From: Vicinamibacterales bacterium
Lineage (GTDB): Bacteria; Acidobacteriota; Vicinamibacteria; Vicinamibacterales; UBA2999
Assembly (NCBI GenBank): GCA_030680175.1
Contig: JAUXWO010000070.1
Coordinates: forward strand, 1-64,000
Direction of reading: 5' to 3'
Length of the DNA: 64,000 nt
Shown: positions 1 through 64,000 of the stretch, in pieces
How positions within the stretch are numbered: the stretch's first letter is position 1
How the letters are laid out: every line of letters starts with the position of its first letter
The notes under the pieces: generated by a model
The model's input: the letters and a program-made list of their open reading frames with translations, nothing else
Database searches by the model: none
What the model was told of the DNA's origin: nothing
Translations under genes and position numbers: made by a program

Positions 1-182
1 ACGGCGGACGGTGGACGGCGGACGGCGGACGGCGGACGGCGGACGGCGGACGGCGGACGGCGGACGGCGGACGGCGGACGGCGGACGGCGAATAGCGAAC
101 GGCGAACAGCGAATCGCGAACGGCTAATAGCGAATAGCGAATAGCGAACGGCGAACCGCGAACCGCGAATCGCGAACCGCGC
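1..182. repeat. Continuous 7-bp degenerate tandem array (26 units)
   Basis: Twenty-six consecutive 7-bp units run in unbroken phase. The first twelve are ACGGCGG (one is ACGGTGG). The other fourteen drift through ACGGCGA, ATAGCGA, ACAGCGA, ATCGCGA and ACCGCGA. The array ends one base before the complement of the amidase stop codon, so it is the immediate 3' flank of that gene. It continues off the left edge of the window. Confidence 0.95.
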
Positions 183-183
183 C

Positions 184-1893
184 CTACGGAAATGCGGGCG
201 GGGGCACGCGGCGCCTGGTGGCCTGCTCGAACGCGTACGCCAGGCCGATGAGCCGCGGCTCGCTGCACGCGAGGCCGGTGAAGCTGACGCCGTAGGGCGC
301 GGGCTTCGCGTCGAAGCCGTCCGGGAACGCCGGCGTCGGCGCGTTCGGCACCGTCGCAAACGGCGACATCACGGTCGGGTAGCCCGGGCGCGCGGCGAAG
401 CCGGCGCCGCTCGAGGCCGGGAACAGCAGCGCGTCGAGGTTGTGTTCGGCCATCACCGCGTCGATCCCGCGCGTCGTCGTCAGCTCGAGATCGCGCGCGC
501 GGTCCGCCTCGTAGCGGGGCCGGTCGCGTTCGAGGTCGACCTCGTCCGAGATGTCGAGGCGCGCCTGGCCGTAGCGCATGGCGCCGGCCTTCTCGTTCGC
601 GCGGTTCCACGCGCGCAGTTCGGTGAGCGTCTTGACGGGCGCGGTCTCGCCCAGGGAGTCGAGCCACAGGTTGAAGTCGCGCTTCATGCCGTACTTCACG
701 ACGGCCGTGCAGTCCGCGTCACCGCCGCGCCCCTCCGTCGCGCTGCCGCAGAAGCTCCACTGCGTGATGTGCCGGTCGGGATTGGGATCCACGACGCTCG
801 GGAGGTCCACCGGATCGACGATCTCGGCGCCCTGCGCCCGCAGCACCTCGATGGCCTCGGCCATGGCCGCGCGCTGCGCCTCGTTGAGCCCGCCGCGCGA
901 TTCCCCGCCGAGCGTGATCGGATCGTAGTAGAACGCGCGGGGAATGCCGATGCGCGCGCCCTTCAGCGCCGCGGCGTCCAGAAACGGCGTGTAGTCGCGG
1001 TTCGGCGGCGGCTCGCAGCGCGTCGTCGCCGGATCGTTCGGGTCGGGCGAGGCGCCCTCCATGGCGCCGAAGAGGATCACCGCGTCGGTGACCGTGCGCG
1101 CCATCGGACCGGCCGTGTCCTGGTCGGCCGTGATCGGAATCACGCCCCAACGGCTGACGCGGCCGACGGTGGGCTTCACGGCGGCGAGCATCGAGATGTT
1201 GCTCGGTCCAAGGATGGAGCCGGCCGTCTCGGTGCCGACGCTCGCCGCCCAGAGGTTGGCCGCCGTGCCCGACCCCGAGCTCGATCCCGCCGGCGTCAGC
1301 GCCCCGCGCCCGTCGAACGTGTCGGGGCGCGGATCGGGCCGCGGGTCGTACGGGTTGAAGGCGTGCCCCACGGCCCCGTTGTAGTTGCCGGGGCCGGCCA
1401 TGTAGCCCGCCAGCTCCGACAGCGTCGTCTTCGCGATGATGATGGCGCCGGCCGCCTCCAGATTCACGGTGAGCGTCGCCGCGTACGGCGGGACGTACCC
1501 CTTGAAACGCAGCGTGCCGCCGGAGGTCGGCATGTTGGTCGTATGGATGTTGTCCTTGAGCGCGAGGGGAATGCCGTGCAGCGGTCCGCGCACCTGGCCC
1601 GCGGCCCGCTCGCGGTCGCGCGCGTCGGCCTCGGCCAGCGCGTTCGCATTGATCGCGATTGCCGCATTCAGGTCGTTCTCGTAGAGCCCAATCCGCACCA
1701 GGTACTGCTCGACGAGCTGCCGGGAGGTCACGCGGCCCTCGGCCATGGCCGCCTGCATCTCGGGGATGGTCGCCTCCACCACGGTGAACGGTGGCGGCGT
1801 CGGCGGCGGCGCGGGGGCGCACTGCCCGACGGCGAGGGCGGCAGCGAGGGTGGCGGCGGCGGCACGCAGGGCGGCTGGCGTCATGCGCGCCAT
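184..1893 (-). CDS. Amidase-signature family amidase, exported
   Basis: The product is a 569-aa amidase-signature (AS) hydrolase that should cleave an amide bond; the substrate cannot be told from sequence. The Ser-cisSer-Lys triad is visible: Lys113 in LKDN, the glycine/serine loop GSSSGSG at 203-209, and Ser226 in ETAGS. The N-terminus (MARMTPAALRAAAATLAAAL) is a signal peptide ending near VGQC, which is a poor lipobox because Gln precedes the Cys. The open frame reaches 1917 but begins inside a heptamer array, so the start at 1893 was preferred; 1884 is also possible. It is divergent from the S9 peptidase gene. The family call is firm and the start is approximate. Confidence 0.9.
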   Translation of the reverse strand: MARMTPAALRAAAATLAAALAVGQCAPAPPPTPPPFTVVEATIPEMQAAMAEGRVTSRQLVEQYLVRIGLYENDLNAAIAINANALAEADARDRERAAGQVRGPLHGIPLALKDNIHTTNMPTSGGTLRFKGYVPPYAATLTVNLEAAGAIIIAKTTLSELAGYMAGPGNYNGAVGHAFNPYDPRPDPRPDTFDGRGALTPAGSSSGSGTAANLWAASVGTETAGSILGPSNISMLAAVKPTVGRVSRWGVIPITADQDTAGPMARTVTDAVILFGAMEGASPDPNDPATTRCEPPPNRDYTPFLDAAALKGARIGIPRAFYYDPITLGGESRGGLNEAQRAAMAEAIEVLRAQGAEIVDPVDLPSVVDPNPDRHITQWSFCGSATEGRGGDADCTAVVKYGMKRDFNLWLDSLGETAPVKTLTELRAWNRANEKAGAMRYGQARLDISDEVDLERDRPRYEADRARDLELTTTRGIDAVMAEHNLDALLFPASSGAGFAARPGYPTVMSPFATVPNAPTPAFPDGFDAKPAPYGVSFTGLACSEPRLIGLAYAFEQATRRRVPPPAFP

Positions 1894-1911
1894 TCTATGC
1901 GAAGCGGGGCA

Positions 1912-2058
1912 CGCCATTCGCCATTCGCCATTCGCCGTTCGCTATTCGCTATTCGCTATTCCCGCCTTCGCTCGCCTGTCAGTGCGTGCGAGCTTCGGCG
2001 GGTCTCGCCGAAGCGGCCTCTCGGCCGCGGAGGCGGACGCTATTCGCGGTTCGCCGGT
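1912..2058. repeat. Heptamer arrays and hairpin between divergent genes
   Basis: Seven in-phase units (CGCCATT x3, CGCCGTT, CGCTATT x3) fill 1912-1960, and about three more (CGCTATT, CGCGGTT, CGCCGGT) lie near 2038-2058. Between them is a 9-bp hairpin at 1992-2014 (GCTTCGGCG, loop GGTCT, CGCCGAAGC). The block lies between the divergent amidase and S9 peptidase genes, so any promoters for both must lie within or beside it. The words are reverse complements of those in the array at the left edge of the window. Confidence 0.85.
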
Positions 2059-2109
2059 CGTGTCCGTCCCCGATCGCGTAAGATGCCCCGCAACCAAGGA
2101 GTTCGCTCG

Positions 2110-4173
2110 ATGACTACGCACCGTCTGCTCAGGAACCAGCCCGTCCGTGCGGTCGCGGCGCTCAGCCTGGCGATTGCCGCCGGCCTCTGGCTCCACGCCA
2201 GTCCGGGCGCGGGCGCCCGCCAGGCCGAGGGCCCGCGCCCGGGCCTGCCGATCGACGCGCTGGCCGCGACCGTCTGGGTCGAGGAGTTCGACATCTCACC
2301 CGATGGCCGCTCGGTGGCCTACAAGTCGGCGAAGGCCGGCACGTACGACATCTGGATCGCGCCGCTCGCGGGAGGCGGCGAGCCGCGCCAGCTCACCACG
2401 CTCCCCGGCCGGGAGATGGCGCCGAAGTTCAGCCCGGACGGCCGCTGGATCGCCTTCGAAGCCGATCATGGCGGCACGGCCATCTCCGATCTCTACATCG
2501 TTCCCGCGGAAGGCGGCGACCTCGTGCGCCTGACCGACCACCCGCTGAACGACGGCAGCGCGATGTGGGCGCCAGACAGCCGGACGATCTACTTCCAGAC
2601 CGCCATGCACTGGGACGGCGCCATCGCCGCCGTCGACATCACGACGCGCCAGATTCGCCGCGTGCGCGGCGGCGGCGGCGGCCAGATCGCGCTTTCGCCC
2701 GACGGCACGCAGTTCGTCTACACCGGCAATGCCAAGCCGAACGACGATGACCAGAGCAATCGCGACATCTATGTCGCGCCGGTCGGCGAGGGCGAGGCGC
2801 GCCTGCTGACGCCAGACACGCTCGACTGGCTCGACGCGGCGCCCGCGTGGTCACCCGACGGGACGCGTCTCGCATTCGTCTCCGACCGCGGCGGCTTCAA
2901 CAACCTCGGCGTCATCGACGTGGCGACAGGCGCCGTGCGCATGCTCCTCACCGAGGAGGTCGAGCACAGCGAGCCTCGCTGGTCGCCCGACGGCCAGTGG
3001 ATCTCGTTCACGAAGAACCTCGACTACCACTACCACCTCTTCAAGATCCCCGCCGCCGGTGGCGAGGCCGTCCAGTTGACGACGCGCGGCGGCGTGAACG
3101 GCGGCTCGTCCGCCACGGGCCAGACGCGCGGCATGCATCAGTGGCTGCCCGATGGCTCGGGCTTCGCCTACTACCACTCGGATCCGACGATGACGGGGGA
3201 TGTCTGGGTGATGGGCGCCGACGGCGCAAACGCGCGGCAGGTCACGAACCATCAGCACGCCGCACTCCGTGATCCCGGCGCCTTCGTCTGGCCCGAGTTC
3301 ATGGAGTACCGCAGCTTCGACGGGCGCGAGGTCGCGGGCCTGGTCTACAAGCCGAAGGGCGCGCAGGCCGGCGACCGCCTCCCCGCCCTGTTCTTCTTCC
3401 GCGCCAACTCGAATGGCCAGCATCCGGTGCAGTGGAACCCCTATATCCAGTACTTCGTGAGCCGCGGCTATCTCGTATTCGCGCCGAACTTCCGCGGCAG
3501 CACGGGGCGCGGCAAGGAGTACCGCCAGGCCGTCCACACGTGGGGCGGTGATCACGACCTGCGCGACGCGTTCCTCGGGATGGACCGGCTCGCGGCGGAG
3601 GGCTGGGTGGATCCGGCGCGGGTCGGGTCGTTCGGCGGCTCGACGGGCGGGTACTTCGTCACGGCCGCGGCCGTGAAGGATCCCCACCGCTTCAAGGCCG
3701 GCGTCGTCTGGTACGGCGCGACGGATCTGGTCACGCTCTCCACCTATGCGGGGATGGAGGGATGGAACCGCTTCCTGATCGGCAAGACGCCGGTGGAGAA
3801 TCCGTCGAACTACTACGGCCGCTCGATCATCTACCACGCCAACCGCGTGAAGGTGCCGCTGCTGTTCCTCTACGCGCAAGGCGATTCCGCAGCGCGCTTC
3901 CAGCAGATCGAGCAGTACGCCGTGCAGGCGGAGATGCACGGCAACTGGTATGACTGGGCCGTCTACAAGGACGAGCCGCACGGCTGGTACCACTGGCGGC
4001 CCGACAGCGTCCGCCAGTCGCTCGAGGCGATGAGCCGCACGTTCGATCACTTCGTGCTGGGCCAGGCGCACGACATCAAGGGGTTGATGACGGCGCAGCG
4101 CGACGGGATCCGCTTCCAGCGCAACCCGAACATCGAGTTGTGGAACGGCCTGGTCAACGGCCGCGCGCGGTAA
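2110..4173 (+). CDS. Secreted S9-family peptidase (dipeptidyl/acylaminoacyl peptidase type)
   Basis: A 687-aa serine peptidase of the prolyl-oligopeptidase clan that should release small peptides or amino acids in the periplasm. A signal peptide (about residues 1-38, cleaved near GARQA) is followed by a TolB-like WD40/beta-propeller with repeated SPDG motifs (about 50-400) and an alpha/beta hydrolase domain. The triad is Ser511 (GGSTGG), Asp592 (AQGDS) and His624 (EPHGW). The start at 2110 has AAGGAG eight bases upstream; the open frame extends far upstream but that part is antisense to the amidase. A second S9 enzyme lies at 51700-53709. Confidence 0.93.
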   Translation: MTTHRLLRNQPVRAVAALSLAIAAGLWLHASPGAGARQAEGPRPGLPIDALAATVWVEEFDISPDGRSVAYKSAKAGTYDIWIAPLAGGGEPRQLTTLPGREMAPKFSPDGRWIAFEADHGGTAISDLYIVPAEGGDLVRLTDHPLNDGSAMWAPDSRTIYFQTAMHWDGAIAAVDITTRQIRRVRGGGGGQIALSPDGTQFVYTGNAKPNDDDQSNRDIYVAPVGEGEARLLTPDTLDWLDAAPAWSPDGTRLAFVSDRGGFNNLGVIDVATGAVRMLLTEEVEHSEPRWSPDGQWISFTKNLDYHYHLFKIPAAGGEAVQLTTRGGVNGGSSATGQTRGMHQWLPDGSGFAYYHSDPTMTGDVWVMGADGANARQVTNHQHAALRDPGAFVWPEFMEYRSFDGREVAGLVYKPKGAQAGDRLPALFFFRANSNGQHPVQWNPYIQYFVSRGYLVFAPNFRGSTGRGKEYRQAVHTWGGDHDLRDAFLGMDRLAAEGWVDPARVGSFGGSTGGYFVTAAAVKDPHRFKAGVVWYGATDLVTLSTYAGMEGWNRFLIGKTPVENPSNYYGRSIIYHANRVKVPLLFLYAQGDSAARFQQIEQYAVQAEMHGNWYDWAVYKDEPHGWYHWRPDSVRQSLEAMSRTFDHFVLGQAHDIKGLMTAQRDGIRFQRNPNIELWNGLVNGRAR

Positions 4174-4450
4174 CAGCGAACGACGCCCTCGCGTCCGTGG
4201 TCGCCGGGTAGAAGTTACACGGGAGGCCGCAAGGAGTGCGGGGTGTGCGGCTCAGCACATCCCGAACGCGGACGCGCGGGCGGAGGCGTCGCTCACACGC
4301 AATAACCCGCTGAAGATCAACAGCTTCTGACGCTCCCTTCGATACCTCTTCTCCACCGTGACCGGCCGCGCCGCCATCTGGCACCGAGCTTGCCCCGTAC
4401 GGGGCAGGCGGTGACGCGGCGTCACCGCGCCACTTCAAGGGAGGCGTCAG

Positions 4451-4816
4451 ATGAGGAAGTCAGCAGCATTCGCAGTCGTGTTGGCGTCGTTCGTGACGGG
4501 CGCGTGTTCGAACATGCCGTCGCCGACCTCCCCGTCCACCACCATGCCTGCGATGGAGGCCTCTGTGGGCGGCGGCGCCACCACGAACGCCGCCATGGAC
4601 TGGAACCGCACAGCGCCTGGCTGCGCTCCCATCCGCCCGACGCCCGAGGTCGCGGGGCCGCCCACGCACTCCCGCACGCTGCACGAAGGCGAGCTGTACT
4701 TCCGGCCCGGCGCCATCGCTGCCGAGTGGATGCGCGAGAACGACACCGTCTGGGCCGTGTTCTACGAAAGCCCGGCCGGCCACGAACTGTGCCTGTGGGA
4801 TACGGCGGGGATCTGA
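4451..4816 (+). CDS. Small putative lipoprotein
   Basis: A 121-aa protein of unknown function. The N-terminus has a lysine/arginine pair, a short hydrophobic stretch and a plausible lipobox (VTGAC), so it is probably a lipoprotein. The mature part has two further cysteines (APGCAP and HELCLW) and ends WDTAGI. No family was recognised. AAGGGAGG stands seven bases before the ATG. The stop codon is followed directly by the inverted-end element at 4817, as happens at 17902. Confidence 0.75.
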   Translation: MRKSAAFAVVLASFVTGACSNMPSPTSPSTTMPAMEASVGGGATTNAAMDWNRTAPGCAPIRPTPEVAGPPTHSRTLHEGELYFRPGAIAAEWMRENDTVWAVFYESPAGHELCLWDTAGI

Positions 4817-4953
4817 TGGCGTGTCGTTGACGTTCCACGACCGGGCCGCCCGTTGGGCAGCCCGCAGAGTCGCGGGCTGAGCAGAGACGCTGGTAGTACC
4901 ACTTCAGTCGAGACACTCCGCGAGTGTCGCGTGTCGTTGACGATCCACAACGG
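4817..4953. repeat. Copy A (plus partial copy A') of a ~100-bp inverted-end element
   Basis: Bases 4817-4917 match the reverse complement of 17902-18004 at roughly 90 percent by eye. Both begin TGGCGTGT and contain a GGGCCGCCC hairpin arm and the block GCTGGTAGTACC. Copy A starts on the base after the lipoprotein stop codon. A partial second copy (4928-4953, GCGTGTCGTTGACGATCCAC) follows in the same orientation. The junction forms a 6-bp hairpin, GACACT with AGTGTC, at 4912-4928. The rest of the stretch to 5009 holds no gene that I can see. Confidence 0.85.
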
Positions 4954-5009
4954 GAGCGCCGCCTCTCGAGGCATCCCCGCCGTGGAGCGCGAGGCGCCAG
5001 ACGCGAGCG

Positions 5010-5468
5010 TCAGCGAAGGTCGCGGTAGGCGGCCATGACGCGGGCGAACAGGCGCGACAGGCGCGCGTGTTCGTCCGGACTCGCCCCGGGGTGGCGATCG
5101 GGATGGACGAGCCGCGCCAGCGTGCGGAAGGCGCGGCGCAGTTCCTCGTCGGTGAAGTCGGCGGGCACGCCGGCGCCGAGTTCCGCAAACAGGTGCAGCG
5201 CCGCCTGCGCGCGCGCGGTCAGCACGCGACGCGGCCGGATCGGTACGGCCGCCGAAGCCGGCCCGGGACTCACGGGCGCGGGCGGACGCGGGACGCCCGC
5301 CATCCGCGCATACGCCGTGGCACGAAAGGGAATGGCGCCGCCATCGATGCGGGGCGGGAACGGAAGGACGCGGCCACGCGGAGGCCGGCCGGTGCCGCCC
5401 GTCATCCGCGCCGGGTCCTCGTCCAGCGCACGGTCGAGGACCTCCGCGAACGTGGCACCGGCTGGCAT
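5010..5468 (-). CDS. J-domain (DnaJ-like) protein
   Basis: A 152-aa protein with a C-terminal J-domain: helix II/III residues around the diagnostic HPD tripeptide (LVHPDRHPG) at about residue 126, ending MAAYRDLR. The N-terminal half is proline/arginine-rich and probably disordered. J-domains recruit and stimulate an Hsp70 (DnaK); the client is unknown. There are no zinc fingers or C-terminal substrate domain, so it is not full DnaJ. The start at 5468 follows a weak GGGGGC. It lies downstream of the DUF6544-like gene, separated by a heptamer array, and could be co-transcribed. Confidence 0.8.
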   Translation of the reverse strand: MPAGATFAEVLDRALDEDPARMTGGTGRPPRGRVLPFPPRIDGGAIPFRATAYARMAGVPRPPAPVSPGPASAAVPIRPRRVLTARAQAALHLFAELGAGVPADFTDEELRRAFRTLARLVHPDRHPGASPDEHARLSRLFARVMAAYRDLR

Positions 5469-5523
5469 GCCCCCGTAATCGGCCTCGCCACCCCGGCCAT
5501 GAATCGCTATTCGCTTGCTGTTT

Positions 5524-5565
5524 CTGCAATCTGCAATCTGCAATCTGCAATCTGCAATCTGCAAT
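5524..5565. repeat. Six perfect CTGCAAT heptamers
   Basis: Six identical CTGCAAT units, preceded by looser units of the same GC-N5 form (GCTATTC, GCTGTTT). The array ends four bases before the complement of the stop codon of the gene at 5570-6670, so it is that gene's immediate 3' flank. Confidence 0.95.
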
Positions 5566-5569
5566 TCTT

Positions 5570-6670
5570 CTACGGCCGGTTGTAGGCGACCTCGTCGAGC
5601 TCGAACTCGATATACGCGAAGGCGCCGGCGGCCGGATGCCAGCGGGCCTCTCCGCGTGCGGCGAGGCGGAACGGCCCGAACGTGCCGTAGTCGCTGACGG
5701 GCGTGGTCCACGGCATGCGGGTCAGCGTCGAGCCGTCCGGTGAGGCCTGCTGGCGATCCTCGGAACGGAAGTCGGCAAGGTCCCCGGTCTCGCCGAACGT
5801 CAGCACGGCGCGGATGGTATGTCCGGCGTTGGTGAAGGCGGCCCGCACGGTGCGGCCCTCTTCCCCCTCCCACGTGATCGCCGGGCTGATGAGCGTGGCC
5901 GGCGCGAGCAGGCACATGTCGTTGAACAGCGTGACGGTCTCGGCGCGCGTCATCTCCGCGCCGGCGACGTCGATGACGGTGGCGAGTCCGGCCACCTTCA
6001 CGCGCATGCTGGCCGACGCGCCCGCGTACCGGTGGAACGCCTGCATCGGGATCGGCCCGCGCATGGCCGTCATGTAGAAGAACCGCGACGGCTCGTCGAA
6101 GGCGTTGTGCTGCTCGGCCGCAAACGGCATCCACGGCGCATCCGCACCGTTGCGGAAGCGCCCGTGCATGCGGACGTAGAGGTGCGTGACGCGCGGCCGG
6201 CCGACGACCCCGGCGCCGCGCAGATAGCCCTGCACCAGTGCGGGGAGCGGCACGAGGTCGGCCTCCGTCACCACGGCCGGTGCGAGCGCGCGCGCGTCCC
6301 CCTGCGCGACCTCGCGGGCGTAGGCGGCCTCGAGGCTGAACGGCCCATGGGTCGCGAACCCCACGATCACGGCGACGAGGACGATCGCGTTCGGGATCAT
6401 CCCGAACCTGGCGTCGGCCCACGACGGCACGATCGCCACGGTCGAGACGACGACGGCGGCCGCGCCCACCACCCACCACCACTGCGGCCAGGCGTACAGG
6501 GCCACCGCCGTCATCAGGCACAGCAGCGCCGCCATGAGCCACACGCCGCCCATGACCGGGGCGATGGGGAGCGTGAGCGCCGGCAGGTCCGCGAGCCCGA
6601 GGGCTTTGGCGACACCGAGCAGGTGAATCAGGCCGTGCACCACCAGCACGACGGCGAGGGCGATGGCCAT
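5570..6670 (-). CDS. DUF6544-like membrane protein
   Basis: A 366-aa protein with about four transmembrane helices in residues 1-120 (MAIALAVVLVVHGLIHLLG, then APVMGGVWLMAALLCL, WWWVVGAAAVVV and AIVLVAVIVGF). A long soluble domain follows with RMHGRFRNG, FFYMTAMRGPIPM and FNDMCLLAPA. This layout resembles the DUF6544 family; the function is unknown and the assignment is from memory of the motifs. The start at 6670 has GGAGG five bases upstream, better than the longer frame from 6718. Its stop abuts a heptamer array. Confidence 0.75.
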   Translation of the reverse strand: MAIALAVVLVVHGLIHLLGVAKALGLADLPALTLPIAPVMGGVWLMAALLCLMTAVALYAWPQWWWVVGAAAVVVSTVAIVPSWADARFGMIPNAIVLVAVIVGFATHGPFSLEAAYAREVAQGDARALAPAVVTEADLVPLPALVQGYLRGAGVVGRPRVTHLYVRMHGRFRNGADAPWMPFAAEQHNAFDEPSRFFYMTAMRGPIPMQAFHRYAGASASMRVKVAGLATVIDVAGAEMTRAETVTLFNDMCLLAPATLISPAITWEGEEGRTVRAAFTNAGHTIRAVLTFGETGDLADFRSEDRQQASPDGSTLTRMPWTTPVSDYGTFGPFRLAARGEARWHPAAGAFAYIEFELDEVAYNRP

Positions 6671-6824
6671 GGCATCCTCCGGGATTGCGGGGACAGTCCC
6701 CCACACTCGGCGACGCACATAGCCTGCCAGCGTCAGGGCGGGGGGTTCACCGGCCTTTCCGTGGTGAGTGCCGGACCTCCGGCAACGAGACCCTCCCGGG
6801 CATCTGCGCTACCATTGCAGGCAG

Positions 6825-6901
6825 GCGCCCGTAGCTCAGTTGGATAGAGCACCGGCCTTCTAAGCCGGTGGTCGCAGGTTCGAGCCCTGCCGGGCGCGCC
6901 A
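6825..6901 (+). tRNA. tRNA-Arg(TCT)
   Basis: A full cloverleaf: acceptor GCGCCCG pairs with CGGGCGC, the D-arm is GCTC/GAGC, the anticodon stem CCGGC/GCCGG surrounds loop CTTCTAA (anticodon TCT), and the T-arm GCAGG/CCTGC carries TTCGAGC. The 3' CCA is encoded at 6899-6901. Confidence 0.97.
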
Positions 6902-6919
6902 CCTCGCTGTGCGAGGTGG
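6899..6919 (+). terminator. Hairpin overlapping the tRNA-Arg CCA end
   Basis: A perfect 9-bp stem (CCACCTCGC with GCGAGGTGG) and a 3-nt loop (TGT) begins on the encoded CCA. There is no T-run after it. It may end the tRNA transcript or mark the 3' processing site; the function is inferred from position. Confidence 0.5.
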
Positions 6920-7046
6920 CCACGCCCGCCAGTCCGCGGGAAGCGCCGCGACGCGCCTCCGCGCGTCGCGAGCGGTTCCGAGCCCCGCCACCCACGCGCC
7001 AACGCGCACCCCGGTGGCCACGCCCGCCCGCCCTCGGGAAGCGCCG
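6916..7046. repeat. Imperfect ~35-bp direct repeat after tRNA-Arg
   Basis: Two copies of a segment beginning GGTGGCCACGCCCGCC and ending GGGAAGCGCCG lie at about 6916-6950 and 7011-7045, 95 bases apart. They fill most of the gap between the tRNA and the end of the AI-2E permease gene. No coding function is seen. Confidence 0.6.
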
Positions 7047-7053
7047 TGCGGCG

Positions 7054-8112
7054 TCACGCGGGGGCGTCGCCGCCGCCGACCTTGGTGCGACCCTCCAGCA
7101 GCACGGCCACCCAGCGCAGCTCCGGTGAGTGCTCCGCGAGAATCCGGATGACCATGGTGATCGGCACGGCCAACACCATCCCCACCGGTCCCCACATCCA
7201 GCCCCAGAAGCTGAGCGACAGCACCACCACGAGCGGCGAAATCTGAAGCTGGCGTCCCGTCAGCGAGGGTTCGACCACGTAGCCGAACACCAGATTGATC
7301 GTCATGAGCCCCGCCGCGAGGCCGGCGGCGTGTCCGGCCCCCGCTTGCACCAGCGCCAGCAGCACCGGCGGCACGGCGGCCATGATCGACCCGAAGTTCG
7401 GGATGTAGTTGAGCAGGAACGCCAGGAGCCCCCACAGCACGGCGAAGTCGATGTCGAGGAAAGCCGCCCAGAGGCCGACCAGCAACCCGGTGACCAGGCT
7501 GACGGCCGTCTTGATCCGCAGGTACCCCTGCACCTCGCCTGTCACGCGGCGAAAGCGATCGAGGGCGGCGTGATCGATCTGAAACGCGTCGCACAGATGG
7601 TCGGGAAGCCCGGCGGCCTCCATCAGGACGAATGCCACGATGAACAGCACGAGCAAGGCGTTCGACAGCAGGAAGGCGACGCTGGTGAACAGCCCTCCGG
7701 CGAAATCCAGCACGGCGGCCCAGTTCAGGATCTCCGCGATCTGCGACGTGTCGACGCCCTGCGCCTCCAGCCACTCGAACCAGCCGATCGTCATCGCGCC
7801 CAGGCGCGCGCGATAGCGTGGCACCGCGGCGGCGAACTGCGTGGCGGCGCCGTACACCACGAGCCCGGGGCCGATCAGGATCGTCCCCAGGGCCGCCAGC
7901 GTCACGCTGACGGCGGCCCACTTCGGCAGACGATGCCGTTCAAGCCAGGAGACCATCGGATACGAGACCAGCGCCACGAAACCCGCGAGCACCAGGGGCA
8001 CCAGCAGCGTGGAGGCGACGCTCAAGCCCGCCGTGACCACGACCAGCGCGGCGACGGCCACGAGCATGCGCAGCATGCCGTCCGACGGCCCGGTCCCGGT
8101 CACGCGCACCAC
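7054..8112 (-). CDS. AI-2E family (PerM-type) membrane permease
   Basis: A 352-aa polytopic membrane protein of the AI-2E exporter/PerM family. It has two N-terminal helices (LVAVAALVVVTAGLSVASTLL), a central soluble region (about 80-200), and a C-terminal block of about five helices containing the family motif LLNYIPNFGS. Members have been linked to AI-2 export or sodium/proton exchange; the substrate here is unknown. It lies 46 bases downstream of an amidase gene on the same strand and probably shares its transcript. Confidence 0.88.
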   Translation of the reverse strand: MVRVTGTGPSDGMLRMLVAVAALVVVTAGLSVASTLLVPLVLAGFVALVSYPMVSWLERHRLPKWAAVSVTLAALGTILIGPGLVVYGAATQFAAAVPRYRARLGAMTIGWFEWLEAQGVDTSQIAEILNWAAVLDFAGGLFTSVAFLLSNALLVLFIVAFVLMEAAGLPDHLCDAFQIDHAALDRFRRVTGEVQGYLRIKTAVSLVTGLLVGLWAAFLDIDFAVLWGLLAFLLNYIPNFGSIMAAVPPVLLALVQAGAGHAAGLAAGLMTINLVFGYVVEPSLTGRQLQISPLVVVLSLSFWGWMWGPVGMVLAVPITMVIRILAEHSPELRWVAVLLEGRTKVGGGDAPA

Positions 8113-8158
8113 CCCGCGATGCCGTCCCGAGGCGGCGCCTCACACTGGGTCCTGGCCA

Positions 8159-9574
8159 TCATCGCGCCCCCGCCGGCTCCTGCGGCCCGAGGGGGCTCAG
8201 CGTCTCGATGGCCCCGGCCAGCGCCAGCACGCGCTCCTCGCCCATCGGCGGCCCGATGATCTGCAGCCCGACCGGCAGGCCGCGGGCGTCGCGGCCGCAG
8301 GGCACCGAGGCCACCGGCAACCCCGTCAGGCTCCAGATGAACGTCGGGGCAATCCAGTCGATGTACGTCTCCATGGGCGTGCCCGCGATCGTCTCCGGGT
8401 AGTTCTGCTCCACCGGAAACGGCGGCACCGCCATGGTGGGTGTGACGATGAGATCGGTGTGCGCGAACAGGTCTTCGCAGATCCGCCAGAGGCGGTTGCG
8501 GGCCTGCTCGGCCGCGCCGACGGCCTCCAGCGGGGTCTCGAGGCCACGCGTGATGTTGCCGGCCACGTTCGCGCCGAATCGCTCACGGTGCGCGAAGCGC
8601 GGGTGCATCTGGGCCACGAACCACAGGCCGCGCAGCGCGAGGAACGCCGGGCGCGCGAACGCGAGGTCGAGATCGATCTCCTCCACCAGATGGCCCGACG
8701 CTTCGAGTCCGAAGGCGGCCCGCCGGCAGATCCCCTCGAGTTCGACATCCACGCCGATCCGCGCCGGGTCTGCGGCGTAGCGCACGCGCGTGCCGCGCGG
8801 CAGTCCCGCGGCGACCGCCGCCGGCAGGTCGCGGCCGGCGAACGGCGCCGTGATCGGCGTCCGCGCACTGGGCCCCGCCATCACCTGCAACGCCAGCGCG
8901 ACATCCGCCGCGGTGCGTGCCATCGGCCCCGTCACCTGCAGCGTGTCCCACAGCCAGTCGGTCGGCACCGTGGGCACGAGCCCCACCGAGGGACGGATGC
9001 CGACCACGCCGCAGAAGGATGCGGGGATGCGCAACGAGCCGCCGAGGTCCGTGCCTTCGGCCAGGGCGATCATCCCGGCCGCCAGCGCCGCGGCCCCGCC
9101 GCCCGTCGACCCCCCGGCGCTCTTCGATGGGTCCCACGGATTGCGCGTCCGCCCGAACACGTCATTGAAGGTGTTGCCGCCGGCGGCAAACTCCGGGCAG
9201 TTGGTCTTGCCGAGGATCACGGCGCCCGCCTCGCGCAGGCGCGTCACGACGAGCGCGTCCTCCGTCGCCACGTGGTCGGCGTACACGGCCGATCCGTACG
9301 TCGTCCGCAGGCCCGCGACGGGCGTGATGTCCTTGATGCCCACGGGCAGCCCGCACAGGACGCCCGGCGCGCCGCCGCGCGCCCGCGCCGCGTCCACGGC
9401 GCGGGCCTCGTCGAGGGCCCGCGGGTTCAGCGTGACGACGGCATTCAGGGCGGGGTTGCGTTCGGTGACACGCGCGAGGGTGGCCTCGACGACCTCGACC
9501 GCCGACAGGCGCCGGTCCCGGACGAGATCGCGGAGGGCCGTGGCCGAGCCATCAAGAAACGCGGTGTCGCGCAT
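8159..9574 (-). CDS. Amidase-signature family amidase, cytoplasmic
   Basis: A 471-aa AS-family hydrolase without a signal peptide, unlike the amidase at 184-1893. The catalytic region shows Lys in GIKDI (about residue 81), then KSAGGSTGGGAAAL (about 152-165) with the cis-Ser, and the nucleophile Ser in TDLGGSLRIP (about 180). The length fits plain amidases or GatA-like enzymes, but no gatB or gatC is nearby, so tRNA amidotransferase function is unlikely. It heads a two-gene run with the AI-2E family permease. Confidence 0.9.
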   Translation of the reverse strand: MRDTAFLDGSATALRDLVRDRRLSAVEVVEATLARVTERNPALNAVVTLNPRALDEARAVDAARARGGAPGVLCGLPVGIKDITPVAGLRTTYGSAVYADHVATEDALVVTRLREAGAVILGKTNCPEFAAGGNTFNDVFGRTRNPWDPSKSAGGSTGGGAAALAAGMIALAEGTDLGGSLRIPASFCGVVGIRPSVGLVPTVPTDWLWDTLQVTGPMARTAADVALALQVMAGPSARTPITAPFAGRDLPAAVAAGLPRGTRVRYAADPARIGVDVELEGICRRAAFGLEASGHLVEEIDLDLAFARPAFLALRGLWFVAQMHPRFAHRERFGANVAGNITRGLETPLEAVGAAEQARNRLWRICEDLFAHTDLIVTPTMAVPPFPVEQNYPETIAGTPMETYIDWIAPTFIWSLTGLPVASVPCGRDARGLPVGLQIIGPPMGEERVLALAGAIETLSPLGPQEPAGAR

Positions 9575-9692
9575 GTCGGCCCCTAGCCTACAGGATCGAC
9601 ACGGGTGAGGCGACCACCGCGGGAACCGTCACGAGGATCTGGCGGGGCGTGGCGACCACGGGGCGGCGCGACAGGATCGAGCCGGTCGCCCC

Positions 9693-10388
9693 CTACTTGA
9701 AGTCGCGCCCCTCGACCCACAGCGCGCGGGTCGTTGCGCCGGGCGTGGTCTCCACCAGCTGGCGCCAGGCCCCGGCGGCACGGGCCGAGGCATCGACGAT
9801 TCGCCCCCCGCACACGACCGTCCGGTCGACCGGCCGCACCCACGCGCGACGGACCGTGCTGGCCACGCCGAACTCGACCACGCGCAGCGTGAGCTGCGGG
9901 GGCAACGTCCCCGGCTGGATGCCGCTGACCTCGAAGCGCACGCCGTCGATGCTGACGTCCAGCACACGCGAGGCCACGCCGTCCACCGCCGCCGCGATGG
10001 GACGAATGTGCCTGCGCGGCGACCGCCGCGCCGGGCGCCCCTCGCCGAGCGCCAGCGCGACAGCCAGGGCCAGCGCCTCCGGGGTGAAGGGCCGCGCCAG
10101 CCAGCCCACGTGACGGCGCAGCGCATCGGGCAGGACACGGCGCTCGCCGAGGAGGATGAGCGGCCGGTTCGGACCGAGCGTCCGCAGGAGCACCGGGAGG
10201 CCCGCGTCTGAGACGAGGGCGGCATCGGCGATGAGCGCCTCCATCGGAGCGGCATGGAGGGCGGCGGGCAATGAGGCCAGATCGAACATGGGGACGGGTT
10301 CGCAGCCCGCGGCCTCGAGCGCGTCAATCAGGGCCGCGCGTTCGCTGATGGCAGGCGCCGCGGCGCCAATCCGTGGGAACTGTTTCAT
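9693..10388 (-). CDS. PilZ-like protein with receiver-like N-terminal domain
   Basis: A 231-aa soluble protein. Residues 1-115 have alternating hydrophobic strands and helices like a response-regulator fold (ALIADAALV, PLILLGE, GWLARPF) but lack a clear phospho-acceptor Asp. Residues about 125-231 resemble a PilZ domain, the c-di-GMP sensor: an arginine-rich RRSPRRHIR, then DVSIDGVRFEV, which fits the D/NxSxxG pattern. The two PilZ motifs are the only evidence for c-di-GMP binding. No good ribosome site is seen; a start at 10403 is also possible. An HD-GYP gene lies 8 kb away. Confidence 0.65.
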   Translation of the reverse strand: MKQFPRIGAAAPAISERAALIDALEAAGCEPVPMFDLASLPAALHAAPMEALIADAALVSDAGLPVLLRTLGPNRPLILLGERRVLPDALRRHVGWLARPFTPEALALAVALALGEGRPARRSPRRHIRPIAAAVDGVASRVLDVSIDGVRFEVSGIQPGTLPPQLTLRVVEFGVASTVRRAWVRPVDRTVVCGGRIVDASARAAGAWRQLVETTPGATTRALWVEGRDFK

Positions 10389-10650
10389 GGCGACCGGTGG
10401 CATTGCAAGGCGCCTGCCGACCGACGACACCTGGCGCGTGGCCCGAATTCCGCGGAATTGACACCGCCGCCGTGGCGGTCCCTCTCCCGGGAACGACGCA
10501 TCCGTCACCCCTCGTACAGGACTGGTCGTCTCGCCTCCCGTTCAGGGGCTACGGCGTCCACTCCCCTGTGAACGCCACGGCGCGCGCGAAGGCGGCCTCG
10601 CCGCCACGGCGCCATGTCCAGGGGCCGGGAGCGCGCGAACGCGGCGGGTG

Positions 10651-11115
10651 TCACCGGCCGCCGCCGGCCAGACGGGTGTCGAGCTCGCGCTGGAGGGCCT
10701 CGAGCCCTTTCTCGGTCATCGTCCGCACGGCCGAGTCGAGGATGCGCTGTCCGACGGCAGCAATCCGTCCGCCGATCTGCATGTCCGACCGATAGGTCAT
10801 CGTCGTCTGGTTGTCAGGCGCCTCGGCGAGCGTCACCTGCGCCGTGCCGCGCACGAAGCCGAGCGCGCCAGTGCCGTCGATGCGCATGGCCAACCGTTCG
10901 GGGGCCACCTTGTCCTCGAGGTCCACGATCATCTGGACCTCGCCGGCGCTCATGAACCCCACCGAGACCTTCATCACGCCCTCGAAGTGGTCCTCGCCCG
11001 TGCGGACGAGCCGCTGGGCGCCGGGCATCGCCGTGCCCAACACGTCCGGGTTCTGGAGCAGGTCCCACACCGCGTCACGCGGCGCCTTGAATGTGTATGT
11101 CCCCTCGACAATCAT
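10651..11115 (-). CDS. CoxG-like SRPBCC-fold protein
   Basis: A 154-aa protein matching the carbon monoxide dehydrogenase subunit G (CoxG, SRPBCC superfamily) pattern: GTYTFKAPRDAVWDLLQNPDVL at the start, AMPGAQRL, and a C-terminal amphipathic helix. CoxG helps membrane anchoring of CO dehydrogenase in known carboxydotrophs, but no coxLMS genes are in the window, so here it is just a CoxG-family lipid-binding-like protein. Its ATG overlaps the stop of a possible 41-aa frame (ATGA). Confidence 0.85.
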   Translation of the reverse strand: MIVEGTYTFKAPRDAVWDLLQNPDVLGTAMPGAQRLVRTGEDHFEGVMKVSVGFMSAGEVQMIVDLEDKVAPERLAMRIDGTGALGFVRGTAQVTLAEAPDNQTTMTYRSDMQIGGRIAAVGQRILDSAVRTMTEKGLEALQRELDTRLAGGGR

Positions 11116-11237
11116 GCGCGTCGGGCCTCCCTCACGTCGAACAGGCGCTGGGGCTGCGCGGGCTTTCCGCGGGCAGGTCGCCCCTCGGCGACGCGTGCAG
11201 CCTCGAACGCCAGCAGGTCCTCGCCGCCGCCGTACAC
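11112..11237 (-). CDS. Possible 41-aa translationally coupled protein
   Basis: A short frame from a GTG at 11237 reads VYGGGEDLLAFEAARVAEG near its start and ends LFDVREARRA. Its stop overlaps the CoxG-like start as ATGA, the usual mark of coupling, and without it there would be a 157-base gap in an otherwise tight cluster. It has no recognised family and no convincing ribosome site, so it could be the remnant of a longer gene. Confidence 0.3.
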   Translation of the reverse strand: MYGGGEDLLAFEAARVAEGRPARGKPAQPQRLFDVREARRA

Positions 11238-11271
11238 GCGCGGGCCGACGTCCTGGAAGATGGCCCCGCGA

Positions 11272-11481
11272 TCAGCCGGTGATGGGCGGCTCGGCCAGGC
11301 GCGCGGTGACGATGCGCTGCACCTCGTCGAGGGCGTGCGCCAGGGCGGCGGTGACGGCCGCGCGTTCGCCGGCGTCGAGCGCGGTCAGCGCACTGTGGGC
11401 CTCGTTGGTGCGGCTGCGCAGCACCAGCGTGAGGTGCTGCTGCGAGGTGTCGTCCAGATACCGTTCAAGTGCGAACTCCAT
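11272..11481 (-). CDS. Small helical protein after clpA
   Basis: A 69-aa protein beginning MEFALERYLDD, probably mostly alpha-helical. No family was recognised. Its start lies five bases after the clpA stop, so the two are almost certainly co-transcribed and it may be translated by re-initiation; the end of clpA provides GAGGGA. A ClpA-associated role is inference from position only. Confidence 0.6.
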   Translation of the reverse strand: MEFALERYLDDTSQQHLTLVLRSRTNEAHSALTALDAGERAAVTAALAHALDEVQRIVTARLAEPPITG

Positions 11482-11486
11482 AGCGG

Positions 11487-13727
11487 TCAGTGTCCCTCGC
11501 CCGTCCGCAGCCGGATGGCATCGTCCACGACGGTCACCGTCACGGTGGCGCCGCTCTTCAGATCGTCGAACAACAGCAGCTCCGAGAGCGGCTTCTTCAC
11601 GACCTGCTCGATCAACCGCGCCATCGGGCGTGCGCCGAAGGCGCGATCGAAGCCCCGCGTCGCCAGCCACGCCCGGGCCTCGTCGGTGAGCGCGATGGCG
11701 ATGTTGCGGTCGGCCACGAGCGCGCGCAGTTCATCGACGTGCTTGTCCACGACGCGCTCGACGGCGGCCGGGTCGAGCGGGTTGAAGTTGACCACCGCAT
11801 CGAGCCGGTTGCGGAACTCGGGGGCGAACAGGCGCTCGAGCGCGCCGGTGGCCTTGCTGCCCTCGCCCGGCTCGCGGAAGCCCATGTGCCGGCCCGACAG
11901 ATCGCGCGCCCCGGCATTGGTCGTCATGATCAGGACGATGTGCCGGAAGTCGGCCTTCCGTCCGTGCGTGTCGGTGAGCGTGGCGTGGTCCATCACCTGC
12001 AGCAGGATGCTGAACAGATCCGGGTGCGCCTTCTCGATCTCGTCGAGCAGCAGCACCGCGTGCGGCGCCTTGCGGATGGCGTCGATCAGCAGCCCGCCCT
12101 CCTCGTAGCCCACGTAGCCGGGCGGCGCCCCGATCAGCCGCGAGACGGCGTGCTTCTCCATGTACTCGGACATGTCGAAGCGCAGGAAGTCGATGTTGAG
12201 CACGCGCGCGAGCTGCCGCGCCAGCTCCGTCTTGCCGACGCCCGTCGGCCCGGCAAACAGGAAGCTGCCGATCGGCTTGTCGGGCGCACGCAGGCCCGAA
12301 CGCGCGAGCTTGATGGCCGACGCCACATCGTCAATCGCCTGAGGCTGTCCGTAGATGACCCGCTTCAGCTCGGCATCGAGATGCCGGAGCGCGGTGCGGT
12401 CATCGGTCGACACCGCCTGGATCGGCGCGCGCGCCATGCGCGCGACGATGTGCTCGATCTCGGGGATGCCGATCGACTCGTGCCGCAGGTCGGCGGGCCG
12501 GAGCTTCTCGGCGGCGCCGGCCTCGTCGAGGACGTCGATGGCCTTGTCGGGCAGGTGCAGGTCCTTCAGGTGCCGCGCCGACAGCGTCACCGCCGCCTGC
12601 AGCGCCTCGTCGGTGTACTTCACGCCGTGGTGCGTCTCGTAGTGCTCGCGCAGGCCCTTCAGGATGGCCACCGTCTCGATCTCGCTCGGCTCGAGCACCT
12701 CGATCTTCTGGAAGCGGCGGGCCAGCGCGCGGTCGCGGTCGAACGACTGCTTCACGTCCGCGAACGTCGTGGACCCGATGCAGCGGAGCGCGCCTGACGC
12801 GAGCGCGGGCTTCAGCAGGTTGCCCGCGTCCATCGTGCCGCCCGAGGCCGAACCCGCGCCGACGAGCGTGTGGATCTCGTCGATGAAGAGAATCGCGTTC
12901 GGCACCTCGGCCAGCCGGTCGAGAATCTGCTTCACGCGTTCCTCGAAGTCGCCGCGGTAGCGTGTGCCGGCCACGAGCGATCCCAGTTCCACCGCGAAGA
13001 TGCGCGCGTCCTTCAGCGGCTCGGGCACGCGGCCCTCGTGGACGCGCAGCGCGAGGCCCTCGGCCAGCGCCGTCTTGCCGACGCCGGGCTCGCCGACGAG
13101 CAGCGGGTTGTTCTTGCGGCGGCGGCAGAGCACCTGCACCATCCGCTCGACCTCGAGCTCGCGCCCGATCAACGGATCGATCTCGCCCTTCGCCGCGCGG
13201 GCCACCAGGTCCGTCGCAAACTCCTCGAGCGGGTCCTTCGGGCCGGCGTGGGTGTCGGCATCCGGCGCGCTCACGCCGGGATCGCCGGCGCCGTGCGCGA
13301 TCACCCGCAACAGGGTCAGGCGGTCGAGCCCCTGCTTGCGCAGGAAGTAGGCCGCGTGCGAGTCCTCTTCCTCGAGCAGGAACGCCAGCACCGCGCCGCT
13401 CTCCACCTGCTGCGCGCTCGACGAGGCCGCATGCACCACGGCACGCTCGACGACGCGATCGAAGCCGAGCGTGGACTCGGGCTTGACCGCCTTGGATCCG
13501 GGCACGGGCGAGAAGGCCTTGACGAACACCTCCTCGAGATCGCGGCCGACCTGGTCGACGTCCACCCGGCACGTCATCAACAGGCGCCGGGCCTGCGAAT
13601 CTTCGAGCAGGGCATGCAGCAGATGCTCGAGGCCCACGACGTCGTGCCGGCGTTCGGCGGCGAAGCGGAACGCGCGGCGAATCGTCTCGAGCGTCTCGGG
13701 CGCGAAGGGGACCGGCGTGCGGCTCAT
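11487..13727 (-). CDS. clpA: ClpA, ATP-dependent Clp protease ATP-binding subunit
   Basis: A 746-aa Hsp100 unfoldase with the usual layout: N-terminal repeat domain (about 1-145) that docks ClpS, AAA1 with Walker A GEPGVGKTALAEG (about 210) and Walker B ILFIDEIH, and AAA2 with GPTGVGKTELARQ (about 490) and VLLLDEIEKAHPD. There is no long middle coiled coil, which separates it from ClpB and ClpC. It feeds substrates to ClpP, which is not in the window. The start overlaps the clpS stop by four bases. With clpS and aat it makes a complete N-degron module. Confidence 0.97.
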   Translation of the reverse strand: MSRTPVPFAPETLETIRRAFRFAAERRHDVVGLEHLLHALLEDSQARRLLMTCRVDVDQVGRDLEEVFVKAFSPVPGSKAVKPESTLGFDRVVERAVVHAASSSAQQVESGAVLAFLLEEEDSHAAYFLRKQGLDRLTLLRVIAHGAGDPGVSAPDADTHAGPKDPLEEFATDLVARAAKGEIDPLIGRELEVERMVQVLCRRRKNNPLLVGEPGVGKTALAEGLALRVHEGRVPEPLKDARIFAVELGSLVAGTRYRGDFEERVKQILDRLAEVPNAILFIDEIHTLVGAGSASGGTMDAGNLLKPALASGALRCIGSTTFADVKQSFDRDRALARRFQKIEVLEPSEIETVAILKGLREHYETHHGVKYTDEALQAAVTLSARHLKDLHLPDKAIDVLDEAGAAEKLRPADLRHESIGIPEIEHIVARMARAPIQAVSTDDRTALRHLDAELKRVIYGQPQAIDDVASAIKLARSGLRAPDKPIGSFLFAGPTGVGKTELARQLARVLNIDFLRFDMSEYMEKHAVSRLIGAPPGYVGYEEGGLLIDAIRKAPHAVLLLDEIEKAHPDLFSILLQVMDHATLTDTHGRKADFRHIVLIMTTNAGARDLSGRHMGFREPGEGSKATGALERLFAPEFRNRLDAVVNFNPLDPAAVERVVDKHVDELRALVADRNIAIALTDEARAWLATRGFDRAFGARPMARLIEQVVKKPLSELLLFDDLKSGATVTVTVVDDAIRLRTGEGH

Positions 13728-14071
13728 CGGCGTGCGTCCTCGGGGGCGGGCTCGGGCTCCATGGTGACGAGCAGCGGGAACTCGTGCTGCTCGGCCAGCT
13801 GGCGGGTGGCGTTCACCTTGGTGTCCGCCACGTCGCGCGTGAAGATGCCGGCGACGCCGACGCCGGACTGGTGCACGTGCATCATGATCGCGAAGGCGTC
13901 GGTCGAGGGCTTCTGGAACACGGTCTCGAGCACCCAGACCACGAACTCCTGCGTGGTGAAGTCGTCGTTGTGGAGCAGCACGCGCCAGTAGCGGGGCGTC
14001 TCGAGGCGCGTCTCGGACCGCGCGTCGGTCATCACGTTCTCGCGGCGGTCGTCGTCGGGCACCGAAGCCAT
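13724..14071 (-). CDS. clpS: ClpS, N-degron adaptor of ClpA
   Basis: A 115-aa adaptor that binds bulky hydrophobic N-terminal residues and delivers proteins to ClpAP. The core motifs are clear: WRVLLHNDDFTTQEFVVWVL with the gate/pocket residues NDD, then IMMHVHQSGVGVAGIFTRDVA. About 25 variable residues precede the core; a second ATG (codon 14) is possible. Its stop overlaps the clpA start (ATGA), and aat lies 45 bases upstream. Confidence 0.97.
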   Translation of the reverse strand: MASVPDDDRRENVMTDARSETRLETPRYWRVLLHNDDFTTQEFVVWVLETVFQKPSTDAFAIMMHVHQSGVGVAGIFTRDVADTKVNATRQLAEQHEFPLLVTMEPEPAPEDARR

Positions 14072-14115
14072 GATCCGATTCTACCCCGCCCGATGGACGC
14101 CGCCGGGAGCGGCGC

Positions 14116-14814
14116 CTACCAGGACAGGTCCGCGTCGAACCGCCAGGGCCCAGGCACCGGGTCGAGTGCGGTCAACCGGCGCACGTCGCGCAGGAACCCG
14201 GCCCGGGGCACCTGTACGGCCCCGAGGCTGGCCAGGTGGGCGGTCGGCAGCTGGCAGTCGATCATCTCGAACCCCCACCGGCCCAGCTGCGCCGTGAGCC
14301 AGGCGAGCGCCGCCTTGGAGGCGTCGGTGCGGCGCGAGAACATCGACTCGCCGAAGAACATGCGGCCGAGCGCCACCCCGTAGAGGCCGCCCACGAGCGT
14401 GCCGTCCGCGTGCACCTCGACGGCATGCGCGAGGCCGGCGGCGTAGAGCGCCTCGTAGGCGGCGATCATTTCAGGAGCGAGCCACGTCCCCCCCTCGTCG
14501 TCGCGTGGCGCGGCGCAGGCGCGGATCACGGCGGCAAAGGCCGTGTCGCACGTGACCGTGAACTCGCCGCGGGCGAGCCGCCGCCGCAGCGAGCGCGATA
14601 CGCGCATCTGCCCCACCGGCAGCACCATGCGCGGGTCCGGCGACCACCAGAGCACCGGATCGCCCTCGGCGTACCAGGGGAACGTCCCCTGGCGGTAGGC
14701 CTCGACGAGCCGCGCGACGGAGAGGCCGCCCCCCGCGGCCAGAAGCCCGTTCGGCCGGCGCCGCGCGCGCTCGGGAGGCGGCAGGGGATCGGAATCGGCG
14801 AGCACGGGAATCAC
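14116..14814 (-). CDS. aat: Aat, leucyl/phenylalanyl-tRNA-protein transferase
   Basis: A 232-aa enzyme that adds Leu or Phe from aminoacyl-tRNA to proteins with N-terminal Arg or Lys, making them ClpS/ClpAP substrates. Family motifs are plain: GTFPWYAEGDPVLWWSPDPR (about 44-63), WLAPEMIAAYEALYAAGLAHAVEV, and GGLYGVALGRMFFGESMFSR with the catalytic-site Glu/Ser region. The length matches E. coli Aat. It is the first gene of aat-clpS-clpA on the minus strand. Confidence 0.96.
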   Translation of the reverse strand: MIPVLADSDPLPPPERARRRPNGLLAAGGGLSVARLVEAYRQGTFPWYAEGDPVLWWSPDPRMVLPVGQMRVSRSLRRRLARGEFTVTCDTAFAAVIRACAAPRDDEGGTWLAPEMIAAYEALYAAGLAHAVEVHADGTLVGGLYGVALGRMFFGESMFSRRTDASKAALAWLTAQLGRWGFEMIDCQLPTAHLASLGAVQVPRAGFLRDVRRLTALDPVPGPWRFDADLSW

Positions 14815-14919
14815 CGAGCGCCCCTTGACCCACGCCGGAGGGCGAACTCATCTCTTCTGGTGATGAGTGCAGATGTGCTCATTGCCGAAATGCGGGGGGT
14901 TTGCTACGCTCCACCTCGA

Positions 14920-14939
14920 CGCGTCGACCAGTCGACGCG
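14920..14939. promoter_or_regulatory. Palindrome upstream of a small gene
   Basis: A dyad CGCGTCGA-CCAG-TCGACGCG with 8-bp arms, midway between the divergent aat and small-protein genes. It could be an operator or a transcript hairpin; nothing else shows its role. Confidence 0.4.
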
Positions 14940-14983
14940 GACGGCGTCACCGTAAGATCATATGCGACGGCGGGTACTTCTTC

Positions 14984-15199
14984 ATGGTTTGGTTCTACGA
15001 ACGACAGGGCGCCTTCATCCGCTGTGAGGCCCGCCCCGCCCCTGATGGGAGCGGCTACGAACTCGAGGTCACCCATCCCGACGGCACCGAGCGGCTCGAG
15101 CGCTTCGAGGACTCGGAATCCCTGATGCGACGCCAGCACGAGATCGAAACCACCTTCAGCACCGAGGGGTGGACGGGCCCGCACGGGCGCATCATCTGA
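14984..15199 (+). CDS. Conserved-looking 71-aa protein of unknown function
   Basis: A small soluble protein starting MVWFYERQGAFIRCE, rich in charged residues and ending GRII. It looks like a compact beta-rich fold with alternating polar and hydrophobic strands, but no family was recognised. The frame is open from 14867, but the upstream part is unlike protein, so the ATG at 14984 was chosen; there is no strong ribosome site. It is followed by a weak hairpin (GGCCGT/ACGGCC near 15209) and tRNA-His. Confidence 0.6.
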   Translation: MVWFYERQGAFIRCEARPAPDGSGYELEVTHPDGTERLERFEDSESLMRRQHEIETTFSTEGWTGPHGRII

Positions 15200-15277
15200 C
15201 GCAGCGGGCGGCCGTGCGACGGCCCGAGATAGCCCGGGTCCGCGCACTTCTGGTAGAATCAGGATTCGCGCCTCTGT

Positions 15278-15353
15278 GGTGGGTGTAGCTCAGGGGTAGA
15301 GCTCCGGACTGTGGCTCCGGCTGTCGCGGGTTCGAATCCCGTCATCCACCCCA
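15278..15353 (+). tRNA. tRNA-His(GTG)
   Basis: Acceptor GTGGGTG pairs with CATCCAC with one G-T pair, and the extra 5' G (15278) faces C73, the identity pair of tRNA-His. The anticodon stem CCGGA/TCCGG surrounds CTGTGGC (anticodon GTG); the T-arm is GCGGG/CCCGT with TTCGAAT. CCA is encoded. Confidence 0.97.
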
Positions 15354-15391
15354 ATTCAACAAAGCATCTCGGGCCGTTGGCCCTCGCTGGG

Positions 15392-15454
15392 GGCGGTCGG
15401 CTGTCGGCGCTCAGCGCCCGGCTGTCGGCGCTCAGCTGTCAGCGATCAGCTCCC
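15392..15454. repeat. Nine-unit heptamer array after asmA-like gene
   Basis: Nine in-phase units: GGCGGTC, GGCTGTC, GGCGCTC, AGCGCCC, GGCTGTC, GGCGCTC, AGCTGTC, AGCGATC, AGCTCCC. It lies about 50 bases after the stop of the AsmA-like gene (minus strand) and 39 bases after tRNA-His. Same RGCNNTC word family as the arrays at 29676, 36585, 59955 and 61568. Confidence 0.9.
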
Positions 15455-15503
15455 CCCTTCCGCTGAACGCGTCCGGCGTTCGGTGCGCGGCCAGCACACC
15501 GAG

Positions 15504-17072
15504 CTACCGTCCGCGGAGCGTGCGGCCGAGTTCGATGCCGAATTTCGGGTCGCGGCGCGTGCCGTCGACCCTGATCGCCACGCGGGTGCCGGCGCCGTGC
15601 TTGCGGAACAAGGGGTCGAACGGCTTCAGCAGCCACGACCGCACGCCCGTCGTCAGGCGCGAGACCGGCGCGTCGAGCCGCACGTCGCCGCGGAAGGCGA
15701 TCTGCTCGCTCCGCAGCCCGTAGGTCCCCGCCATCTGCACCGCCGCGCCGCGCACCCCGAACGTGAGGAGCGGCAGCGTCAGCACGTTGTCCTTCAGTGC
15801 GAACCTCCCCGTCATGTTCGATACGGCGTCGTCGACGGCCTCGTCACCGGGCCGGCCCTGCGCGCGCTGGCTGAGTTCGTCGATCTTGGCCTGCAGGGCG
15901 GGACTCTGAAACCGCGCCTCGCGCAGCGTGAACGTCCCGTCGATCCAGAGCTTGTCGACCAGGTCCGCCTCGCCCGGCGCGATGTCGAGCCGCGCCTTCC
16001 CCGCCATCATGCCGGTGAGCGGTGGACGGCCGCCATCGACGAGCAGCCGCAGGACGTCGTCGATGCGCGCGCTGGTGGCGGTGACGTCGACGGTCAGGTG
16101 GCGGCCGGGGCCTTCGGCGGTGCGCACGATGGCGCCGGTCACCTCGAAGGCGGAGCCCCCAAGCCGGGCGCCCACCCTGGTCAGATAGACATCGCCATTG
16201 GTGCCGTCCACGACCGCGTCGAAGGCCGTCTCGAGCGGCACCGGCGTGTTGGTCAGGGTCGGGAGCCGGAAGTCGGGCGTGCGGGTCGACCCGGTGGCGG
16301 TGATGCGCTCGATGACGCCGGCGAAGGATCCCCCGGACTCGAGGGTCCCGGCGATGCCCGTGATCGTCGCGAGGTCCGCGTTGAACGTGAACGCGCCATC
16401 AAGCGGGGTGAGGCTCGGTTCGTCGGTCTGCCACGGCCCGAAGCGTCCCCGGCCCTCGACGATCCCGGTGGGCGTGGGCACCGTAAGCGCAGCCGTGAAG
16501 TCGGCCGGCCCATCGAGGCGGACATCGGTCAACTCCAGGGTGTGGATGTCGAAGACACGCGGCTTCTTCCCGGGGTCGCGCGAGAGCACCGTCAGGCGGG
16601 TATTGGCGGCCACGAGGCGCCCGATGACCGGCGGCGCCGAATCGTCCTCGAGATCGGCGGGGGCGCCCCCGCCCCCGAGGTGCGGCATCTCCTCGCGGCG
16701 GCGGGGCGGGATCGTGATCTCGAGGCCGTCGAGCGTGACCTCCTCGATGCGTCGGGCGAAGAAGCCGCGGAACCCGGCCGTGCCAGCGAACTGCCGCACG
16801 GCGATCACGGGCGGGATGTCGGTGCGTCCCTGGTAGCGCAACACCAGGCCATGCCCGGCGAGCCGCGGCGACGGCCAGAGCGACACCTCCACCCCGTCGA
16901 GTTGCACCTCGCTGTCGAAGCGCGCCTCGAGTCCACGGACGATGGCGGCGCGCAACTCGGGCTCGGCGCGGCGCACGACCACCACGGCCGCCACGGTGAG
17001 GCCAACGGCCACGGTCGCGACGGCCACCGCCACGATGGTCCAAAGGCGCCTCGGTCGCTCAAGGAAATGCAT
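15504..17072 (-). CDS. AsmA-family protein
   Basis: A 522-aa protein with one N-terminal membrane anchor (WTIVAVAVATVAVGLTVAAVVVV, about 11-33). A long periplasmic beta-rich region follows, with the AsmA-type motif GLEARFDSEVQLDGVEVSLWPSP and a C-terminal stretch ending LRGR. AsmA-like proteins act in the envelope, probably in lipid transport or outer-membrane homeostasis. The start MHFLER at 17072 places the anchor at the N-terminus; the open frame continues upstream but without protein-like sequence. It is divergent from the methyltransferase gene. Confidence 0.85.
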   Translation of the reverse strand: MHFLERPRRLWTIVAVAVATVAVGLTVAAVVVVRRAEPELRAAIVRGLEARFDSEVQLDGVEVSLWPSPRLAGHGLVLRYQGRTDIPPVIAVRQFAGTAGFRGFFARRIEEVTLDGLEITIPPRRREEMPHLGGGGAPADLEDDSAPPVIGRLVAANTRLTVLSRDPGKKPRVFDIHTLELTDVRLDGPADFTAALTVPTPTGIVEGRGRFGPWQTDEPSLTPLDGAFTFNADLATITGIAGTLESGGSFAGVIERITATGSTRTPDFRLPTLTNTPVPLETAFDAVVDGTNGDVYLTRVGARLGGSAFEVTGAIVRTAEGPGRHLTVDVTATSARIDDVLRLLVDGGRPPLTGMMAGKARLDIAPGEADLVDKLWIDGTFTLREARFQSPALQAKIDELSQRAQGRPGDEAVDDAVSNMTGRFALKDNVLTLPLLTFGVRGAAVQMAGTYGLRSEQIAFRGDVRLDAPVSRLTTGVRSWLLKPFDPLFRKHGAGTRVAIRVDGTRRDPKFGIELGRTLRGR

Positions 17073-17136
17073 CTGTGCGCCGTCCGGCGCCGGGGCCACG
17101 CGTGCAGCGGCACCGCGGTCATTGTACCGTGAAGGG

Positions 17137-17901
17137 GTGACCCCGCCGTCCTCGCCCGTCTTCGACGCCTGGCTCGCCGCCCTCGAAGCGCGCCACCTGG
17201 CCGACCTGCGCTTCCCCGAGGTGGTGCGGGCGCTGCGCGCGCTGTCCTCCACCTACGTGGAACGCCGCGCGCGGCTGGCCTCGCGCGGTTCGCTCGACAC
17301 CGACGGCAAGCGCGCCGCCTTCGCGCTCTATTACGGCCCCGTGCACTGGCTGCTGGTGCAGGCGATCGCACGCGCCCTCCCGGGGGCCCTGGCCCCGGCG
17401 CGGCGGCTGCTCGACCTCGGCTGCGGATCCGGCGCGGCCGGGGCGGCGTGGGCCACGCTGCTGACACCGCCGCCCGCGATCGCCGGACTCGACCTGCACC
17501 CGTGGGCGGTCCGCGAAGCGACGCTGACCTACCGTCACGTGGGACTCGATGGCGAGGCGCGGCGCGGGCACGCCGAACGCGCGCGCTGGCCTCGCGCCGA
17601 TGCGGTGCTGGCGGCGTTCCTCGCCAACGAACTCGGCGAGGCGGATCGCGAGGCGCTGCTGGCCCGGCTGCTGGAGCAGGCGCACGGCGGCGCGCGCGTC
17701 CTGGTGATCGAACCGCTCTCCACCTCGGTCGCCCCCTGGTGGCCGATGTGGGCCGACGCCATCGTCCGCGCCGGCGGCCGCGCCGACGAGTGGCGTCACG
17801 ACGTGCCGTTGCCGCCCATCGTCACGCGCCTGGCCGACGCCGCGGGGCTGCGGCCGAAGGGCGTGGCGGGGCGGAGCCTCTGGCTCCCGGGGCGCGGCTA
17901 G
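17137..17901 (+). CDS. Class I SAM-dependent methyltransferase
   Basis: A 254-aa protein with the SAM-binding loop LLDLGCGSGAAG (about residue 90) and an acidic loop two strands on (AGLDLHPWAV). The segment before it (ALYYGPVHWLLVQ) resembles Rsm22-like rRNA methyltransferases, but that is a weak similarity and the substrate is unknown. A GTG at 17137 is the likely start, with GAAGGG just before it; no ATG fits. Its stop codon is followed at once by the inverted-end element. Confidence 0.8.
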   Translation: MTPPSSPVFDAWLAALEARHLADLRFPEVVRALRALSSTYVERRARLASRGSLDTDGKRAAFALYYGPVHWLLVQAIARALPGALAPARRLLDLGCGSGAAGAAWATLLTPPPAIAGLDLHPWAVREATLTYRHVGLDGEARRGHAERARWPRADAVLAAFLANELGEADREALLARLLEQAHGGARVLVIEPLSTSVAPWWPMWADAIVRAGGRADEWRHDVPLPPIVTRLADAAGLRPKGVAGRSLWLPGRG

Positions 17902-18004
17902 TGGCGTGTGTCGACTGAAGAGGTACTACCAGCGCCTCTGCGCAGCCGCGTTCCTGCGGGCCGCCCAACGGGCGGCCCGGTCGTGAATCGTCAACAACAC
18001 GCCA
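17902..18004. repeat. Copy B of the ~100-bp inverted-end element, filling a convergent gap
   Basis: This 103-bp element takes up every base between the stop of the methyltransferase (17899-17901) and the stop of the HD-GYP gene (18005-18007). Its ends are inverted: TGGCGTGTGTCGAC on the left and GTCAACAACACGCCA on the right, both flanked by CTAG. Inside is a 9-bp hairpin, GGGCCGCCC-AAC-GGGCGGCCC. It is the reverse complement of copy A at 4817. It looks like a non-autonomous mobile element or a shared bidirectional terminator. Confidence 0.88.
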
Positions 18005-19549
18005 CTAGACCGGCTCGATCGGCAGCGCGAGCTCGCCGCGGGCGTGCAGCGCCACCGCCGCCGCGACGACGGCCGGATCGAAGGCGCGGCCCGACTGCTC
18101 CTGGATCATCCCGACCACCTCGTCGAGGGAGAGCCCCGAGCGGTAGGCGCGCTCGGAGGTGAGCGCGTCGATGAAGTCCGCGACGCCCAGGACCCGCCCG
18201 AGCAGCGGAATCGCGTCACCGGCGATCCCTTCGGGATAGCCCGCGCCGTCCCACCGTTCGTGGTGGCACTTCACCCCCGGGAGCAGCGCCGTGATGCGCG
18301 CGCTCTGGATATGCCCGAGGATGCGGACGCCGTGCAGGGGATGCCGCTGGATCTCCTTGAACTCCTCGTCGGTGAGGCGCCCCGGCTTGTTCAGGATGGC
18401 GTCGGGCACGCCGATCTTGCCGACATCGTGCAGCAACCCCGACAGCTCGACGATGGTGCGGAACTCGGTGTCGCAGCCGAGTTCGCGCGCCAGGCGGACA
18501 CCGAAGGCCGCCACGCGCTCCGAATGCCGGTGCGTGTAGCCGTCCTTGGCGTCGATGGTGGCGGCAATCGCCTTCATCACGTCGAGGAACAGCCGCTCCA
18601 TCTCGTCCATCAACCGCGCGCGGTGCACGGCCACGCCGGCCTGGTTGCCGATGGCCGCCAGCAGCTCCAGGTCCGCCTCGCTGAACTCGTGCGCGCTCTG
18701 GCTGTCGACGTAGAGCACGCCCAGCACGCGCTCGGTCGTCCGCATCGGCGCGCACATCACGGACCGGATGCGTTGCCGCACGATGCTCTCGCCCGCCCCG
18801 TAGCGCGCATCCGCCAGCGCGTCGTTGGTGAACGCCGACATGCCGCGCTCGATCACATCGTTGATCACGGTGCGCGACAGCACCATGCCGGCCGTGCTCG
18901 ACTGCTGGTCCCGCGCGCGGACCGCGGCGACGGCCACCGCGGGCGCCTCCGGGTCCGTGCCCTTGAGCAGAATCGCGGCGCGATCGCCGCCGCTGGCCTC
19001 GATCACGGCGCCGAGCACCACGTCGTACAAGCCCTCGAGCGTCGAGGCCCGTGCGAGTTCCTCGCTCACCCGGTGCACGGTCGCGAGGTACCGCTGCGCG
19101 TCCTCGAGGGCCGCGCGGTCCTGCCGGCTGAACATCGCCGTCAGGAACTCGGGCCGCGCCGGGTCGAGCGCCCGCCGGACGATCGTCTGCCCGTGATCGT
19201 CGCCCACGACCGACAGCATCGTGCTCATCGGGTCGCGCCCGGCGGCCGCGCCCCCGCCCGCGCCGAGGCACTCGAACACCGTACCGCCGATGCGAATCCG
19301 GTCGCCGGGCTGGACCTCAACCGTCGAGACGCGCTGGTCGTTCACGAACGTGCCGTTGGCCGACTGCAGGTCGGCCACCACGCACGCGTCCTCGCGCCCA
19401 TGCAGCGCGCAATGCCGCCGCGACGCCGCCTCGTCGTCGAGCGGCACGTCGCAGGTCGTCAGCCGGCCGATCGTGACGGTCTGCCCCGGCGCCACGACCA
19501 CCGATTTCCCCGCATCGGCGCCCGTGCGGATGACGAAGGAGAAGAGCAT
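18005..19549 (-). CDS. FHA-GAF-HD-GYP signalling protein
   Basis: A 514-aa cytoplasmic protein with three domains: FHA (about 1-100; GRLTTCDVPLDD, SRRHC, SANGTFVND), which binds phosphothreonine; GAF (about 150-310), a sensor domain; and HD-GYP (about 320-514) with HDVGKIGVPD, NKPGRL and HHERWDGAGYP. HD-GYP domains hydrolyse c-di-GMP. The combination suggests c-di-GMP turnover governed by Ser/Thr kinase signalling. The start MLFSFVIR at 19549 begins the FHA fold directly; 19564 would add five residues. It is divergent from ligD with only about 20 bases between starts. Confidence 0.93.
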   Translation of the reverse strand: MLFSFVIRTGADAGKSVVVAPGQTVTIGRLTTCDVPLDDEAASRRHCALHGREDACVVADLQSANGTFVNDQRVSTVEVQPGDRIRIGGTVFECLGAGGGAAAGRDPMSTMLSVVGDDHGQTIVRRALDPARPEFLTAMFSRQDRAALEDAQRYLATVHRVSEELARASTLEGLYDVVLGAVIEASGGDRAAILLKGTDPEAPAVAVAAVRARDQQSSTAGMVLSRTVINDVIERGMSAFTNDALADARYGAGESIVRQRIRSVMCAPMRTTERVLGVLYVDSQSAHEFSEADLELLAAIGNQAGVAVHRARLMDEMERLFLDVMKAIAATIDAKDGYTHRHSERVAAFGVRLARELGCDTEFRTIVELSGLLHDVGKIGVPDAILNKPGRLTDEEFKEIQRHPLHGVRILGHIQSARITALLPGVKCHHERWDGAGYPEGIAGDAIPLLGRVLGVADFIDALTSERAYRSGLSLDEVVGMIQEQSGRAFDPAVVAAAVALHARGELALPIEPV

Positions 19550-19551
19550 GG

Positions 19552-19567
19552 GGGATGCTAGCATCCC
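19552..19567. promoter_or_regulatory. Perfect 16-bp palindrome between divergent starts
   Basis: GGGATGCTAGCATCCC is a perfect palindrome lying in the roughly 20 bases between the starts of the FHA-HD-GYP gene (19549) and ligD (19569/19572). It is a candidate operator for both. Neither gene has a normal ribosome binding site here, so one or both starts may lie elsewhere or be leaderless. Confidence 0.5.
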
Positions 19568-19571
19568 TGTG

Positions 19572-21611
19572 ATGTTCTCCGCGCGGGATCTGCGCCCGAT
19601 GCTGGCGGTGCTGGGCGAACCTCCGCTGACGGGCGCCGGACTCGTCTACGAGCCCAAGTACGACGGCATCCGCGCCATCGTGCTCATCGAGCCGGCCGAG
19701 CCCGGCCCGCGCGTGCAGCTCTGGTCGCGGCAGGGCAACGACAAGACCGGCCAGTTCCCCGACGTCGCCGGCGGGCTGGCCGCCTGGGCCGCCGATCTCC
19801 CCGGGCCGCTCGTGCTCGACGGCGAGCTCGTCGCACTCGACGCCGACGGCCAGCCGGCCGGCTTCCAGCAGCTCCAGCAACGCATGCACGTCAAGGCGCC
19901 GGGGTACCAGTCGCCGGCCCCCACCCGCACGCCCGCCGGGCAGCCCGCGGCCTTCATCGCCTTCGACCTTCTGCGTCACGACGACCACGACCTGCGCGCG
20001 CGGCCGCTCCGCGAGCGCCGCCAGGCCCTCGAGGCGCTCTTCGGCGTCTCCCCGCCCTCCCCCACCGTCCGCCTGGCCCCCCAGGTGGCCGAGGACGGAC
20101 GGGCGCTGTACGCGCAGGCAGAGGCGGAAGGCTGGGAAGGATTGATCGTGAAGCACGCGCGGTCGCCGTACCGCGCCGGCACGCGCAGCGCCGAGTGGCG
20201 CAAGCTGAAGCTCCTCCAGGAGGGCACCTTCATCATCGGCGGCTGGACCGAGCCGAAGGGATCCCGCGTGCGCTTCGGGGCGCTCATCCTCGGCGTCCGT
20301 GACGAGGGCGCGCTGCGCTACGTGGGCGATGTGGGAACCGGCTTCACCGATGCCGAGATCGACCGCGTCTGGCGCGCGCTGGACGAGCGCCGGACCGCGG
20401 GGTGCCCCTTCGACACGCCACCGAAGACCCGGGAGCGCGCCCACTGGGTCACGCCGGACCTCGCCGCCAGCGTCCGCTTCACCGAGATGACGAACGAGGG
20501 ACGGCTCAGGCATCCCGTCTACATGCACATCCGGAATGCCGAGGGTGCCGGGGACGCCACGGCGCCGGAGACGAAGGCGGGGCCGCGCAAGAGCGCCACG
20601 AAGGCGGGCACGACGAGCCGCGGGACGATGCGCGCGGACGCGGGCGCGGCGCTCGGAGTGGAGGCGCGTGCGCTCATCGCGCAGATTGACGACCTCGAGT
20701 CGCGGCGGAAGAACGGGCGGCTCACCCTGCCCGATGGCGGCACGCTCGACGTCACCAACCTCCACAAGGTCTTCTGGCCTGCTGCCGGGCGCACGAAGGG
20801 CGACCTGCTGCGCCACTACGTGCGGGTCGCTCCATACATCCTCCCGGTCGTCGCCGACCGGCCGCTCGTGATGAAGCGCCTCCCGAACGGCGTCACCGGC
20901 CAGGCGTTCTACCAGCATCGCGCGCCCGAGCCCGTGCCCGACGGCATCCGCATCGAGACGCTGCCCGACGATGATGTGCCGGCGCGGCTGGTGGGGGGCT
21001 CGCTCAAGACGCTGCTGTACATGGCGCAGCTCGCCTCGATCTCCATGGACCCCTGGTTCTCGACGATGGACGCGCTCGACCACCCGGATCAGGTGGCGAT
21101 CGATCTCGACCCGCAGCCGGGCTGCACGTTCGAGCGCCTCCTCGACGTGGCGCGCTCGGTGCACGAGGCGCTCGCGCGCGCCGGCGTCGAGGCGTACCCG
21201 AAGACGTCGGGCTCCGAGGGGCTGCACATCTTCATCCCGCTGCCGCCCGGCACGCCGTACGAGGCGGGGATGCTCTTCTGCCAGATCGTGGCCACGCTGG
21301 TCGCCACCCGCCACCCGAAGGCGGCGACGGTGGAACGGACGGTCCGCCGCCGGAAGGCGGGGACGGTGTATGTGGACTACCTGCAGAACATCCAGGGCAA
21401 GACCCTGGCCTGCGCCTACAGCGCACGGGCCAGCCCGTTCGCCGGGGTGTCGGCGCCGCTCCGGTGGGAGGAACTCGACGCCGGCATCCGGCCGCAGGAC
21501 TTCACCATCGACACGATGCCCGCGCGGCTGGCGGCGGTCGGCGACCTCTGGGCCGGCGTCCGCGCCTCGGCCGGCGCCGACCTGATCCACGCGATCGAGC
21601 GCCTGCGCTGA
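19572..21611 (+). CDS. ligD: LigD-type ATP-dependent DNA ligase/primase-polymerase
   Basis: A 679-aa fusion for non-homologous end joining. The ligase domain comes first (about 1-320), with adenylated Lys29 in motif I KYDGIR, then EGLIVKHARSPYR and WRKLK. The archaeo-eukaryotic primase-type polymerase domain follows (about 385-679), with metal ligands in IDLDP and the TSGSEGLHIFIPL segment. A 3'-phosphoesterase domain is absent; a basic linker joins the halves. No ku gene is in the window. The start at 19572 (or GTG 19569) avoids overlap with the divergent gene. Confidence 0.93.
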   Translation: MFSARDLRPMLAVLGEPPLTGAGLVYEPKYDGIRAIVLIEPAEPGPRVQLWSRQGNDKTGQFPDVAGGLAAWAADLPGPLVLDGELVALDADGQPAGFQQLQQRMHVKAPGYQSPAPTRTPAGQPAAFIAFDLLRHDDHDLRARPLRERRQALEALFGVSPPSPTVRLAPQVAEDGRALYAQAEAEGWEGLIVKHARSPYRAGTRSAEWRKLKLLQEGTFIIGGWTEPKGSRVRFGALILGVRDEGALRYVGDVGTGFTDAEIDRVWRALDERRTAGCPFDTPPKTRERAHWVTPDLAASVRFTEMTNEGRLRHPVYMHIRNAEGAGDATAPETKAGPRKSATKAGTTSRGTMRADAGAALGVEARALIAQIDDLESRRKNGRLTLPDGGTLDVTNLHKVFWPAAGRTKGDLLRHYVRVAPYILPVVADRPLVMKRLPNGVTGQAFYQHRAPEPVPDGIRIETLPDDDVPARLVGGSLKTLLYMAQLASISMDPWFSTMDALDHPDQVAIDLDPQPGCTFERLLDVARSVHEALARAGVEAYPKTSGSEGLHIFIPLPPGTPYEAGMLFCQIVATLVATRHPKAATVERTVRRRKAGTVYVDYLQNIQGKTLACAYSARASPFAGVSAPLRWEELDAGIRPQDFTIDTMPARLAAVGDLWAGVRASAGADLIHAIERLR

Positions 21612-21617
21612 TCACGT

Positions 21618-21744
21618 ACAAAACACGAAGGTCACGAAGGCCACGAAGGCGACACGAAGTATTCACTTCAGGGATCTCAGCTCGGAACCGGATCCATGAG
21701 TTGACTTCGTGCGTCCTTCGTTTCTTCGTGACCTTCGTGTTTGT
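21618..21744. repeat. Convergent intergenic hairpin built from 9-bp repeats
   Basis: Three CACGAAGGY units (21624-21650) and a fourth broken one sit after ligD. The complementary sequence (CTTCGTGACCTTCGTGTTTGT, 21724-21744) stands before the end of the TonB receptor gene. Together they form a ~21-bp stem with one bulge around an unusually AT-rich core. The block separates two convergent genes and may end both transcripts. Confidence 0.85.
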
Positions 21745-21755
21745 GATCGTCCTGC

Positions 21756-23966
21756 CTAGAAGCTGATCCGCACCTCGCCGATCACCTGGCGCTTCAGGAT
21801 GTCGCCGAAGATGTGCGACTGGATGTTCTCGTCCATCAGGTTGATCGCCTTGATGGTCGTCACGATCCGGCCGCCGGCGAAGCGCATGCCGAGCGCGCCG
21901 TTGACCTGCGTGTAGGACCGCGTCGGGCCGTGGAAGCGGGCGTCCAGCACGTCCTGCCACCGTGCTTCGCCGACGTAGGACACCACGGCGTTGCCGAGGA
22001 AGCGGCCCTCGGTGAAGTTGAAGCCCACGTTGAAGCGGTTCTGCGGCGGGAGGTTGACCTCCGAGAGGTCGAAGTCCGGCTCGGGCTCGAACTGATACGA
22101 GTAGTTGACGAACACGTTGAGCGCCTCGCTCACCGCCCCGTCCACGCCGAGTTCGACGCCCTTGTTCTTCACCTCGCCGAGGTTCAGGTAGGTGAACTGG
22201 GACGGCAGGCCGCCGGTGTTGCAGTTCGGGCCGAGCGGCGGGTTGCACGCGGGCGGCAGGACCTCGAGCACGCCGAGCGCCGTGGCCGCCGGCAGCGGCG
22301 CGAGGGCGTTGGTCCACCCCGGGGGCGGCGCGAACGCGCGGTAGCGGCCGTTCTGCGTGAAGAAGATCTCGTCGGACCCCTTCGTGTAGTAGTAGGCCGC
22401 CGTGACCGTCGCGCGCTTGGCGATCACGCCGGTGTAGGCGATCTCGTACGACTCGGTCGACTCTTCCTTCAGCGCCTCGTTGCCGACCGCGTTGACCGGG
22501 AAGTTGAAGACCCGGCCGGCGAACAGCGGGTTGATGAGCCCCAGGTTCAGCTGGTTGATGATCGTCGTCTCGAGGTAGTTGTTGATGAGCGACGGCGCGC
22601 GGAACGCCTTGTTGAACGAGAAGCGCACCGAGTGGTCGGCGGCCGGCTTGAGGATGAGCGCCGTGCGGGGCGAGAAGACCGCGCTGTCGAGCACGCTGAA
22701 CTTGTCGACGCGCGCGCCGACGTTCAGCCGCACATGGTCGTTCAGGAAGAACTCGTCCTGCACGTAGGCGCCGTACTCGCTGCGGTTGTCGCCGCGGGGC
22801 GCAATCGACAGGTCGAACTTGTTGTAGCGGAAGTTGCCGCCGTAGGTGAGCACCTGGCGGGAGCCGAGCGTGTTGACGTTGCCGAACTCGACGTCGACCG
22901 TCTTCGTGTCGAACACGAACGGAATGGGCTGGCCCGTCGGGCCGACCGCCAGCAACGCCGAGGCGTCGCCGCTCAGGATGTTGGTGAACACGCTGAAGCG
23001 CATGGCGCCGCGCGTGTACTTCATGCTGCCGTACCCGAGCCCGATCCGCTCCATGTCGAACGGCCCGATCCCGGTGTGGATGATGCCGTCGGTGCCGGCG
23101 TAGCCGCCGGAGAACGTCAGGCGGTAGCGGCCGTCCGGGTCGTCATAGTCGAGGCGGCCATCGACCTTCGGCTGCCGCGTGCCCTGATTCTGGAACGCGG
23201 GATACTGCGTGCCGGTGCCGTTCGGGATCGTCCCGGCCGGCCGGATGAACGCGTCCGACGAGTAGCCGCCGGCCGAGATCTTGTACGCCCACCGATCGTT
23301 CACCGCCCGTGCGTGCGTGCCGTTCACCCCGAACAGCGCCCCCGCATCGTCGCCCCGGTTGCCGACCTTGCGTCCGAACATCCCGGCGCTGATGGTGAGG
23401 CTGTCGCCGTGCAGTTCGCGCGGCGTCTTCGAGATGAAGTTGATGACACCGTTCAGGGCGTTGGCGCCCCACACCGCCGACGCCGGCCCGCGGATGACCT
23501 CGATCTGGCGCAGTTCGTTCGGGTTGACGGGGAGCAGGTCCCACGCCACGAAACCGAAGAAATCCAGGTAGAGGCTGCGGCCGTCGAGCAGGGCCAGCTG
23601 CGAGGTGGCGAGCGTCGACGTGGCCCCGCGCATCGTGATGTTGAAATCACGCGCCGAGATCTGCGTGATGTTCATCCCGGGGACGGACCGCAGGAGTTCG
23701 GCGTAGTTGGTGGCGGGCGAACTCGCGATGACGTCCGCCGTGACGACGCTCACCGTGGCCGGGGCGTTGACGAGCTGCTGCTCGACACGCGAGGCGGTGA
23801 CGACCACCTGCTCGGCGTAGATGGGCGGTGCTTCTTCCTCGGGCGGCGGCTGCTCCGCCGGGGGCTGGGGAGGGGGCGGCTGATCCGCGGGGAACGCGCC
23901 CGCCCACGACGGCAGCGGGGAGGCAAGCACGAGAACCAGACAGAACGCCAAGCTGCGCGCTTTCAT
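21756..23966 (-). CDS. TonB-dependent outer-membrane receptor
   Basis: A 736-aa receptor with a signal peptide (MKARSLAFCLVLVLASPLPSWAGA), a proline-rich linker, a TonB-box-like stretch (EQVVVTASRVEQQ, about 55), a plug domain (RSVPGMNITQISARDFNITMRG; ALNGVINFISKTP) and a 22-strand-type barrel ending KRQVIGEVRISF, with the C-terminal aromatic typical of outer-membrane proteins. It imports a substrate using TonB energy; the ligand is unknown and no iron-uptake or SusD gene is adjacent. AAGGAGG precedes the ATG. Confidence 0.93.
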   Translation of the reverse strand: MKARSLAFCLVLVLASPLPSWAGAFPADQPPPPQPPAEQPPPEEEAPPIYAEQVVVTASRVEQQLVNAPATVSVVTADVIASSPATNYAELLRSVPGMNITQISARDFNITMRGATSTLATSQLALLDGRSLYLDFFGFVAWDLLPVNPNELRQIEVIRGPASAVWGANALNGVINFISKTPRELHGDSLTISAGMFGRKVGNRGDDAGALFGVNGTHARAVNDRWAYKISAGGYSSDAFIRPAGTIPNGTGTQYPAFQNQGTRQPKVDGRLDYDDPDGRYRLTFSGGYAGTDGIIHTGIGPFDMERIGLGYGSMKYTRGAMRFSVFTNILSGDASALLAVGPTGQPIPFVFDTKTVDVEFGNVNTLGSRQVLTYGGNFRYNKFDLSIAPRGDNRSEYGAYVQDEFFLNDHVRLNVGARVDKFSVLDSAVFSPRTALILKPAADHSVRFSFNKAFRAPSLINNYLETTIINQLNLGLINPLFAGRVFNFPVNAVGNEALKEESTESYEIAYTGVIAKRATVTAAYYYTKGSDEIFFTQNGRYRAFAPPPGWTNALAPLPAATALGVLEVLPPACNPPLGPNCNTGGLPSQFTYLNLGEVKNKGVELGVDGAVSEALNVFVNYSYQFEPEPDFDLSEVNLPPQNRFNVGFNFTEGRFLGNAVVSYVGEARWQDVLDARFHGPTRSYTQVNGALGMRFAGGRIVTTIKAINLMDENIQSHIFGDILKRQVIGEVRISF

Positions 23967-24019
23967 GGACCCTCCTTGGGGGGTTCACCGCATACGTTGC
24001 CGCATTGTAACGCTGGAAC

Positions 24020-24129
24020 GGGGATCGGGGATCGGGGATCGGGGACCGGGGGAAGGGGGGGAGGGTGAACGGTGGACCGTGGGACAGCGGGACCGTTCAC
24101 CGTCCACCGTCCACCGTCCACCGTTCACC
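24020..24129. repeat. Heptamer arrays with a 14-bp inverted repeat after the selenoprotein gene
   Basis: Four units GGGGATC x3 and GGGGACC (24020-24047) are followed by GGTGAACGGTGGAC (24064-24077). Its exact complement GTCCACCGTTCACC lies at 24116-24129, inside five ACCGTYC units (24092-24126). The array ends eight bases before the complement of the redoxin stop codon. It can fold into a long hairpin. Confidence 0.9.
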
Positions 24130-24136
24130 ACCGCCG

Positions 24137-24619
24137 TCACGGCGCGCAGAGCGCCAGGTAGTCTGGCCGGTCGGCCGGTGACTCGTGACGGTAGGCGCGG
24201 AGGATCTCGCCCCGGTGCATCAGGAAGGCGCCCGGAAGCTGCCGGACGGCCGCAGGGGTCTGCATGCCGAATCCGTGCCCTTCCAGAATGGCGCACTGAA
24301 ACCCGCGCGCCCAGAGGGCCGGGGCCGCCAGGGTCGCCGCCGCCACCGACCCGAGCCCCACCGTGCGGTACAGGGCCCCGGTGGGATCGCTCAGCCTCGG
24401 CACGTCAGCCAGCCCCGCTTTCGCAAACCACGGATCGGCGTCCGCCTTCGTCCCCATGTGCACGAACGCCAACGGCGTCCCCGTCGCGCGGATGGCCGGC
24501 CGAGCCTTCGCGACATCGGCCAGCGCCTCGCGACAGAACGTTCAACCGAAGTGGCGCAGGAAGACGACGAGCGTCGGCCGGTCGGCGGTCAGGTCGACGA
24601 GGGGGGTCGGTGGCGGCAT
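24137..24619 (-). CDS. Probable selenocysteine-containing redoxin (SelL/PRXL2-like), UxxC active site
   Basis: One 160-residue frame is interrupted only by an in-frame TGA at codon 26 (24544-24542), where the sequence reads VVFLRHFG-U-TFC-REALADV. This is the redox-active position of the peroxiredoxin-like (AhpC/TSA-2, PRXL2/SelL) family, which normally has CxxC. Both sides are in the same frame and protein-like: a thioredoxin-fold start before the TGA, and FVHMGTKADADPWFAKAG and LPGAFLMHRG after it. A hairpin suited to a bacterial SECIS follows (24508-24533). The start at 24619 has GAGG five bases upstream and lies seven bases after the transaldolase stop. Read through, it should be a cytoplasmic thiol/selenol oxidoreductase. 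A standard caller would split or truncate it. Confidence 0.8.
24508..24544 (-). promoter_or_regulatory. Candidate bacterial SECIS element
   Basis: Reading the minus strand from the UGA (24544-24542), an 8-nt spacer is followed by stem TCGCGA-GGC, loop GCTG, then GCC, a 4-nt bulge GATG, and TCGCGA. The loop begins 17 nt after the UGA and has G in its first position. Both fit the general pattern described for bacterial SECIS hairpins bound by SelB. This was folded by eye and its stability is not computed. Confidence 0.6.
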
Positions 24620-24626
24620 CGGGTCC

Positions 24627-25589
24627 TCACGCGCGGGTCGCGGCGGCCTGCGCCCACTGCTCCAGCTTCCGCGCATCCTGATAGAAGCGGCGGATGCCGT
24701 CGGCCAGTTTGTCCACGGCCATGGCGTCCTGGTTGTGCTCCCAGCGGTAGGTCTTCTCGTCCAGGTGCACGCGGGGCTCCCCCGCCGCCTTCGCACCGGC
24801 CAGCGTCAGCCGCGGCTCGAGCGTGCCGGCCGCCTGATCGAGTTCCTGAAGCAGCTCCGGGCTGATCGTGAGCAGGTCGCAGCCGGCGAGGTGCGTGATC
24901 TGCTCGAGGCGGCGGAAGCTGGCGCCCATCACCTGCGTCTGGTAGCCGTGCTTCTTGTAGTAGTTGTAGATCCGCGTCACCGACTGCACGCCCGGGTCCT
25001 CGTCGACCGGCAGCTCGGCGCCGCGCTCCTTCTTGTAGTAGTCGTAGATGCGGCCGACAAACGGCGAGATCAGCGTGACGCCGGCCTCGGCGCACGCCAC
25101 GGCCTGCGCGAAGCTGAACAGGAGCGTCAGGTTGCAGTGAACCCCCTCGCGCTCGAGCTGCTCGGCGGCGCGGATGCCTTCCCAGGTGCTCCCCACCTTG
25201 ATCAGAATCCGGTCGGACTGGACACCGGCGCGCGCGTAGAGGCTGATGAGCTCCCGGGCCTTGGCCACGGTGGCCTCGGTATCGAAGCTCAGCCGTGCAT
25301 CCACTTCGGTCGAGACACGGCCGGGGATGATCTTCAGGATCTCGCAGCCGAAGCCGACGGCCAGATGATCCATGAAGGCCTCGGTGCGCGCGGCCGCATC
25401 GCCGTCCGTGCCGTCGGCGGCCTCGCGCGCCCGGTCGACGATCGCGCGGTACTGCGGCTGCTGCGCCGCCTTGAGGAGCAGTGACGGGTTCGTGGTGGCA
25501 TCCTGCGGCGTGTGCCGCGCGATGGCCTCGATGTCGCCCGTATCGGCCACAACGACGGTGTGCTGTTTCAGGGAGTCGAGCAAGGACAT
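24627..25589 (-). CDS. tal: Transaldolase (TalB type)
   Basis: A 320-aa transaldolase moving a dihydroxyacetone unit between sugar phosphates in the pentose-phosphate pathway. The start [31 protein letters not shown] (about 30), the Schiff-base Lys in [11 protein letters not shown] (about 130) and [18 protein letters not shown] all match the classical E. coli-like family in full length. It is the first gene of a pair with the selenoprotein and divergent from pgi, another sugar-phosphate enzyme. A hairpin covers its ribosome site. Confidence 0.97.
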
Positions 25590-25590
25590 G

Positions 25591-25612
25591 CCTCAAGGAT
25601 AGTGCCTTGAGG
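25591..25612 (-). promoter_or_regulatory. Hairpin covering the transaldolase ribosome site
   Basis: A perfect 8-bp inverted repeat, CCTCAAGG-N6-CCTTGAGG, ends two bases before the tal ATG. On the transcript the TTGAGG that would serve as ribosome binding site lies in the 3' arm, so folding would block translation. It may alternatively be a DNA operator. Confidence 0.5.
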
Positions 25613-25639
25613 GCCGGAGTGCACATACGGAGGTGCCGC

Positions 25640-25727
25640 GGCACTTCGGCACCCCGGCACTTCGGCACTTCGGCACTTCGGCCCCCCGGCACCCCGGCAC
25701 TTCGGCACCCAGGCCCCCCGGCACCCC
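25640..25727. repeat. Eleven in-phase 8-bp units between divergent tal and pgi
   Basis: Eleven consecutive octamers of the GGCACTTC / GGCACCCC / GGCCCCCC type. They occupy most of the 163 bases between the divergent starts of transaldolase and glucose-6-phosphate isomerase, ending 25 bases before the pgi ATG. Confidence 0.93.
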
Positions 25728-25752
25728 CGACGTGCCTGTTACACTCTCGGCC

Positions 25753-27435
25753 ATGGCACTGAAGGGCACCGGCATCTGGCGACGGCTCGAGGCGCATCGG
25801 GACCATCTGGCCGGGGTGCATCTGCGCACGCTGTTCGCGGACGACCCGGACCGGGCGCGGCGCTTCTCGCACCAGTCCGGCTGGGTCCACGTCGACTACT
25901 CCAAGCACGTCATCACCGACGAGACGCTGGCGCTGCTGCGGGAGCTGGCCACGGCACAGGGCATCGAGGCCTGGCGCGACCGGATGTTCGCGGGCGAGGC
26001 GATCAATACGACGGAGGGCCGCGCCGTCCTGCACGTCGCGCTCCGCAACCGATCGTCGCGGCCGATGGTGGTCGACGGCCGTGATGTCATGCCGGACGTG
26101 CGCGCCGCGCTCAACCATATCCGCACGTTCAGCGAGGCGGTGCGCAGCGGCGGCTGGACCGGGTACACCGATCAGCGGATCACCGACGTCGTGAACATCG
26201 GCATCGGAGGGTCCGACCTGGGTCCGGCGATGGTGACCGCGGCGCTCGCGCCCTACCATCGCCAGGGTCCGCGCGTGCACTTCGTCTCGAACGTCGACCC
26301 CACCCACCTCTCGCGCGAGCTGCAGCGCCTTCATCCGGCCACGACGCTCTTCACCGTCGCCTCGAAGACCTTCACGACGGCGGAGACGATGGCGAATGCG
26401 CGGGCGGCGCGGGCGTGGTTCCTCGCGCAGGCGCGCGACGAAACGCACATCGCGAAGCACTTCGTCGCCCTCTCGACCAACGAGGCCGAGGTGCGCCGGT
26501 TCGGCATCGCGCCCGAGCAGATGTTCGTCTTCTGGGACTGGGTGGGCGGCCGCTACTCGCTGTGGTCGTCAATCGGCCTCCCCATCGCGCTCGCCGCCGG
26601 CTACGGCCGGTTCGAGATGCTGCTCGACGGCGCGCACGAGATGGACGAGCACTTCCGCACGGCGCCGCTCGCCGACAACCTGCCGGTGACGCTCGGCCTG
26701 CTCGGCGTGTGGTACGCGAGCGTGCTCGGCCTCGAGTCGCAGGCCGTGCTGCCCTACGACCAGCTGCTCGCGCGGCTGCCGGCCTACCTGCAGCAGCTCG
26801 CCATGGACAGCAACGGCAAGCGCGTGACGCGCGACGGCCAGCCCGTCGACGTCGGGACCGGCCCCCTCGTCTGGGGCGAGCCGGGGACGAACGGACAGCA
26901 CGCCTTCTACCAGCTGCTGCATCAGGGCACGCGGCTCGTGCCGTGCGATTTCCTGGTCGGCGCCGAGTCGCACTACCCGCTCGGCGATCAGCACGCGCTG
27001 CTCGTGGCCAACTGCCTGGCGCAGAGCGAGGCGCTGGCGTTCGGCAGGACGGCGGAGGAAGCGCGCGCCGAACTCGAGGCGCAGGGCCTGACGGGTGACG
27101 CGCTCGAGGCGCTGGTGCCGCACAAAGTGTTCCCCGGCAACCGGCCGTCGACGACGATCCTCTACGAGAAGCTGGGACCGCGGACGCTCGGCAAGCTCCT
27201 GGCGCTGTACGAGCACAAGGTGTTCGTGATGGGTGCGGTCTGGGGCGTGAACTCGTTCGATCAGTGGGGCGTGGAACTCGGCAAGCAGCTGGCGACGCGC
27301 CTCCGTCCGGAACTGGACGGCCCCGCGCCCGTCACGTCGCACGACAGCTCGACCAACGCGCTGATCAACGAATACAAGCGGCTGCGTGGGGGATCGGTGA
27401 GCGGGGATCAGGGATCGGGGAACGGGAGACGGTGA
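25753..27435 (+). CDS. pgi: Glucose-6-phosphate isomerase
   Basis: A 560-aa enzyme interconverting glucose-6-phosphate and fructose-6-phosphate. The family signatures are present: [14 protein letters not shown] (about 150), [32 protein letters not shown], the catalytic Glu region [15 protein letters not shown] with its His (about 380), and the C-terminal Lys in [12 protein letters not shown]. The last roughly 15 codons ([16 protein letters not shown]) come from a heptamer array, which also supplies the TGA. The ATG at 25753 begins the conserved region; no clear ribosome site is seen. Confidence 0.97.
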
Positions 27436-27437
27436 AC
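27389..27437. repeat. Heptamer array running through the pgi stop codon
   Basis: Seven in-phase units: GGGGATC, GGTGAGC, GGGGATC, AGGGATC, GGGGAAC, GGGAGAC, GGTGAAC. The pgi TGA (27433-27435) is inside the last unit, so the array encodes the C-terminal tail of the enzyme. Confidence 0.9.
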
Positions 27438-27483
27438 GGTTCCGCGAGGGGGAACCGCTGGACGGAGGTCAGAGACTGACAGG

Positions 27484-27560
<77 letters not shown>

Positions 27561-27697
27561 GCGCGAGGGGGGTGTCTACGACTCCGGTTGATGGCTCGCG
27601 AGGTGGCGAACGGCGACAACCAGGGCGCAAACGACGAACCCTCAGTGTAGTCGAAGCCCAGCCGCAGCCGCAACCACCTGACGGCTCCGCCACCGTC

Positions 27698-27795
27698 ACC
27701 ACCCACCACCCACCACCCACCACCCACTACCCACCACCCACCACCCACTACCCACCACCCACTACCCACCACCCACTACCCACTACCCACCGTCC
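27698..27795. repeat. Fourteen-unit ACCACCC/ACTACCC heptamer array
   Basis: Fourteen in-phase units, mostly ACCACCC with five ACTACCC and a final ACCGTCC. The complement of an ACTACCC unit supplies the TAG stop (27776-27778) of the membrane-protein gene, whose last codons are array-derived. Confidence 0.95.
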
Positions 27796-28270
27796 CCCAC
27801 ACCCACGCGAGGGCGGCGCAGATCGCCACGCCCAGCCACTGCATCGGCCACGGCACGAACACCACCGTCGCGTTGACGATCATGACGGCGTAGAAGGCGC
27901 GGCGCAGCCATACGCCACGCGACGGTGGCCGCACGGCCGCGTGCGGGTCGCGTGCCCAGCCGGCGGCGTCCGCGATCCAGACCGCGAGGAACAGGTAGTT
28001 GAACCAGATGCTGCCGCCCCAGCCTGTGCCGAAGACCTCCGCCATCTGGCGTGCGGTCGCGATCGCGGCGTCCGCGTGGCTCCATCCGTGATGCCAGTGG
28101 AAGACGGCGGCGAAGTGCAGGGCGCAGAGCAGCGCGCCCGCGACGAAGGCCGGGAGCGCCCAGGGCGCCGGGGCCGTGCGGCCACGCCGGCGACCCGCTT
28201 CGCCGGCGACGAAGAGCACGAGCGCGGCCCAGATCGTGCCGCGGACGAAGAGATTTGGTCCATCAAGCAT
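27776..28270 (-). CDS. Small integral membrane protein of unknown function
   Basis: A 164-aa protein with about five transmembrane segments: LFVRGTIWAALVLFVAGEA, WALPAFVAGALLCALHFAAVF, IWFNYLFLAVWIADAAG, AFYAVMIVNATVVFVPW and WLGVAICAALAWVWG. Between them lie HWHHGWSH and GTGWGGS. No family was recognised. The start at 28270 is chosen because the frame upstream lies in an 8-bp repeat block. Its stop codon comes from the heptamer array. The gene sits downstream of the MFS gene on the same strand. Confidence 0.7.
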   Translation of the reverse strand: MLDGPNLFVRGTIWAALVLFVAGEAGRRRGRTAPAPWALPAFVAGALLCALHFAAVFHWHHGWSHADAAIATARQMAEVFGTGWGGSIWFNYLFLAVWIADAAGWARDPHAAVRPPSRGVWLRRAFYAVMIVNATVVFVPWPMQWLGVAICAALAWVWGTVGSG

Positions 28271-28271
28271 C

Positions 28272-28403
28272 TGGTGATCTCGTGATGTGATGATCTGGCG
28301 ATCGGATGTGGTCACGTGAGATCTGCAGATCTACCTGCCGATCTGGGAATCTGCCGACCTCGCGATCTTGGGATCTTGGAATCTTGAGATCTCGCGATCC
28401 GGG
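28272..28403. repeat. Degenerate ~8-bp GATCT-type array between two membrane-protein genes
   Basis: Loosely repeated GATCTNNN words (GATCTGCA, GATCTTGG twice, AATCTTGA, GATCTCGC, GATCCGGG). The right half is translated as the C-terminal tail of the MFS protein and supplies its TAG (28331-28333). The left half lies just before the start of the small membrane protein. Confidence 0.8.
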
Positions 28404-29620
28404 ACCGGCATCGCGACGAGCAGGGCGGCGACCGCATTGAGGCTCACGACCCCGGCAAGCAGCGTGAACATCGACGCGTACGAGCCGGTCCACGCGACCC
28501 ACTGCGCGAGCAGCAGCGGCCCGACGGCCGACGCAAGCACGGTGAGTGCCTGCGCGGCCCCCTGAATGCGCCCCAGTTCCCGTCGTCCGAACGCGCGCGG
28601 CCAGAAGCCGAAGAACAGCACCATCACCACGCCCCCGCCAAGCCCCATCAGCACGGCCCAGCCCATCACCTGCGTGACCGTGGCGACAGACGGCAGCACG
28701 GCGAGGCCCGCCGCCAGGATCGCCATCGCGATCGCCATCAGCCACGGCATGTGCCAGTGGGAGGCCAGCCACCCGCCTGCGAAGTTGCCCGCGAGCGCCG
28801 TCATCGCCGTGACGACCAGCGTCTGATAGTAGACGCCGGGACCGAAGCCGCGCTCGGCGAGGATGGACTCGTTGAAGAGGCCGATGCCCGACGCAACGAG
28901 GCCGTAGAGCGCCGAGCCCAGCGCGAAGACCCAGAACGACGGCGTGGCCACCGCGTCGCGCCAGGCCCAGCCCGCCGGCGTCTGGTCGATGATTGCCGCG
29001 GTCGTCACGGCCCCACCATCGGGCACGAGGCCCAGCGCTTCGGGCCCGCGGCGGACGAGCCACCAGGCCAGCGGGGCGAGCCCCGCGACGAGCGCGAGGC
29101 CCAGCGCGGCCCACGCCGTCCGCCAGCCGCGCGCCTGCACAAGGGCCCCGACCGCGGGAAACGCGATCATGAACCCGAGGCTCATCACCACCGAGTAGAC
29201 GCCCATCGCGAGCGACACCCGGCGCACGAACCACTGCCCGACCATCGTGAGGCTGATCACGGAAAGCGCGCTCTGGCCGACGCCGCGCGTAAGGGTGACG
29301 AGCACCGCCATCGCCAGAAGACCGGACGCCGCGCTCATGGCGAGGACGATGACGCCGAGGGCGAGGGCGGTGAGGGTGAGGACGAGACGGGCGCCGGCGC
29401 GGTCGAGGATCCGGCCGATGCCGAGCGCGAAGCCCGACCCGATGAGCGTGGCCCAGAAGTTGATCTGGGCCCAGCCCACGCGGTCGAGGCCGAGGTCGGC
29501 AAGGAGCGGCTCGGTGACGAGGCCGAGCCCCTGGGTGCGGCCGGGCAGCGTGCCGACCATCGCCGCGGCGGCAACGGCAAGCACGGTCCAGCCGTAGTAG
29601 GGACGAGCGGACACGCCCAA
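28331..29620 (-). CDS. Major facilitator superfamily transporter
   Basis: A 429-aa secondary transporter with twelve predicted helices and the cytoplasmic loop motif LDRAGARLVL after helix 2 (about residue 70). The YYGWTVLAVAAAAM start resembles MFS monocarboxylate/oxalate-type carriers, but the substrate is not known. The last roughly 20 residues (ISRFQDPKIARSADSQIG) are polar and are encoded by the ~8-bp repeat block, so they are probably not functional. Hairpin 29628-29659 lies just upstream. Confidence 0.88.
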   Translation of the reverse strand: MGVSARPYYGWTVLAVAAAAMVGTLPGRTQGLGLVTEPLLADLGLDRVGWAQINFWATLIGSGFALGIGRILDRAGARLVLTLTALALGVIVLAMSAASGLLAMAVLVTLTRGVGQSALSVISLTMVGQWFVRRVSLAMGVYSVVMSLGFMIAFPAVGALVQARGWRTAWAALGLALVAGLAPLAWWLVRRGPEALGLVPDGGAVTTAAIIDQTPAGWAWRDAVATPSFWVFALGSALYGLVASGIGLFNESILAERGFGPGVYYQTLVVTAMTALAGNFAGGWLASHWHMPWLMAIAMAILAAGLAVLPSVATVTQVMGWAVLMGLGGGVVMVLFFGFWPRAFGRRELGRIQGAAQALTVLASAVGPLLLAQWVAWTGSYASMFTLLAGVVSLNAVAALLVAMPVPDREISRFQDPKIARSADSQIGR

Positions 29621-29627
29621 TACGATA

Positions 29628-29659
29628 CCCGGACTCGCAGGGTGGCCTGCGAGTCCGGG
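29628..29659. terminator. Perfect 14-bp hairpin downstream of the TPR gene
   Basis: CCCGGACTCGCAGG, loop GTGG, CCTGCGAGTCCGGG. It lies between the TPR gene's 3' heptamer array and the start of the MFS gene on the same strand. There is no T-run. It is probably a terminator or an mRNA 3'-end stabiliser. Confidence 0.6.
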
Positions 29660-29675
29660 CGCGTTCAGGACGGAG

Positions 29676-29773
29676 GGCTGTCAGCGATCAGCTGTCGGCT
29701 GTCGGCTGTCAGCTACCAGCTATCGGCGAACAGCGAACAGCGAATCGCGAATAGCGAACGGCGAATAGCGAGC
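29676..29773. repeat. Fourteen-unit heptamer array with a mid-array word change
   Basis: Seven units of the RGCTGTC type (GGCTGTC, AGCGATC, AGCTACC, AGCTATC) pass without any phase slip into seven of the RGCGAAY type (GGCGAAC, AGCGAAC, CGCGAAT). The array ends two bases before the complement of the TPR-gene stop codon. It shows that the two word families are variants of one repeat. Confidence 0.95.
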
Positions 29774-29775
29774 GC

Positions 29776-31515
29776 CTACCGTCGCGCGTTGGTCATCGCC
29801 GGCACGCGGCCGAAGCGCGAGCCGGGGAGCGTCACGTCGGCGCGTGCCCACGCGTCGGTGAGCCGGCCCTCGACGAGGACGGCCTCGTCGGTCTTGCCCT
29901 GGGCGCGGAGCGCCGTGGCCAGGCCCTGGAGCGCCCATCCGCTGTTGCGGTTGCGCTTCAGATCCTCCCAGTAGACGGTCTCCGCCTCGGCGGCGCGGCC
30001 GGCCTCCAGCAGGATGGCCCCGAGCGTCAGCCGCGGCGGCGACTGCCACTCGGCCGGCTCGGTGTAGACGAACGCGTCCTCGAGGCGCACGGCGCGTTCG
30101 AGGTGCGCGATGGCGCGGTCGTAGTCGCCGCGCGCGGCCGCGATCTCACCGGCCAGCACCTCCGGTCCGGGGCCGAGCACGATGCGGCCCGTGTTCGGCG
30201 AGAAGAGCGGCGCGTCGAGCGACGGGTCCGGCATCACGGCGCGGAGCTTCGCCAGTTCCTGCTCGGCCTGGTCGACCCGGCCGAGCGCGACGAGCGAGAG
30301 CCCGCGCGCGAAGTGCCAGCCGCCGCGCAGGAACGCGTTCGAGGCGGGCGGCGCGGGCTCGCGCAGCATGTCGTCCCAGCGGCCGAAGCGCGTCATCGCC
30401 CAGTACGGCACCACCCGGAACGCCGCCAGCATCGGCATCGCCGCCAGCGTCTCATCGTCGATCCGAGAGGCGACCTTGCGGGCGGACTCGAGCGCCAGCG
30501 CGCTCTGGCCATCCGCCGTCGCCGCGAACCAGAGGAAGTGGATGTTGTGCGGGTAGTACCCCATCGGGTACAGCCCCTGCGCGCGGCACTGCGTGATGTA
30601 GTCCTCGTCGGCGACGATCGCGAGCTGATTGCTCTTGATCGCATCGGCGTAGCGGCCCACGCGCTGATAGATATGCGCGGGCATGTGCACCATGTGGCCC
30701 GCCGCCGGCATCAGCGTCAGCAGCGTGTCGGCGGCCTGCTCGGCGCGCTCCGGCGTGCTGGTGGCCTCGACGAGATGGATGTAGAGGTGCAGCGCGCCCG
30801 GGTGCTTCGGGTTGCGCGCGAGGACGCGCTCGACGAGCGCGACGGCTTCCGCGGTGCCGGCGTTCGGCGTGCCGTCGGGCATCCAGTAGCCCCAGGGCCG
30901 CAGGTCCATCAACGACTCGACGTAGAGCGTCGCGACGTCGAGGTCGTCGGGAAACTGCTGGTGCACGCCGCGCATCGCGTCGGCGTACGCCTTGTCGTTC
31001 GTCGTGCGGTCACCGGCCTGACCGCTGTAGCGCGCCTCGAGCGCGCGGATGAGCGCCTGCTCCTTCGGCGAGGCGTGGGCCATCAGCGACGTGGCCTTCT
31101 GGACGAGCTCGTACGCCTCGGGCTCCTCGTTCGGCTCCATCATCGCGTTGATGTTCGGACCGAGGACGAGCGCCTGGCCCCAGTACGCCATCGCCAGGTT
31201 CGGGTCGAGCCGTGCGGCCTCGCGGAACGCGCGGCGTGATTCCGCGTGGTTGAACGCGAACGACAGGTTCAGGCCCTGGTTCATGAAGCGCTGTGCGTCC
31301 GCGTGCCTGGTGCTCACCGGAAAGGTGTGCGACCCCAGGTTCTGCAGGCGCGGCGCGAGCTGGCCATCCGGCCCCGGCTGTGTGGCCAGGTCCGAGTGCT
31401 CGTAGTGCTTGTGCGTGGGCCCGGCGTTCGATGCCTCGGGCTGTGCGCCGGCCAGCGACGGGCCGGCGAGAAGGATCGAGAGTGACAGGACGACGGGAAG
31501 ACTGCGGGTATGCAT
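29776..31515 (-). CDS. Secreted TPR-repeat protein
   Basis: A 579-aa protein with a signal peptide (MHTRSLPVVLSLSILLAGPSLAGAQ) and tetratricopeptide-like helical repeats. A strong unit is ESRRAFREAARLDPNLAMAYWGQALVLGP (about 95-125), with others through 230-300 and 500-560. A conserved block, HMPAHIYQRVGRYADAIKSN, is typical of exported TPR proteins of this size. TPRs mediate protein contacts; the partner is unknown. AAGGAG precedes the start. No catalytic motif was found. Confidence 0.85.
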   Translation of the reverse strand: MHTRSLPVVLSLSILLAGPSLAGAQPEASNAGPTHKHYEHSDLATQPGPDGQLAPRLQNLGSHTFPVSTRHADAQRFMNQGLNLSFAFNHAESRRAFREAARLDPNLAMAYWGQALVLGPNINAMMEPNEEPEAYELVQKATSLMAHASPKEQALIRALEARYSGQAGDRTTNDKAYADAMRGVHQQFPDDLDVATLYVESLMDLRPWGYWMPDGTPNAGTAEAVALVERVLARNPKHPGALHLYIHLVEATSTPERAEQAADTLLTLMPAAGHMVHMPAHIYQRVGRYADAIKSNQLAIVADEDYITQCRAQGLYPMGYYPHNIHFLWFAATADGQSALALESARKVASRIDDETLAAMPMLAAFRVVPYWAMTRFGRWDDMLREPAPPASNAFLRGGWHFARGLSLVALGRVDQAEQELAKLRAVMPDPSLDAPLFSPNTGRIVLGPGPEVLAGEIAAARGDYDRAIAHLERAVRLEDAFVYTEPAEWQSPPRLTLGAILLEAGRAAEAETVYWEDLKRNRNSGWALQGLATALRAQGKTDEAVLVEGRLTDAWARADVTLPGSRFGRVPAMTNARR

Positions 31516-31611
31516 GGAACGTTCTCCTTAACTTGTCCCTAGATACGTCCAAACCCTCCGGCGCGATCTATCCGATTGGTAACGAAGTGGTAAGGAAGGA
31601 GGCCATCCGCT

Positions 31612-31787
31612 GTTCGCAGTTCGCCATTCGCTTGTTCGCTTCCGGTTCCGCTGCTTCTTGGGCCGGGGCGGTCGGTCGCCCGCGCGAATAGCGAATAGCG
31701 AACGGCGAAGAGCGAACGGCGAACGGCGAACGGCGAAGAGCAAAGAGCGAACAGCGAAGAGCGAACGGCGAACGGCGAACGGCGAAC
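31612..31787. repeat. Fifteen-unit heptamer array plus opposed arm after the PQQ dehydrogenase gene
   Basis: Units of the RGCGAAN type (AGCGAAC, GGCGAAC, GGCGAAG, one AGCAAAG) fill 31683-31787. The array ends two bases before the complement of the dehydrogenase stop. A shorter stretch at 31612-31645 carries complementary words (TTCGCAG, TTCGCCA, TTCGCTTG), so the two can pair. Confidence 0.93.
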
Positions 31788-31789
31788 AG

Positions 31790-33721
31790 CTACTGCGGCA
31801 GCGCGAACGCGACGAGTTCCGCCGGCATCTTGCGATCCTGGTCTCCCACCGTGAAGGCGACATACTGCTGGCCTTCATGCAGATAGGTCATCGGCGGCCC
31901 GGTCTGCATGCCGGGAATCTCGATTTCCCAGAGCGTCTCGCCCGTCGCCTTGTCGAGCGCGCGGAAGAACGGCAGCCCGCCCCATCCCTCCCCCGCAAAC
32001 AGCAGCGTCTTCGTCGCCAGTAGCCCGGCCCGCGAGCGGCTCCCCATCGGCGGCAGGTCGAGCCCCGCCAGCAGCGCGTGGTTCCGGATCGCCGGCGGCG
32101 TCTCCCCGTTCACGCGCTGCCAGGCGATCGTGCCCGTCTTCAGGTCGATCGCCGTGATCCGCCCGTACGGCGGCTTCACGATCGGCAACCCCTGCACGTT
32201 CGGCACCCCCATGCCGCCCGCCACCCAGTCGAGGTCCGACTGATCGCTCTTCGCCAGCGCGCCGAGTGACGGGTTCGTCGCCGATCCCACATAGATGAGC
32301 CCCGTCTCGGGATCGGCCGCGCCGTGCTCCCACTGCGCCCCGCCCGTGAATCCCGGCACGACGATCGTCCCGCGGGTGCCGTCCGGCGCCGCCGCCAGCG
32401 ACGGCGGGGTGTAGAGCGGTCCCATGCGGTAACCCTTCACGGCCTCGAGCGCCAGGCGCCGGATCTCCGGCGTGAAGTCGATGAGGTCCCCTTCCGAGAT
32501 GCCCTGCCGATCGAACGCGGGCGGCTTCGTCGGAAACGGCTGCGTCGCGGCCGTCCGCTCGCCCGGCACATCGCTCTGCGGCACCGCGCGGTCCTCGATG
32601 GGCCAGATCGGCCGTCCCGTCACACGGTCGAACACGTAGGTGAACGACTGCTTCGTGAAGAGCGCCACCATCTTCACCGTGCGCCCCTCGACGTCGACAT
32701 CGATCAGCATCGGCGCCGTGGTGTTGTCGTAGTCCCAGATGTCGTGGCGAATCAGCTGGTAGTGCCACACCACGCGGCCGGTCCGCGCATCCAGGCACAC
32801 AAGGCTGCTTGAGTAGACGTTGTCGCCGAGCCGGTGCCCGCCGTAGAGATCGCTCGTGCCGGCTTCGACCGGCAGATACACGTAGCCGAGTTCCGCATCG
32901 GCCGAGAACGGCGCCCACACCCCGGCGTTGCCGGTATAGCGCCACGATTCCTGCTCCCAGGTCTCCGCGAACGGCTCGTCGCCCTGCGGGATCGTGTGGA
33001 AGCGCCACAACGCCTTCCCCGTCCTGACGTCGAAGCCCCGCACGAACCCCGCCACGTTCTTCATCGTCGGGGGCCGGAACCCGAGTTCGAGCGCGGGCCC
33101 GACGATGATCACGCCGTTGACGATGACGGCCGGGGAGCTGCTGCCGATGGGCGCGAGGGGATCGTCGGGATCGCGGCCCATGTCGCGCTTCATGTCGACG
33201 ATGCCGCCGGCGCCGAAGGTGGGGATTTGGCGGCCCGTCTTTGCGTCGAGCGCGACGAGTTGGAAGCCCGGCGTCACGACGATGATCCGCTCATCGCCCT
33301 TGTCGTCGGTCCAGTAGGCGACGCCGCGGCCGGAGTTGCGGCGCGGCGACTTCTCTCCCCGCTCTCCTTCGTCGAGCGTCCACGTCCACTTGATGCGTCC
33401 GGTCGCCGGGTCGAGCGCGACGACATCGCGGCGGTTGCCGGCGGTCATGTAGAGCGTGCCGTTGGCGTAGAGCGGCGCCGCGGAGTTCTTGAACTCGGCC
33501 GGGCTGCCGAAGTTCTCGGTCCGGAAGCGCCACCTCATCTGGAGGCTGGCGACGTTCTCGCGTGTGATCTGATCGAGCGGCGAGTAGCGCAGGCTGCCGA
33601 GATCGCCGTGGTAGTGCCGCCACTCCCCCGCCGGATTCCCCTGCTGCGCCACGACGGCACCACTGGGCAGCCACAACACGGCCATCACCACGGCCAGAAA
33701 GCCGAACAGTCTCGCCCACAT
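31790..33721 (-). CDS. PQQ-dependent dehydrogenase, exported
   Basis: A 643-aa quinoprotein with a signal peptide (MWARLFGFLAVVMAVLWLPSGAVVAQ) and an eight-bladed propeller. Visible marks are EWRHYHGDLGSLRYSPLDQIT at the mature start, repeated ALDxxTGxxxW blade closures, and IRHDIWDYDNTTAPML. It resembles the glucose/alcohol-type PQQ dehydrogenases; the substrate is not decided. No haem c motif is present, so electrons probably go to quinone or a separate cytochrome. The open frame extends through the 9-bp array; the ATG at 33721 starts the signal peptide. Confidence 0.9.
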   Translation of the reverse strand: MWARLFGFLAVVMAVLWLPSGAVVAQQGNPAGEWRHYHGDLGSLRYSPLDQITRENVASLQMRWRFRTENFGSPAEFKNSAAPLYANGTLYMTAGNRRDVVALDPATGRIKWTWTLDEGERGEKSPRRNSGRGVAYWTDDKGDERIIVVTPGFQLVALDAKTGRQIPTFGAGGIVDMKRDMGRDPDDPLAPIGSSSPAVIVNGVIIVGPALELGFRPPTMKNVAGFVRGFDVRTGKALWRFHTIPQGDEPFAETWEQESWRYTGNAGVWAPFSADAELGYVYLPVEAGTSDLYGGHRLGDNVYSSSLVCLDARTGRVVWHYQLIRHDIWDYDNTTAPMLIDVDVEGRTVKMVALFTKQSFTYVFDRVTGRPIWPIEDRAVPQSDVPGERTAATQPFPTKPPAFDRQGISEGDLIDFTPEIRRLALEAVKGYRMGPLYTPPSLAAAPDGTRGTIVVPGFTGGAQWEHGAADPETGLIYVGSATNPSLGALAKSDQSDLDWVAGGMGVPNVQGLPIVKPPYGRITAIDLKTGTIAWQRVNGETPPAIRNHALLAGLDLPPMGSRSRAGLLATKTLLFAGEGWGGLPFFRALDKATGETLWEIEIPGMQTGPPMTYLHEGQQYVAFTVGDQDRKMPAELVAFALPQ

Positions 33722-33747
33722 GGCCGAACAGGGTAACAGACTCTCTA

Positions 33748-33954
33748 GCACCCCGGGCACCTTGGGCACCCCGGGCACCTTGGGCACCTTGGGCACCTTG
33801 GGCACCTTGGGCACCTTGGGCACCTTGGGCACCTTGGGCACCCCGGGCACCGTGGGCACCCCGGGCACCGTGGGCACCTCGGGCACCTTGGGCACCCCGG
33901 GCACCGTGAGCACCGTGAGCACCCCGAGCACCCCGGGCACCGTGAGCACTCCGG
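33748..33954. repeat. Twenty-three-unit 9-bp array between divergent genes
   Basis: Twenty-three consecutive in-phase nonamers of the form GCACCNNGR (CTT, CCC, CGT or CTC in the middle). They begin 27 bases before the start of the PQQ dehydrogenase and end 134 bases before the start of the zinc protease, so they fill the shared promoter region. Because nine is a multiple of three, both strands stay open; the antisense reads as collagen-like GA(Q/R/H) repeats, which is not taken as a gene. Confidence 0.96.
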
Positions 33955-34088
33955 CACCCCCTATCTCTTGTCTCTGCGGCCCCGGTGAGGCAGGATGGGC
34001 GGCACCCACAGCTTTTCAACAGGATGGAGTGCAGGAACTGCGCCGTTTTCGATGTCACGGTGCCAGACCCCTGCCCGCGGAGGACCGG

Positions 34089-36584
34089 ATGAGACGCACG
34101 GTTGTCACCCTGATTGCCCTTCTCGCGATCGCCGCCAGTGCGACCGCCCAGCCTGCTGCCTCCCTCGCCGAGCGGACGAAGGGCCTGACGCGCACCGACG
34201 GGTTCGTCCCCTTCTACTGGGACGCCGCCCGCGGGCGGCTGCTGCTCGAGGTGCCGGCGTTCGACACCGACGTCCTCTACTACGTCTCCATCGCCCAGGG
34301 CGCCGGGTCCGTCGAGATGTCGCTCGACCGCGGCATCGTCGGCACGGCCGTGATTCATTTCGTACGCGCGGGCGGGCGCGTGCTCGTCGAGCAGCAGAAC
34401 CTGGACTACCGCGTCATCAACGGCACGCCGGCGATGCAGGAGAACGTGCGCGACTCGTTCGCCACGTCCGTGCTGGCCGCGCTGCCCGTCGAAGCCGAGG
34501 AGGGCGGGCGCGTGCTGGTGGATGGCACGCCGCTCTTCATGCGCGACGCGGCGGGCGTGGAAGGCCGCCTGCGGCAGGCGAACCAGGGGGCGTTCCGGCT
34601 CGACGTGGGGCGCAGCGCGTTCCACCTGGCACGGACCGGGGCGTTTCCCCGCAACACGGAGGTCGAGACCGTCGTGACGTTCGGCGCCGAGCAGGCGGGC
34701 CTGCTCGTCAACAACGTCACGCCCGACGGCCGGTCGTTCACGATCCGCATTCATCACTCGTTCCTGCAGGCGCCGGAGGGGTACACCCCGCGGCCCGCCG
34801 ACCCGCGCATCGGCGTGAGCGCCGTGCGCTTCCGCGACTACGGCCGGCCGTTCAACGAGAGCACCGAGGTGGCGTGGGTCTCGCGGTTCCGGCTGCAGAA
34901 GAAGGACCCCGGCGCGGCGATGAGCGAGCCGGTGGCGCCGATCGTGTTCTATCTGGACCTCGGCATCCCGGAGCCCACGCGCACGGCGATGCGCGAGGGT
35001 GCGCTCTGGTGGAACCGCGCGTTCGAGGCCGCGGGCTACCGCAACGCGGTGCAGGTGCGCGACCCGACGCCCGACATGGATCCGATGGACATCCGCTATC
35101 CGTGGATCCTGTGGATCAACCGTGACGAGCGCGGGTTCTCGAGCGGCGGCACGTATCGCGACCCGCGCACGGGCGAGATCCTGGGATCGAAGACGCGCAT
35201 GGACTCGCACCGCATCCGCACGATCGGCAACTACTGGGAGTCGTACACGCCGACGACCGAGGGCGCGGGCGGCGACGAGTGCGCGCTGTTCCTGCCGGTG
35301 CCCGACTTCCTGGTCGACCAGGCGCAGCCGCCGGACCATGCGGGGGCAAGTCCCGGGGGGCTGAACGAGATGGTGCTGCTCCGCCAGGCGTTGCTGACGG
35401 CGCACGAACTCGGCCACGTGTTCGGCTTCGGCCACAACTGGGCGTCGAGCGCCAACGACCGCGCGTCGGTGATGGAGTATCCGACGCCGCGCGTGAAGGT
35501 GCGGGCCGACGGCACGCTCGACTTGAGCGAGTCGTTCGAGGAGGGCACGGGTGTCTACGACGCGTTCATGGCGCGCTATGCCTACACGGAGTTTCCGGCC
35601 GGCCAGGAGGCCGCGGGGCTGGACGCGATCATCCGCGAGATGCGCGCGAAGAACGTGCTCTACACGCCGTCCACCGACCCGCGCTGGGCATGGTACGACG
35701 ACCGCAACGGCCCCACCGAGTACCTGCGCGAGACAATGGCGGCGCGGCGGATCATGCTGAACCGGTATGGCCCGGCGATCCTGCAGCCGGGGGAGCCGAT
35801 CGGCGCGCTGCGCGACCTCCGGCTGTGGATGGTCTATCTGCACCACCGGTGGGCGATCGAAGCCGGCGCCCGCTACGTCGGCGGGCAGTACCACAACATC
35901 GCGGTGAAGGGCGAGAGCCTGCCGCCGACCGCGCCGGTCCCGGCGGCGCTGCAGCGCGAGGTGCTGGGGCTGCTGATGGAGGCGCTCGATCCGGCGAACC
36001 TGGCGATGCCGGAGGCGCTGCTGGCACAGCTCACGCCGGACCCGGGCAGCAACCGGGAAGACATGTCGGAGGACTACCTGTTCGATCATCTGCGCGCGGC
36101 GCGCATTCTCTCGGCGCTCGTGCTCGGCGACCTGCTGGAGCCGGCGCGGGCGGCGCGGCTCGTCGCGCTCAGCGACCGCGACCCGTCGACGGTGTCGCTC
36201 CAGGAGGTGGTGGCGGCCGTCGTCGATCGGACGTGGAGCGCACCGCCGGACGCGGACGCACGGCACAGGGCACTGCGGCGCGTCACCGAGCGCGTCGCGC
36301 TGGATGCGCTGATGATGCTCGGCGCGCACCGGGACGCGACGCCGGAGGTGCGGGCGTTCGTGCTCGACCGGCTGTCGCAGCTCGAGGCGCAGCTCCGCGC
36401 GGGGCCGCATGACCCCGAGCCGCTGACGGCGGCGCACCAGCGCCAGGCCGCACGCGATCTGGCGCGGTATCTCGAGAATCCCTCGGCGAACGCCCCGACG
36501 GCGCTCGCGCCGAACTGGGGCGCACGTCCGCGGTCGCGGTTCCCGCTGCATCCGGGACCGCCGCTTGGGGGGGACATTCAGTAG
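34089..36584 (+). CDS. Large secreted zinc metalloprotease (DUF4953/DUF5117-type)
   Basis: An 831-aa exported protein with a signal peptide (MRRTVVTLIALLAIAASATAQ), an N-terminal beta-rich domain of the DUF5117/5118 type (about 25-330) and a metzincin-like catalytic domain with HELGHVFGFGHN: zinc ligands H439, H443 and H449, catalytic E440. A C-terminal helical region of about 330 residues follows. It is a likely periplasmic or secreted protease. GGAGG stands five bases before the ATG at 34089; the frame upstream is the 9-bp array. It is divergent from the PQQ dehydrogenase. Confidence 0.88.
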   Translation: MRRTVVTLIALLAIAASATAQPAASLAERTKGLTRTDGFVPFYWDAARGRLLLEVPAFDTDVLYYVSIAQGAGSVEMSLDRGIVGTAVIHFVRAGGRVLVEQQNLDYRVINGTPAMQENVRDSFATSVLAALPVEAEEGGRVLVDGTPLFMRDAAGVEGRLRQANQGAFRLDVGRSAFHLARTGAFPRNTEVETVVTFGAEQAGLLVNNVTPDGRSFTIRIHHSFLQAPEGYTPRPADPRIGVSAVRFRDYGRPFNESTEVAWVSRFRLQKKDPGAAMSEPVAPIVFYLDLGIPEPTRTAMREGALWWNRAFEAAGYRNAVQVRDPTPDMDPMDIRYPWILWINRDERGFSSGGTYRDPRTGEILGSKTRMDSHRIRTIGNYWESYTPTTEGAGGDECALFLPVPDFLVDQAQPPDHAGASPGGLNEMVLLRQALLTAHELGHVFGFGHNWASSANDRASVMEYPTPRVKVRADGTLDLSESFEEGTGVYDAFMARYAYTEFPAGQEAAGLDAIIREMRAKNVLYTPSTDPRWAWYDDRNGPTEYLRETMAARRIMLNRYGPAILQPGEPIGALRDLRLWMVYLHHRWAIEAGARYVGGQYHNIAVKGESLPPTAPVPAALQREVLGLLMEALDPANLAMPEALLAQLTPDPGSNREDMSEDYLFDHLRAARILSALVLGDLLEPARAARLVALSDRDPSTVSLQEVVAAVVDRTWSAPPDADARHRALRRVTERVALDALMMLGAHRDATPEVRAFVLDRLSQLEAQLRAGPHDPEPLTAAHQRQAARDLARYLENPSANAPTALAPNWGARPRSRFPLHPGPPLGGDIQ

Positions 36585-36720
36585 GCGACAGGCGATCGGC
36601 TGTCGGCCTTCAGCTTTCGGCTTCCGGCTGTCGGCTGTCGGCGGTCGGCTTCGGCTTTTTCCGAGAGCTGAGAGCCGGCCGCTGAGAGCCGAGAGCTGAT
36701 CGCCGCCGGCCGACAGCTCC
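36585..36720. repeat. Foldback heptamer array starting on the base after a stop codon
   Basis: Nine units (GCGACAG, GCGATCG, GCTGTCG, GCCTTCA, GCTTTCG, GCTTCCG, GCTGTCG twice, GCGGTCG) start at the first base after the protease TAG. After a T-rich turn (GGCTTTTTCC) the units reappear in complementary form (GAGAGCT, GAGAGCC, GATCGCC, GCCGGCC, GACAGCT). The whole can fold into one long imperfect hairpin. Confidence 0.9.
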
Positions 36721-36785
36721 CATCGGCCGGCGTTTCGCTCTTGTCGCCGGCTCGTGCGGTTGTGTATAGTGAAGGACTGCCGTCT

Positions 36786-36811
36786 GGCGCGCACGGGAAA
36801 CCGTGCGCGCC
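36786..36811 (+). promoter_or_regulatory. 11-bp GNRA-loop hairpin upstream of tRNA-Lys
   Basis: GGCGCGCACGG, loop GAAA, CCGTGCGCGCC: a perfect stem capped by a GNRA tetraloop, 16 bases before tRNA-Lys. It could be a terminator for upstream transcription or part of the tRNA precursor leader. No T-run follows. Confidence 0.55.
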
Positions 36812-36827
36812 TGCACTCCTCACGAGT

Positions 36828-36903
36828 GGGCCCGTAGCTCAACTGGCAGAGCAGCAGACTCTTAATCTGTTGGTTGTAGGTTCGATTCCTACCGGGCTCA
36901 CCA
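36828..36903 (+). tRNA. tRNA-Lys(CTT)
   Basis: Acceptor GGGCCCG pairs with CGGGCTC with one G-T pair. The anticodon stem GCAGA/TCTGT surrounds CTCTTAA (anticodon CTT). The T-arm is TGTAGG/CCTACC around TTCGATT. The discriminator is A and CCA is encoded. Confidence 0.96.
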
Positions 36904-37072
36904 CTTCTCGCCCCAGCTCGAACGGGTTCGCCCGGAACTCATCAGACACGCGGCATCGGCCTCCGGCCTCGCCTTCCCGCGGTCGGCACGCCACTAAGAT
37001 TGCGCGGTCGGCCCATACTATCGTGGGTTGTGTGCCGAGTTGGCTCGCGAACCCGGCCGGGGAGATCAAGTG

Positions 37073-38044
37073 ATGACCAGGGTATCCATGGCAGCGGTGA
37101 GCCTGCTTCTCCTGACGGCGGCGTGCACGAAGAGCAGCTCGTCCCCGACCAGCCCGACCTCGGGCTCGTCGAGTTCCCCGAGTAGCTGGACGCTCGCCGG
37201 CGAAGTCGTCGCGACCTCGGGGAGCGCGGTTGGCGGCGCCGCGGTGAGCTTCGCCGGCCAGCAGGCGTCCACCGACGCCGCGGGCCGCTTCATGATCCAG
37301 CATCAGTCCGCGAGTAGCGGACAACTCCTGCTCTCGCACCCGAGCCTCCTCGACCGACGCATCTGGCTGCGCGGCGGAACGAGCCGCACCGATCTCACGC
37401 TCGACCCGATCGCCCTCGTGGCGCCGTTCGACCTGGCGTTCTACCGGCAGATGGTCCGCAATGCGTTCGAGGGCACCGGCCAGGAGCCCGTACGCCGCTG
37501 GACTGTGGCGCCGAAGTTCTACGTCCGCACCACAGAGGACAGCGGAACCGCCATCGACAGCGACACGCTCGCGCGCGTCCGCGATGGACTCATCGAGGGC
37601 GTCGCGCACTACTCGCCGCTCGACCCACCGCACATTGAGATGGGCGCCGAAGACCGTCCGGAGTCGAACGGCTGGATCATCGTCCGGCTCCACCGCCGCT
37701 GGCAATCGGGCGACCCGTGCGGGCAGGCGACGGTCGGCGGGAACCAGGGGTGGATCTCGCTCTACATGGACAACTGCCGATGCCCGGGTGAGCGCAGCCG
37801 GATGGCAGTGGGCACCGTGATGCACGAAGTCGGGCACTCGATGGGCTTCTGGCACGTCTCGGAGCGTCCGCACATCCTATCGGTGCCCTACGCGTGTGGG
37901 CGGGTCGCGACCGAAAAGGAACGCTTCCACACCCGCATCGCGTACCGCCGCCCCGTTGGGAACACCGACCCGGACAACGACCCGAGCACGGCGTTCGCCT
38001 CCACGGCGGAAGCGGCGCCGGTCGTCGTGTCGTGTCATCCCTAG
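37073..38044 (+). CDS. Lipoprotein zinc metalloprotease
   Basis: A 323-aa lipoprotein (lipobox LLTAAC) with a serine-rich linker, a carboxypeptidase-regulatory-like beta-sandwich (about 40-110; AGEVVATSGSAVGGAAVSFAG) and a metzincin-type catalytic domain with HEVGHSMGFWH: zinc ligands H251, H255 and H261, catalytic E252. Four cysteines (SGDPCGQ, NCRC, YACG) may form disulfides. It is likely an anchored peptidase at the outer membrane. The start at 37073 has GGGGAG ten bases upstream. Confidence 0.82.
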   Translation: MTRVSMAAVSLLLLTAACTKSSSSPTSPTSGSSSSPSSWTLAGEVVATSGSAVGGAAVSFAGQQASTDAAGRFMIQHQSASSGQLLLSHPSLLDRRIWLRGGTSRTDLTLDPIALVAPFDLAFYRQMVRNAFEGTGQEPVRRWTVAPKFYVRTTEDSGTAIDSDTLARVRDGLIEGVAHYSPLDPPHIEMGAEDRPESNGWIIVRLHRRWQSGDPCGQATVGGNQGWISLYMDNCRCPGERSRMAVGTVMHEVGHSMGFWHVSERPHILSVPYACGRVATEKERFHTRIAYRRPVGNTDPDNDPSTAFASTAEAAPVVVSCHP

Positions 38045-38124
38045 CAGCCGGACCGTCGGGCATGGTTTGTGGGCCCACCTCGGGGCCTGCACCACAGGCC
38101 CGGCGCGCGAGGATGTCACGCGGC

Positions 38125-39243
38125 CTACCGGCGCCGCCGGAACGGGTACAGCAGCTGCGCGGTCCAGCGAGCGGGCATGTCGCCCCGGCTGTGAAGGCCG
38201 TACGCGGACGGCCAGCGGTCGGGATAGTAGTAGGTGCCGAAGAGGATGTCCCAGATGGGCGTGTGCACCGCGAAGTTCTTGTCGATCGCGTCGCGCTCGG
38301 CGGCGTGGTGCCAGTGGTGGAAGCCGGGCGTCGCCAGCACCTTGTGCAACGGACGGAACGTCCAGCGCACGTTGGCGTGGATGAACGTGGCCTGCGCGGC
38401 GACGATGAAGACGTAGAGGGCCAGCGCCGTGCGCGAGAAGCCGAGCACGAAGATCGGCACGTACACGAGCCCGCGCGTCACGACGACGTCCACGAGATGC
38501 AGCCGCGAGCCGGCCAGCCAGTCCATCTCCTCAGCCGAATGATGGATGGCGTGGAACGGCCAGAGCCACGGCACCGCATGAAACATGCGATGGATCCAGT
38601 ACTGCGTGAAGTCGGCGGCGAGCAGCAGCGCCGGCACCGCCAGGATCAGCGGCAGCGAGGCGACCGTCGCGCTCACCCACGGCACCCGCGCCCAGTCGAA
38701 GAAGATCAGCGCTGGCGTCAGCGTGAGAATGGCCAGCACCTCGATCAGCAGTGAGTTCACGAAGAAGTAGGTGAGATCGACCAGCCACTGACGCCGGAAG
38801 ACGTGCTGCGAGGCACGCAGCGCGAACAGCCGTTCGAGCGGAATGAAGACCGCGGAGTACAACAGCAGGTTCAACACGAAGAAATCGAGCCCAAGCCACG
38901 AGCGCCGGCTCACGGCGCCCTCCACCGGCACGCCCGAACCGCCGAGCAGCGCGGCCGCCAGCGTGAAGCCGATGCCGATGAGCGCCAGCATCTTGTTGGC
39001 GCGAAGAAACGCGCTGACGGTGCCCAGCAGGAACGACGCCACCAGCGTGACGTGGATGGCGGCGCGCAGGTAGCCGAGCGAGTACATCGCGCGCAGGTCG
39101 GCCTGCGTCAGGTACTCGGGGAAGTGCAGGCAGAGCACGGCGCCCAGGCCCGCAATGCCGAGGATGGCCGACAGCAGGCCGCTGACGAAGCCGTGCCCGA
39201 ACGACGTGGGCTCCGACGTCTGCATCGACAGGTGCGGCGTCAT
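38125..39243 (-). CDS. Sterol desaturase / fatty-acid hydroxylase superfamily protein
   Basis: A 372-aa membrane protein with about seven helices and the histidine clusters of the di-iron superfamily: HRMFH (about 215), HAIHH (about 228), and HWHHAAERDAIDKNFAVH near the end (about 315). It should hydroxylate or desaturate a lipid in the inner membrane. The first 110 residues add three or four helices not in the minimal family. The start at 39243 has GGAG eight bases upstream; the frame stays open to 39690, with another good site at 39528, so a 467-aa form is possible. Confidence 0.85.
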   Translation of the reverse strand: MTPHLSMQTSEPTSFGHGFVSGLLSAILGIAGLGAVLCLHFPEYLTQADLRAMYSLGYLRAAIHVTLVASFLLGTVSAFLRANKMLALIGIGFTLAAALLGGSGVPVEGAVSRRSWLGLDFFVLNLLLYSAVFIPLERLFALRASQHVFRRQWLVDLTYFFVNSLLIEVLAILTLTPALIFFDWARVPWVSATVASLPLILAVPALLLAADFTQYWIHRMFHAVPWLWPFHAIHHSAEEMDWLAGSRLHLVDVVVTRGLVYVPIFVLGFSRTALALYVFIVAAQATFIHANVRWTFRPLHKVLATPGFHHWHHAAERDAIDKNFAVHTPIWDILFGTYYYPDRWPSAYGLHSRGDMPARWTAQLLYPFRRRR

Positions 39244-39741
39244 CGTGCCGCTCCATACCGCCGTCCGTACCGCGCGCCGTCCTCCCGCACCGCGTCTGTT
39301 GAAGCCACGCGCTCCCCCCCCGAATTCCATCGACATCGACGACACGACGGCCCCGCTGCCGTCCAGCTCGCTCACGATTCCCGTCGGGTAGTTGTACAGG
39401 GACACGCCGTCATCCAACAGCGCGGCCACAGGGACACCAGGCGCGGAGAACGTCCGGAGCGGTGGCCATGTCGCGAGGCGCGTGCCATTGGTGTCAACAT
39501 TACGCCACCCCCGCTTCACCGCCATCATGGCAGCTCCTGCGACCAGCCCTTCCCCGAAATCCGTTGGCTGCAGGGTCGCCTCACCGTCATCACACGCCGC
39601 CTCGCGTGAGGCTTGTCGCCTGAGGCGACGCACCGATGCGCCGCCGTCGCCTTGCCGTGCGGACCCGACTCCCTTATCGTAGGCGTGCATTCACGCACAC
39701 ATCCCAGGCGGATGACACGCCACCAAGGAGAGGGAATCCAC
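39244..39741. other. 500-bp gap with an open extension of the desaturase frame
   Basis: On the minus strand the desaturase frame remains open, and a candidate start at 39528 (second ATG 39525) has AGGAG six bases upstream. The extra sequence (MAVKRGWRNVDTNGTRLATW, VSLYNYPTGIV) reads like protein, then passes into a glycine/arginine-rich linker. On the plus strand AAGGAGAGG at 39725 serves the DUF1028 lipoprotein. No RNA gene or repeat array was seen. Confidence 0.5.
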
Positions 39742-40596
39742 ATGATCGGGACGTATCGAGTGCTCATGCTGCTGAGCGGGCTGCTGCTCGCGGCCTGTGC
39801 GCCCCAGGCGGTCGAATATCCCACCGAGATGGAGATGACCACCTGGTCCATCGTCGGGGTCGATCCGAAGACAGGCGACGTGGGCGTGGCGGTGGCGTCC
39901 TGCGTCGAATCGTTTGGCGATGCCGTGGCCGCGCTCGTGCCCGGCAAGGGCGCCGCGGCCACGCAGGCGGGCTTCGACGTCAAGAACCGGAACATCGTGT
40001 TCGAGGCGATCAAGGAGGGCCTGACGGCTGAAGCCGTGATCGCCCGGGTCACTGACCCTGCGTCGGACGCGCAGACCGATCGGCGGCAGTACGGCGTGCT
40101 CACCATGCACGACGGGTTCGTGCGCGCGGCCGGGTTCACCACGCCCACGCGCCAGGGGGTGACCCTCGGCGAGGACGGCGTCGCCCGCTTCGCCGGCGTG
40201 ATGGCCGACCCCAGCCGAGGCGTGAGTGCCCAGGGCAACACGCTGGCAAGCGCCGAGGTGGTCCAGGGGCCGCTCGACGCCTACCGCTATGAGGACCCGG
40301 CAGGATTCAACACGCTGCCCGACCGGCTCATGCGCGCGCTCGAAGCCGGGGCCATTGCCGGCGGCGACGTCCGCTGCAACATCGGAAGCGTCAGACAGAC
40401 GACGTCGATGGCGGCCATCCTCGTCGCGCGCGGCACCGACCCGCCCTATGCCACCGAGAACATCGGGATGACCGATGCCGGCACCGACAAGGCGCCATGG
40501 CTCAACCTGTCGGTCAAGACCGAGCGCGGCAAGGAGAACCCGCTGCTCGACCTGCGCCGGCAGTACGATCAGTGGCGGCGCAACCAACCGAAGTAG
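39742..40596 (+). CDS. DUF1028-family lipoprotein
   Basis: A 284-aa protein with a lipoprotein signal (lipobox LLAAC) followed by the DUF1028 fold. The mature part contains TWSIVGVDPKTGDVGVAVASC, LVPGKGAAATQAGFDV and TRQGVTLGEDG, then SAQGNTLAS. The beta-sheet-rich start resembles Ntn-hydrolases, so peptide or amide hydrolysis is possible but unproven. The chosen ATG has AAGGAGAGG nine bases upstream. Confidence 0.85.
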   Translation: MIGTYRVLMLLSGLLLAACAPQAVEYPTEMEMTTWSIVGVDPKTGDVGVAVASCVESFGDAVAALVPGKGAAATQAGFDVKNRNIVFEAIKEGLTAEAVIARVTDPASDAQTDRRQYGVLTMHDGFVRAAGFTTPTRQGVTLGEDGVARFAGVMADPSRGVSAQGNTLASAEVVQGPLDAYRYEDPAGFNTLPDRLMRALEAGAIAGGDVRCNIGSVRQTTSMAAILVARGTDPPYATENIGMTDAGTDKAPWLNLSVKTERGKENPLLDLRRQYDQWRRNQPK

Positions 40597-40684
40597 GCCG
40601 GTGCGGTTCACGGTGGGGCACGCGGCCCGGCCCTGGCCCCGCCGGGGTCGCGTGTCCATGCCGTCGTGGCGTCTCGGCCGCTGA

Positions 40685-43405
40685 TCAGGCGGACTTCAGC
40701 GCCTCCGTCGGCTGAATCCGGAGCGCGCGGCGCACCGGTGGCACGCACGCGAGCGCCGTGATGCCCGCGACGGCCAGCGCTACCAGCGGCCCCGCGATGA
40801 GCGCCACCTGTGCGCCGTCACGCGTCGAGACCTCGGGCGCCAGGTTGGCGACCAGCAGCATGGCCGGCACACTGCCCACCACCACGCCGGCCGCCACCTG
40901 CGCGAGCGCGCGCGCGAACGTGCCGAACACCACCCGCCGCGGCCCCGCCCCGAGCGCCAGCCGGATCCCGATCTCCATCGTCCGCCGCGACACGGTGAAG
41001 GACATCAGCGCGTAGACGCCCGCGCAGGCGAGGAATAGCGCGACGAGGCCGATGCCCGTCAGCAGGCGGCCGAAGAAGTCGATGGCGACCCGATCGGCGG
41101 CGCGCACCTCGTGGAGCGGCTGCAGATCGTTCAGGCGCAGGTCGGCATCGATGCCCGCCGCCACGACGCGCAGACGCGAGAGCAGTGCCGTCGTGTCGGC
41201 GCCGGCGCGCACGGCAAGATGGAGCGGCATCGTCTGGTGCGGCGGCGCGGGGATGAACACGATGCCGTCGCTCGCCCGCTTGCCGTCAGGCACCGTCAGG
41301 TCGCGGACGACGCCGACGATCTCGATCCAGTCCGCCCGCGGCTGACCGGCGACCGGCGCTTCGCGGAGGTGGCGGCCCACGGCCGGGCCCCCGCCGAGGA
41401 TGAGCCGCGCGAACGTCTGGTCGACGATCGCCACCCGGCGGCCGGGGGCCAGATCCGCCTCGGTGAATCCACGTCCTGAGACCATCGACGCCTGGAACGA
41501 CGGCAGGTAGTCCACGGCCACGGACGCCGTGCGCACCCACGGCGGCTCCGCCGGACTCGACGCGTGCTGGCCGTCCACCTCGATCGGCATCACGCCGAAG
41601 TCCATGCCCGGCAGCCGGGATCCGTAGGTCACGGCCGTGACGCCGGGCTCGGCGGCGAGCTGCCGGGCGAACTCTTCGTAACGCGCGCCGAGCCGGCGGC
41701 CGCGCGCGTCGTCACCGGTCGTGCCCCCCTCCTCCGCGCCCTGTGCATCGAGCGTCAGCCGCATCGCGACGTAGTCATCAGCGGGGATCGTCAGCGCGCG
41801 CTCGCCGGCGTTGGCGAAGTGCAGCCCCCATCCGAGCGTCCCGGCCACCGCGAGGAACACCACGGTGAGGGCAATCTGGGCGACGATGACCGCCGTCCAG
41901 ACGCCGCCGAACCGCAGGCCCGGCGCTGACGCGCCCCGGGCCACGCGCAGCCTGTCCTGGACCTGCGCGCCGGTCGCCTTGAGCGCGGGCACGACGCCGA
42001 TCACCACCGCCGCCAGCAGCGCCAGCGCGGCCGCATAGAGATAGGTGGCGGGCGAGAGATCGTCGTTCCACCAGTACATCAGCCGCGATCCCTGGCCAGC
42101 CCAGATGACCTGTTTCACCCAGAGCAGCGAGGCCCGGGCGGTCAGGAGGCCGATGGCCGCGGCGAGGATCGAGAGCACCGCGGCTTCGGTGAACATCTGG
42201 CCCACGATGCGCGCCCGGCTGGCGCCGAGCGCCGTGCGGATGCCGAACTCCGTCTCGCGCGTGACCGTGCGGGCGAACACGAGCGTGGCAATATTGGCGC
42301 CGCACACGAGCAGCAGGCCAATGAAGAACAGGTTCGCCCCATACAGGATCGCCGTCTGGATCGCCGAGTCCTGCACGGTCGACCAGAGCGACACCACGTA
42401 GGGCTGCACCACCGGACGCAGGTGGCGGTGCGTCTCGGGGAACGCCGCGGCGAGGCGCTCGCCTGCCGCGGACACCTCGGCCTGCGCCGCCTCGAGTGGG
42501 ACCCCGTCGCGCAACCGGCCCACCATCCGCGTGGCCTCGCCCTCGCGGCGGGGGTAGCCGGGCGCGTGCAGCGACAGCGGCACCCAGAAGCTCTGGCTGA
42601 CCGGAAAGCCGAAGCCCTCCGGCATCACGCCGACGATCTCGTGCGGCTGGGCGCCCACGCGCACGCGCTGCCCGAGCACACCCGGGTGGCTGCCGAATCG
42701 GGCCGTCCACACGTCGTGCCCGATCACGATGACGGGCGGCGCTCCGGGCTGCTCGTCGGCGGCCTGCAGGGTGCGTCCGAGGTGCGGCGGCACGGCGAGA
42801 ATCCCGAACGCCTGCGACGTGAGCGCCGCGCCGCGCGCCGGCTCCGCGCGCCCGTCCTCCGTCACGAGGTTTCGTTCGAGGTTGCGGTACGCCGCCAGGC
42901 CGTCGAGCGTCGTCAACGTGTCGCGCCAGGAGACGTAGTCGAACGTGACCCGGTCCTCGGGCCGGCCGGTCTGCTGATCCCACTGCACGATGCCAACGAT
43001 GCGTCGGCCGGGATCGGAGGGGAGCCGGCCGTGCATGAGATCGGCGGTGAATTCGAGATAGGCCGCGCCGGCGCCTATGGCGAGCGCGAGCGCGAAGACC
43101 GCCGTTGCCGTCAGGCCCGGGTAGCGGCCGAGTATGCGGAGGCTGAGCTTGACGTCGACCGACAGGCCGCGCGCCCAGGTGAGGTGCAGCGCATCGCGAG
43201 CCGCGCCGCGATACTTCTCGACGCCACCGAAGCGCAGCGCCGCCTGTCGGCGCGCCTCGACCGCGTCGAGCCCGTGTTCACGCATCAGGCGCTCGGCATC
43301 CTGTTCGAGGTGGAATTGCATCTCGTCCGCCATGCCGGCGTCGAGCGTGTCTGGGTGGCGGAGGCCGCGCCAGAGCGAGGCCACGCGCGCGAAGATGCCG
43401 CGCAT
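40685..43405 (-). CDS. ADOP-type ABC transporter permease (MacB/FtsX fold)
   Basis: A 906-aa duplicated permease of the kind described as Acidobacterial duplicated orphan permeases. Its order is a short N-terminal prefix domain (FHLEQDAERLMREHGLDAVEARRQAALRFGG), a helix (about 95), a MacB-type periplasmic domain, an FtsX core of three helices (about 345-470), a second periplasmic domain and a second FtsX core ending RALRIQPTEALKSA. No ATPase gene is adjacent, as usual for the family. It is co-transcribed with the PadR regulator three bases upstream. Confidence 0.93.
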   Translation of the reverse strand: MRGIFARVASLWRGLRHPDTLDAGMADEMQFHLEQDAERLMREHGLDAVEARRQAALRFGGVEKYRGAARDALHLTWARGLSVDVKLSLRILGRYPGLTATAVFALALAIGAGAAYLEFTADLMHGRLPSDPGRRIVGIVQWDQQTGRPEDRVTFDYVSWRDTLTTLDGLAAYRNLERNLVTEDGRAEPARGAALTSQAFGILAVPPHLGRTLQAADEQPGAPPVIVIGHDVWTARFGSHPGVLGQRVRVGAQPHEIVGVMPEGFGFPVSQSFWVPLSLHAPGYPRREGEATRMVGRLRDGVPLEAAQAEVSAAGERLAAAFPETHRHLRPVVQPYVVSLWSTVQDSAIQTAILYGANLFFIGLLLVCGANIATLVFARTVTRETEFGIRTALGASRARIVGQMFTEAAVLSILAAAIGLLTARASLLWVKQVIWAGQGSRLMYWWNDDLSPATYLYAAALALLAAVVIGVVPALKATGAQVQDRLRVARGASAPGLRFGGVWTAVIVAQIALTVVFLAVAGTLGWGLHFANAGERALTIPADDYVAMRLTLDAQGAEEGGTTGDDARGRRLGARYEEFARQLAAEPGVTAVTYGSRLPGMDFGVMPIEVDGQHASSPAEPPWVRTASVAVDYLPSFQASMVSGRGFTEADLAPGRRVAIVDQTFARLILGGGPAVGRHLREAPVAGQPRADWIEIVGVVRDLTVPDGKRASDGIVFIPAPPHQTMPLHLAVRAGADTTALLSRLRVVAAGIDADLRLNDLQPLHEVRAADRVAIDFFGRLLTGIGLVALFLACAGVYALMSFTVSRRTMEIGIRLALGAGPRRVVFGTFARALAQVAAGVVVGSVPAMLLVANLAPEVSTRDGAQVALIAGPLVALAVAGITALACVPPVRRALRIQPTEALKSA

Positions 43406-43408
43406 GGA

Positions 43409-43750
43409 TCAGATCTCCTGGGTGGTGGCGCGCAGCGCGGTGGCCATGGCCTCGGCCAGGCGCTTCCATCCCGCGGCCTGGTCCTTGAGGCGCGCCCGGC
43501 CGAGCGGGGTCAGGGTGTAGTACTTGGCGCGCCGGTTGTTGTCCGACACGCCCCATTCGCTCGCGAGGAGGCCCTGCTGCTCGAGCCGGTACAGCGCCGG
43601 ATAGAGCGCGCCCTGCTGGATGTGCAGTGCGCCGCCGGTGATCTGCTCGATGCGCAGCAGCACGGCGTAGCCGTGGAGTGTGCCGAGCGAGACGGACTTC
43701 AGGATCAGCAGGTCGAGCGTGCCGGGCAGCAACTCGGCGGACTGGGTCAT
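43409..43750 (-). CDS. PadR-family transcriptional regulator
   Basis: A 113-aa winged-helix repressor: LLPGTLDLLILKSVSLGTLHGYAVLLRIEQ at the start, the wing IQQGALYPALYRLEQQGLL, and RRAKYYTLTPLGRARL. Such proteins sit directly upstream of ADOP permeases and probably repress them in response to a small molecule. The start is preceded by TTAGGAGAG. A dyad (43770-43796) just upstream is a likely self-operator. Confidence 0.95.
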   Translation of the reverse strand: MTQSAELLPGTLDLLILKSVSLGTLHGYAVLLRIEQITGGALHIQQGALYPALYRLEQQGLLASEWGVSDNNRRAKYYTLTPLGRARLKDQAAGWKRLAEAMATALRATTQEI

Positions 43751-43754
43751 CGCA

Positions 43755-43797
43755 CTCTCCTAACACACATAGGAGAAGGTATCGCGCTCTCTCCTAA
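43755..43797 (-). promoter_or_regulatory. Candidate PadR operator
   Basis: TAGGAGA-N13-TCTCCTA (43770-43776 and 43790-43796) is a perfect dyad. CTCTCCTAA also occurs twice as a direct repeat (43755-43763, 43789-43797), the first copy being the ribosome site of the PadR gene. Position and symmetry fit autoregulation. Confidence 0.6.
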
Positions 43798-43947
43798 GCT
43801 GTCAAGGGGAGGAACACAGAGGCGCGGACCCGCGATCCCCCCACATGAACTGTGACCTCCTACGTCTCGCCTCTCCCCTACTGTGCAGGGAGCACTCGCC
43901 CGCCCCCCAAACGGGATCGGCGTTCACCGTACAAGGAGACCCACGTC

Positions 43948-44412
43948 ATGCGTCACTCGCCACTGCAGCGCGCCATCAGCGCCATGCTCATCGTCCCGTT
44001 CGTGCTCGCGACCACGCTTCCCGCCAACGCCCAGACCGCGGGGCAGGCGCCCGCGGCGGCGCCTGCCACCACGTCCGCGGATCAGGGAGACACGCTCGCC
44101 GCCGGACTCGTCGACGGAGAGATGCTCGCCGAGCGCGTCGGGACGGGCAGCAAGCTCGGGACGGGACTCGCGGTCGGCGTCTTCACGGGCTTCATCGGCA
44201 CCGGCATCGGCTACTTCGCGATGGGTCCGGAGGGGATGACGCCGGAAGCGTACCAGCGCTACGCGAATCGCGGGCCCGAGTATCAGATGGGCTTCAAGAC
44301 GGGGTGGGAACGCAAGACGCGCGCGCGCAAGCGCAACGCGTTCCTCGCTGGCGGGCTGCTCGGGACGGCGGCGTTTCTCGCGATCGTCCTCTCGGCCAAC
44401 GCGGGCGAGTAG
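43948..44412 (+). CDS. Small exported glycine-rich membrane protein
   Basis: A 154-aa protein with a signal peptide (AISAMLIVPFVLATTLPANAQ), a short polar spacer, a glycine-rich hydrophobic helix (GTGLAVGVFTGFIGTGIGYFAMGP, about 70-93), a basic segment (WERKTRARKRNAF) and a second helix (LAGGLLGTAAFLAIVLSANAG). No family was recognised. AAGGAG lies nine bases before the ATG; the longer open frame from 43852 is not needed. Confidence 0.7.
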   Translation: MRHSPLQRAISAMLIVPFVLATTLPANAQTAGQAPAAAPATTSADQGDTLAAGLVDGEMLAERVGTGSKLGTGLAVGVFTGFIGTGIGYFAMGPEGMTPEAYQRYANRGPEYQMGFKTGWERKTRARKRNAFLAGGLLGTAAFLAIVLSANAGE

Positions 44413-44488
44413 CCCCCGGACGCGGTCGGGGCCCTGGCATGCGCCACTGGAGCGGCGTCGTGCCGGGCCCGGCCGCGGGTCACATCGC

Positions 44489-44818
44489 GTGACGTCGGGT
44501 CGGCCGGAAAGAGCGTGGCTTGCGCGCATCGATGAGGGTGTGGCCGCCGCGCAGAAGGTCATCGCGAACCCGTGGCGTGATACGCGCGCAGGAGGGCCGC
44601 GCCCGCAGCCTCAACGCGCGCCAGCGTCCGATCAGCCCGTCGTCACCGTCAACCGCCGGCGGTACGCGCTGAACGACACCGCGAAGGCGGCCGGCTTCTC
44701 GGAGATCACGCCGGTCCTGCGGCGGTCGCCCGACCCGCAGCTGGCCGCCCTCAACGTGAAGGCCGAGATCGCGCCGCTCCGCGCACGCGCGCTGCAGCTC
44801 TGCACGCCCGCGCCGTAG
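44489..44818 (+). pseudogene. Truncated copy of the DUF2511-like lipoprotein gene
   Basis: From SDQPVVTV to the stop this frame is identical in protein to the last ~64 residues of the gene at 47527-47865, but the part coding the lipoprotein signal and DDWPLITA segment is replaced by unrelated sequence with no signal peptide. Homology begins sharply at 44624. The GTG at 44489 has no ribosome site. It is best read as a copy that lost its 5' end when the segment was duplicated or when hipBA arrived. Confidence 0.75.
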
Positions 44819-44898
44819 CCGGGACGGCTACACACGCGGCAGGTCCAGCCGCAGGTGCCCCTGGATCTGCTCGCGCCACGCGTCGGGCACGGCGGCCG
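44624..44898. repeat. Long direct repeat, left copy
   Basis: About 275 bp, matching 47671-47944 in the same orientation and offset by 3047 bp. The first ~190 bp (end of the lipoprotein gene) differ at only two positions by eye; the rest, which is the 3' end of hipA, is about 90 percent alike with a single-base deletion. The pair brackets hipBA and the collagen-like gene. Confidence 0.93.
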
Positions 44899-46141
44899 CC
44901 GCCGCGAACGCCGGCCACTGCGCGACCGCCGCTCGGACCTCATCCACGATCGCCTCGGCGCGTCCGCGCTTCATCCCCGCACCCTTCGCGCACGCGCGGA
45001 AATCCGCCACCGTGCACCCATCACGCTTGCCCTGCAGCGTCATCTGGTGGCTGGCCGTCCAGCGGCCGGATGGGTTGTAGCTGTAGGAGACGTCGAAGGC
45101 CGGCGAGAGCGACCACGCGCCCGCCTTGTCCATCAGGAAGGCGATGTTCTTGACGTGGTCGTCCTGGTTGCGCGCGACGATGTTGAAGGCCATGCGGCGG
45201 AACTGCTCCTCGACGTCGCGCATCGGGAGACCGAGTTGGCGCATGATGAGCAGCGCCTGCTCGTAGCCGTACGCGCCCGGGCGGTTGAAGTCGAAGTGCG
45301 CCAGTGCGCCGAGCGACTGCATGTGCCGCTTCTCCCCGCCCTCGAGGCGGTCGAACCGGCGCGTCATGAAGTGCCGCCGTCCCTGCTCCTCGAGCAGCCG
45401 GCACTCCGTCATCGTGAGGCCCGCGGCCTTCGCCATCAGCGAGTACGCGTACTCGATGGCGCCGTAGCCCTGCGGATCCTCCAGCTCCTTGTCACGGTTG
45501 CCCGTCACGCCGTCGAACTTCAGCAGCCAGTGCTCGAAGCCCTGGTCCACCGGCACCTGCCCCGACCGCACCTCGCCGGTCGCCGGGTTCCAGGCGATCA
45601 CCGCCTTCGCGCGTGCGCCGCCCGCCGAGGTGCCGACACGCAGGATGTCGCGCAGCGCATCGGCCTTGTCCCCGTCGCGCGCAAACGACGCGTGCAGGGT
45701 GTCGCGGTGGCTCAACACCTCGGAGGCGAGCCGCACGAGCGCGTCGATGGCGATGGGCTTCGACTCGCGCTGGCGCGGGCCGGTGGACGGCACGAACTCG
45801 AGCGCGCCCAGGCCGCGTGCGCCGATGTAGCACAGCCGCTCGACGACGTTGAAGCTGGCGGGGGTGCGGCCCTGGGTGGCGAGCCACGCGTCGATCAGGG
45901 TGTGGCCGAACTGATCCGGCAGGGAATCGGCCAGCAGGCCGGGAAGGCCATGAAAGGTGCGGTGCGGGAGTTCGGGGAAGGTGTAGACGCGGTCGCTGAG
46001 CGGCATGACGAGCGGCGATACCTCGATGGCGCTCGCCGCGAAGGCCGGGTCGTACTGAAACCGCGCGTCCTCCTCATCGTCCTCGAGCGAGACGGCGCCG
46101 ATCGTCCGTCCCCACAGACGCACGCTCGCGAGCGTCGCCAT
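44828..46141 (-). CDS. hipA: HipA-family kinase (toxin-like)
   Basis: A 437-aa HipA-type Ser/Thr kinase, usually the toxin of a type II pair. It has an N-terminal subdomain (about 1-100; FHGLPGLLADSLPDQFG), a kinase core with HWLLKF and RRFDR, and the catalytic stretch NIVARNQDDHVKNIAF, equivalent to DGHxKN. It ends LRLDLPRV. In other bacteria HipA phosphorylates aminoacyl-tRNA synthetases and causes dormancy. Its ATG overlaps the hipB stop (TGATG). Its 3' end is part of the direct repeat and occurs again as scraps at 47866 and 51517. Confidence 0.92.
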   Translation of the reverse strand: MATLASVRLWGRTIGAVSLEDDEEDARFQYDPAFAASAIEVSPLVMPLSDRVYTFPELPHRTFHGLPGLLADSLPDQFGHTLIDAWLATQGRTPASFNVVERLCYIGARGLGALEFVPSTGPRQRESKPIAIDALVRLASEVLSHRDTLHASFARDGDKADALRDILRVGTSAGGARAKAVIAWNPATGEVRSGQVPVDQGFEHWLLKFDGVTGNRDKELEDPQGYGAIEYAYSLMAKAAGLTMTECRLLEEQGRRHFMTRRFDRLEGGEKRHMQSLGALAHFDFNRPGAYGYEQALLIMRQLGLPMRDVEEQFRRMAFNIVARNQDDHVKNIAFLMDKAGAWSLSPAFDVSYSYNPSGRWTASHQMTLQGKRDGCTVADFRACAKGAGMKRGRAEAIVDEVRAAVAQWPAFAAAAAVPDAWREQIQGHLRLDLPRV

Positions 46142-46491
46142 CAGCGATCCCCCCACTCCCACTTCTTCGGCGACGGCACGGGCGCACGGGTGGACGAGGC
46201 GCGCTGACGCTGCCGTCCGCGCAGCTTCACCTGCGCGATGGGGCTTGGCAGCGGTTCGGGAATGAGCGCGTCGATGCGGGCCAGGAGGCCGAGCGCGCCG
46301 CAGACGCGGAGAAAGCCGGAGAGATGCGTGGCCGCGGCACCGGACTCGAGCCGCTCGACCGTTCGCTTGGAGACGCCCGCCTGCTCGGCAAGTTCCGCCT
46401 GGGTGAGATTGCGATCGAGCCGAATCCGGGCGAGCCGCCCCCCCAGCTGCTGGAGCAGGGCCTCGGGAGCGAGCACACTAGACTTCGCCAT
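46141..46491 (-). CDS. hipB: HipB-like XRE-family antitoxin/repressor
   Basis: A 116-aa protein with a helix-turn-helix (RLARIRLDRNLTQAELAEQAGVSKRTVERLE, about 20-50) and a basic C-terminal tail. It should neutralise HipA and repress the operon. It is coupled to hipA by a one-base stop/start overlap. Its promoter lies within perfect dyads, and the start codon is inside one of them, so tight autoregulation is likely. The surrounding 70 bp are far richer in A and T than the rest of the window. Confidence 0.92.
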   Translation of the reverse strand: MAKSSVLAPEALLQQLGGRLARIRLDRNLTQAELAEQAGVSKRTVERLESGAAATHLSGFLRVCGALGLLARIDALIPEPLPSPIAQVKLRGRQRQRASSTRAPVPSPKKWEWGDR

Positions 46492-46550
46492 AACACGTCT
46501 ATTATGGCGAATTAAATCTACTCAGTCAATTAAATCGCCTTATTAGGCGA
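46484..46550 (-). promoter_or_regulatory. hipBA promoter with two perfect dyads, possibly leaderless
   Basis: On the minus strand TTGACT (46529-46524) and CATAAT (46506-46501) are 17 bases apart, a near-consensus sigma-70 promoter. Transcription would start near 46494, three bases before the hipB ATG. TTCGCCATAA-N8-TTATGGCGAA (46484-46511) covers the -10 and the start codon, and TCGCCT-TATT-AGGCGA (46535-46550) lies before the -35. AATTAAATC is repeated 18 bases apart between them. Confidence 0.8.
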
Positions 46551-46660
46551 CTACACTATCGCCCTTGGGGGCGTGCCGCAGATTTCACGCGATACTGCGG
46601 AGTCCATTGTGGGCGTCGTTAGTGAATCGGGGGCCGCGCGATGCGGCCCCCGGTTCCGCT

Positions 46661-47290
46661 CTACTCCGCGCAGATGGCGTACACCCACATGGTGGTTGAC
46701 CCGCCCGGGTTGTTCAGAGTGACGGTCCACTGTGACATGGGGTAGTAGGGATCAGGGTAGTACTGCGGGAACGACCCCGCGATGTGCACGGCCGTGCCGT
46801 TGATGGTGTTCGTCTGCCAGCCGCCGCCGACGGGCTTCTTGCCGATGGGGCATTCCGCGCTGATCCCAAAGCCGTTGCCGGTCGGGAGGGTCCACTGTCT
46901 GGTCACAACCTCGTGGCCTTCGAGGGCACCCGCCGGGCCGGCAGGCCCGATCGGCCCCGCCTCCCCCTGCGTGCCCTGCGGACCTGCCGGACCGGCCGGA
47001 CCTGCCGGACCTTCCGGACCTGTCGCACCCTCCGGACCTGTCGCACCCGTCGCACCTGCCGGACCCATCGGACCTGTCTCACCGGTCTCGCCCTGCGGAC
47101 CGACGACATTCCACTCGACGAAGACTTCGGGGTTGCGGCACTGCGCGGCGCTCGCGGCCAGGCGCATGTTGCCGTTGCTGCGATTGACGCAGGCACCGAG
47201 CGTCGAGGAGGAGGGCTGTGCGAACGCCGACGGCGCCGCGAACGCGAGGCACACGGCGGCCATAAGGAACAGTCTGGAGGTTGAATTCAA
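46661..47290 (-). CDS. Secreted collagen-like (Gly-X-Y) protein
   Basis: A 209-aa exported protein. A signal peptide ([22 protein letters not shown]) is followed by a short N-domain with two cysteines, about twenty uninterrupted Gly-X-Y triplets ([16 protein letters not shown] through GPAGPAG, about 75-135) and a compact C-terminal domain rich in aromatic residues ending WVYAICAE. It should form a triple-helical, surface-exposed trimer. A TTG at 47290 with GGAGA upstream gives the best signal peptide; ATG 47263 is the alternative. It lies in the segment bracketed by the direct repeats. Confidence 0.8.
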
Positions 47291-47526
47291 GGGTGGATTC
47301 TCCGCGGTTGAGTCAAGACAGCCCGCGTCGCTGAGGAGCGCGGGCGCCAGCGCGCACACGTGGCACGCTCGGCAGCGGCATCGTATCCCACAGGACACGT
47401 GGCGAGACAGAGAATCCGAAGCTCATCAGGTGCGACGACACCGCACGCGCGGGCGATAATATTCGGGTCACCGCCGCGGCGGGCCGTCACGACACGGCCC
47501 CCGCGCCAGAAGGAGATCCGTTCATC

Positions 47527-47865
47527 GTGCTGACCCGCGCTGCCTTCGTCCTGATCATCGCCGCGCCCCTCGTCCTCACTGCCTGCGCCCCGGACGGCCT
47601 CGCCGTCACCGCCGCGGAGTTCGGCGACGACTGGCCGCTCATCACGGCCACCGCCGCCCTCAGCTGCCCCGCGTCCGATCAGCCCGTCGTCACCGTCAAC
47701 CGCCGGCGGTACGCGCTGAACGACACCGCGAAGGCGGCCGGCTTCTCGGAGATCACGCCGGTCCTGCGGCGGTCACCCGACCCGCAGCTGGCCGCCCTCA
47801 ACGTGAAGGCCGAGATCGCGCCGCTCCGCGCACGCGCGCTGCAGCTCTGCACCCCCGCGCCGTAG
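47527..47865 (+). CDS. Lipoprotein with DUF2511 (YebY)-like features
   Basis: A 112-aa lipoprotein (lipobox VLTAC) with AAEFGDDWPLITATAALSC, then NRRRYALNDTAKAAGF, and a C-terminal cysteine. The GDDWP...C...YALND pattern resembles DUF2511/YebY, a small secreted protein family of unknown role; this is a tentative match. The GTG start is preceded by AAGGAGAT. It is the intact member of a duplicated pair (the other at 44489-44818 lacks the signal), and the end of hipA follows it as a scrap. Confidence 0.75.
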   Translation: MLTRAAFVLIIAAPLVLTACAPDGLAVTAAEFGDDWPLITATAALSCPASDQPVVTVNRRRYALNDTAKAAGFSEITPVLRRSPDPQLAALNVKAEIAPLRARALQLCTPAP

Positions 47866-47944
47866 CCGGCACGGCGACGCGCGCGGCAGGTCCAGCGCAG
47901 GTGCCCCTGGATCTGCTCGCGCCACGTGTCGGGCACGGCGGCCA
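47671..47944. repeat. Long direct repeat, right copy, with hipA 3' scrap
   Basis: Matches 44624-44898. Bases 47866-47944 are a detached copy of the hipA 3' end (antisense to the lipoprotein gene) without the rest of hipA. From 47945 to 48197 I see only faint further similarity to hipA and no gene. Confidence 0.9.
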
Positions 47945-48197
47945 CCGCGCGACGGGACGAGACGACGCCCACGCGTCGTGGCGCGTGCGGTATTCCCCGC
48001 ACACCGGCGGAAATTCGGCACCTCACCGCGACCCCGCCGCCGGGCCAGAGAGAGTCGCGCGCGGAACCTGCTGTTTCGCAGGGGTTTGGAGCCCTGTCCC
48101 CGGAGCGTGCTCGCTGGCAGCAGGCTTGTATGTCCTTCTGCTGGGGGGCGGGTCGTTCCTGTCGAGCGGCGGCGCTCCCCCCCTTGCGAGCGTCACC

Positions 48198-48635
48198 ATG
48201 AAAGACATCCTTGTCGCCATCGATTTCGGCGCCGCGTCGGAGCGAGCCCTCAGCGAGGCTCGACGCCTGGCCAAGGCGTTTGACAGCGCGCTCCACCTGG
48301 TGTGCGTCGTGCAGGACCCCTTCTGGTTGCCGTGGGCGCCGTCCGCGCGGCCGGAGATGCTGGCAGCCCTGCTCGCACGGATGCAGCAGGAGACCCAGGC
48401 GCACCTGGAACAAGTCGCCAAGGACGTGCCCACGCGGCATGCGCCGCAGGTCGCGACGCGGGTTGGCAAGCCGGCCGGCGAGATCCTGGCCTACGCGGGT
48501 GAGCACGGGATCGACCTGATCGTCGTCGGCAAGGACGGACACGGCGGCCCGGCCGCCGCCACCGGTATGGGTTCGGTCGCCGAAGCCGTCGCCCGGGACG
48601 CCCGCTGCCCCGTGCTCGTCGTTCCGACCACCTGA
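48198..48635 (+). CDS. Universal stress protein (UspA family)
   Basis: A 145-aa single-domain Usp: MKDILVAIDFGAASERALSEA at the start and the ATP-binding pattern GKDGHGGPAAATGMGSVAEAVARDARCPVLVV at the end (GxxG-N9-G-S/T form). Such proteins bind ATP and help survival under stress. It is 22 bases upstream of ppsA, with osmC after that, forming a stress/gluconeogenesis run. Confidence 0.93.
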   Translation: MKDILVAIDFGAASERALSEARRLAKAFDSALHLVCVVQDPFWLPWAPSARPEMLAALLARMQQETQAHLEQVAKDVPTRHAPQVATRVGKPAGEILAYAGEHGIDLIVVGKDGHGGPAAATGMGSVAEAVARDARCPVLVVPTT

Positions 48636-48657
48636 CGGCCGCACGAAGAGGACGGCC

Positions 48658-51072
48658 ATGATCCGCTGGTTCGACGACATCGGCATCAACGACGTCGCCG
48701 CCGTCGGCGGCAAGAACGCGTCGCTCGGCGAGATGCGGCGCGCGCTGACGCCACTGGGCATTCACACGCCCGACGGCTTCGCCACGACGGCAGGCGCCTA
48801 CCGGGCGTTTCTACGCGCCGGGGACCTCGACCGTGTGATTGCCGCGGCCATGGACGGCCTCGACGTCTCCGACCTCGAGCGCCTCCAGGCGGCCGGCGCA
48901 CGCGTGCGGTCGGCGATGCTCGCGGCCCGCCTGCCGGACGAGCTCGCGGCGGGCATTGCCGAGGCGTACCGCCGGCTCGAGGCGACCTACGGCCCGCACT
49001 GTGACGTGGCCGTGCGGAGCAGCGCCACGGCAGAAGACCTGCCCGAAGCGAGCTTCGCCGGCCAGCAGGAGACCTACCTGAACATCCACGGCGAGGCCAT
49101 GCTGCTCGACGCCGTGAAGCGCTGCTTCGCATCGCTCTTCACCGACCGGGCGATTTCGTACCGCGCGCACCACGGCTTCGATCATGCGGACGTGGCGCTC
49201 TCGGTCGGCGTCCAGAAGATGGTGCGGTCGGATCTGGCGTGCGCGGGCGTGATGTTCTCCATCGACACGGAAACCGGCTTCGCCAACGCCGTCCTCATCA
49301 ACGGCGCCTACGGCCTGGGCGAGAGCGTCGTGCAGGGCACGGTCAACCCCGACGAGTGTTACGTCTTCAAGCCGACGCTCGCCTCGGGCTGCCGGCCGAT
49401 CCTGCAGAAGAAGCTCGGCACCAAGGAGTTCAAGCTCGTCTACGAGGTGGGCGGCACGCGCCAGACCCGCAGCGTGCCGGTGCCCGCGGAGGATCGCGAA
49501 CGGTTCGTACTGTCGGATGATGAGCTGCTGACGCTGGCACGCTGGGCAGTCCTCGTGGAAACGCACTATTCGCAACACCATGGCGTCCCGACGCCGATGG
49601 ACATCGAATGGGCGAAGGACGGGCAGACCGGGGAGCTGTTCCTCGTGCAGGCACGGCCCGAGACCGTCCATGCGCGCCGGGACCCGCTCGTGCTCGAGCG
49701 CTTTCACCTCGAGGCCCGCGGCGAGGTGCTCGCCACCGGCCGGAGCGTGGGGGGGAAGATCGGACAGGGCCCGGCACGCGTCATCCGCTCGGTGGCCGAC
49801 CTCGAGCAGCTTCGGGAGGGTGACGTGCTCGTCACCGAGATGACCGACCCCGACTGGGAGCCGGTGATGAAGCGCGCCTCGGCCGTCGTCACCGACCGGG
49901 GCGGACGCACGTGTCACGCCGCCATCGTGAGCCGCGAACTGGGTCTGCCCGCGATCGTCGGTACCGGCACCGGGACGTCCGACGTGCCGGCTGGTGAGGA
50001 CGTGACGGTGTCCTGCGCGGAGGGGGAAGAAGGCACCGTCTATCGGGGACGGCTGCCCGTGCGCGTCGAACGGACGAATCTGGCGGAGCTGCCACGTCCG
50101 CGCACACAGATGATGATGAACGTGGCCAACCCCGGCGAGGCGTTCTCGCTGTCGTTCCTCCCGAACGACGGCGTCGGCCTGGCCCGCCTGGAGTTCATCA
50201 TCAGCACGCACGTGCGCGCGCACCCGATGGCGCTCGTCCGGCCCGATCGCGTCACGGACGTGAAGGCGCGCCGGGAGATCGACCGCCTGACGCGGGGCTA
50301 TGCCGACAAGGGGCAGTACTTCGTCGACCGGCTGGCCGAGGGCGCCGCCATGATCGCCGCCGCGTTCTGGCCCCGGGACGTCATCGTCCGGCTGTCGGAC
50401 TTCAAGACGAACGAGTACGCCAACCTCGTGGGCGGCGCCGCGTTCGAACCGAAGGAGGAGAACCCGATGATCGGGTTCCGCGGGGCCTCGCGCTACTACG
50501 ACGACCGCTACCGGGACGGGTTCGCGCTGGAGTGCCGCGCCATGCGCAAGGTCCGTGAGGACATGGGACTGGAGAACGTCAAGCTGATGATCCCGTTCTG
50601 CCGGACGGTCGACGAGGGCCGCCGCGTCATCACGGAGCTGGCCCGCCACGGCCTCGTGCGGGGCGAGCGTGGCCTCGAGATCTACGTGATGTGCGAGATC
50701 CCGAGCAACGTCGTGCTGGCCCGGGAGTTCGCGGAGATCTTCGACGGCTTCTCGATCGGCAGCAACGATCTCACGCAGCTCGTCCTCGGCGTGGACCGCG
50801 ATTCGGAGCTCGTCGCGCACCTGTTCGACGAGCGCAACGAGGCCGTCACGCGCACCATCGCCGAGGTGATCCGCGCCGCGCACGCCGCCGGGCGGAAGAT
50901 CGGCATCTGCGGCCAGGCGCCGAGCGACTATCCGGAGTTCGCCAGGTTCCTTGTCAGGGCCGGCATCGACAGTCTCTCGCTCAACCCCGATTCGCTGCTC
51001 GAAACGACGCTGGAGATCGCGGCGCTCGAAGCGACGCTGGCCCCGGCGCCACAGACAGGCACCGAACCATGA
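48658..51072 (+). CDS. ppsA: Phosphoenolpyruvate synthase
   Basis: An 804-aa enzyme making PEP from pyruvate and ATP for gluconeogenesis. The order is standard: N-terminal ATP-grasp domain (VGGKNASLGEM; VRSSATAEDLPEASFAGQQETYLN), the swivelling phosphohistidine domain with GGRTCHAAIVSRELGLPAIVG (His about 421), and the PEP/pyruvate barrel with NDLTQLVLGVDRDS and the C-terminal GICGQAPSDYPEFARFLV. GAAGAGGA precedes the ATG. Its stop overlaps the osmC start (ATGA). Confidence 0.97.
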   Translation: MIRWFDDIGINDVAAVGGKNASLGEMRRALTPLGIHTPDGFATTAGAYRAFLRAGDLDRVIAAAMDGLDVSDLERLQAAGARVRSAMLAARLPDELAAGIAEAYRRLEATYGPHCDVAVRSSATAEDLPEASFAGQQETYLNIHGEAMLLDAVKRCFASLFTDRAISYRAHHGFDHADVALSVGVQKMVRSDLACAGVMFSIDTETGFANAVLINGAYGLGESVVQGTVNPDECYVFKPTLASGCRPILQKKLGTKEFKLVYEVGGTRQTRSVPVPAEDRERFVLSDDELLTLARWAVLVETHYSQHHGVPTPMDIEWAKDGQTGELFLVQARPETVHARRDPLVLERFHLEARGEVLATGRSVGGKIGQGPARVIRSVADLEQLREGDVLVTEMTDPDWEPVMKRASAVVTDRGGRTCHAAIVSRELGLPAIVGTGTGTSDVPAGEDVTVSCAEGEEGTVYRGRLPVRVERTNLAELPRPRTQMMMNVANPGEAFSLSFLPNDGVGLARLEFIISTHVRAHPMALVRPDRVTDVKARREIDRLTRGYADKGQYFVDRLAEGAAMIAAAFWPRDVIVRLSDFKTNEYANLVGGAAFEPKEENPMIGFRGASRYYDDRYRDGFALECRAMRKVREDMGLENVKLMIPFCRTVDEGRRVITELARHGLVRGERGLEIYVMCEIPSNVVLAREFAEIFDGFSIGSNDLTQLVLGVDRDSELVAHLFDERNEAVTRTIAEVIRAAHAAGRKIGICGQAPSDYPEFARFLVRAGIDSLSLNPDSLLETTLEIAALEATLAPAPQTGTEP

Positions 51073-51503
51073 AGCCACTTCCCCATCTCTATGAGGTCTC
51101 GCTCACCGGCGGTCCGAACGGTTACGCGCAGGTCTCCACGCCCGGCGTTCCGTCCCTGCGGACGGCGCCGCCGGCCGACTACGACGGCCCCGGAGACGCC
51201 TGGAGCCCTGAGCACCTCCTGCTGGCGTCCGTGCAGGCGTGCTTCCTCTTCACCCTGCGGGCGGTCGCACGCGTCTCGCAGGTCGAGTTCGTCGCGCTCG
51301 AGGTCGGTGCCGCCGGCACCGTCGACCGCGAGGAGGGCGCGGTCCGCTTCACCGAGATCGTCCTGCGCCCACGGATCACCGTGGTCCCCGGCACCGATCC
51401 CGCCCGGGCACGGCGGGTGCTCGAGAAGAGCGAGACGGCATGCCTGGTGTCGGCGTCGCTGCGGACGCCGATTCGACTCGAGCCGGAGATTGTTGAAGCC
51501 TGA
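51069..51503 (+). CDS. OsmC-family protein
   Basis: A 144-aa protein with the OsmC/Ohr fold pattern: SPEHLLLASVQACFLFTLRAVAR carrying the first redox cysteine, and LEKSETACLVSASLRTPI carrying the second. Such proteins reduce organic hydroperoxides with a pair of cysteines. It is coupled to ppsA by a four-base overlap. Right after its stop comes a scrap of hipA. Confidence 0.92.
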   Translation: MKPLPHLYEVSLTGGPNGYAQVSTPGVPSLRTAPPADYDGPGDAWSPEHLLLASVQACFLFTLRAVARVSQVEFVALEVGAAGTVDREEGAVRFTEIVLRPRITVVPGTDPARARRVLEKSETACLVSASLRTPIRLEPEIVEA

Positions 51504-51516
51504 CCGCATCCCCGCC

Positions 51517-51699
51517 GGGCACGGCGGGCGCCGCCGCGAACGCCGGCCACCGTGCGACCGCCGCGCGGACCTCATCCACGATCGCCTCGGCACGTCCGCG
51601 CTTCATCCACGATCGCCTCGGCGCGTCCGCGCTTGATCCCCGCGCCCCTCGCGCACGCGCACGGACCTCCCGGACCTGTCGGACCTGCCGGACCTGTGG
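51517..51699. repeat. Third hipA 3' scrap plus collagen-type 9-mers
   Basis: Bases 51517-51656 resemble the hipA 3' region near 44886-44995; the minus strand still reads MKRGRAEAIVDEVRAAVARW, matching HipA. A ~30-bp part is tandemly duplicated inside it (CATCCACGATCGCCTCGGCR). Then 51661-51696 carries 9-mers GGACCTCCC, GGACCTGTC, GGACCTGCC, GGACCTGTG, like those coding the Gly-X-Y region at 47000. It ends at the stop of the S9 peptidase gene. Confidence 0.85.
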
Positions 51700-53709
51700 T
51701 CATCTCCGGGTCTCACCCTCGTTCAGGTACCGGCGCAGCCACTCCGCCCACCGGCGATCGATGTCGCCCTGGCGCATCGGGTCCGCCGGCGAGTGGCCGC
51801 CGATCGGATACGCGATGAACTGCACCGGCACGCCGTTGGCCCGCAGCGCCTGCATCAGCTTGTAGGAGCCGGTGACGACGACACGCACGTCGGCGGTGTT
51901 GGAGAGCAGAAGCGTCGGCGTGCGGATCTTCGGGAGGTGGACAATCGGCGACATCGCGAATGCGGCCGTCAGGTTGTCCCCCACCCAGGGCGATTCGGTG
52001 ATCGCATGGCGGATCATCGCGTTCAGGTCCGTCAGGCTCGACATGTCGGTCACGTCCACCGGCGCGGCGCCCGCCACCGCGGCGCGCCAGCGCTCCGGGT
52101 ACTTGCCGATCAGCCACGCCGTCATGTAGCCGCCGTACGACCAGCCCGACACCGCCACGCGATCCGCATCCACGCCGCCGCGACGGATCACGGCGTCGAG
52201 TCCGGCCATGATGTCGCGCCCGGGGCCGTCGGCGGCGTCGTTCGCGATGGCGCGCTGGTAGGCGTTACCGAGGTTGTTGCTGCCGCGGTAGTTCGGCTGG
52301 AACACCACCCAGCCCTCGGCGGCGAGCTGCTGCGCCCGCAGGGAGAAGCCCTCGTTCGACGCGGCCGTGGGACCGCCGTGCACGAGGAGCACGAGCGGAC
52401 GGCGATCGCCGTCACGGAAGTCCGGCGGGAACGTGAGGACACCGTCGCCGGGGAGCCCGTCGGGGCCGTCCCACGTGATGGCCTCCGTGCGGCCGAGCCG
52501 GAGCGCGGCGATCGCGCGATTGAAATCCGTCAGGCGGCGGGGCGCGGCCTCGGCCGACGCCTTCACATAGAGTTCCGCGGGGCGATCGGACTCGCTGCCC
52601 ACCAGCGCGATCGTGCCGCCCGTGGCGAGCGACACGCCGCCGATCGAGGCCAGCGACCCGACATCCAGCCGTCGGGCCTCGCCCTCGATCGGCTGCTGCC
52701 ACAGCGACACACGCGTGCCGTCCGCGCCGGTGAGCAGCAGCGACTGCGCATCCGCGCTCCACGCCGCCACCGACACGTCGCGATCGAGCGCCGCCGTCAG
52801 CACGCGGCCCTGGCCGCCGGTGGCCGGCGCCACCCAGGCCTGCGAGAGGTTCGCGGGGTCGCCGTCCTTCGCGAACGTGTAGGCCACGCCCGCGCCTGAC
52901 GGCGCGAACGTCGCGTCGCCTTCGCGCGCGGTGCGGCCGGTGAGCGATCGCAGGGCGCCGGAGCGCGCGTCGACGAGCTGCACCGTGCCCTGATCGGAAT
53001 CGCCGGGCGAGGCCGACGGGAAGCGGACGATCGAGATCCACCGGCCATCCGCGGACCAGGAGATCGCCGGCGATCGCAGCGCCGTGCGCACACTCCACGC
53101 CCCGTTGGTGAGACGCCGCGACTCGCCGCCCGCGAGGTCCGCGACCCACAGGTGCGACGGCTCCGGCGGCGCGGTCGTCAGGAAGTGGTCATTCCCCACC
53201 TCGAACGCATCATCGAATCTGGCGAGGCCGGACGTCTCCGGCGCGCGGTCGACGCTGACGAACGCGAGTGCCTGGCCATCGGGGCGCCACGCGAACTGGA
53301 CCACGCCGCTCGGAGCCGTCGTGACGACGCGGGCGTCGCCGCCGGCGGCGGGGAGGATCCAGACCTGGCGGCCGGAGGCGCCCGCGGGCGCGTTCGCGAG
53401 GACGGCGACCCGATCGCCCGACGGCGACCACCGCGCGTGGCCCACGTTGCGGAGCTCCGGCGCGACCGGGCGCTCGGCGCCTGACGCGACATCCACCGCG
53501 ACGAGCGTGCTGCGCCACTCGTTGACGTCGAAGTCGGCGCGCGAGACCGTGACGAGCACCGTCCGCCCATCCGGCGCGATGCGCGGGTCGCTCACGCGCA
53601 CGACGTCCCGTGCATCGTCGAGCGTCATCACACGAGGCGCCTGCGCGGCGGCGGGGGCGGCCACGAGTGCGAGGAGCACGACGAGGACCGTTCGAATGGT
53701 GCGACGCAT
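51700..53709 (-). CDS. Secreted S9-family peptidase (prolyl oligopeptidase type)
   Basis: A 669-aa serine peptidase with a signal peptide (MRRTIRTVLVVLLALVAAPAAAQ), an N-terminal propeller (about 30-400) and an alpha/beta hydrolase domain. The triad is Ser524 (GWSYGGYM), Asp607 (NTADVRV) and His639 (IGGHSP). It should trim peptides in the periplasm. GAGGAG lies eight bases before the start at 53709; the open frame upstream is not protein-like. It differs clearly from the enzyme at 2110-4173. Confidence 0.93.
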   Translation of the reverse strand: MRRTIRTVLVVLLALVAAPAAAQAPRVMTLDDARDVVRVSDPRIAPDGRTVLVTVSRADFDVNEWRSTLVAVDVASGAERPVAPELRNVGHARWSPSGDRVAVLANAPAGASGRQVWILPAAGGDARVVTTAPSGVVQFAWRPDGQALAFVSVDRAPETSGLARFDDAFEVGNDHFLTTAPPEPSHLWVADLAGGESRRLTNGAWSVRTALRSPAISWSADGRWISIVRFPSASPGDSDQGTVQLVDARSGALRSLTGRTAREGDATFAPSGAGVAYTFAKDGDPANLSQAWVAPATGGQGRVLTAALDRDVSVAAWSADAQSLLLTGADGTRVSLWQQPIEGEARRLDVGSLASIGGVSLATGGTIALVGSESDRPAELYVKASAEAAPRRLTDFNRAIAALRLGRTEAITWDGPDGLPGDGVLTFPPDFRDGDRRPLVLLVHGGPTAASNEGFSLRAQQLAAEGWVVFQPNYRGSNNLGNAYQRAIANDAADGPGRDIMAGLDAVIRRGGVDADRVAVSGWSYGGYMTAWLIGKYPERWRAAVAGAAPVDVTDMSSLTDLNAMIRHAITESPWVGDNLTAAFAMSPIVHLPKIRTPTLLLSNTADVRVVVTGSYKLMQALRANGVPVQFIAYPIGGHSPADPMRQGDIDRRWAEWLRRYLNEGETRR

Positions 53710-53949
53710 GGGTGTCACTCCTCTGCGGCTGGCAGCGACGCCTTGATGTCGGCCAGCAGGGTTGCCGTTTCCGTCCCCTACATTGCCCGGTATTCTAGCA
53801 ACGAACCCCAGGCGTCCGTGGGCGGCTTTTCTGGTGCAGTTCACCCCATCCCGCCGGCACCGCGGGTTGGTGCCGCCGTAGAACAGGCCCCTGCCCGGCC
53901 GCACCTGTATGATTGGCGCAGCCGGCCATCACGACCGGAGGGGGGGCTC

Positions 53950-54879
53950 ATGCCGCTGATGCGCAAGGCGCTGCTCTGGGCGTCGACCAATACCTGGCTC
54001 CGCGAGAAGGCCATGCGCACGGCCTTCGTGAAGCGGTCGGTCTCGGCCTTCATGCCTGGCGAGCACATCGACGCGGCCATCGACGCCGCGATGTCGCTGC
54101 GATCCCAGGGACTGACGACGATCCTGACCAGGCTCGGCGAGAACATCACCCACTCAAGCGAAGCCGACGAGGTCTGCGCGCACTACCTCGACGTGATCGA
54201 CCGCGTGCAGGCGGCCGGGCTCGACGCGGAGATCTCGGTGAAGCCGACACAGCTCGGGTACGACCAGGACCCGGAGGCGTGCGTCCGGCATTGCCTCAGG
54301 CTCGTCGAGCGGTGCGAGCAGGCCGGAACGTTCCTCTGGCTCGACATGGAGAGCTCGCCCTACGTGGACGGCACGCTCGCGCTCTTCACGCGGCTGCGCG
54401 CGCGGACGGCCCGCATCGGCGTCGCCGTGCAGGCCTACCTCCATCGCACCGCACACGATGTCGAGGCATTGGTCGCGCTCGGCTCCGCCATCCGCGTCGT
54501 CAAGGGCGCGTACCTCGAGCCGGCCGACATCGCGTATCCGGCGAAGGCCGATGTCGACGAAAGCTTCTTCCGCCTCTGCGCGCGCCTGCTGCAGGACGAC
54601 AACACCCGCCCCGGCGCGCTCACGCACATCGCCACCCACGACATCCAGTTGCAGGAGCGGCTGCTGGCGCTGGCGGCGCAGCGCCGCGTGGCGCCAGAGC
54701 GCTACGAGATCGCGATGCTCTACGGGATCCAGACCGGGCGGCAGCGGCAGCTGTCGGCGAAGGGGATCCGCACCCGCTGCCTCATCAGTTACGGCGAGCA
54801 CTGGTTCCCGTGGTACATGCGGCGGCTGGCAGAGCGGCCCGCCAACGTGTGGTTCGTCCTCCGCAACATCATCCGCTGA
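53950..54879 (+). CDS. Proline dehydrogenase (monofunctional)
   Basis: A 309-aa FAD enzyme oxidising proline to pyrroline-5-carboxylate, the first step of proline catabolism. The barrel motifs are clear: SVKPTQLGYD (about 98), LDMESSPYVDGTL, IRVVKGAYLEP with the conserved Lys, THIATHD, and YGIQTGRQRQL near the end, the substrate-binding helix. The length matches stand-alone PRODH, not PutA; the partner P5C dehydrogenase is not in the window. A G-rich site (GGAGGGGGG) precedes the ATG. Confidence 0.93.
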   Translation: MPLMRKALLWASTNTWLREKAMRTAFVKRSVSAFMPGEHIDAAIDAAMSLRSQGLTTILTRLGENITHSSEADEVCAHYLDVIDRVQAAGLDAEISVKPTQLGYDQDPEACVRHCLRLVERCEQAGTFLWLDMESSPYVDGTLALFTRLRARTARIGVAVQAYLHRTAHDVEALVALGSAIRVVKGAYLEPADIAYPAKADVDESFFRLCARLLQDDNTRPGALTHIATHDIQLQERLLALAAQRRVAPERYEIAMLYGIQTGRQRQLSAKGIRTRCLISYGEHWFPWYMRRLAERPANVWFVLRNIIR

Positions 54880-54979
54880 CACGGACCGGCGGCCGCGTCA
54901 TCCGCAGAAGCCGCGGACCGCGCGGCCCTCCGGCCTCGCCGCATCCCGCCGTGTCCCAGACCAGAGCCGTGCGGGTCCG

Positions 54980-55894
54980 TCACCCGCCGATCGCCGCGCG
55001 GATACCGTCGCGGTAGTCGGTCGCGGCCAGGCCGAACGCCTGCTCGAACTTCGTGCTGTCGAAGCGGTAGTCGTGCTCGAACTGGTAGAGCATCTCCATG
55101 TTCTCGCGCAGCACCGGAACGAAGAGCCCCATCAGCCCCAGCAGCCAGCGCGGCGCGACCTGCAACGCGAACGGCCGGCCCGCGCACTCGCAGGCGAGGC
55201 GCACGTACTCCTCGCCGGTGATGGGCGCCTTGCTCGTGAGCGCGTGCCACACCTGACCGTACGCCGAGGGCGTGTTGCCCAGCAGGGCGACGCTCCGGCC
55301 GGCGTCGGGCGTGTAGGTGAAGGTGTGGACGGCCCTGGGATCGCCCACCCACTGGGGCGTCTTGCCCAGCCGCAGCCGCTCGTGGACCGTCGCGTGGGTG
55401 AGGCTCAGCGCGGCGCCGGGGCCGTAGAAGTCGGCCGCGCGCACGATCATGGCCTGGAGCTCGCCTCGCCCCACCTCCTCCATCAAGGTGGTGGCGATGC
55501 GCGCGCGCACCTCGCCCTTCCGGCTGCACGGGGCGTAGGGCGTGGCCTCCGTCATCACCCCCTCGACACGGCCGTAGGCGTACACGTTGTCGAAGAACAC
55601 GAGCTTGCTGCCGTGCCGCTTGCAGGCGTCGATGGCGTGGCGCATCACGCGCGGCCACTCGTCCTGCCACACCCTGTGGTCGTACTTCAGGCCGGCCACC
55701 AGGTACGTGACCTCGCTCCCGGCGACTGCATCGGCCGTGGCCTTTGGATCCAGCAGATCGGCGCGCACCACCTCATCGGTGTCATGCACCTTCCGCGGAT
55801 GGCGGCTCACCTGGCGGATCCGGTTGGTGTGCGGCAGCAGGCATCGGGACAACTCCCGGCCGATGACGCCATTGGCACCGAGGATGGTGTGCAT
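54980..55894 (-). CDS. NAD(P)-dependent epimerase/dehydratase family protein
   Basis: A 304-aa extended short-chain dehydrogenase. The Rossmann loop is ILGANGVIGREL (about 5-16). FFDNVYAYG carries the Tyr of the active site, though the Lys three residues on is missing (YAYGRVEG), so the usual YxxxK pair is not evident. It may act as an NAD(P)-binding reductase on an unknown substrate. The start at 55894 puts the dinucleotide loop at the N-terminus, as is normal. It is divergent from the DUF1592 gene. Confidence 0.82.
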   Translation of the reverse strand: MHTILGANGVIGRELSRCLLPHTNRIRQVSRHPRKVHDTDEVVRADLLDPKATADAVAGSEVTYLVAGLKYDHRVWQDEWPRVMRHAIDACKRHGSKLVFFDNVYAYGRVEGVMTEATPYAPCSRKGEVRARIATTLMEEVGRGELQAMIVRAADFYGPGAALSLTHATVHERLRLGKTPQWVGDPRAVHTFTYTPDAGRSVALLGNTPSAYGQVWHALTSKAPITGEEYVRLACECAGRPFALQVAPRWLLGLMGLFVPVLRENMEMLYQFEHDYRFDSTKFEQAFGLAATDYRDGIRAAIGG

Positions 55895-56076
55895 GTGGTG
55901 GACAGCGGCTCCTGCGGTGGAAAATAGCATGCGCGGGGACACATCCGGACCGCGCCGTGATCCCTACCGGGGCGGCCGTTCTTTCTGCTACAGTGCGCCT
56001 GATCGGGCGCCGTGCGGGCGCGGACGGCGCTCGGCTGTCAGCGTTCGGCGTTCGGCCCGCGGCAGGAGGCGGATTC

Positions 56077-58605
56077 GTGGGACAGGCACCGGCGCCAGCG
56101 CTTCTCGTCGTGGCATCCCTGGTGTGGCTCGGCGCCGCCTCGCACGCCGGTTCGAGCACCGCCGTCCTGCCGGCTTTCCCAGACGCCGCCACTGCCGGCA
56201 GCGCGGTGATGCCTGCGGACACCGCGACGGCCGTCCACGCCGTCACCGCGCCCGTATCGGTGCAGAGCCGGGCCGCCGATCCTTCTCCGGGCGCCTTCGT
56301 CGAGACCTACTGCCTCACCTGCCACAACGACCGTGCGCGCGCCGGCGGGCTGACGCTGGCCGGCGTTGACCTGCTGGATGTCGAGACGCACGCCGCCCTT
56401 GCGGAGAAGGCCCTGCACAAGGTGCGCACGCACCAGATGCCACCGGCCGCGGCACGGCAGCCCGCCCCGGACGCCACGCGGGCCGTCCTGGCCACGATCG
56501 AACGCGCGCTGGACACGGCGGCGGCGGCGCGCCCGCAGCCGGGCCGCATCGGCGTCCACCGGCTGAACCGCGCGGAGTACGCCAACGCCATCCGCGACTT
56601 GCTGGCGCTCGAAGTCGACACGCACGCGCTGCTGCTGCCCGACGAAGCCGACGAGGGCTTCGACAACGTCGCGGTGAGCCTCGCGCTGTCGCCGGCGCAC
56701 CTCGAGCGGTACCTCGACGCCGCGCGGCACATCAGCCGGCTCGCCGTCGGGGATCCCGCGCTCGGCGTCTCGCCGGGCTCGACCGCCTACACCGTGCCGA
56801 AGCTGCTCGAGCAGGACCGGCGGGTCGACGAGGCGCTGCCCTTCGGATCCCGCGGCGGGCTGAGCGTCCGGCATCACTTCCCGTTGAGCGGCGAGTACAC
56901 GTTCAAGGTGCGCCTGCGCCGGCAGGTCTACGACTACATCATCGGGATGGGCGTGCCGCAGGCGCTCGACCTCCGCATCGACGGCCGGCGGGTCGAGCGC
57001 TTCACCGTCGGCGGCGACGCGCCCGGGATGCCGGGGCCGCTCACGTGGAACGGCGAGATCGTCGGCGAGACGCCGTGGGAGCTCTTCATGCACGCCGCCG
57101 ACGCGGGCCTCGAGGTTCGCCTACCCGTCGAGGCCGGCACGCGGACGGTGAGCGCGTCGTTCGTCGACACGCCGTGGGAGTTCGAAGGGGTGGCGCAGCC
57201 GCCGGCCGTGGACTTCGGCCGCGGATCGGACGAGCGCTACGACGGCCACGCCGCCGTGGACACGCTCGCGATTGCGGGGCCGTACCGTGCCGCCGGCGCC
57301 GGCGACACCGCGAGCCGCCGCGCCATCTTCACCTGCACCCCGGCGACGGCCCGCGCCGAGGACGCATGCGCCACCGAGATCCTCTCGCGCCTGGCCCGCC
57401 GGGCCTACCGCCGTCCCGTGACCACGGACGACGTGCAGACGCTGCTCGCCTTCTACGATCGCGCGCGGTCGACGGGCGGGTTCGAGACCGGCATCCAGAC
57501 CGCGATCGAGCGGATGCTCGTCAGCTTCCACTTCCTGTTCCGTGTCGAGACCGATCCGGCGCGCGCGGCGGATGGGGCGCCCTACCGGCTGAGCGACCTC
57601 GACCTCGCCTCGCGTCTCTCGTTCTTCCTCTGGAGCAGCATCCCCGACGAGGAGCTGTTGGGCCTGGCCGAGGGCGGACGGCTCAGGGATCCGGCGGTGC
57701 TCGAGGCGCAGGTGCGGCGGCTGCTGACGGACCCGCGGTCGCGGGCGCTCGTCGAGAACTTCGGACGCCAGTGGCTGGGCCTGCGCAAGGCGATCAACTG
57801 GGCGCCGGATCCGAACGTCTTCCCCGAGTTCGACGAGAACCTGCGCCGCGCGTTCCTGCAGGAGACGGCGCTCCTGATGGAGGACCAGCTCCGCGCCGAC
57901 CGCAGCGTGCTGGACCTGCTGACCGCCGACTACTCGTTCCTGAACGAACGGCTCGCGCGGCACTATGCGATCGACGGCGTCCGCGGGGAACGCTATCGCC
58001 GCGTGAGGTTCGACGACGACACGCGCGGCGGGCTGCTGGGCCAGGGCGGGATCCTGATGGTGACGTCGTACCCGGACCGCACGGCGCCGGTGCTGCGCGG
58101 CATGTGGGTGCTCGACACACTCCTCGGGATGCCGCCGCCCCCGCCGCCGCCCGACATCCCCACGCTCGAGGCCCGGGCGCCGGACGGCCGCGCGCTGTCG
58201 ATGCGCGCGCAGATGGAACAGCACCGGCGGAATCCCGCGTGTGCGACGTGCCACGTGCGCATGGACCCGCTCGGCTTCGCCCTCGAACACTACGACGCAG
58301 TCGGCCGCTGGCGGGCGCAGGCCGAGGGGCAGCCGGTCGATGCCACGGCCGTCTTCGCCGACGGCACGCCGCTCGATGGCGCGCGCGGTCTCCGCGCCTT
58401 CATCCTGCGCCACGAGGACGACTACATCCACACGTTCACGGCCAAGCTGCTCACCTATGCGCTCGGCCGCCATGTCGACTACCGCGACCAGCCCGCGCTG
58501 CGCGCGATCACCCGCCAGACCGCCGCCGGCGGCCACCGCTGGTCCGCCATCATCCTCGCCATCGTCCAGAGTCCGCCGTTCCAGATGAGGAGTCCCGCAT
58601 CATGA
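56077..58605 (+). CDS. Planctomycete-type cytochrome c / DUF1587-1595-1592-1588-1585 protein
   Basis: An 842-aa exported protein with a signal peptide (PAPALLVVASLVWLG), a cytochrome-like CLTCH at residues 79-83, DUF1587 (RIGVHRLNRAEYANAIRDLL), a carbohydrate-binding-like middle (DUF1595), DUF1592 (YRLSDLDLASRLSFFLWSS; ADYSFLNERLARHY), DUF1588 with a second CxxCH (ACATCHVRMDPLGFALEHYD) and DUF1585 (HTFTAKLLTYALGRHVDYRD). A role in polysaccharide or steroid oxidation has been proposed for such sets but is unproven. A GTG at 56077 with AGGAGG seven bases upstream is the likely start. Confidence 0.9.
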   Translation: MGQAPAPALLVVASLVWLGAASHAGSSTAVLPAFPDAATAGSAVMPADTATAVHAVTAPVSVQSRAADPSPGAFVETYCLTCHNDRARAGGLTLAGVDLLDVETHAALAEKALHKVRTHQMPPAAARQPAPDATRAVLATIERALDTAAAARPQPGRIGVHRLNRAEYANAIRDLLALEVDTHALLLPDEADEGFDNVAVSLALSPAHLERYLDAARHISRLAVGDPALGVSPGSTAYTVPKLLEQDRRVDEALPFGSRGGLSVRHHFPLSGEYTFKVRLRRQVYDYIIGMGVPQALDLRIDGRRVERFTVGGDAPGMPGPLTWNGEIVGETPWELFMHAADAGLEVRLPVEAGTRTVSASFVDTPWEFEGVAQPPAVDFGRGSDERYDGHAAVDTLAIAGPYRAAGAGDTASRRAIFTCTPATARAEDACATEILSRLARRAYRRPVTTDDVQTLLAFYDRARSTGGFETGIQTAIERMLVSFHFLFRVETDPARAADGAPYRLSDLDLASRLSFFLWSSIPDEELLGLAEGGRLRDPAVLEAQVRRLLTDPRSRALVENFGRQWLGLRKAINWAPDPNVFPEFDENLRRAFLQETALLMEDQLRADRSVLDLLTADYSFLNERLARHYAIDGVRGERYRRVRFDDDTRGGLLGQGGILMVTSYPDRTAPVLRGMWVLDTLLGMPPPPPPPDIPTLEARAPDGRALSMRAQMEQHRRNPACATCHVRMDPLGFALEHYDAVGRWRAQAEGQPVDATAVFADGTPLDGARGLRAFILRHEDDYIHTFTAKLLTYALGRHVDYRDQPALRAITRQTAAGGHRWSAIILAIVQSPPFQMRSPAS

Positions 58606-59933
58606 TGATCGCCAGGAGGGCGCTGTCGCGCCGCACGATGCTGAAGGCGCTCGGGACGGCCGTGCCACTGCCGCTGCTCGACGCGATGGTGCCGGCGATG
58701 ACCGCCCTCCGTCAGACGGCCGCCGCGCCGAAGCTCCGCTTCGGGACGGTGTACGTGCCGAACGGCGTCATCCCGGCGCAGTGGTTTCCGACGGGCGAGG
58801 GGGCGGCGTTCGAGTTCTCGCCGTCGCTCGCGCCGCTCTCGGCCTATCGCGATCGCCTGCTCGTGCTGAGCGGCCTCGACAGCGAGCCGCCGCCGCCGCC
58901 CGGCGAGCGCCAGTTCAACAACCACGCCGACGCCAGCACGCGCTTCCTGACCTCCGTGACGCCGAGCCGGACGCTGCGCGCCGGCGTCTCGATCGATCAG
59001 ATCGCCGCCGGCGTGCTCGGCGAGGACACACCGATGCGGTCGATGGAGCTGGCGCTCGAGTCGGTCGACTCCGGGACGTCGTGCGACTTCGGCCGGAGCT
59101 GCGTCTACACCGGCACGATCGCCTGGGCGGGCGAGACGTCGCCGCTGCCGATGGAGCACGACCCGAGCGCGGCGTTCGTCCGGCTGTTCGGCGATGGCGA
59201 CCTGAGCGACGGTGCGGCGCGGCGGCGGCGCATGCAGCAGCGCGGCAGCATCCTCGACTCCCTGGCCGACGAGGTCGCGCACCTGCGCACACGACTGGCC
59301 GCCGCCGACCGTACACGGATCGCCGGCTACCTCGAGGCCGTGCGCGACGTGGAGCGGCGCATCCAGAAGACCATCGCGCACAACGCGGAGCTGCCGGCCT
59401 TCGATCGTCCGTCGGGCGTGCCCGAGTCGTTCGCCGAGCACGCACGGCTGATGTTCGACCTGCAGCTGCTGGCCTACCAGGGCGACGTGACGCGCGTGAC
59501 GACGTTCATGATCGGGCGGGAGTTCAGCGGACGCACGTATCCGGAGATCGGCGTCCCCGATGCGCATCACCCCATCTCGCATCATCAGCGCGACCCGGTG
59601 CGCATGGAGAAGTGCGCGAAGATCAATCACTACCACGTGTCGCTCTTCGCCGAGTACGTCGAGAAGCTGCGGACGACGCCCGACGGCGACGGCTCGCTGC
59701 TGGACCACTCGGTGATCCTGTACGGCGCGGGGATGAACGAAGGCAACGGCCACGTGCCGCGCAACCTGCCGATCCTGCTCGTCGGCGGTGGCAGCGGACG
59801 CCTGCGGCCCGGGCGGCACATCACGTACGCCGACCGCACCCCGCTCGCCAACATGCAGCTCGGCCTGCTCGACAAGCTGGGCGTGCGCGTCGACGAGCAC
59901 GGCAACAGCACGGGACCGGTCAGCCTGGACTGA
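58602..59933 (+). CDS. DUF1552-family protein, Tat-exported
   Basis: A 443-aa protein beginning with a twin-arginine signal (SRRTMLKALG) and containing the DUF1552 hallmarks: RFGTVYVPNGVIPAQWFPTG, GLDSEPPPPPGERQFNNHA, MELALESVDSG and SVILYGAGMNEGNGH. The fold is related to alkaline-phosphatase-like DUF1501/1552 proteins. Its start overlaps the DUF1592 stop (ATGA), so the two are one operon and probably one periplasmic complex. A hairpin covers its stop codon. Confidence 0.92.
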   Translation: MMIARRALSRRTMLKALGTAVPLPLLDAMVPAMTALRQTAAAPKLRFGTVYVPNGVIPAQWFPTGEGAAFEFSPSLAPLSAYRDRLLVLSGLDSEPPPPPGERQFNNHADASTRFLTSVTPSRTLRAGVSIDQIAAGVLGEDTPMRSMELALESVDSGTSCDFGRSCVYTGTIAWAGETSPLPMEHDPSAAFVRLFGDGDLSDGAARRRRMQQRGSILDSLADEVAHLRTRLAAADRTRIAGYLEAVRDVERRIQKTIAHNAELPAFDRPSGVPESFAEHARLMFDLQLLAYQGDVTRVTTFMIGREFSGRTYPEIGVPDAHHPISHHQRDPVRMEKCAKINHYHVSLFAEYVEKLRTTPDGDGSLLDHSVILYGAGMNEGNGHVPRNLPILLVGGGSGRLRPGRHITYADRTPLANMQLGLLDKLGVRVDEHGNSTGPVSLD

Positions 59934-59954
59934 CGCTGAAAGCGTCAGTCCAGG
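59924..59954 (+). terminator. Perfect 14-bp hairpin containing the DUF1552 stop codon
   Basis: CCTGGACTGACGCT, loop GAA, AGCGTCAGTCCAGG. The TGA stop is in the 5' arm. There is no T-run; a heptamer array follows directly. A likely terminator or 3'-end stabiliser. Confidence 0.65.
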
Positions 59955-60064
59955 GAGCGATCAGCTGTCAGCGATCGGCTGTCAGCGGCGATCAGCTGTC
60001 AGCTCTCGGCTATCGGCGCTTCATCGCTGAACGCTGATCGCCGACAGCCGATCGCCGACAGCCA
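59955..60064. repeat. Foldback heptamer array
   Basis: Forward units (AGCTGTC, AGCGATC, GGCTGTC, AGCTCTC, GGCTATC) to about 60010, then complementary units (ATCGCTG, AACGCTG, ATCGCCG, ACAGCCG, ACAGCCA) to 60064. The two arms can pair into a long imperfect hairpin between the DUF1552 and ankyrin genes. Confidence 0.92.
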
Positions 60065-60081
60065 ACCAGGAGTTCGAACTT

Positions 60082-61545
60082 GTGATGGCGTTGATACTCG
60101 CGATGTTGCTCGCGCTGTCTCCCCTGATCGAAGCAATCAGATCGGGCGACGTGGAGGGCGTGCGTGCGCTGGTCGCCTCCGGGACCGACGTGAACGCCGC
60201 CGAGGGTGATGGCGCCACGGCGCTGCATTGGGCCGCGTACGAAAACGACGAGGCCCTGGTCGAGACGCTCCTCGCCGCGGGCGCTCGGGTCGCGGCCGCC
60301 AACGACCTCGGCATCACCCCTCTGCATCTGGCCAGCGCCAACGGCCACCTCGCCATCGTGTCGCGGCTCCTCGCGCGCGGCGCTGCCGTGGAGGCGGCCT
60401 CCGAGGCCGGCGTCACGCCGCTGATGGAAGCGGCCCGCAGCGGGAACGCGGACGTCGTGCGGGCGCTGCTGGCACGCGGCGCCAACCCGAATACGCGCGA
60501 GTCGGCGCGCCAGCAGACCGCCCTCATGTGGGCGGCGGGGCGCCGGCACCATGAGGCGGTCACGGCGCTCGTCGAGGGAGGCGCGGACGTGGACGCGCGC
60601 ACCAGCGTCCGAACGCTCACGGTCATGCTCGACCGCGGGCCGCGGCGCACCGTGAAGACGTCGATGCAGGATGCCCATCCGCTCGGCACGGGCGGCGGCA
60701 CCGCGCTCCATTTCGCCGCGCAGTCGGGCGATACGCCGTCCGCACGGACGCTCCTCGCCGCCGGCGCCGGCGTGAACGTGGCGGCCGCGGATGGCCGCAC
60801 CCCGCTCGTGCTGGCCGCCTTCTCGGGGCACGGCGAGATCGCGCGCGCGCTCATCGAGGCCGGCGCCGACGTGCACGCGGACGCGGCCGGCTACACGGCG
60901 CTTCACGCCGCCACGCTGCGCGGGGACCTGGCGACCGTCCGGGCGCTCCTGGCGCGGGGCGCGAGCCCGAACGCCCGGCTCACGCGCGGGAGCCCGGTGC
61001 GGCGGTTCGGGTCGCAGTGGGCGTTCACGACGCCCATGACCGGCGGCACGCCGCTGCTCGTCGCGGCCACCTACCTGGAAGTGGAGATTCTCACCGCGCT
61101 GCTCGCGGCGGGCGCCGATCCGGATGTCCCGCTCGACGACGGCACGACGCCGCTGCTGGCCGCGGCCGGCATCCCCGTCGAGAAGGAGGCGCGCCCCACG
61201 GACCTGGAGCGCTGGCAGATGGTGGACTCCGACAACCCGCCCGTGCCGCGCGACGAGGCCGACGCGCTCGAGGCCGTGCGCCAGCTCATCGCCGCGGGCG
61301 CCGACGTGACCCGCGCCAACGAAGCCGGCGACACTGCGCTCCACGCCGCCGCCGGCGCCGGACTCGTGCCGCTCATCCGGATCCTGGCGGAGGCCGGTGC
61401 CGTGCTGGACGCCACAAACGCCAACGGCCAGACGCCGCTCGACCTGACCCTCCCACGGCCGCCCGCCCCCGGCCGCGGCCCCGGCGCGCCGGGACATCCC
61501 GAGGCCGCAGAGCTACTCCGCACGCTGGCGGCACCTCGCCTGTAG
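60082..61545 (+). CDS. Ankyrin-repeat protein, exported
   Basis: A 487-aa protein with a short hydrophobic N-terminus (MALILAMLLALSPL, probably a signal peptide) and about ten ankyrin repeats (for example GATALHWAAYENDEALVETLLAAGARV and GITPLHLASANGHLAIVSRLLARGA). A break at 165-210 and another at 305-370 interrupt the series. It is probably a scaffold for the DUF1592/DUF1552 pair upstream, a gene order I know from other Acidobacteriota. CAGGAG lies before a GTG at 60082; ATG 60085 is equally possible. Confidence 0.92.
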   Translation: MMALILAMLLALSPLIEAIRSGDVEGVRALVASGTDVNAAEGDGATALHWAAYENDEALVETLLAAGARVAAANDLGITPLHLASANGHLAIVSRLLARGAAVEAASEAGVTPLMEAARSGNADVVRALLARGANPNTRESARQQTALMWAAGRRHHEAVTALVEGGADVDARTSVRTLTVMLDRGPRRTVKTSMQDAHPLGTGGGTALHFAAQSGDTPSARTLLAAGAGVNVAAADGRTPLVLAAFSGHGEIARALIEAGADVHADAAGYTALHAATLRGDLATVRALLARGASPNARLTRGSPVRRFGSQWAFTTPMTGGTPLLVAATYLEVEILTALLAAGADPDVPLDDGTTPLLAAAGIPVEKEARPTDLERWQMVDSDNPPVPRDEADALEAVRQLIAAGADVTRANEAGDTALHAAAGAGLVPLIRILAEAGAVLDATNANGQTPLDLTLPRPPAPGRGPGAPGHPEAAELLRTLAAPRL

Positions 61546-61567
61546 TCACGTCGCGCGAGTCGCCGTA

Positions 61568-61640
61568 GCTGTCGGCTTTCGGCTGTCGGCTTTCAGCAGC
61601 TCTCAGCTTTCAGCATTTCGCATTCTGCATCTTGCATTCG
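61568..61640. repeat. GC-N5 heptamer array between convergent genes
   Basis: Units GCTGTCG, GCTTTCG, GCTGTCG, GCTTTCA, a 10-bp unit, GCTTTCA, GCATTTC, GCATTCT, GCATCTT, GCATTCG: every unit begins with GC. It lies between the stop codons of the ankyrin and NHL genes, eight bases from the latter. Confidence 0.93.
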
Positions 61641-61648
61641 CCTGAGAT

Positions 61649-62614
61649 CTACTGCCGGTAGCGCTGCGGGACGAGCTCCGGGCCTGGCGCGTGGACGAGG
61701 TCGCCGTTCGGCAGGACGTCCATGCCGTGATTGCCGAGCGCGTCCACCACGCCGATCAGCGCACCCGTCGCCGGGTTGATCTTGATCAGCCAGCCCGGCA
61801 CGTTGTTCGGGCCGCGCGGGATGCTCGACAGCCACATCGCATCGCCCGCGAGCGTGATTCCGAACGTCTTGCCGTACTGCGACCACTCGCCCAGGTACGT
61901 CCCGTCCGACGTGAAGCGCTGGATGCGCCCGTTCTCGCGATCCGCGACGTAGACGATGCCCTGGGCGTCGACCTGGATGGAGTGCGGCAGACGGAACTCA
62001 CCGGGGCCTGTGCCCGCCGTCCCCCACTCGCGGATCTTCGTCCCGTCGGCCGTGTACTCGAGGATGCGCGCGTTGCGATAGCCGTCGGCAATGAACAGGT
62101 GCCCGTTCGGTGCGAAGGCGATGTCGGTCGTGCTGCAGAAGGCGCCGCACGGGTCAGGCTGCCCCCCGACTTCGATCTGCATCAGCAGCTCGCCCTGCGG
62201 CGAGAACTTGTACACCATCGAACTCGCCGAGTCGGTCGTCCAGACATTGCCCTGGGGGTCGAGGCGAATCGCATGTGGCGTCGTGTACAAGCCCTTCCCC
62301 CACGAGCGCACGATCCGCCCCTCCGCGTCGAGGACGATGACGGGGTCGGCCTTGTCGCCACGCTGGAGCAGGTACACGAGTCCATCGCGGCCGGCCGCCA
62401 CCCAGGACACCATGCCGAGGCCCCACCCCTCGGCGGCGGGCGCCTGCACCGGGATCGGTGACGGCGCCAGCGGCAGGCGCGGCGCCGTCCGCATGGTGTC
62501 GGCCAGCGCCGCGTTCTGCGCCTCCATGCGCGCACGCTCGTCCGGCGTCAGGCTGTTCGGGTTCTGCAGCCCCAGCGGGGCCAGGAGGAGGAGCGCAACC
62601 AGTCGGCTGACCAT
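61649..62614 (-). CDS. NHL-repeat beta-propeller protein (amidating-lyase-like)
   Basis: A 321-aa exported protein with a signal peptide (MVSRLVALLLLAPLGLQ) and an NHL six-bladed propeller. PHAIRLDPQGNVWTTDSASSM, FIADGYRNARILEY and LPHSIQVDAQGIVYVADRENGR resemble the lyase domain of peptidylglycine alpha-amidating enzymes (PAL). Whether it is an enzyme or a binding propeller is open. The start at 62614 begins the signal peptide. Confidence 0.85.
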   Translation of the reverse strand: MVSRLVALLLLAPLGLQNPNSLTPDERARMEAQNAALADTMRTAPRLPLAPSPIPVQAPAAEGWGLGMVSWVAAGRDGLVYLLQRGDKADPVIVLDAEGRIVRSWGKGLYTTPHAIRLDPQGNVWTTDSASSMVYKFSPQGELLMQIEVGGQPDPCGAFCSTTDIAFAPNGHLFIADGYRNARILEYTADGTKIREWGTAGTGPGEFRLPHSIQVDAQGIVYVADRENGRIQRFTSDGTYLGEWSQYGKTFGITLAGDAMWLSSIPRGPNNVPGWLIKINPATGALIGVVDALGNHGMDVLPNGDLVHAPGPELVPQRYRQ

Positions 62615-62788
62615 GGCGCGAACGCTATCACACCCGGCGGCGCGCCACGGAGCGCCCGCCGCGCTCATGCCCGGGTCCCGTTGTGCCGATGTCTCTCAGG
62701 CGATACACCACTCACCACACGACCCGATTCGACTACACTGGTGCGCTGCGATTGCTGGACATCAGCAGGCCGCCCCATGGAGCTCTCG

Positions 62789-63934
62789 ATGCGATCTGAC
62801 GCGCGCCCGTGCCGGTTGAACACCGTCCTGTCATGGACGCTTGCCGTCGTTCTGCTGCTGTCGGTGCTCTCCACCGGGGCTGCGGCGCAGGACCGTCCAG
62901 GCGTCCACGTCACCCCGAAGGGCTACCGTGTCCCGGTCTACGGCATGTCCGTGGTCCGCGACGCCGACGGACGCGTCGACGTGCTCTGCGCGCGGCTGAC
63001 CGACGCCGAACTCGCCAGCACGCCGCTCGCGCGGTCGATGAGCCGTTCGATGCTCGCGCGTTCGCCGCAGGTCCTCGTGCAGGAAGGCGAGGACCGGCTG
63101 GCCTTCACGGTGATCTATGGCGATGCCCCCGGGACCGGCTTCTTCGACGGGGACGTGGGCGAGCAGCGCCGCGCCGCCTTCGAGGCCAGCCTGGCGACCT
63201 GGTCCGCGGCCCTCCGCGGGCGCGCCCCCGTCACGGTGCACGTCCGGATGGAGGAGATGGACGAAGACAGCCAGGTGCTGGCGCACGCGGGGCCCGTGGA
63301 CTTCATCGAGATCGACGGCGTGGCCGTCCCGTACGCCCTCGCGGCCCAGCTCCGGGAGGAGCCGGTCGGCGACGGGGGGGCGCATATCGAGGCGGTCTTC
63401 AACAGCCGCATGGCCTGGGACTACTCGCTCGAGGGGACGACATCGAACGAGGAGCAGACGAGCTTCCTCTACACGGCCCTCCACGAGGTCGGCCATGGCC
63501 TGGGCTTTCTCGACACCTTCGACCCCGACGAGGGCGCGCTGCTGAACGGCGTGCCCACGCCATACGACACCTTCGTCAACCGCGGTCACGGCGAGGACGG
63601 CCGCCTCACCGGGAGGGGGTCCGGCGACGTCCGGGGCGATCTGGTCAGCGATGACCTGTTCTTCGCCGGCCCCGCCGCCACCGATGCGAGCCAGGCGTCG
63701 GTCGTGCCGCTCCCGCTCGTGAAGCTGCACGCCCCCGATCCGTACGAGCAGGGGTCGAGCGTGTCGCACGTGGATCAGGAGACGTACTCCCAGGTCGAGG
63801 TTGGCCTGATGACGCCAGGCGCCTTCGGCGCGAGCGCCAACATGATCGACATCCTGACACTCGGCATCCTTGCCGATCTCGGCTACCAGGTCGCGCCCCG
63901 CGAAGAGACCGTCACGACCACACGGCGGCAGTAG
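62789..63934 (+). CDS. Secreted zinc metalloprotease-like protein (HExxHxxGxxD)
   Basis: A 381-aa exported protein with a signal peptide (TVLSWTLAVVLLLSVLSTGAAAQ) and a catalytic motif HEVGHGLGFLD: zinc ligands H232 and H236, catalytic E233, and Asp in the third-ligand position, as in snapalysin-type peptidases. The C-terminal part (SHVDQETY, VGLMTPG, with Met after the zinc motif) fits a metzincin Met-turn. The start at 62789 has GGAG six bases upstream; 62777 is the alternative. Confidence 0.82.
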   Translation: MRSDARPCRLNTVLSWTLAVVLLLSVLSTGAAAQDRPGVHVTPKGYRVPVYGMSVVRDADGRVDVLCARLTDAELASTPLARSMSRSMLARSPQVLVQEGEDRLAFTVIYGDAPGTGFFDGDVGEQRRAAFEASLATWSAALRGRAPVTVHVRMEEMDEDSQVLAHAGPVDFIEIDGVAVPYALAAQLREEPVGDGGAHIEAVFNSRMAWDYSLEGTTSNEEQTSFLYTALHEVGHGLGFLDTFDPDEGALLNGVPTPYDTFVNRGHGEDGRLTGRGSGDVRGDLVSDDLFFAGPAATDASQASVVPLPLVKLHAPDPYEQGSSVSHVDQETYSQVEVGLMTPGAFGASANMIDILTLGILADLGYQVAPREETVTTTRRQ

Positions 63935-63951
63935 CGCGCACCGGATCACCC

Positions 63952-63999
63952 TCAGTCGCCGGTGCCCCCGCGGCGGACGATGTGCTCGGGATCGTGCCA
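63952..63999 (-). CDS. C-terminus of a gene cut by the window edge
   Basis: The minus strand reads WHDPEHIVRRGGTGD then TGA, entering from beyond 64000. It looks like real protein, but it is too short to identify. Confidence 0.4.
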   Translation of the reverse strand, partial: WHDPEHIVRRGGTGD

Positions 64000-64000
64000 G

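Follow-up and report, generated by a model that had tools for sequence, protein, structure and literature searches.

The pneumococcal RUP is described as a repeat of 107 bp, present in about 108 copies, with IS630-like terminal repeats, TA target sites and IS630-Spn1 as its partner (PMC2229807, PMC3049150). RUP is reportedly AT-rich and situated near or in IS elements, and gene disruptions by it have been reported. The Correia elements, or Neisseria miniature insertion sequences, are likewise short mobile repeats and have a 107-bp form, which is reportedly often fused in reading frames (PMC2229807). For the IS630 family, a bacterial transposase is reported to insert at TA in vitro, with duplication of the TA (PMC2170065).

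By length, copy number and type of partner, the only properties compared, RUP is the closest known kind to the element analyzed here, which measures 105-107 bp and has at least 105 copies. Unlike RUP, it is GC-rich and restricted to CTAG, it lies in a called gene at 0 of 94 loci, and the assembly lacks a copy of its partner IS. It also differs from the Correia form fused in reading frames; going by their description, host and sequence of Correia are unrelated to those of our element. IS630 of Shigella sonnei, an autonomous IS and in this unlike a MITE, reportedly prefers the TA in CTAG (so the title of a 1991 paper by Tenzen and Ohtsubo), and it is likened to our element through this preference only. 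A literature search that covered few subscription journals returned nothing on IS630 MITEs in Acidobacteria, and nothing linking CTAG, stop codons and convergent genes with transposition.

The window (the whole stretch of 64,000 nucleotides that was analyzed) comes from a Vicinamibacterales bacterium. The earlier note described an element of about 100 bp that exactly fills the gap between two convergent genes, and this was confirmed for the 103-bp repeat: the stop codons at 17899-17901 (plus strand) and 18005-18007 (minus strand) abut the core (Table 1). The inverted ends, with CTAG on both sides of 17902-18004, were as described, and the terminal inverted repeats read TGGCGTGT...ACACGCCA. The strong central hairpin was also found, with a 10-bp stem at 17957-17979, and the consensus folds better than shuffled sequences. 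If the partner is an IS630, the element proper comprises 105 bp, from the G at 17901 to the C at 18005, and TA alone is duplicated. A second copy in reverse orientation, said to start at 4817 just after a stop codon, is real though degenerate, being flanked by the tetranucleotides CTCG and TCAG in place of CTAG.

Table 1. Positions of the repeat copies, their borders and the neighboring genes in the window, and of other repeats (L numbers).
Feature	Position	Strand	Remarks
MITE copy, 105 bp, GTGG...CCAC	17901..18005	+	103-bp core is 17902-18004
Left CTAG	17898..17901	.	Target C, duplicated TA (17899-17900), element G; TA length inferred from the IS630 family
Right CTAG	18005..18008	.	Element C, duplicated TA (18006-18007), target G
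Central perfect 10-bp hairpin, CGGGCCGCCC-AAC-GGGCGGCCCG	17957..17979	.	AAC loop; read from sequence; consensus folds
Methyltransferase gene	16942..17901	+	TAG stop 17899-17901 is TA plus the element's G
FHA-GAF-HD gene	18005..19564	-	TAG stop 18005-18007 is TA plus the element's terminal base
Second, degenerate copy	4817..4919	-	87% identical; abuts TGA stop at 4814-4816
Third-copy fragment, right end	4929..4960	-	32 bp
Family B copy	L062 2900-3002
Family B copy	L077 7038-7140
Family B copy	L116 2819-2921
Family B copy	L120 2906-3008
Family B copy	L086 3081-3183
Family B copy	L048 2849-2951
Short two-left-end palindrome	L051 ~4253-4307
Short two-left-end palindrome	L066 ~3098-3152
Short two-left-end palindrome	L091 ~2978-3041
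Short two-left-end palindrome	L143 near 916

The host genome (G000) is a draft of 4.98 Mb in 143 contigs. A BLAST-type search of it gave at least 50 matches, with 40 of the 150 initial candidates scored. Genome-wide pattern searches allowing up to three mismatches found the left end 105 times and the right end 100 times, and the reversed-pattern controls gave 0 matches each, which puts the repeat well outside what chance would produce. When nhmmer was applied to the stretches around the end matches (83 sequences including the window, 657,858 bases), 122 hits were obtained, of which 105 were full length and 17 were left out as partial, resulting in a copy number of at least 105. The ends GTGG...CCAC are fixed across the full-length copies, and the core is exactly 103 bp in 91 of the 105. 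The consensus runs from TGGAGTGTATCGACTGAAGAGGTACTACC... to ...CGTCAACGACACTCCA, with terminal repeats identical at 11 of 20 positions (209 of 20,000 shuffles were as good). Adjacent tandem copies have one CTAG in common and a period of 107. That the repeat is a MITE is thus supported: it is short and non-coding and occurs in many dispersed copies with fixed ends. A lack of further copies or of fixed ends had been named in the earlier note as results that would speak against its reading, and neither occurred.

CTAG was found on both sides of 48 of the 105 copies, on the left of 72 and on the right of 63. Divergence was tested with the 91 copies whose core measures 103 bp, the 14 of other lengths being left out; the 50 nearest to the consensus had 1.60 CTAG per two flanks, whereas the 28 copies of the bottom group had 0.96 (Mann-Whitney p 0.003, n=91). 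Since CTAG is kept more often in copies nearer the consensus, mutated flanks mostly represent decay rather than other targets.

A further group of repeats, termed family B, also measures 103 bp between CTAGs, and has a largely different interior with a hairpin of the GGGCCGTTCC type. Seven matches, six of them strong, were present in the fetched DNA of the host genome, and elements resembling family B were seen in two other genomes (G033 and G064). We also observed short palindromes of approximately 55-75 bp that are built from two left ends and flanked by CTAG-like borders.

A search of the 162 genomes of the order, which belongs to Acidobacteriota, with a 107-nt relative from G145 as query gave matches in 19 genomes, the host genome included and some matches being short; these span 17 of 86 genera and five family labels. 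The 23 elements extracted from relatives were 104-107 bp long with terminal G and C, except for a 115-bp element that has an additional hairpin. A named genome collection yielded five matching stretches, four in Acidobacteriota MAGs and one in Marinobacter; the latter (L140) is without the right end and probably a chance match. The stretches from JAHFUO010000019 and JAQBVV010000132 resemble those of G014 and G017, two genomes of the window's family, and on this basis the window is assigned to Acidobacteriota. A match in a viral contig (L145) comprises the left end only. Arrays of simple CTAGTGG repeats of the CTAGTGGCTAGTGG type in G045 (L127) and G096 (L126) are unrelated, L137 and L138 look unrelated to the element, and none of these were counted. 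In two elements of relatives (L194, which is G145:C202, and L144 near 4774) the hairpin region contains a foreign GC hairpin, GGGGTCCCC...GCGGTGGGG, which may be a second small repeat inserted into the first.

Genes were called with a home-made codon-usage gene caller. The 105 copies make up the 94 loci, none of which is inside a called gene. Exact abutment to a stop codon was found at 56 loci (60%), and on both sides only at the window locus. For comparison, the unoccupied CTAG sites in 676,361 bases of host DNA were distributed with 50 at stop codons, 31 at other intergenic positions and 10 in genes, stops making up 50 of the 81 non-genic sites (62%). Because element loci (56/94) and empty CTAG sites (50/81) are so alike, stop-specific targeting is not needed, and the coincidence with stop codons is a by-product of the CTAG target. 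The target preference suggested in the earlier note is supported, but the target is the palindromic CTAG and not TAG/TGA followed by T. In this 676-kb DNA, element borders included, CTAG was counted 231 times compared to 1845 expected from base composition, a roughly eightfold depletion, and in the window 10 times compared to 171. Genes make up about 87% of the bases but contain only 10 of the 91 unoccupied sites. Observed/expected ratios for other genomes were dropped, since the loci had been chosen for containing CTAG.

Six genomes from a related genus contain orthologues of the FHA-GAF-HD protein with 63-64% identity. In five of these the methyltransferase gene is the convergent neighbor and no element lies between the two, with stop-to-stop distances of -17, -4, 0, 6, and 0 bases; in the sixth (L208, G063) no methyltransferase gene was detected next to the FHA-GAF-HD gene. 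In G001, the genome with a distance of -4, a single CTAG serves as stop of both convergent genes, which is the arrangement predicted before insertion. This CTAG need not correspond to that ancestral site, because the FHA-GAF-HD protein extends nine residues past the alignment.

The ends of the element resemble those of IS630 elements. An intact, autonomous IS630 of 1095 bp is located at 109-1203 of L177 in G149, a genome of the same order, bordered by C-TA before GTGGCCTGTATCCACTGAAT... and by TA-G after ...CCAC. Unlike the MITE it encodes a transposase, of 350 aa, which matches PF13358 (DDE_3; E 9.2e-25) and contains helix-turn-helix domains. The terminal 20 bp are similar: the left end of the MITE agrees with the left end of this IS630 at 16/20 positions and with an IS630 end in G153 at 17/20 (0 of 20,000 shuffles were as good), while the right end agrees less well with IS630 ends (9-11/20). 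CTA and TAG also border four further IS630 copies (L176, L178, L179, and L180). A pattern search of the 162 genomes found the MITE-type end in G153 beside a C-terminus that we read as that of an IS630 transposase. At the same site (L146, G153:C437) a 452-aa ORF on the minus strand lies at a CTAG adjoining the IS630 end; it is presumably an IS701-like transposase, recognized by eye, so that two IS families would meet at one CTAG. A PF13358 profile search detected the family in 10 of the 17 entries searched, with 0 matches in the host genome (draft, 143 contigs). Inspection for an autonomous copy in the host genome revealed partial right and left ends, with no transposase reading frame seen. As the host assembly is without a detectable IS630 transposase, the IS630 partner is a putative one; a partner in the same genome is usual for such MITEs but not strictly necessary. 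The transposase with matching ends that the earlier note proposed to look for was found as IS630 in the relative G149, and not in the host genome. Based on the IS630 borders and the insertion of this family at TA, we regard GTGG...CCAC (105 bp) as the element and only TA as duplicated. We consider the repeat to be a 105-bp non-autonomous MITE of the IS630/Tc1-mariner type that is moved in trans by an IS630 transposase (probability about 0.88).

The CTAG borders fit a TA duplication and a 4-bp CTAG duplication alike. The repeat might be a MITE of a DDE family that duplicates 4 bp (IS5 or IS701 type, whose targets are YTAR), with the 103-bp core as the element and CTAG as the duplication. The borders are indeed whole CTAG tetranucleotides, the family B copy L048 has an identical non-CTAG tetranucleotide on both sides, which favors a 4-bp duplication, and the ORF that we read as IS701-like adjoins the IS630 end in G153. 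However, it is IS630 elements that have the matching ends, paired TTAG/TTAG or CTAA/CTAA flanks occur in 0 of the 105 copies, and PF13546 (DDE_5) gave 0 matches in the host genome, on which ground an IS701 partner was rejected; we regard this origin as improbable. The REP-type reading of the earlier note, in which a RAYT (Y1) transposase would mobilize a REP/REPIN element, draws on the high copy number, the intergenic location and the GTGG within CTAGTGG, GTGG being one tetranucleotide reported for REPs. It conflicts with the symmetric terminal repeats, and in its CTAG borders as in its IS630-like ends the repeat has the form of a DDE (IS630) element; a motif search of about 13% of the host genome recognized no RAYT-like HxH protein, and we give this reading next to no weight.

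The remaining suggestion was that of a conserved bidirectional terminator of transcription; selection would then have spread it to places where convergent genes end. The strong hairpin and the fold of the whole element (z -3.2 on one strand and -4.6 on the other relative to shuffles) agree with this, as do the 26 of 94 loci at convergent gene pairs, 23 of them with an exact stop. Against it, stops are as frequent at empty CTAG sites as at element loci, and at single-copy loci the element was oriented like the abutting gene 26 times and opposite to it 26 times (multi-copy arrays left out). A search for terminator-like sites (a GC hairpin followed by a T-run) at 17700-18200 found none, and the same gene pair does without the element in the five relatives. 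RNAalifold predicted six pairs, with 0 compensatory, in an alignment of 40 sequences (24 diverse copies out of the 91 of 103 bp plus 16 relatives), and a conserved RNA is for this reason not claimed. For the family as a whole, a role in termination is unsupported and is very improbable as its origin, although single copies could be used or exapted as terminators.

For the IS630-type MITE we propose the following mechanism. An IS630 transposase acting in trans would bind the GTGG... terminal repeats, excise the element and insert it at the TA of CTAG, with the TA being duplicated. In the host genome, with 70% GC, CTAG is strongly depleted and outside genes is mostly part of a C-TAG stop codon, so that insertions would mostly land on stops. 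The duplicated TA and the terminal G of the element would rebuild a TAG stop on each side, and two convergent genes sharing one CTAG would thereby both keep their stops. The partner IS630 would have been lost from the host genome, or be missing from its assembly. In this scheme we infer the transposition in trans, the duplication of TA rather than 4 bp, and the lost or unassembled partner.

The filling of a gap between two stop codons is in this way explained by known transposition chemistry together with genome composition. The element belongs to a known kind, the IS630-type MITE, and its interest lies in the quantified stop-codon effect: the numbers show how a transposon can insert almost without harm owing to the sequence that it targets. 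In annotation such repeats are to be treated as neither genes nor proven terminators. The length of 105-107 bp common to this element, RUP and Correia may reflect a mechanical optimum of IS630-type transposition. Because the target CTAG survives mainly at stop codons, the element can spread with neighboring genes intact, and the element and the depletion of CTAG in its host may each have shaped the other. We tentatively suggest, as a possibility more doubtful than likely, that the depletion of genic CTAG and the rebuilding of TAG have provided this IS630 MITE lineage with a stop-codon niche of nearly harmless targets. If true, such a niche would account for the persistence of the lineage in many families of a single order.

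Follow-up and report, generated by a model that had tools for sequence, protein, structure and literature searches.

The minus strand of the window, the 64,000-nucleotide stretch of DNA analyzed here, contains between positions 24619 and 24140 a single frame of 160 codons whose sole interruption is a TGA at 24544–24542. The frame starts with an ATG at 24619–24617 and ends at a terminal TGA at 24139–24137, a stop codon that is counted in when the gene is given the range 24137–24619, as it was in a first-pass annotation made from the sequence alone. Translation of 24619–24137 gives MPPPTPLVDLTADRPTLVVFLRHFG*TFCREALADVAK...YLALCAP* (asterisks, stop codons), with one internal stop. Based on the frame, family scores, and alignment described below, we annotate 24140–24619 (minus strand) as the coding sequence of a SelL-related redoxin of 160 aa in which UGA is read as selenocysteine (Sec) at residue 26. 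The putative Sec codon (24542–24544, minus strand) occupies the first position of a U-T-F-C motif, a column that holds TGA or Cys in alignable relatives, and the codon for the resolving cysteine, C29, is a TGT at 24533–24535 (minus strand) that is evident from the sequence and the alignment. The translation thus confirms the earlier claim that the frame is broken only by a TGA at the first Cys of the redox motif.

Upstream of the redoxin gene lies an ORF on the same strand (24627–25589 in the ORF list) that we take to be transaldolase on the basis of the earlier annotation and sequence family knowledge. This ORF ends at 24627, 7 nt from the redoxin ATG, and the interval 24620–24629 comprises its stop codon and the spacer to the ATG. 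The ATG is preceded by TGAGGACCCG, which provides a GAGGA-type ribosome-binding site a few bases upstream; both the site and the spacing agree with the proposal that the start has a ribosome site and is coupled to transaldolase. The downstream neighbor (21756–23966, minus strand, also from the ORF list) is presumably a TonB-dependent receptor-like protein, judging from sequence family knowledge. Directly 3′ of the redoxin stop, an intergenic inverted repeat with GGTGAACGGTGGACGG-type units and strong folding spans 24040–24137. An Rfam scan of 23900–25000 did not match a SECIS family and returned only chance microRNA hits, which fall on this repeat. The ordinary ORF list reports the redoxin solely from 24472 (TTG start, 111 aa), which is the piece that gene callers had been expected to give.

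With the UGA codon read as a Sec/Cys residue, the whole protein matches the NCBIfam model for SelL-related redox proteins, NF040769, at 130.3 bits (curated cut-off 120 bits), and a raw six-frame search that left TGA unresolved still scored above the cut-off at 121 bits. The Pfam model AhpC-TSA_2 (PF13911) is matched at 33.8 bits versus a gathering score of 27. The most conserved block of NF040769 is VFLRHFG-U-TFC-REAL; F20, L21, R22, H23, G25, C/U26, F28, and C29 are invariant in 33 members, and the redoxin has the CxxC/UxxC motif that follows VFLRHxG. An AlphaFold2 model built from a 33-row alignment has a pLDDT of 90.7 and a thioredoxin-like fold in which residue 26 directly precedes helix 27–45, at its N-terminus. 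A sequence search against solved structures gave no significant match, and the best solved structure was instead found by fold search: human PRXL2B (PDB 9usa, the C44S/C47S mutant of the CxxC pair; E value 9.1e-6, TM 0.69/0.68). The predicted structure is therefore with confidence a thioredoxin fold that is closest to human PRXL2B, and the family match together with this nearest fold bears out the assignment of the gene to the PRXL2/SelL-like thioredoxin-fold proteins.

Across a first set of related loci, alignment puts TGA at codon 26 in 22 cases including the window (21 distinct, since one contig accounts for both L053 and L025); the codon is TGC or TGT in 86 relatives. None of the alignable relatives in this set has a stop elsewhere in the gene; in two remote loci the alignment is off by one residue, so that their TGA falls next to column 26. 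A further Sec form (L133) came from a phylum-wide search, and a search of viral contigs found no relatives. Because the TGA is shared by 20 other distinct loci of the first set, with no stops elsewhere and Cys otherwise, its position reflects more than chance. The first-pass annotation had held that a nonsense mutation or sequencing error was unlikely to hit that one codon and had proposed aligning homologs at this column; the alignable relatives, which have only Cys or TGA there and no random stops, support that argument.

Phylogenetic analysis placed nine close Sec forms, including the window gene, in a group with six Cys forms of one genus, here called g2. The tree requires 2 changes of the Sec label versus 8.7 when labels are shuffled, for which the simplest account is that Sec was gained once and that genus g2 reverted once to Cys. 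The selA gene is kept in all g2 genomes tested. It is also present in 14 of 14 tested genomes with Sec forms and absent from two genomes with Cys forms, an association that does not reach significance by itself (Fisher p = 0.14). The transaldolase and TonB-receptor genes are conserved beside both forms: they flank the Sec forms L023, L024, L025, L028, and L033 as well as the Cys forms L027, L029, L030, and L032, and for the Cys forms L026 and L034 the transaldolase side alone was matched within the available stretch. The shared flanks indicate that Sec and Cys alternate at one orthologous locus. One of these Cys-form orthologs, L032 (G113:C139:17382–17840), has a CxxS motif, its second motif Cys being replaced by Ser (TCT).

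The source genome (G000), a metagenome-assembled genome that its relatives place in the Acidobacteriota, is a draft of 4.98 Mb in 143 contigs with a completeness of 100. The first-pass annotation had suggested searching it for selA, selB, selC, and selD, and the complete set was found: tRNA-Sec at 64.8 bits (ARAGORN agrees, anticodon tca), selA at 517 bits, selB at 294–321 bits, and selD at 273 bits. SelD is encoded as a fusion protein of 737 aa whose N-terminal domain resembles NADH dehydrogenase (L018:1399–3612); such Ndh-SelD fusions have already been described (PMC2398784). Three more AhpC/TSA genes in this genome each have a single TGA at a catalytic Cys. The first (L147:1501–1866; G000:C142:28406–28771, minus strand) has the motif FTAG-U-TAEC and is a candidate Bcp/Prx-like selenoprotein, and the other two, L148 (G000:C94:44336–44731, minus strand) and L149 (G000:C94:80965–81441, minus strand), lie on one contig and are candidate Prx-like UxxC selenoproteins with the motifs SADW-U-PYC and SVDW-U-PYC. 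Therefore, judging from these sequences, the genome appears to use selenocysteine in genes other than the SelL-related redoxin. A search of the genome for the UGSC family gave no match, and the control for this search likewise matched nowhere.

The 75 nt from the UGA (24470–24544, minus strand) fold into a single long hairpin of 26 pairs (−42.7 kcal/mol; z −2.84 versus dinucleotide shuffles). Compared with synonymous re-codings matched for third-position GC, the excess folding of this segment has a mean z of −2.54 in nine Sec forms, all negative, and of −0.35 in 94 Cys forms (p = 1.5e-5 for the difference), where the 75-nt length was picked after the folds were inspected and the Sec forms, as members of a single clade, are not independent. 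The same synonymous test on 57 nt gave p = 0.016. The covariation signal is weak, with an RNAalifold term of +0.2, double changes occur in two stem pairs but not beyond shuffles, and the lower stem coincides with codons of conserved residues. A bSECIS-style rule places the loop 16–37 nt from the UGA with an energy under −7.5. This rule is passed by 21 of 22 Sec sites and 54 of 83 Cys sites, and because it separates the two poorly we did not rely on it. Folding well in excess of synonymous re-codings, found in Sec forms but not in Cys forms, is the behavior expected of a SECIS element, and the stem-loop is likely a bacterial SECIS.

Taken together, the gene architecture, the family, the Sec machinery, the alternation of Sec and Cys, the synteny, the excess RNA structure, and the predicted fold make it almost certain that the gene is intact and that Sec at codon 26 gives a 160-aa UxxC redoxin of the SelL-related (PRXL2-like) family. 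We infer the actual insertion of Sec, the catalytic cycle, and the substrate. A ribosome that meets the UGA at codon 26 would encounter an mRNA stem-loop beginning there, the likely SECIS, that recruits SelB with Sec-tRNA-Sec, and selenocysteine would go in at the UGA in place of termination. In the resulting thioredoxin-fold protein, the most likely target of the Sec26 selenolate is a disulfide or a peroxide, Cys29 would resolve the intermediate as an Se-S bond, and a thioredoxin-type donor would reduce this bond. The roles given to Sec26 (attacking selenolate) and Cys29 (resolving thiol) draw on the fold, the UxxC motif, and the known chemistry of such families.

Sec insertion generally competes with termination, and a regulated dual product, in which UGA is partly a stop and selenium supply sets the amount of full-length protein, is compatible with this explanation; it is nonetheless unlikely, as the sequence has no sign of a functional 25-aa product. 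A far less probable reading is that UGA specifies another residue, by decoding as Trp or general suppression. Any sense reading of TGA opens the frame, and the sequence of the gene alone does not distinguish among them, but we rejected this reading because the alternative at column 26 is always Cys in alignable relatives, selA/B/C/D are present, and TGA is also used as a normal stop here, for example in the redoxin and transaldolase genes. It is just as hard to credit that the gene is a decaying pseudogene in which the TGC or TGT of an ordinary CxxC redoxin mutated to TGA. The TGA is indeed one base from either codon, and a plain ORF caller finds a broken gene; however, the same TGA is common to eight diverged relatives that span several families and reach into another phylum, which counts strongly against this reading, and the frame has no second stop or frameshift. 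In addition, purifying selection keeps nonsynonymous change between Sec forms low both before and after the TGA: the closest Sec pair, L024 and L025, has a dN/dS of ∼0.10 before it and ∼0.15 after it, so the downstream part is selected as protein, and the pseudogene was rejected. Finally, although the window comes from a draft genome, an error at one base that hides a true TGC or TGT has a negligible chance of being correct and was rejected, because TGA also stands at this codon in independent assemblies and the genome has the full Sec machinery.

The machinery and the alignment column support the earlier designation of the gene as a probable new selenoprotein, in which the one point to correct is "new." Both SelL selenoproteins and bacterial redoxins of the SelL type have been described before, so this redoxin adds one more Sec-containing protein to a family that already has a name. 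A 2026 selenoprotein inventory counts 119 families; its main text names neither NF040769 nor SelL, and its broader Prx-like UxxC/UxxU entries may cover both. A literature search by the SelL-related family name or the accession NF040769 found no paper. We suggest, with rather more reserve than conviction, that published inventories of prokaryotic selenoproteins have no separate entry for the Sec UxxC clade of SelL-related redoxins, which spans Acidobacteriota and a single genome of Armatimonadota, and that this clade includes a Sec-to-Cys reversion at a fixed syntenic locus in a genus that retains the Sec machinery. The finding leaves knowledge of how selenocysteine works unchanged. Its use is that standard gene calling shortens the redoxin and strips the active site, and recognition of the Sec form puts the annotation right in this genome and in at least eight related ones. 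In addition, the Sec and Cys orthologs at the conserved locus let the contribution of selenium to one redoxin be judged in a clean natural comparison.

Among known systems, human PRXL2B (prostamide/prostaglandin F synthase) has the closest fold, with C44 and C47 forming its CxxC motif, but it is 18% identical to the redoxin and has Cys only, and its function is not transferable. The AhpC/TSA selenoprotein of pfam13911 (PMC9312934, PMC13188914) belongs to the same Pfam family, AhpC-TSA_2, and also has Sec first in the motif, which is UxxS there and UxxC here. SelL is counted among the selenoprotein families common to prokaryotes and eukaryotes (PMC2398784) and is reported from fish, invertebrates, and marine bacteria (Shchedrina et al. 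2007 via PMC2397514; also PMC3316567), in line with the earlier statement that the SelL-type family includes natural Sec forms. By its family name and these published accounts, SelL resembles the redoxin in being Prx-like with Sec at the first redox-motif position; however, it forms a diselenide between a pair of Sec residues spaced two residues apart, whereas the redoxin has one Sec and one Cys, the second motif position being TGT rather than completing the UxxU of SelL proper. The nearest system is the NF040769 family itself, whose relatives occur in Acidobacteriota, Planctomycetota, Bacteroidota, and Verrucomicrobiota: the redoxin shares with it a full-length match above the cut-off and the position of the UxxC/CxxC motif, and whereas most of the close relatives fetched have Cys, the redoxin of the window belongs to a small Sec-containing clade.
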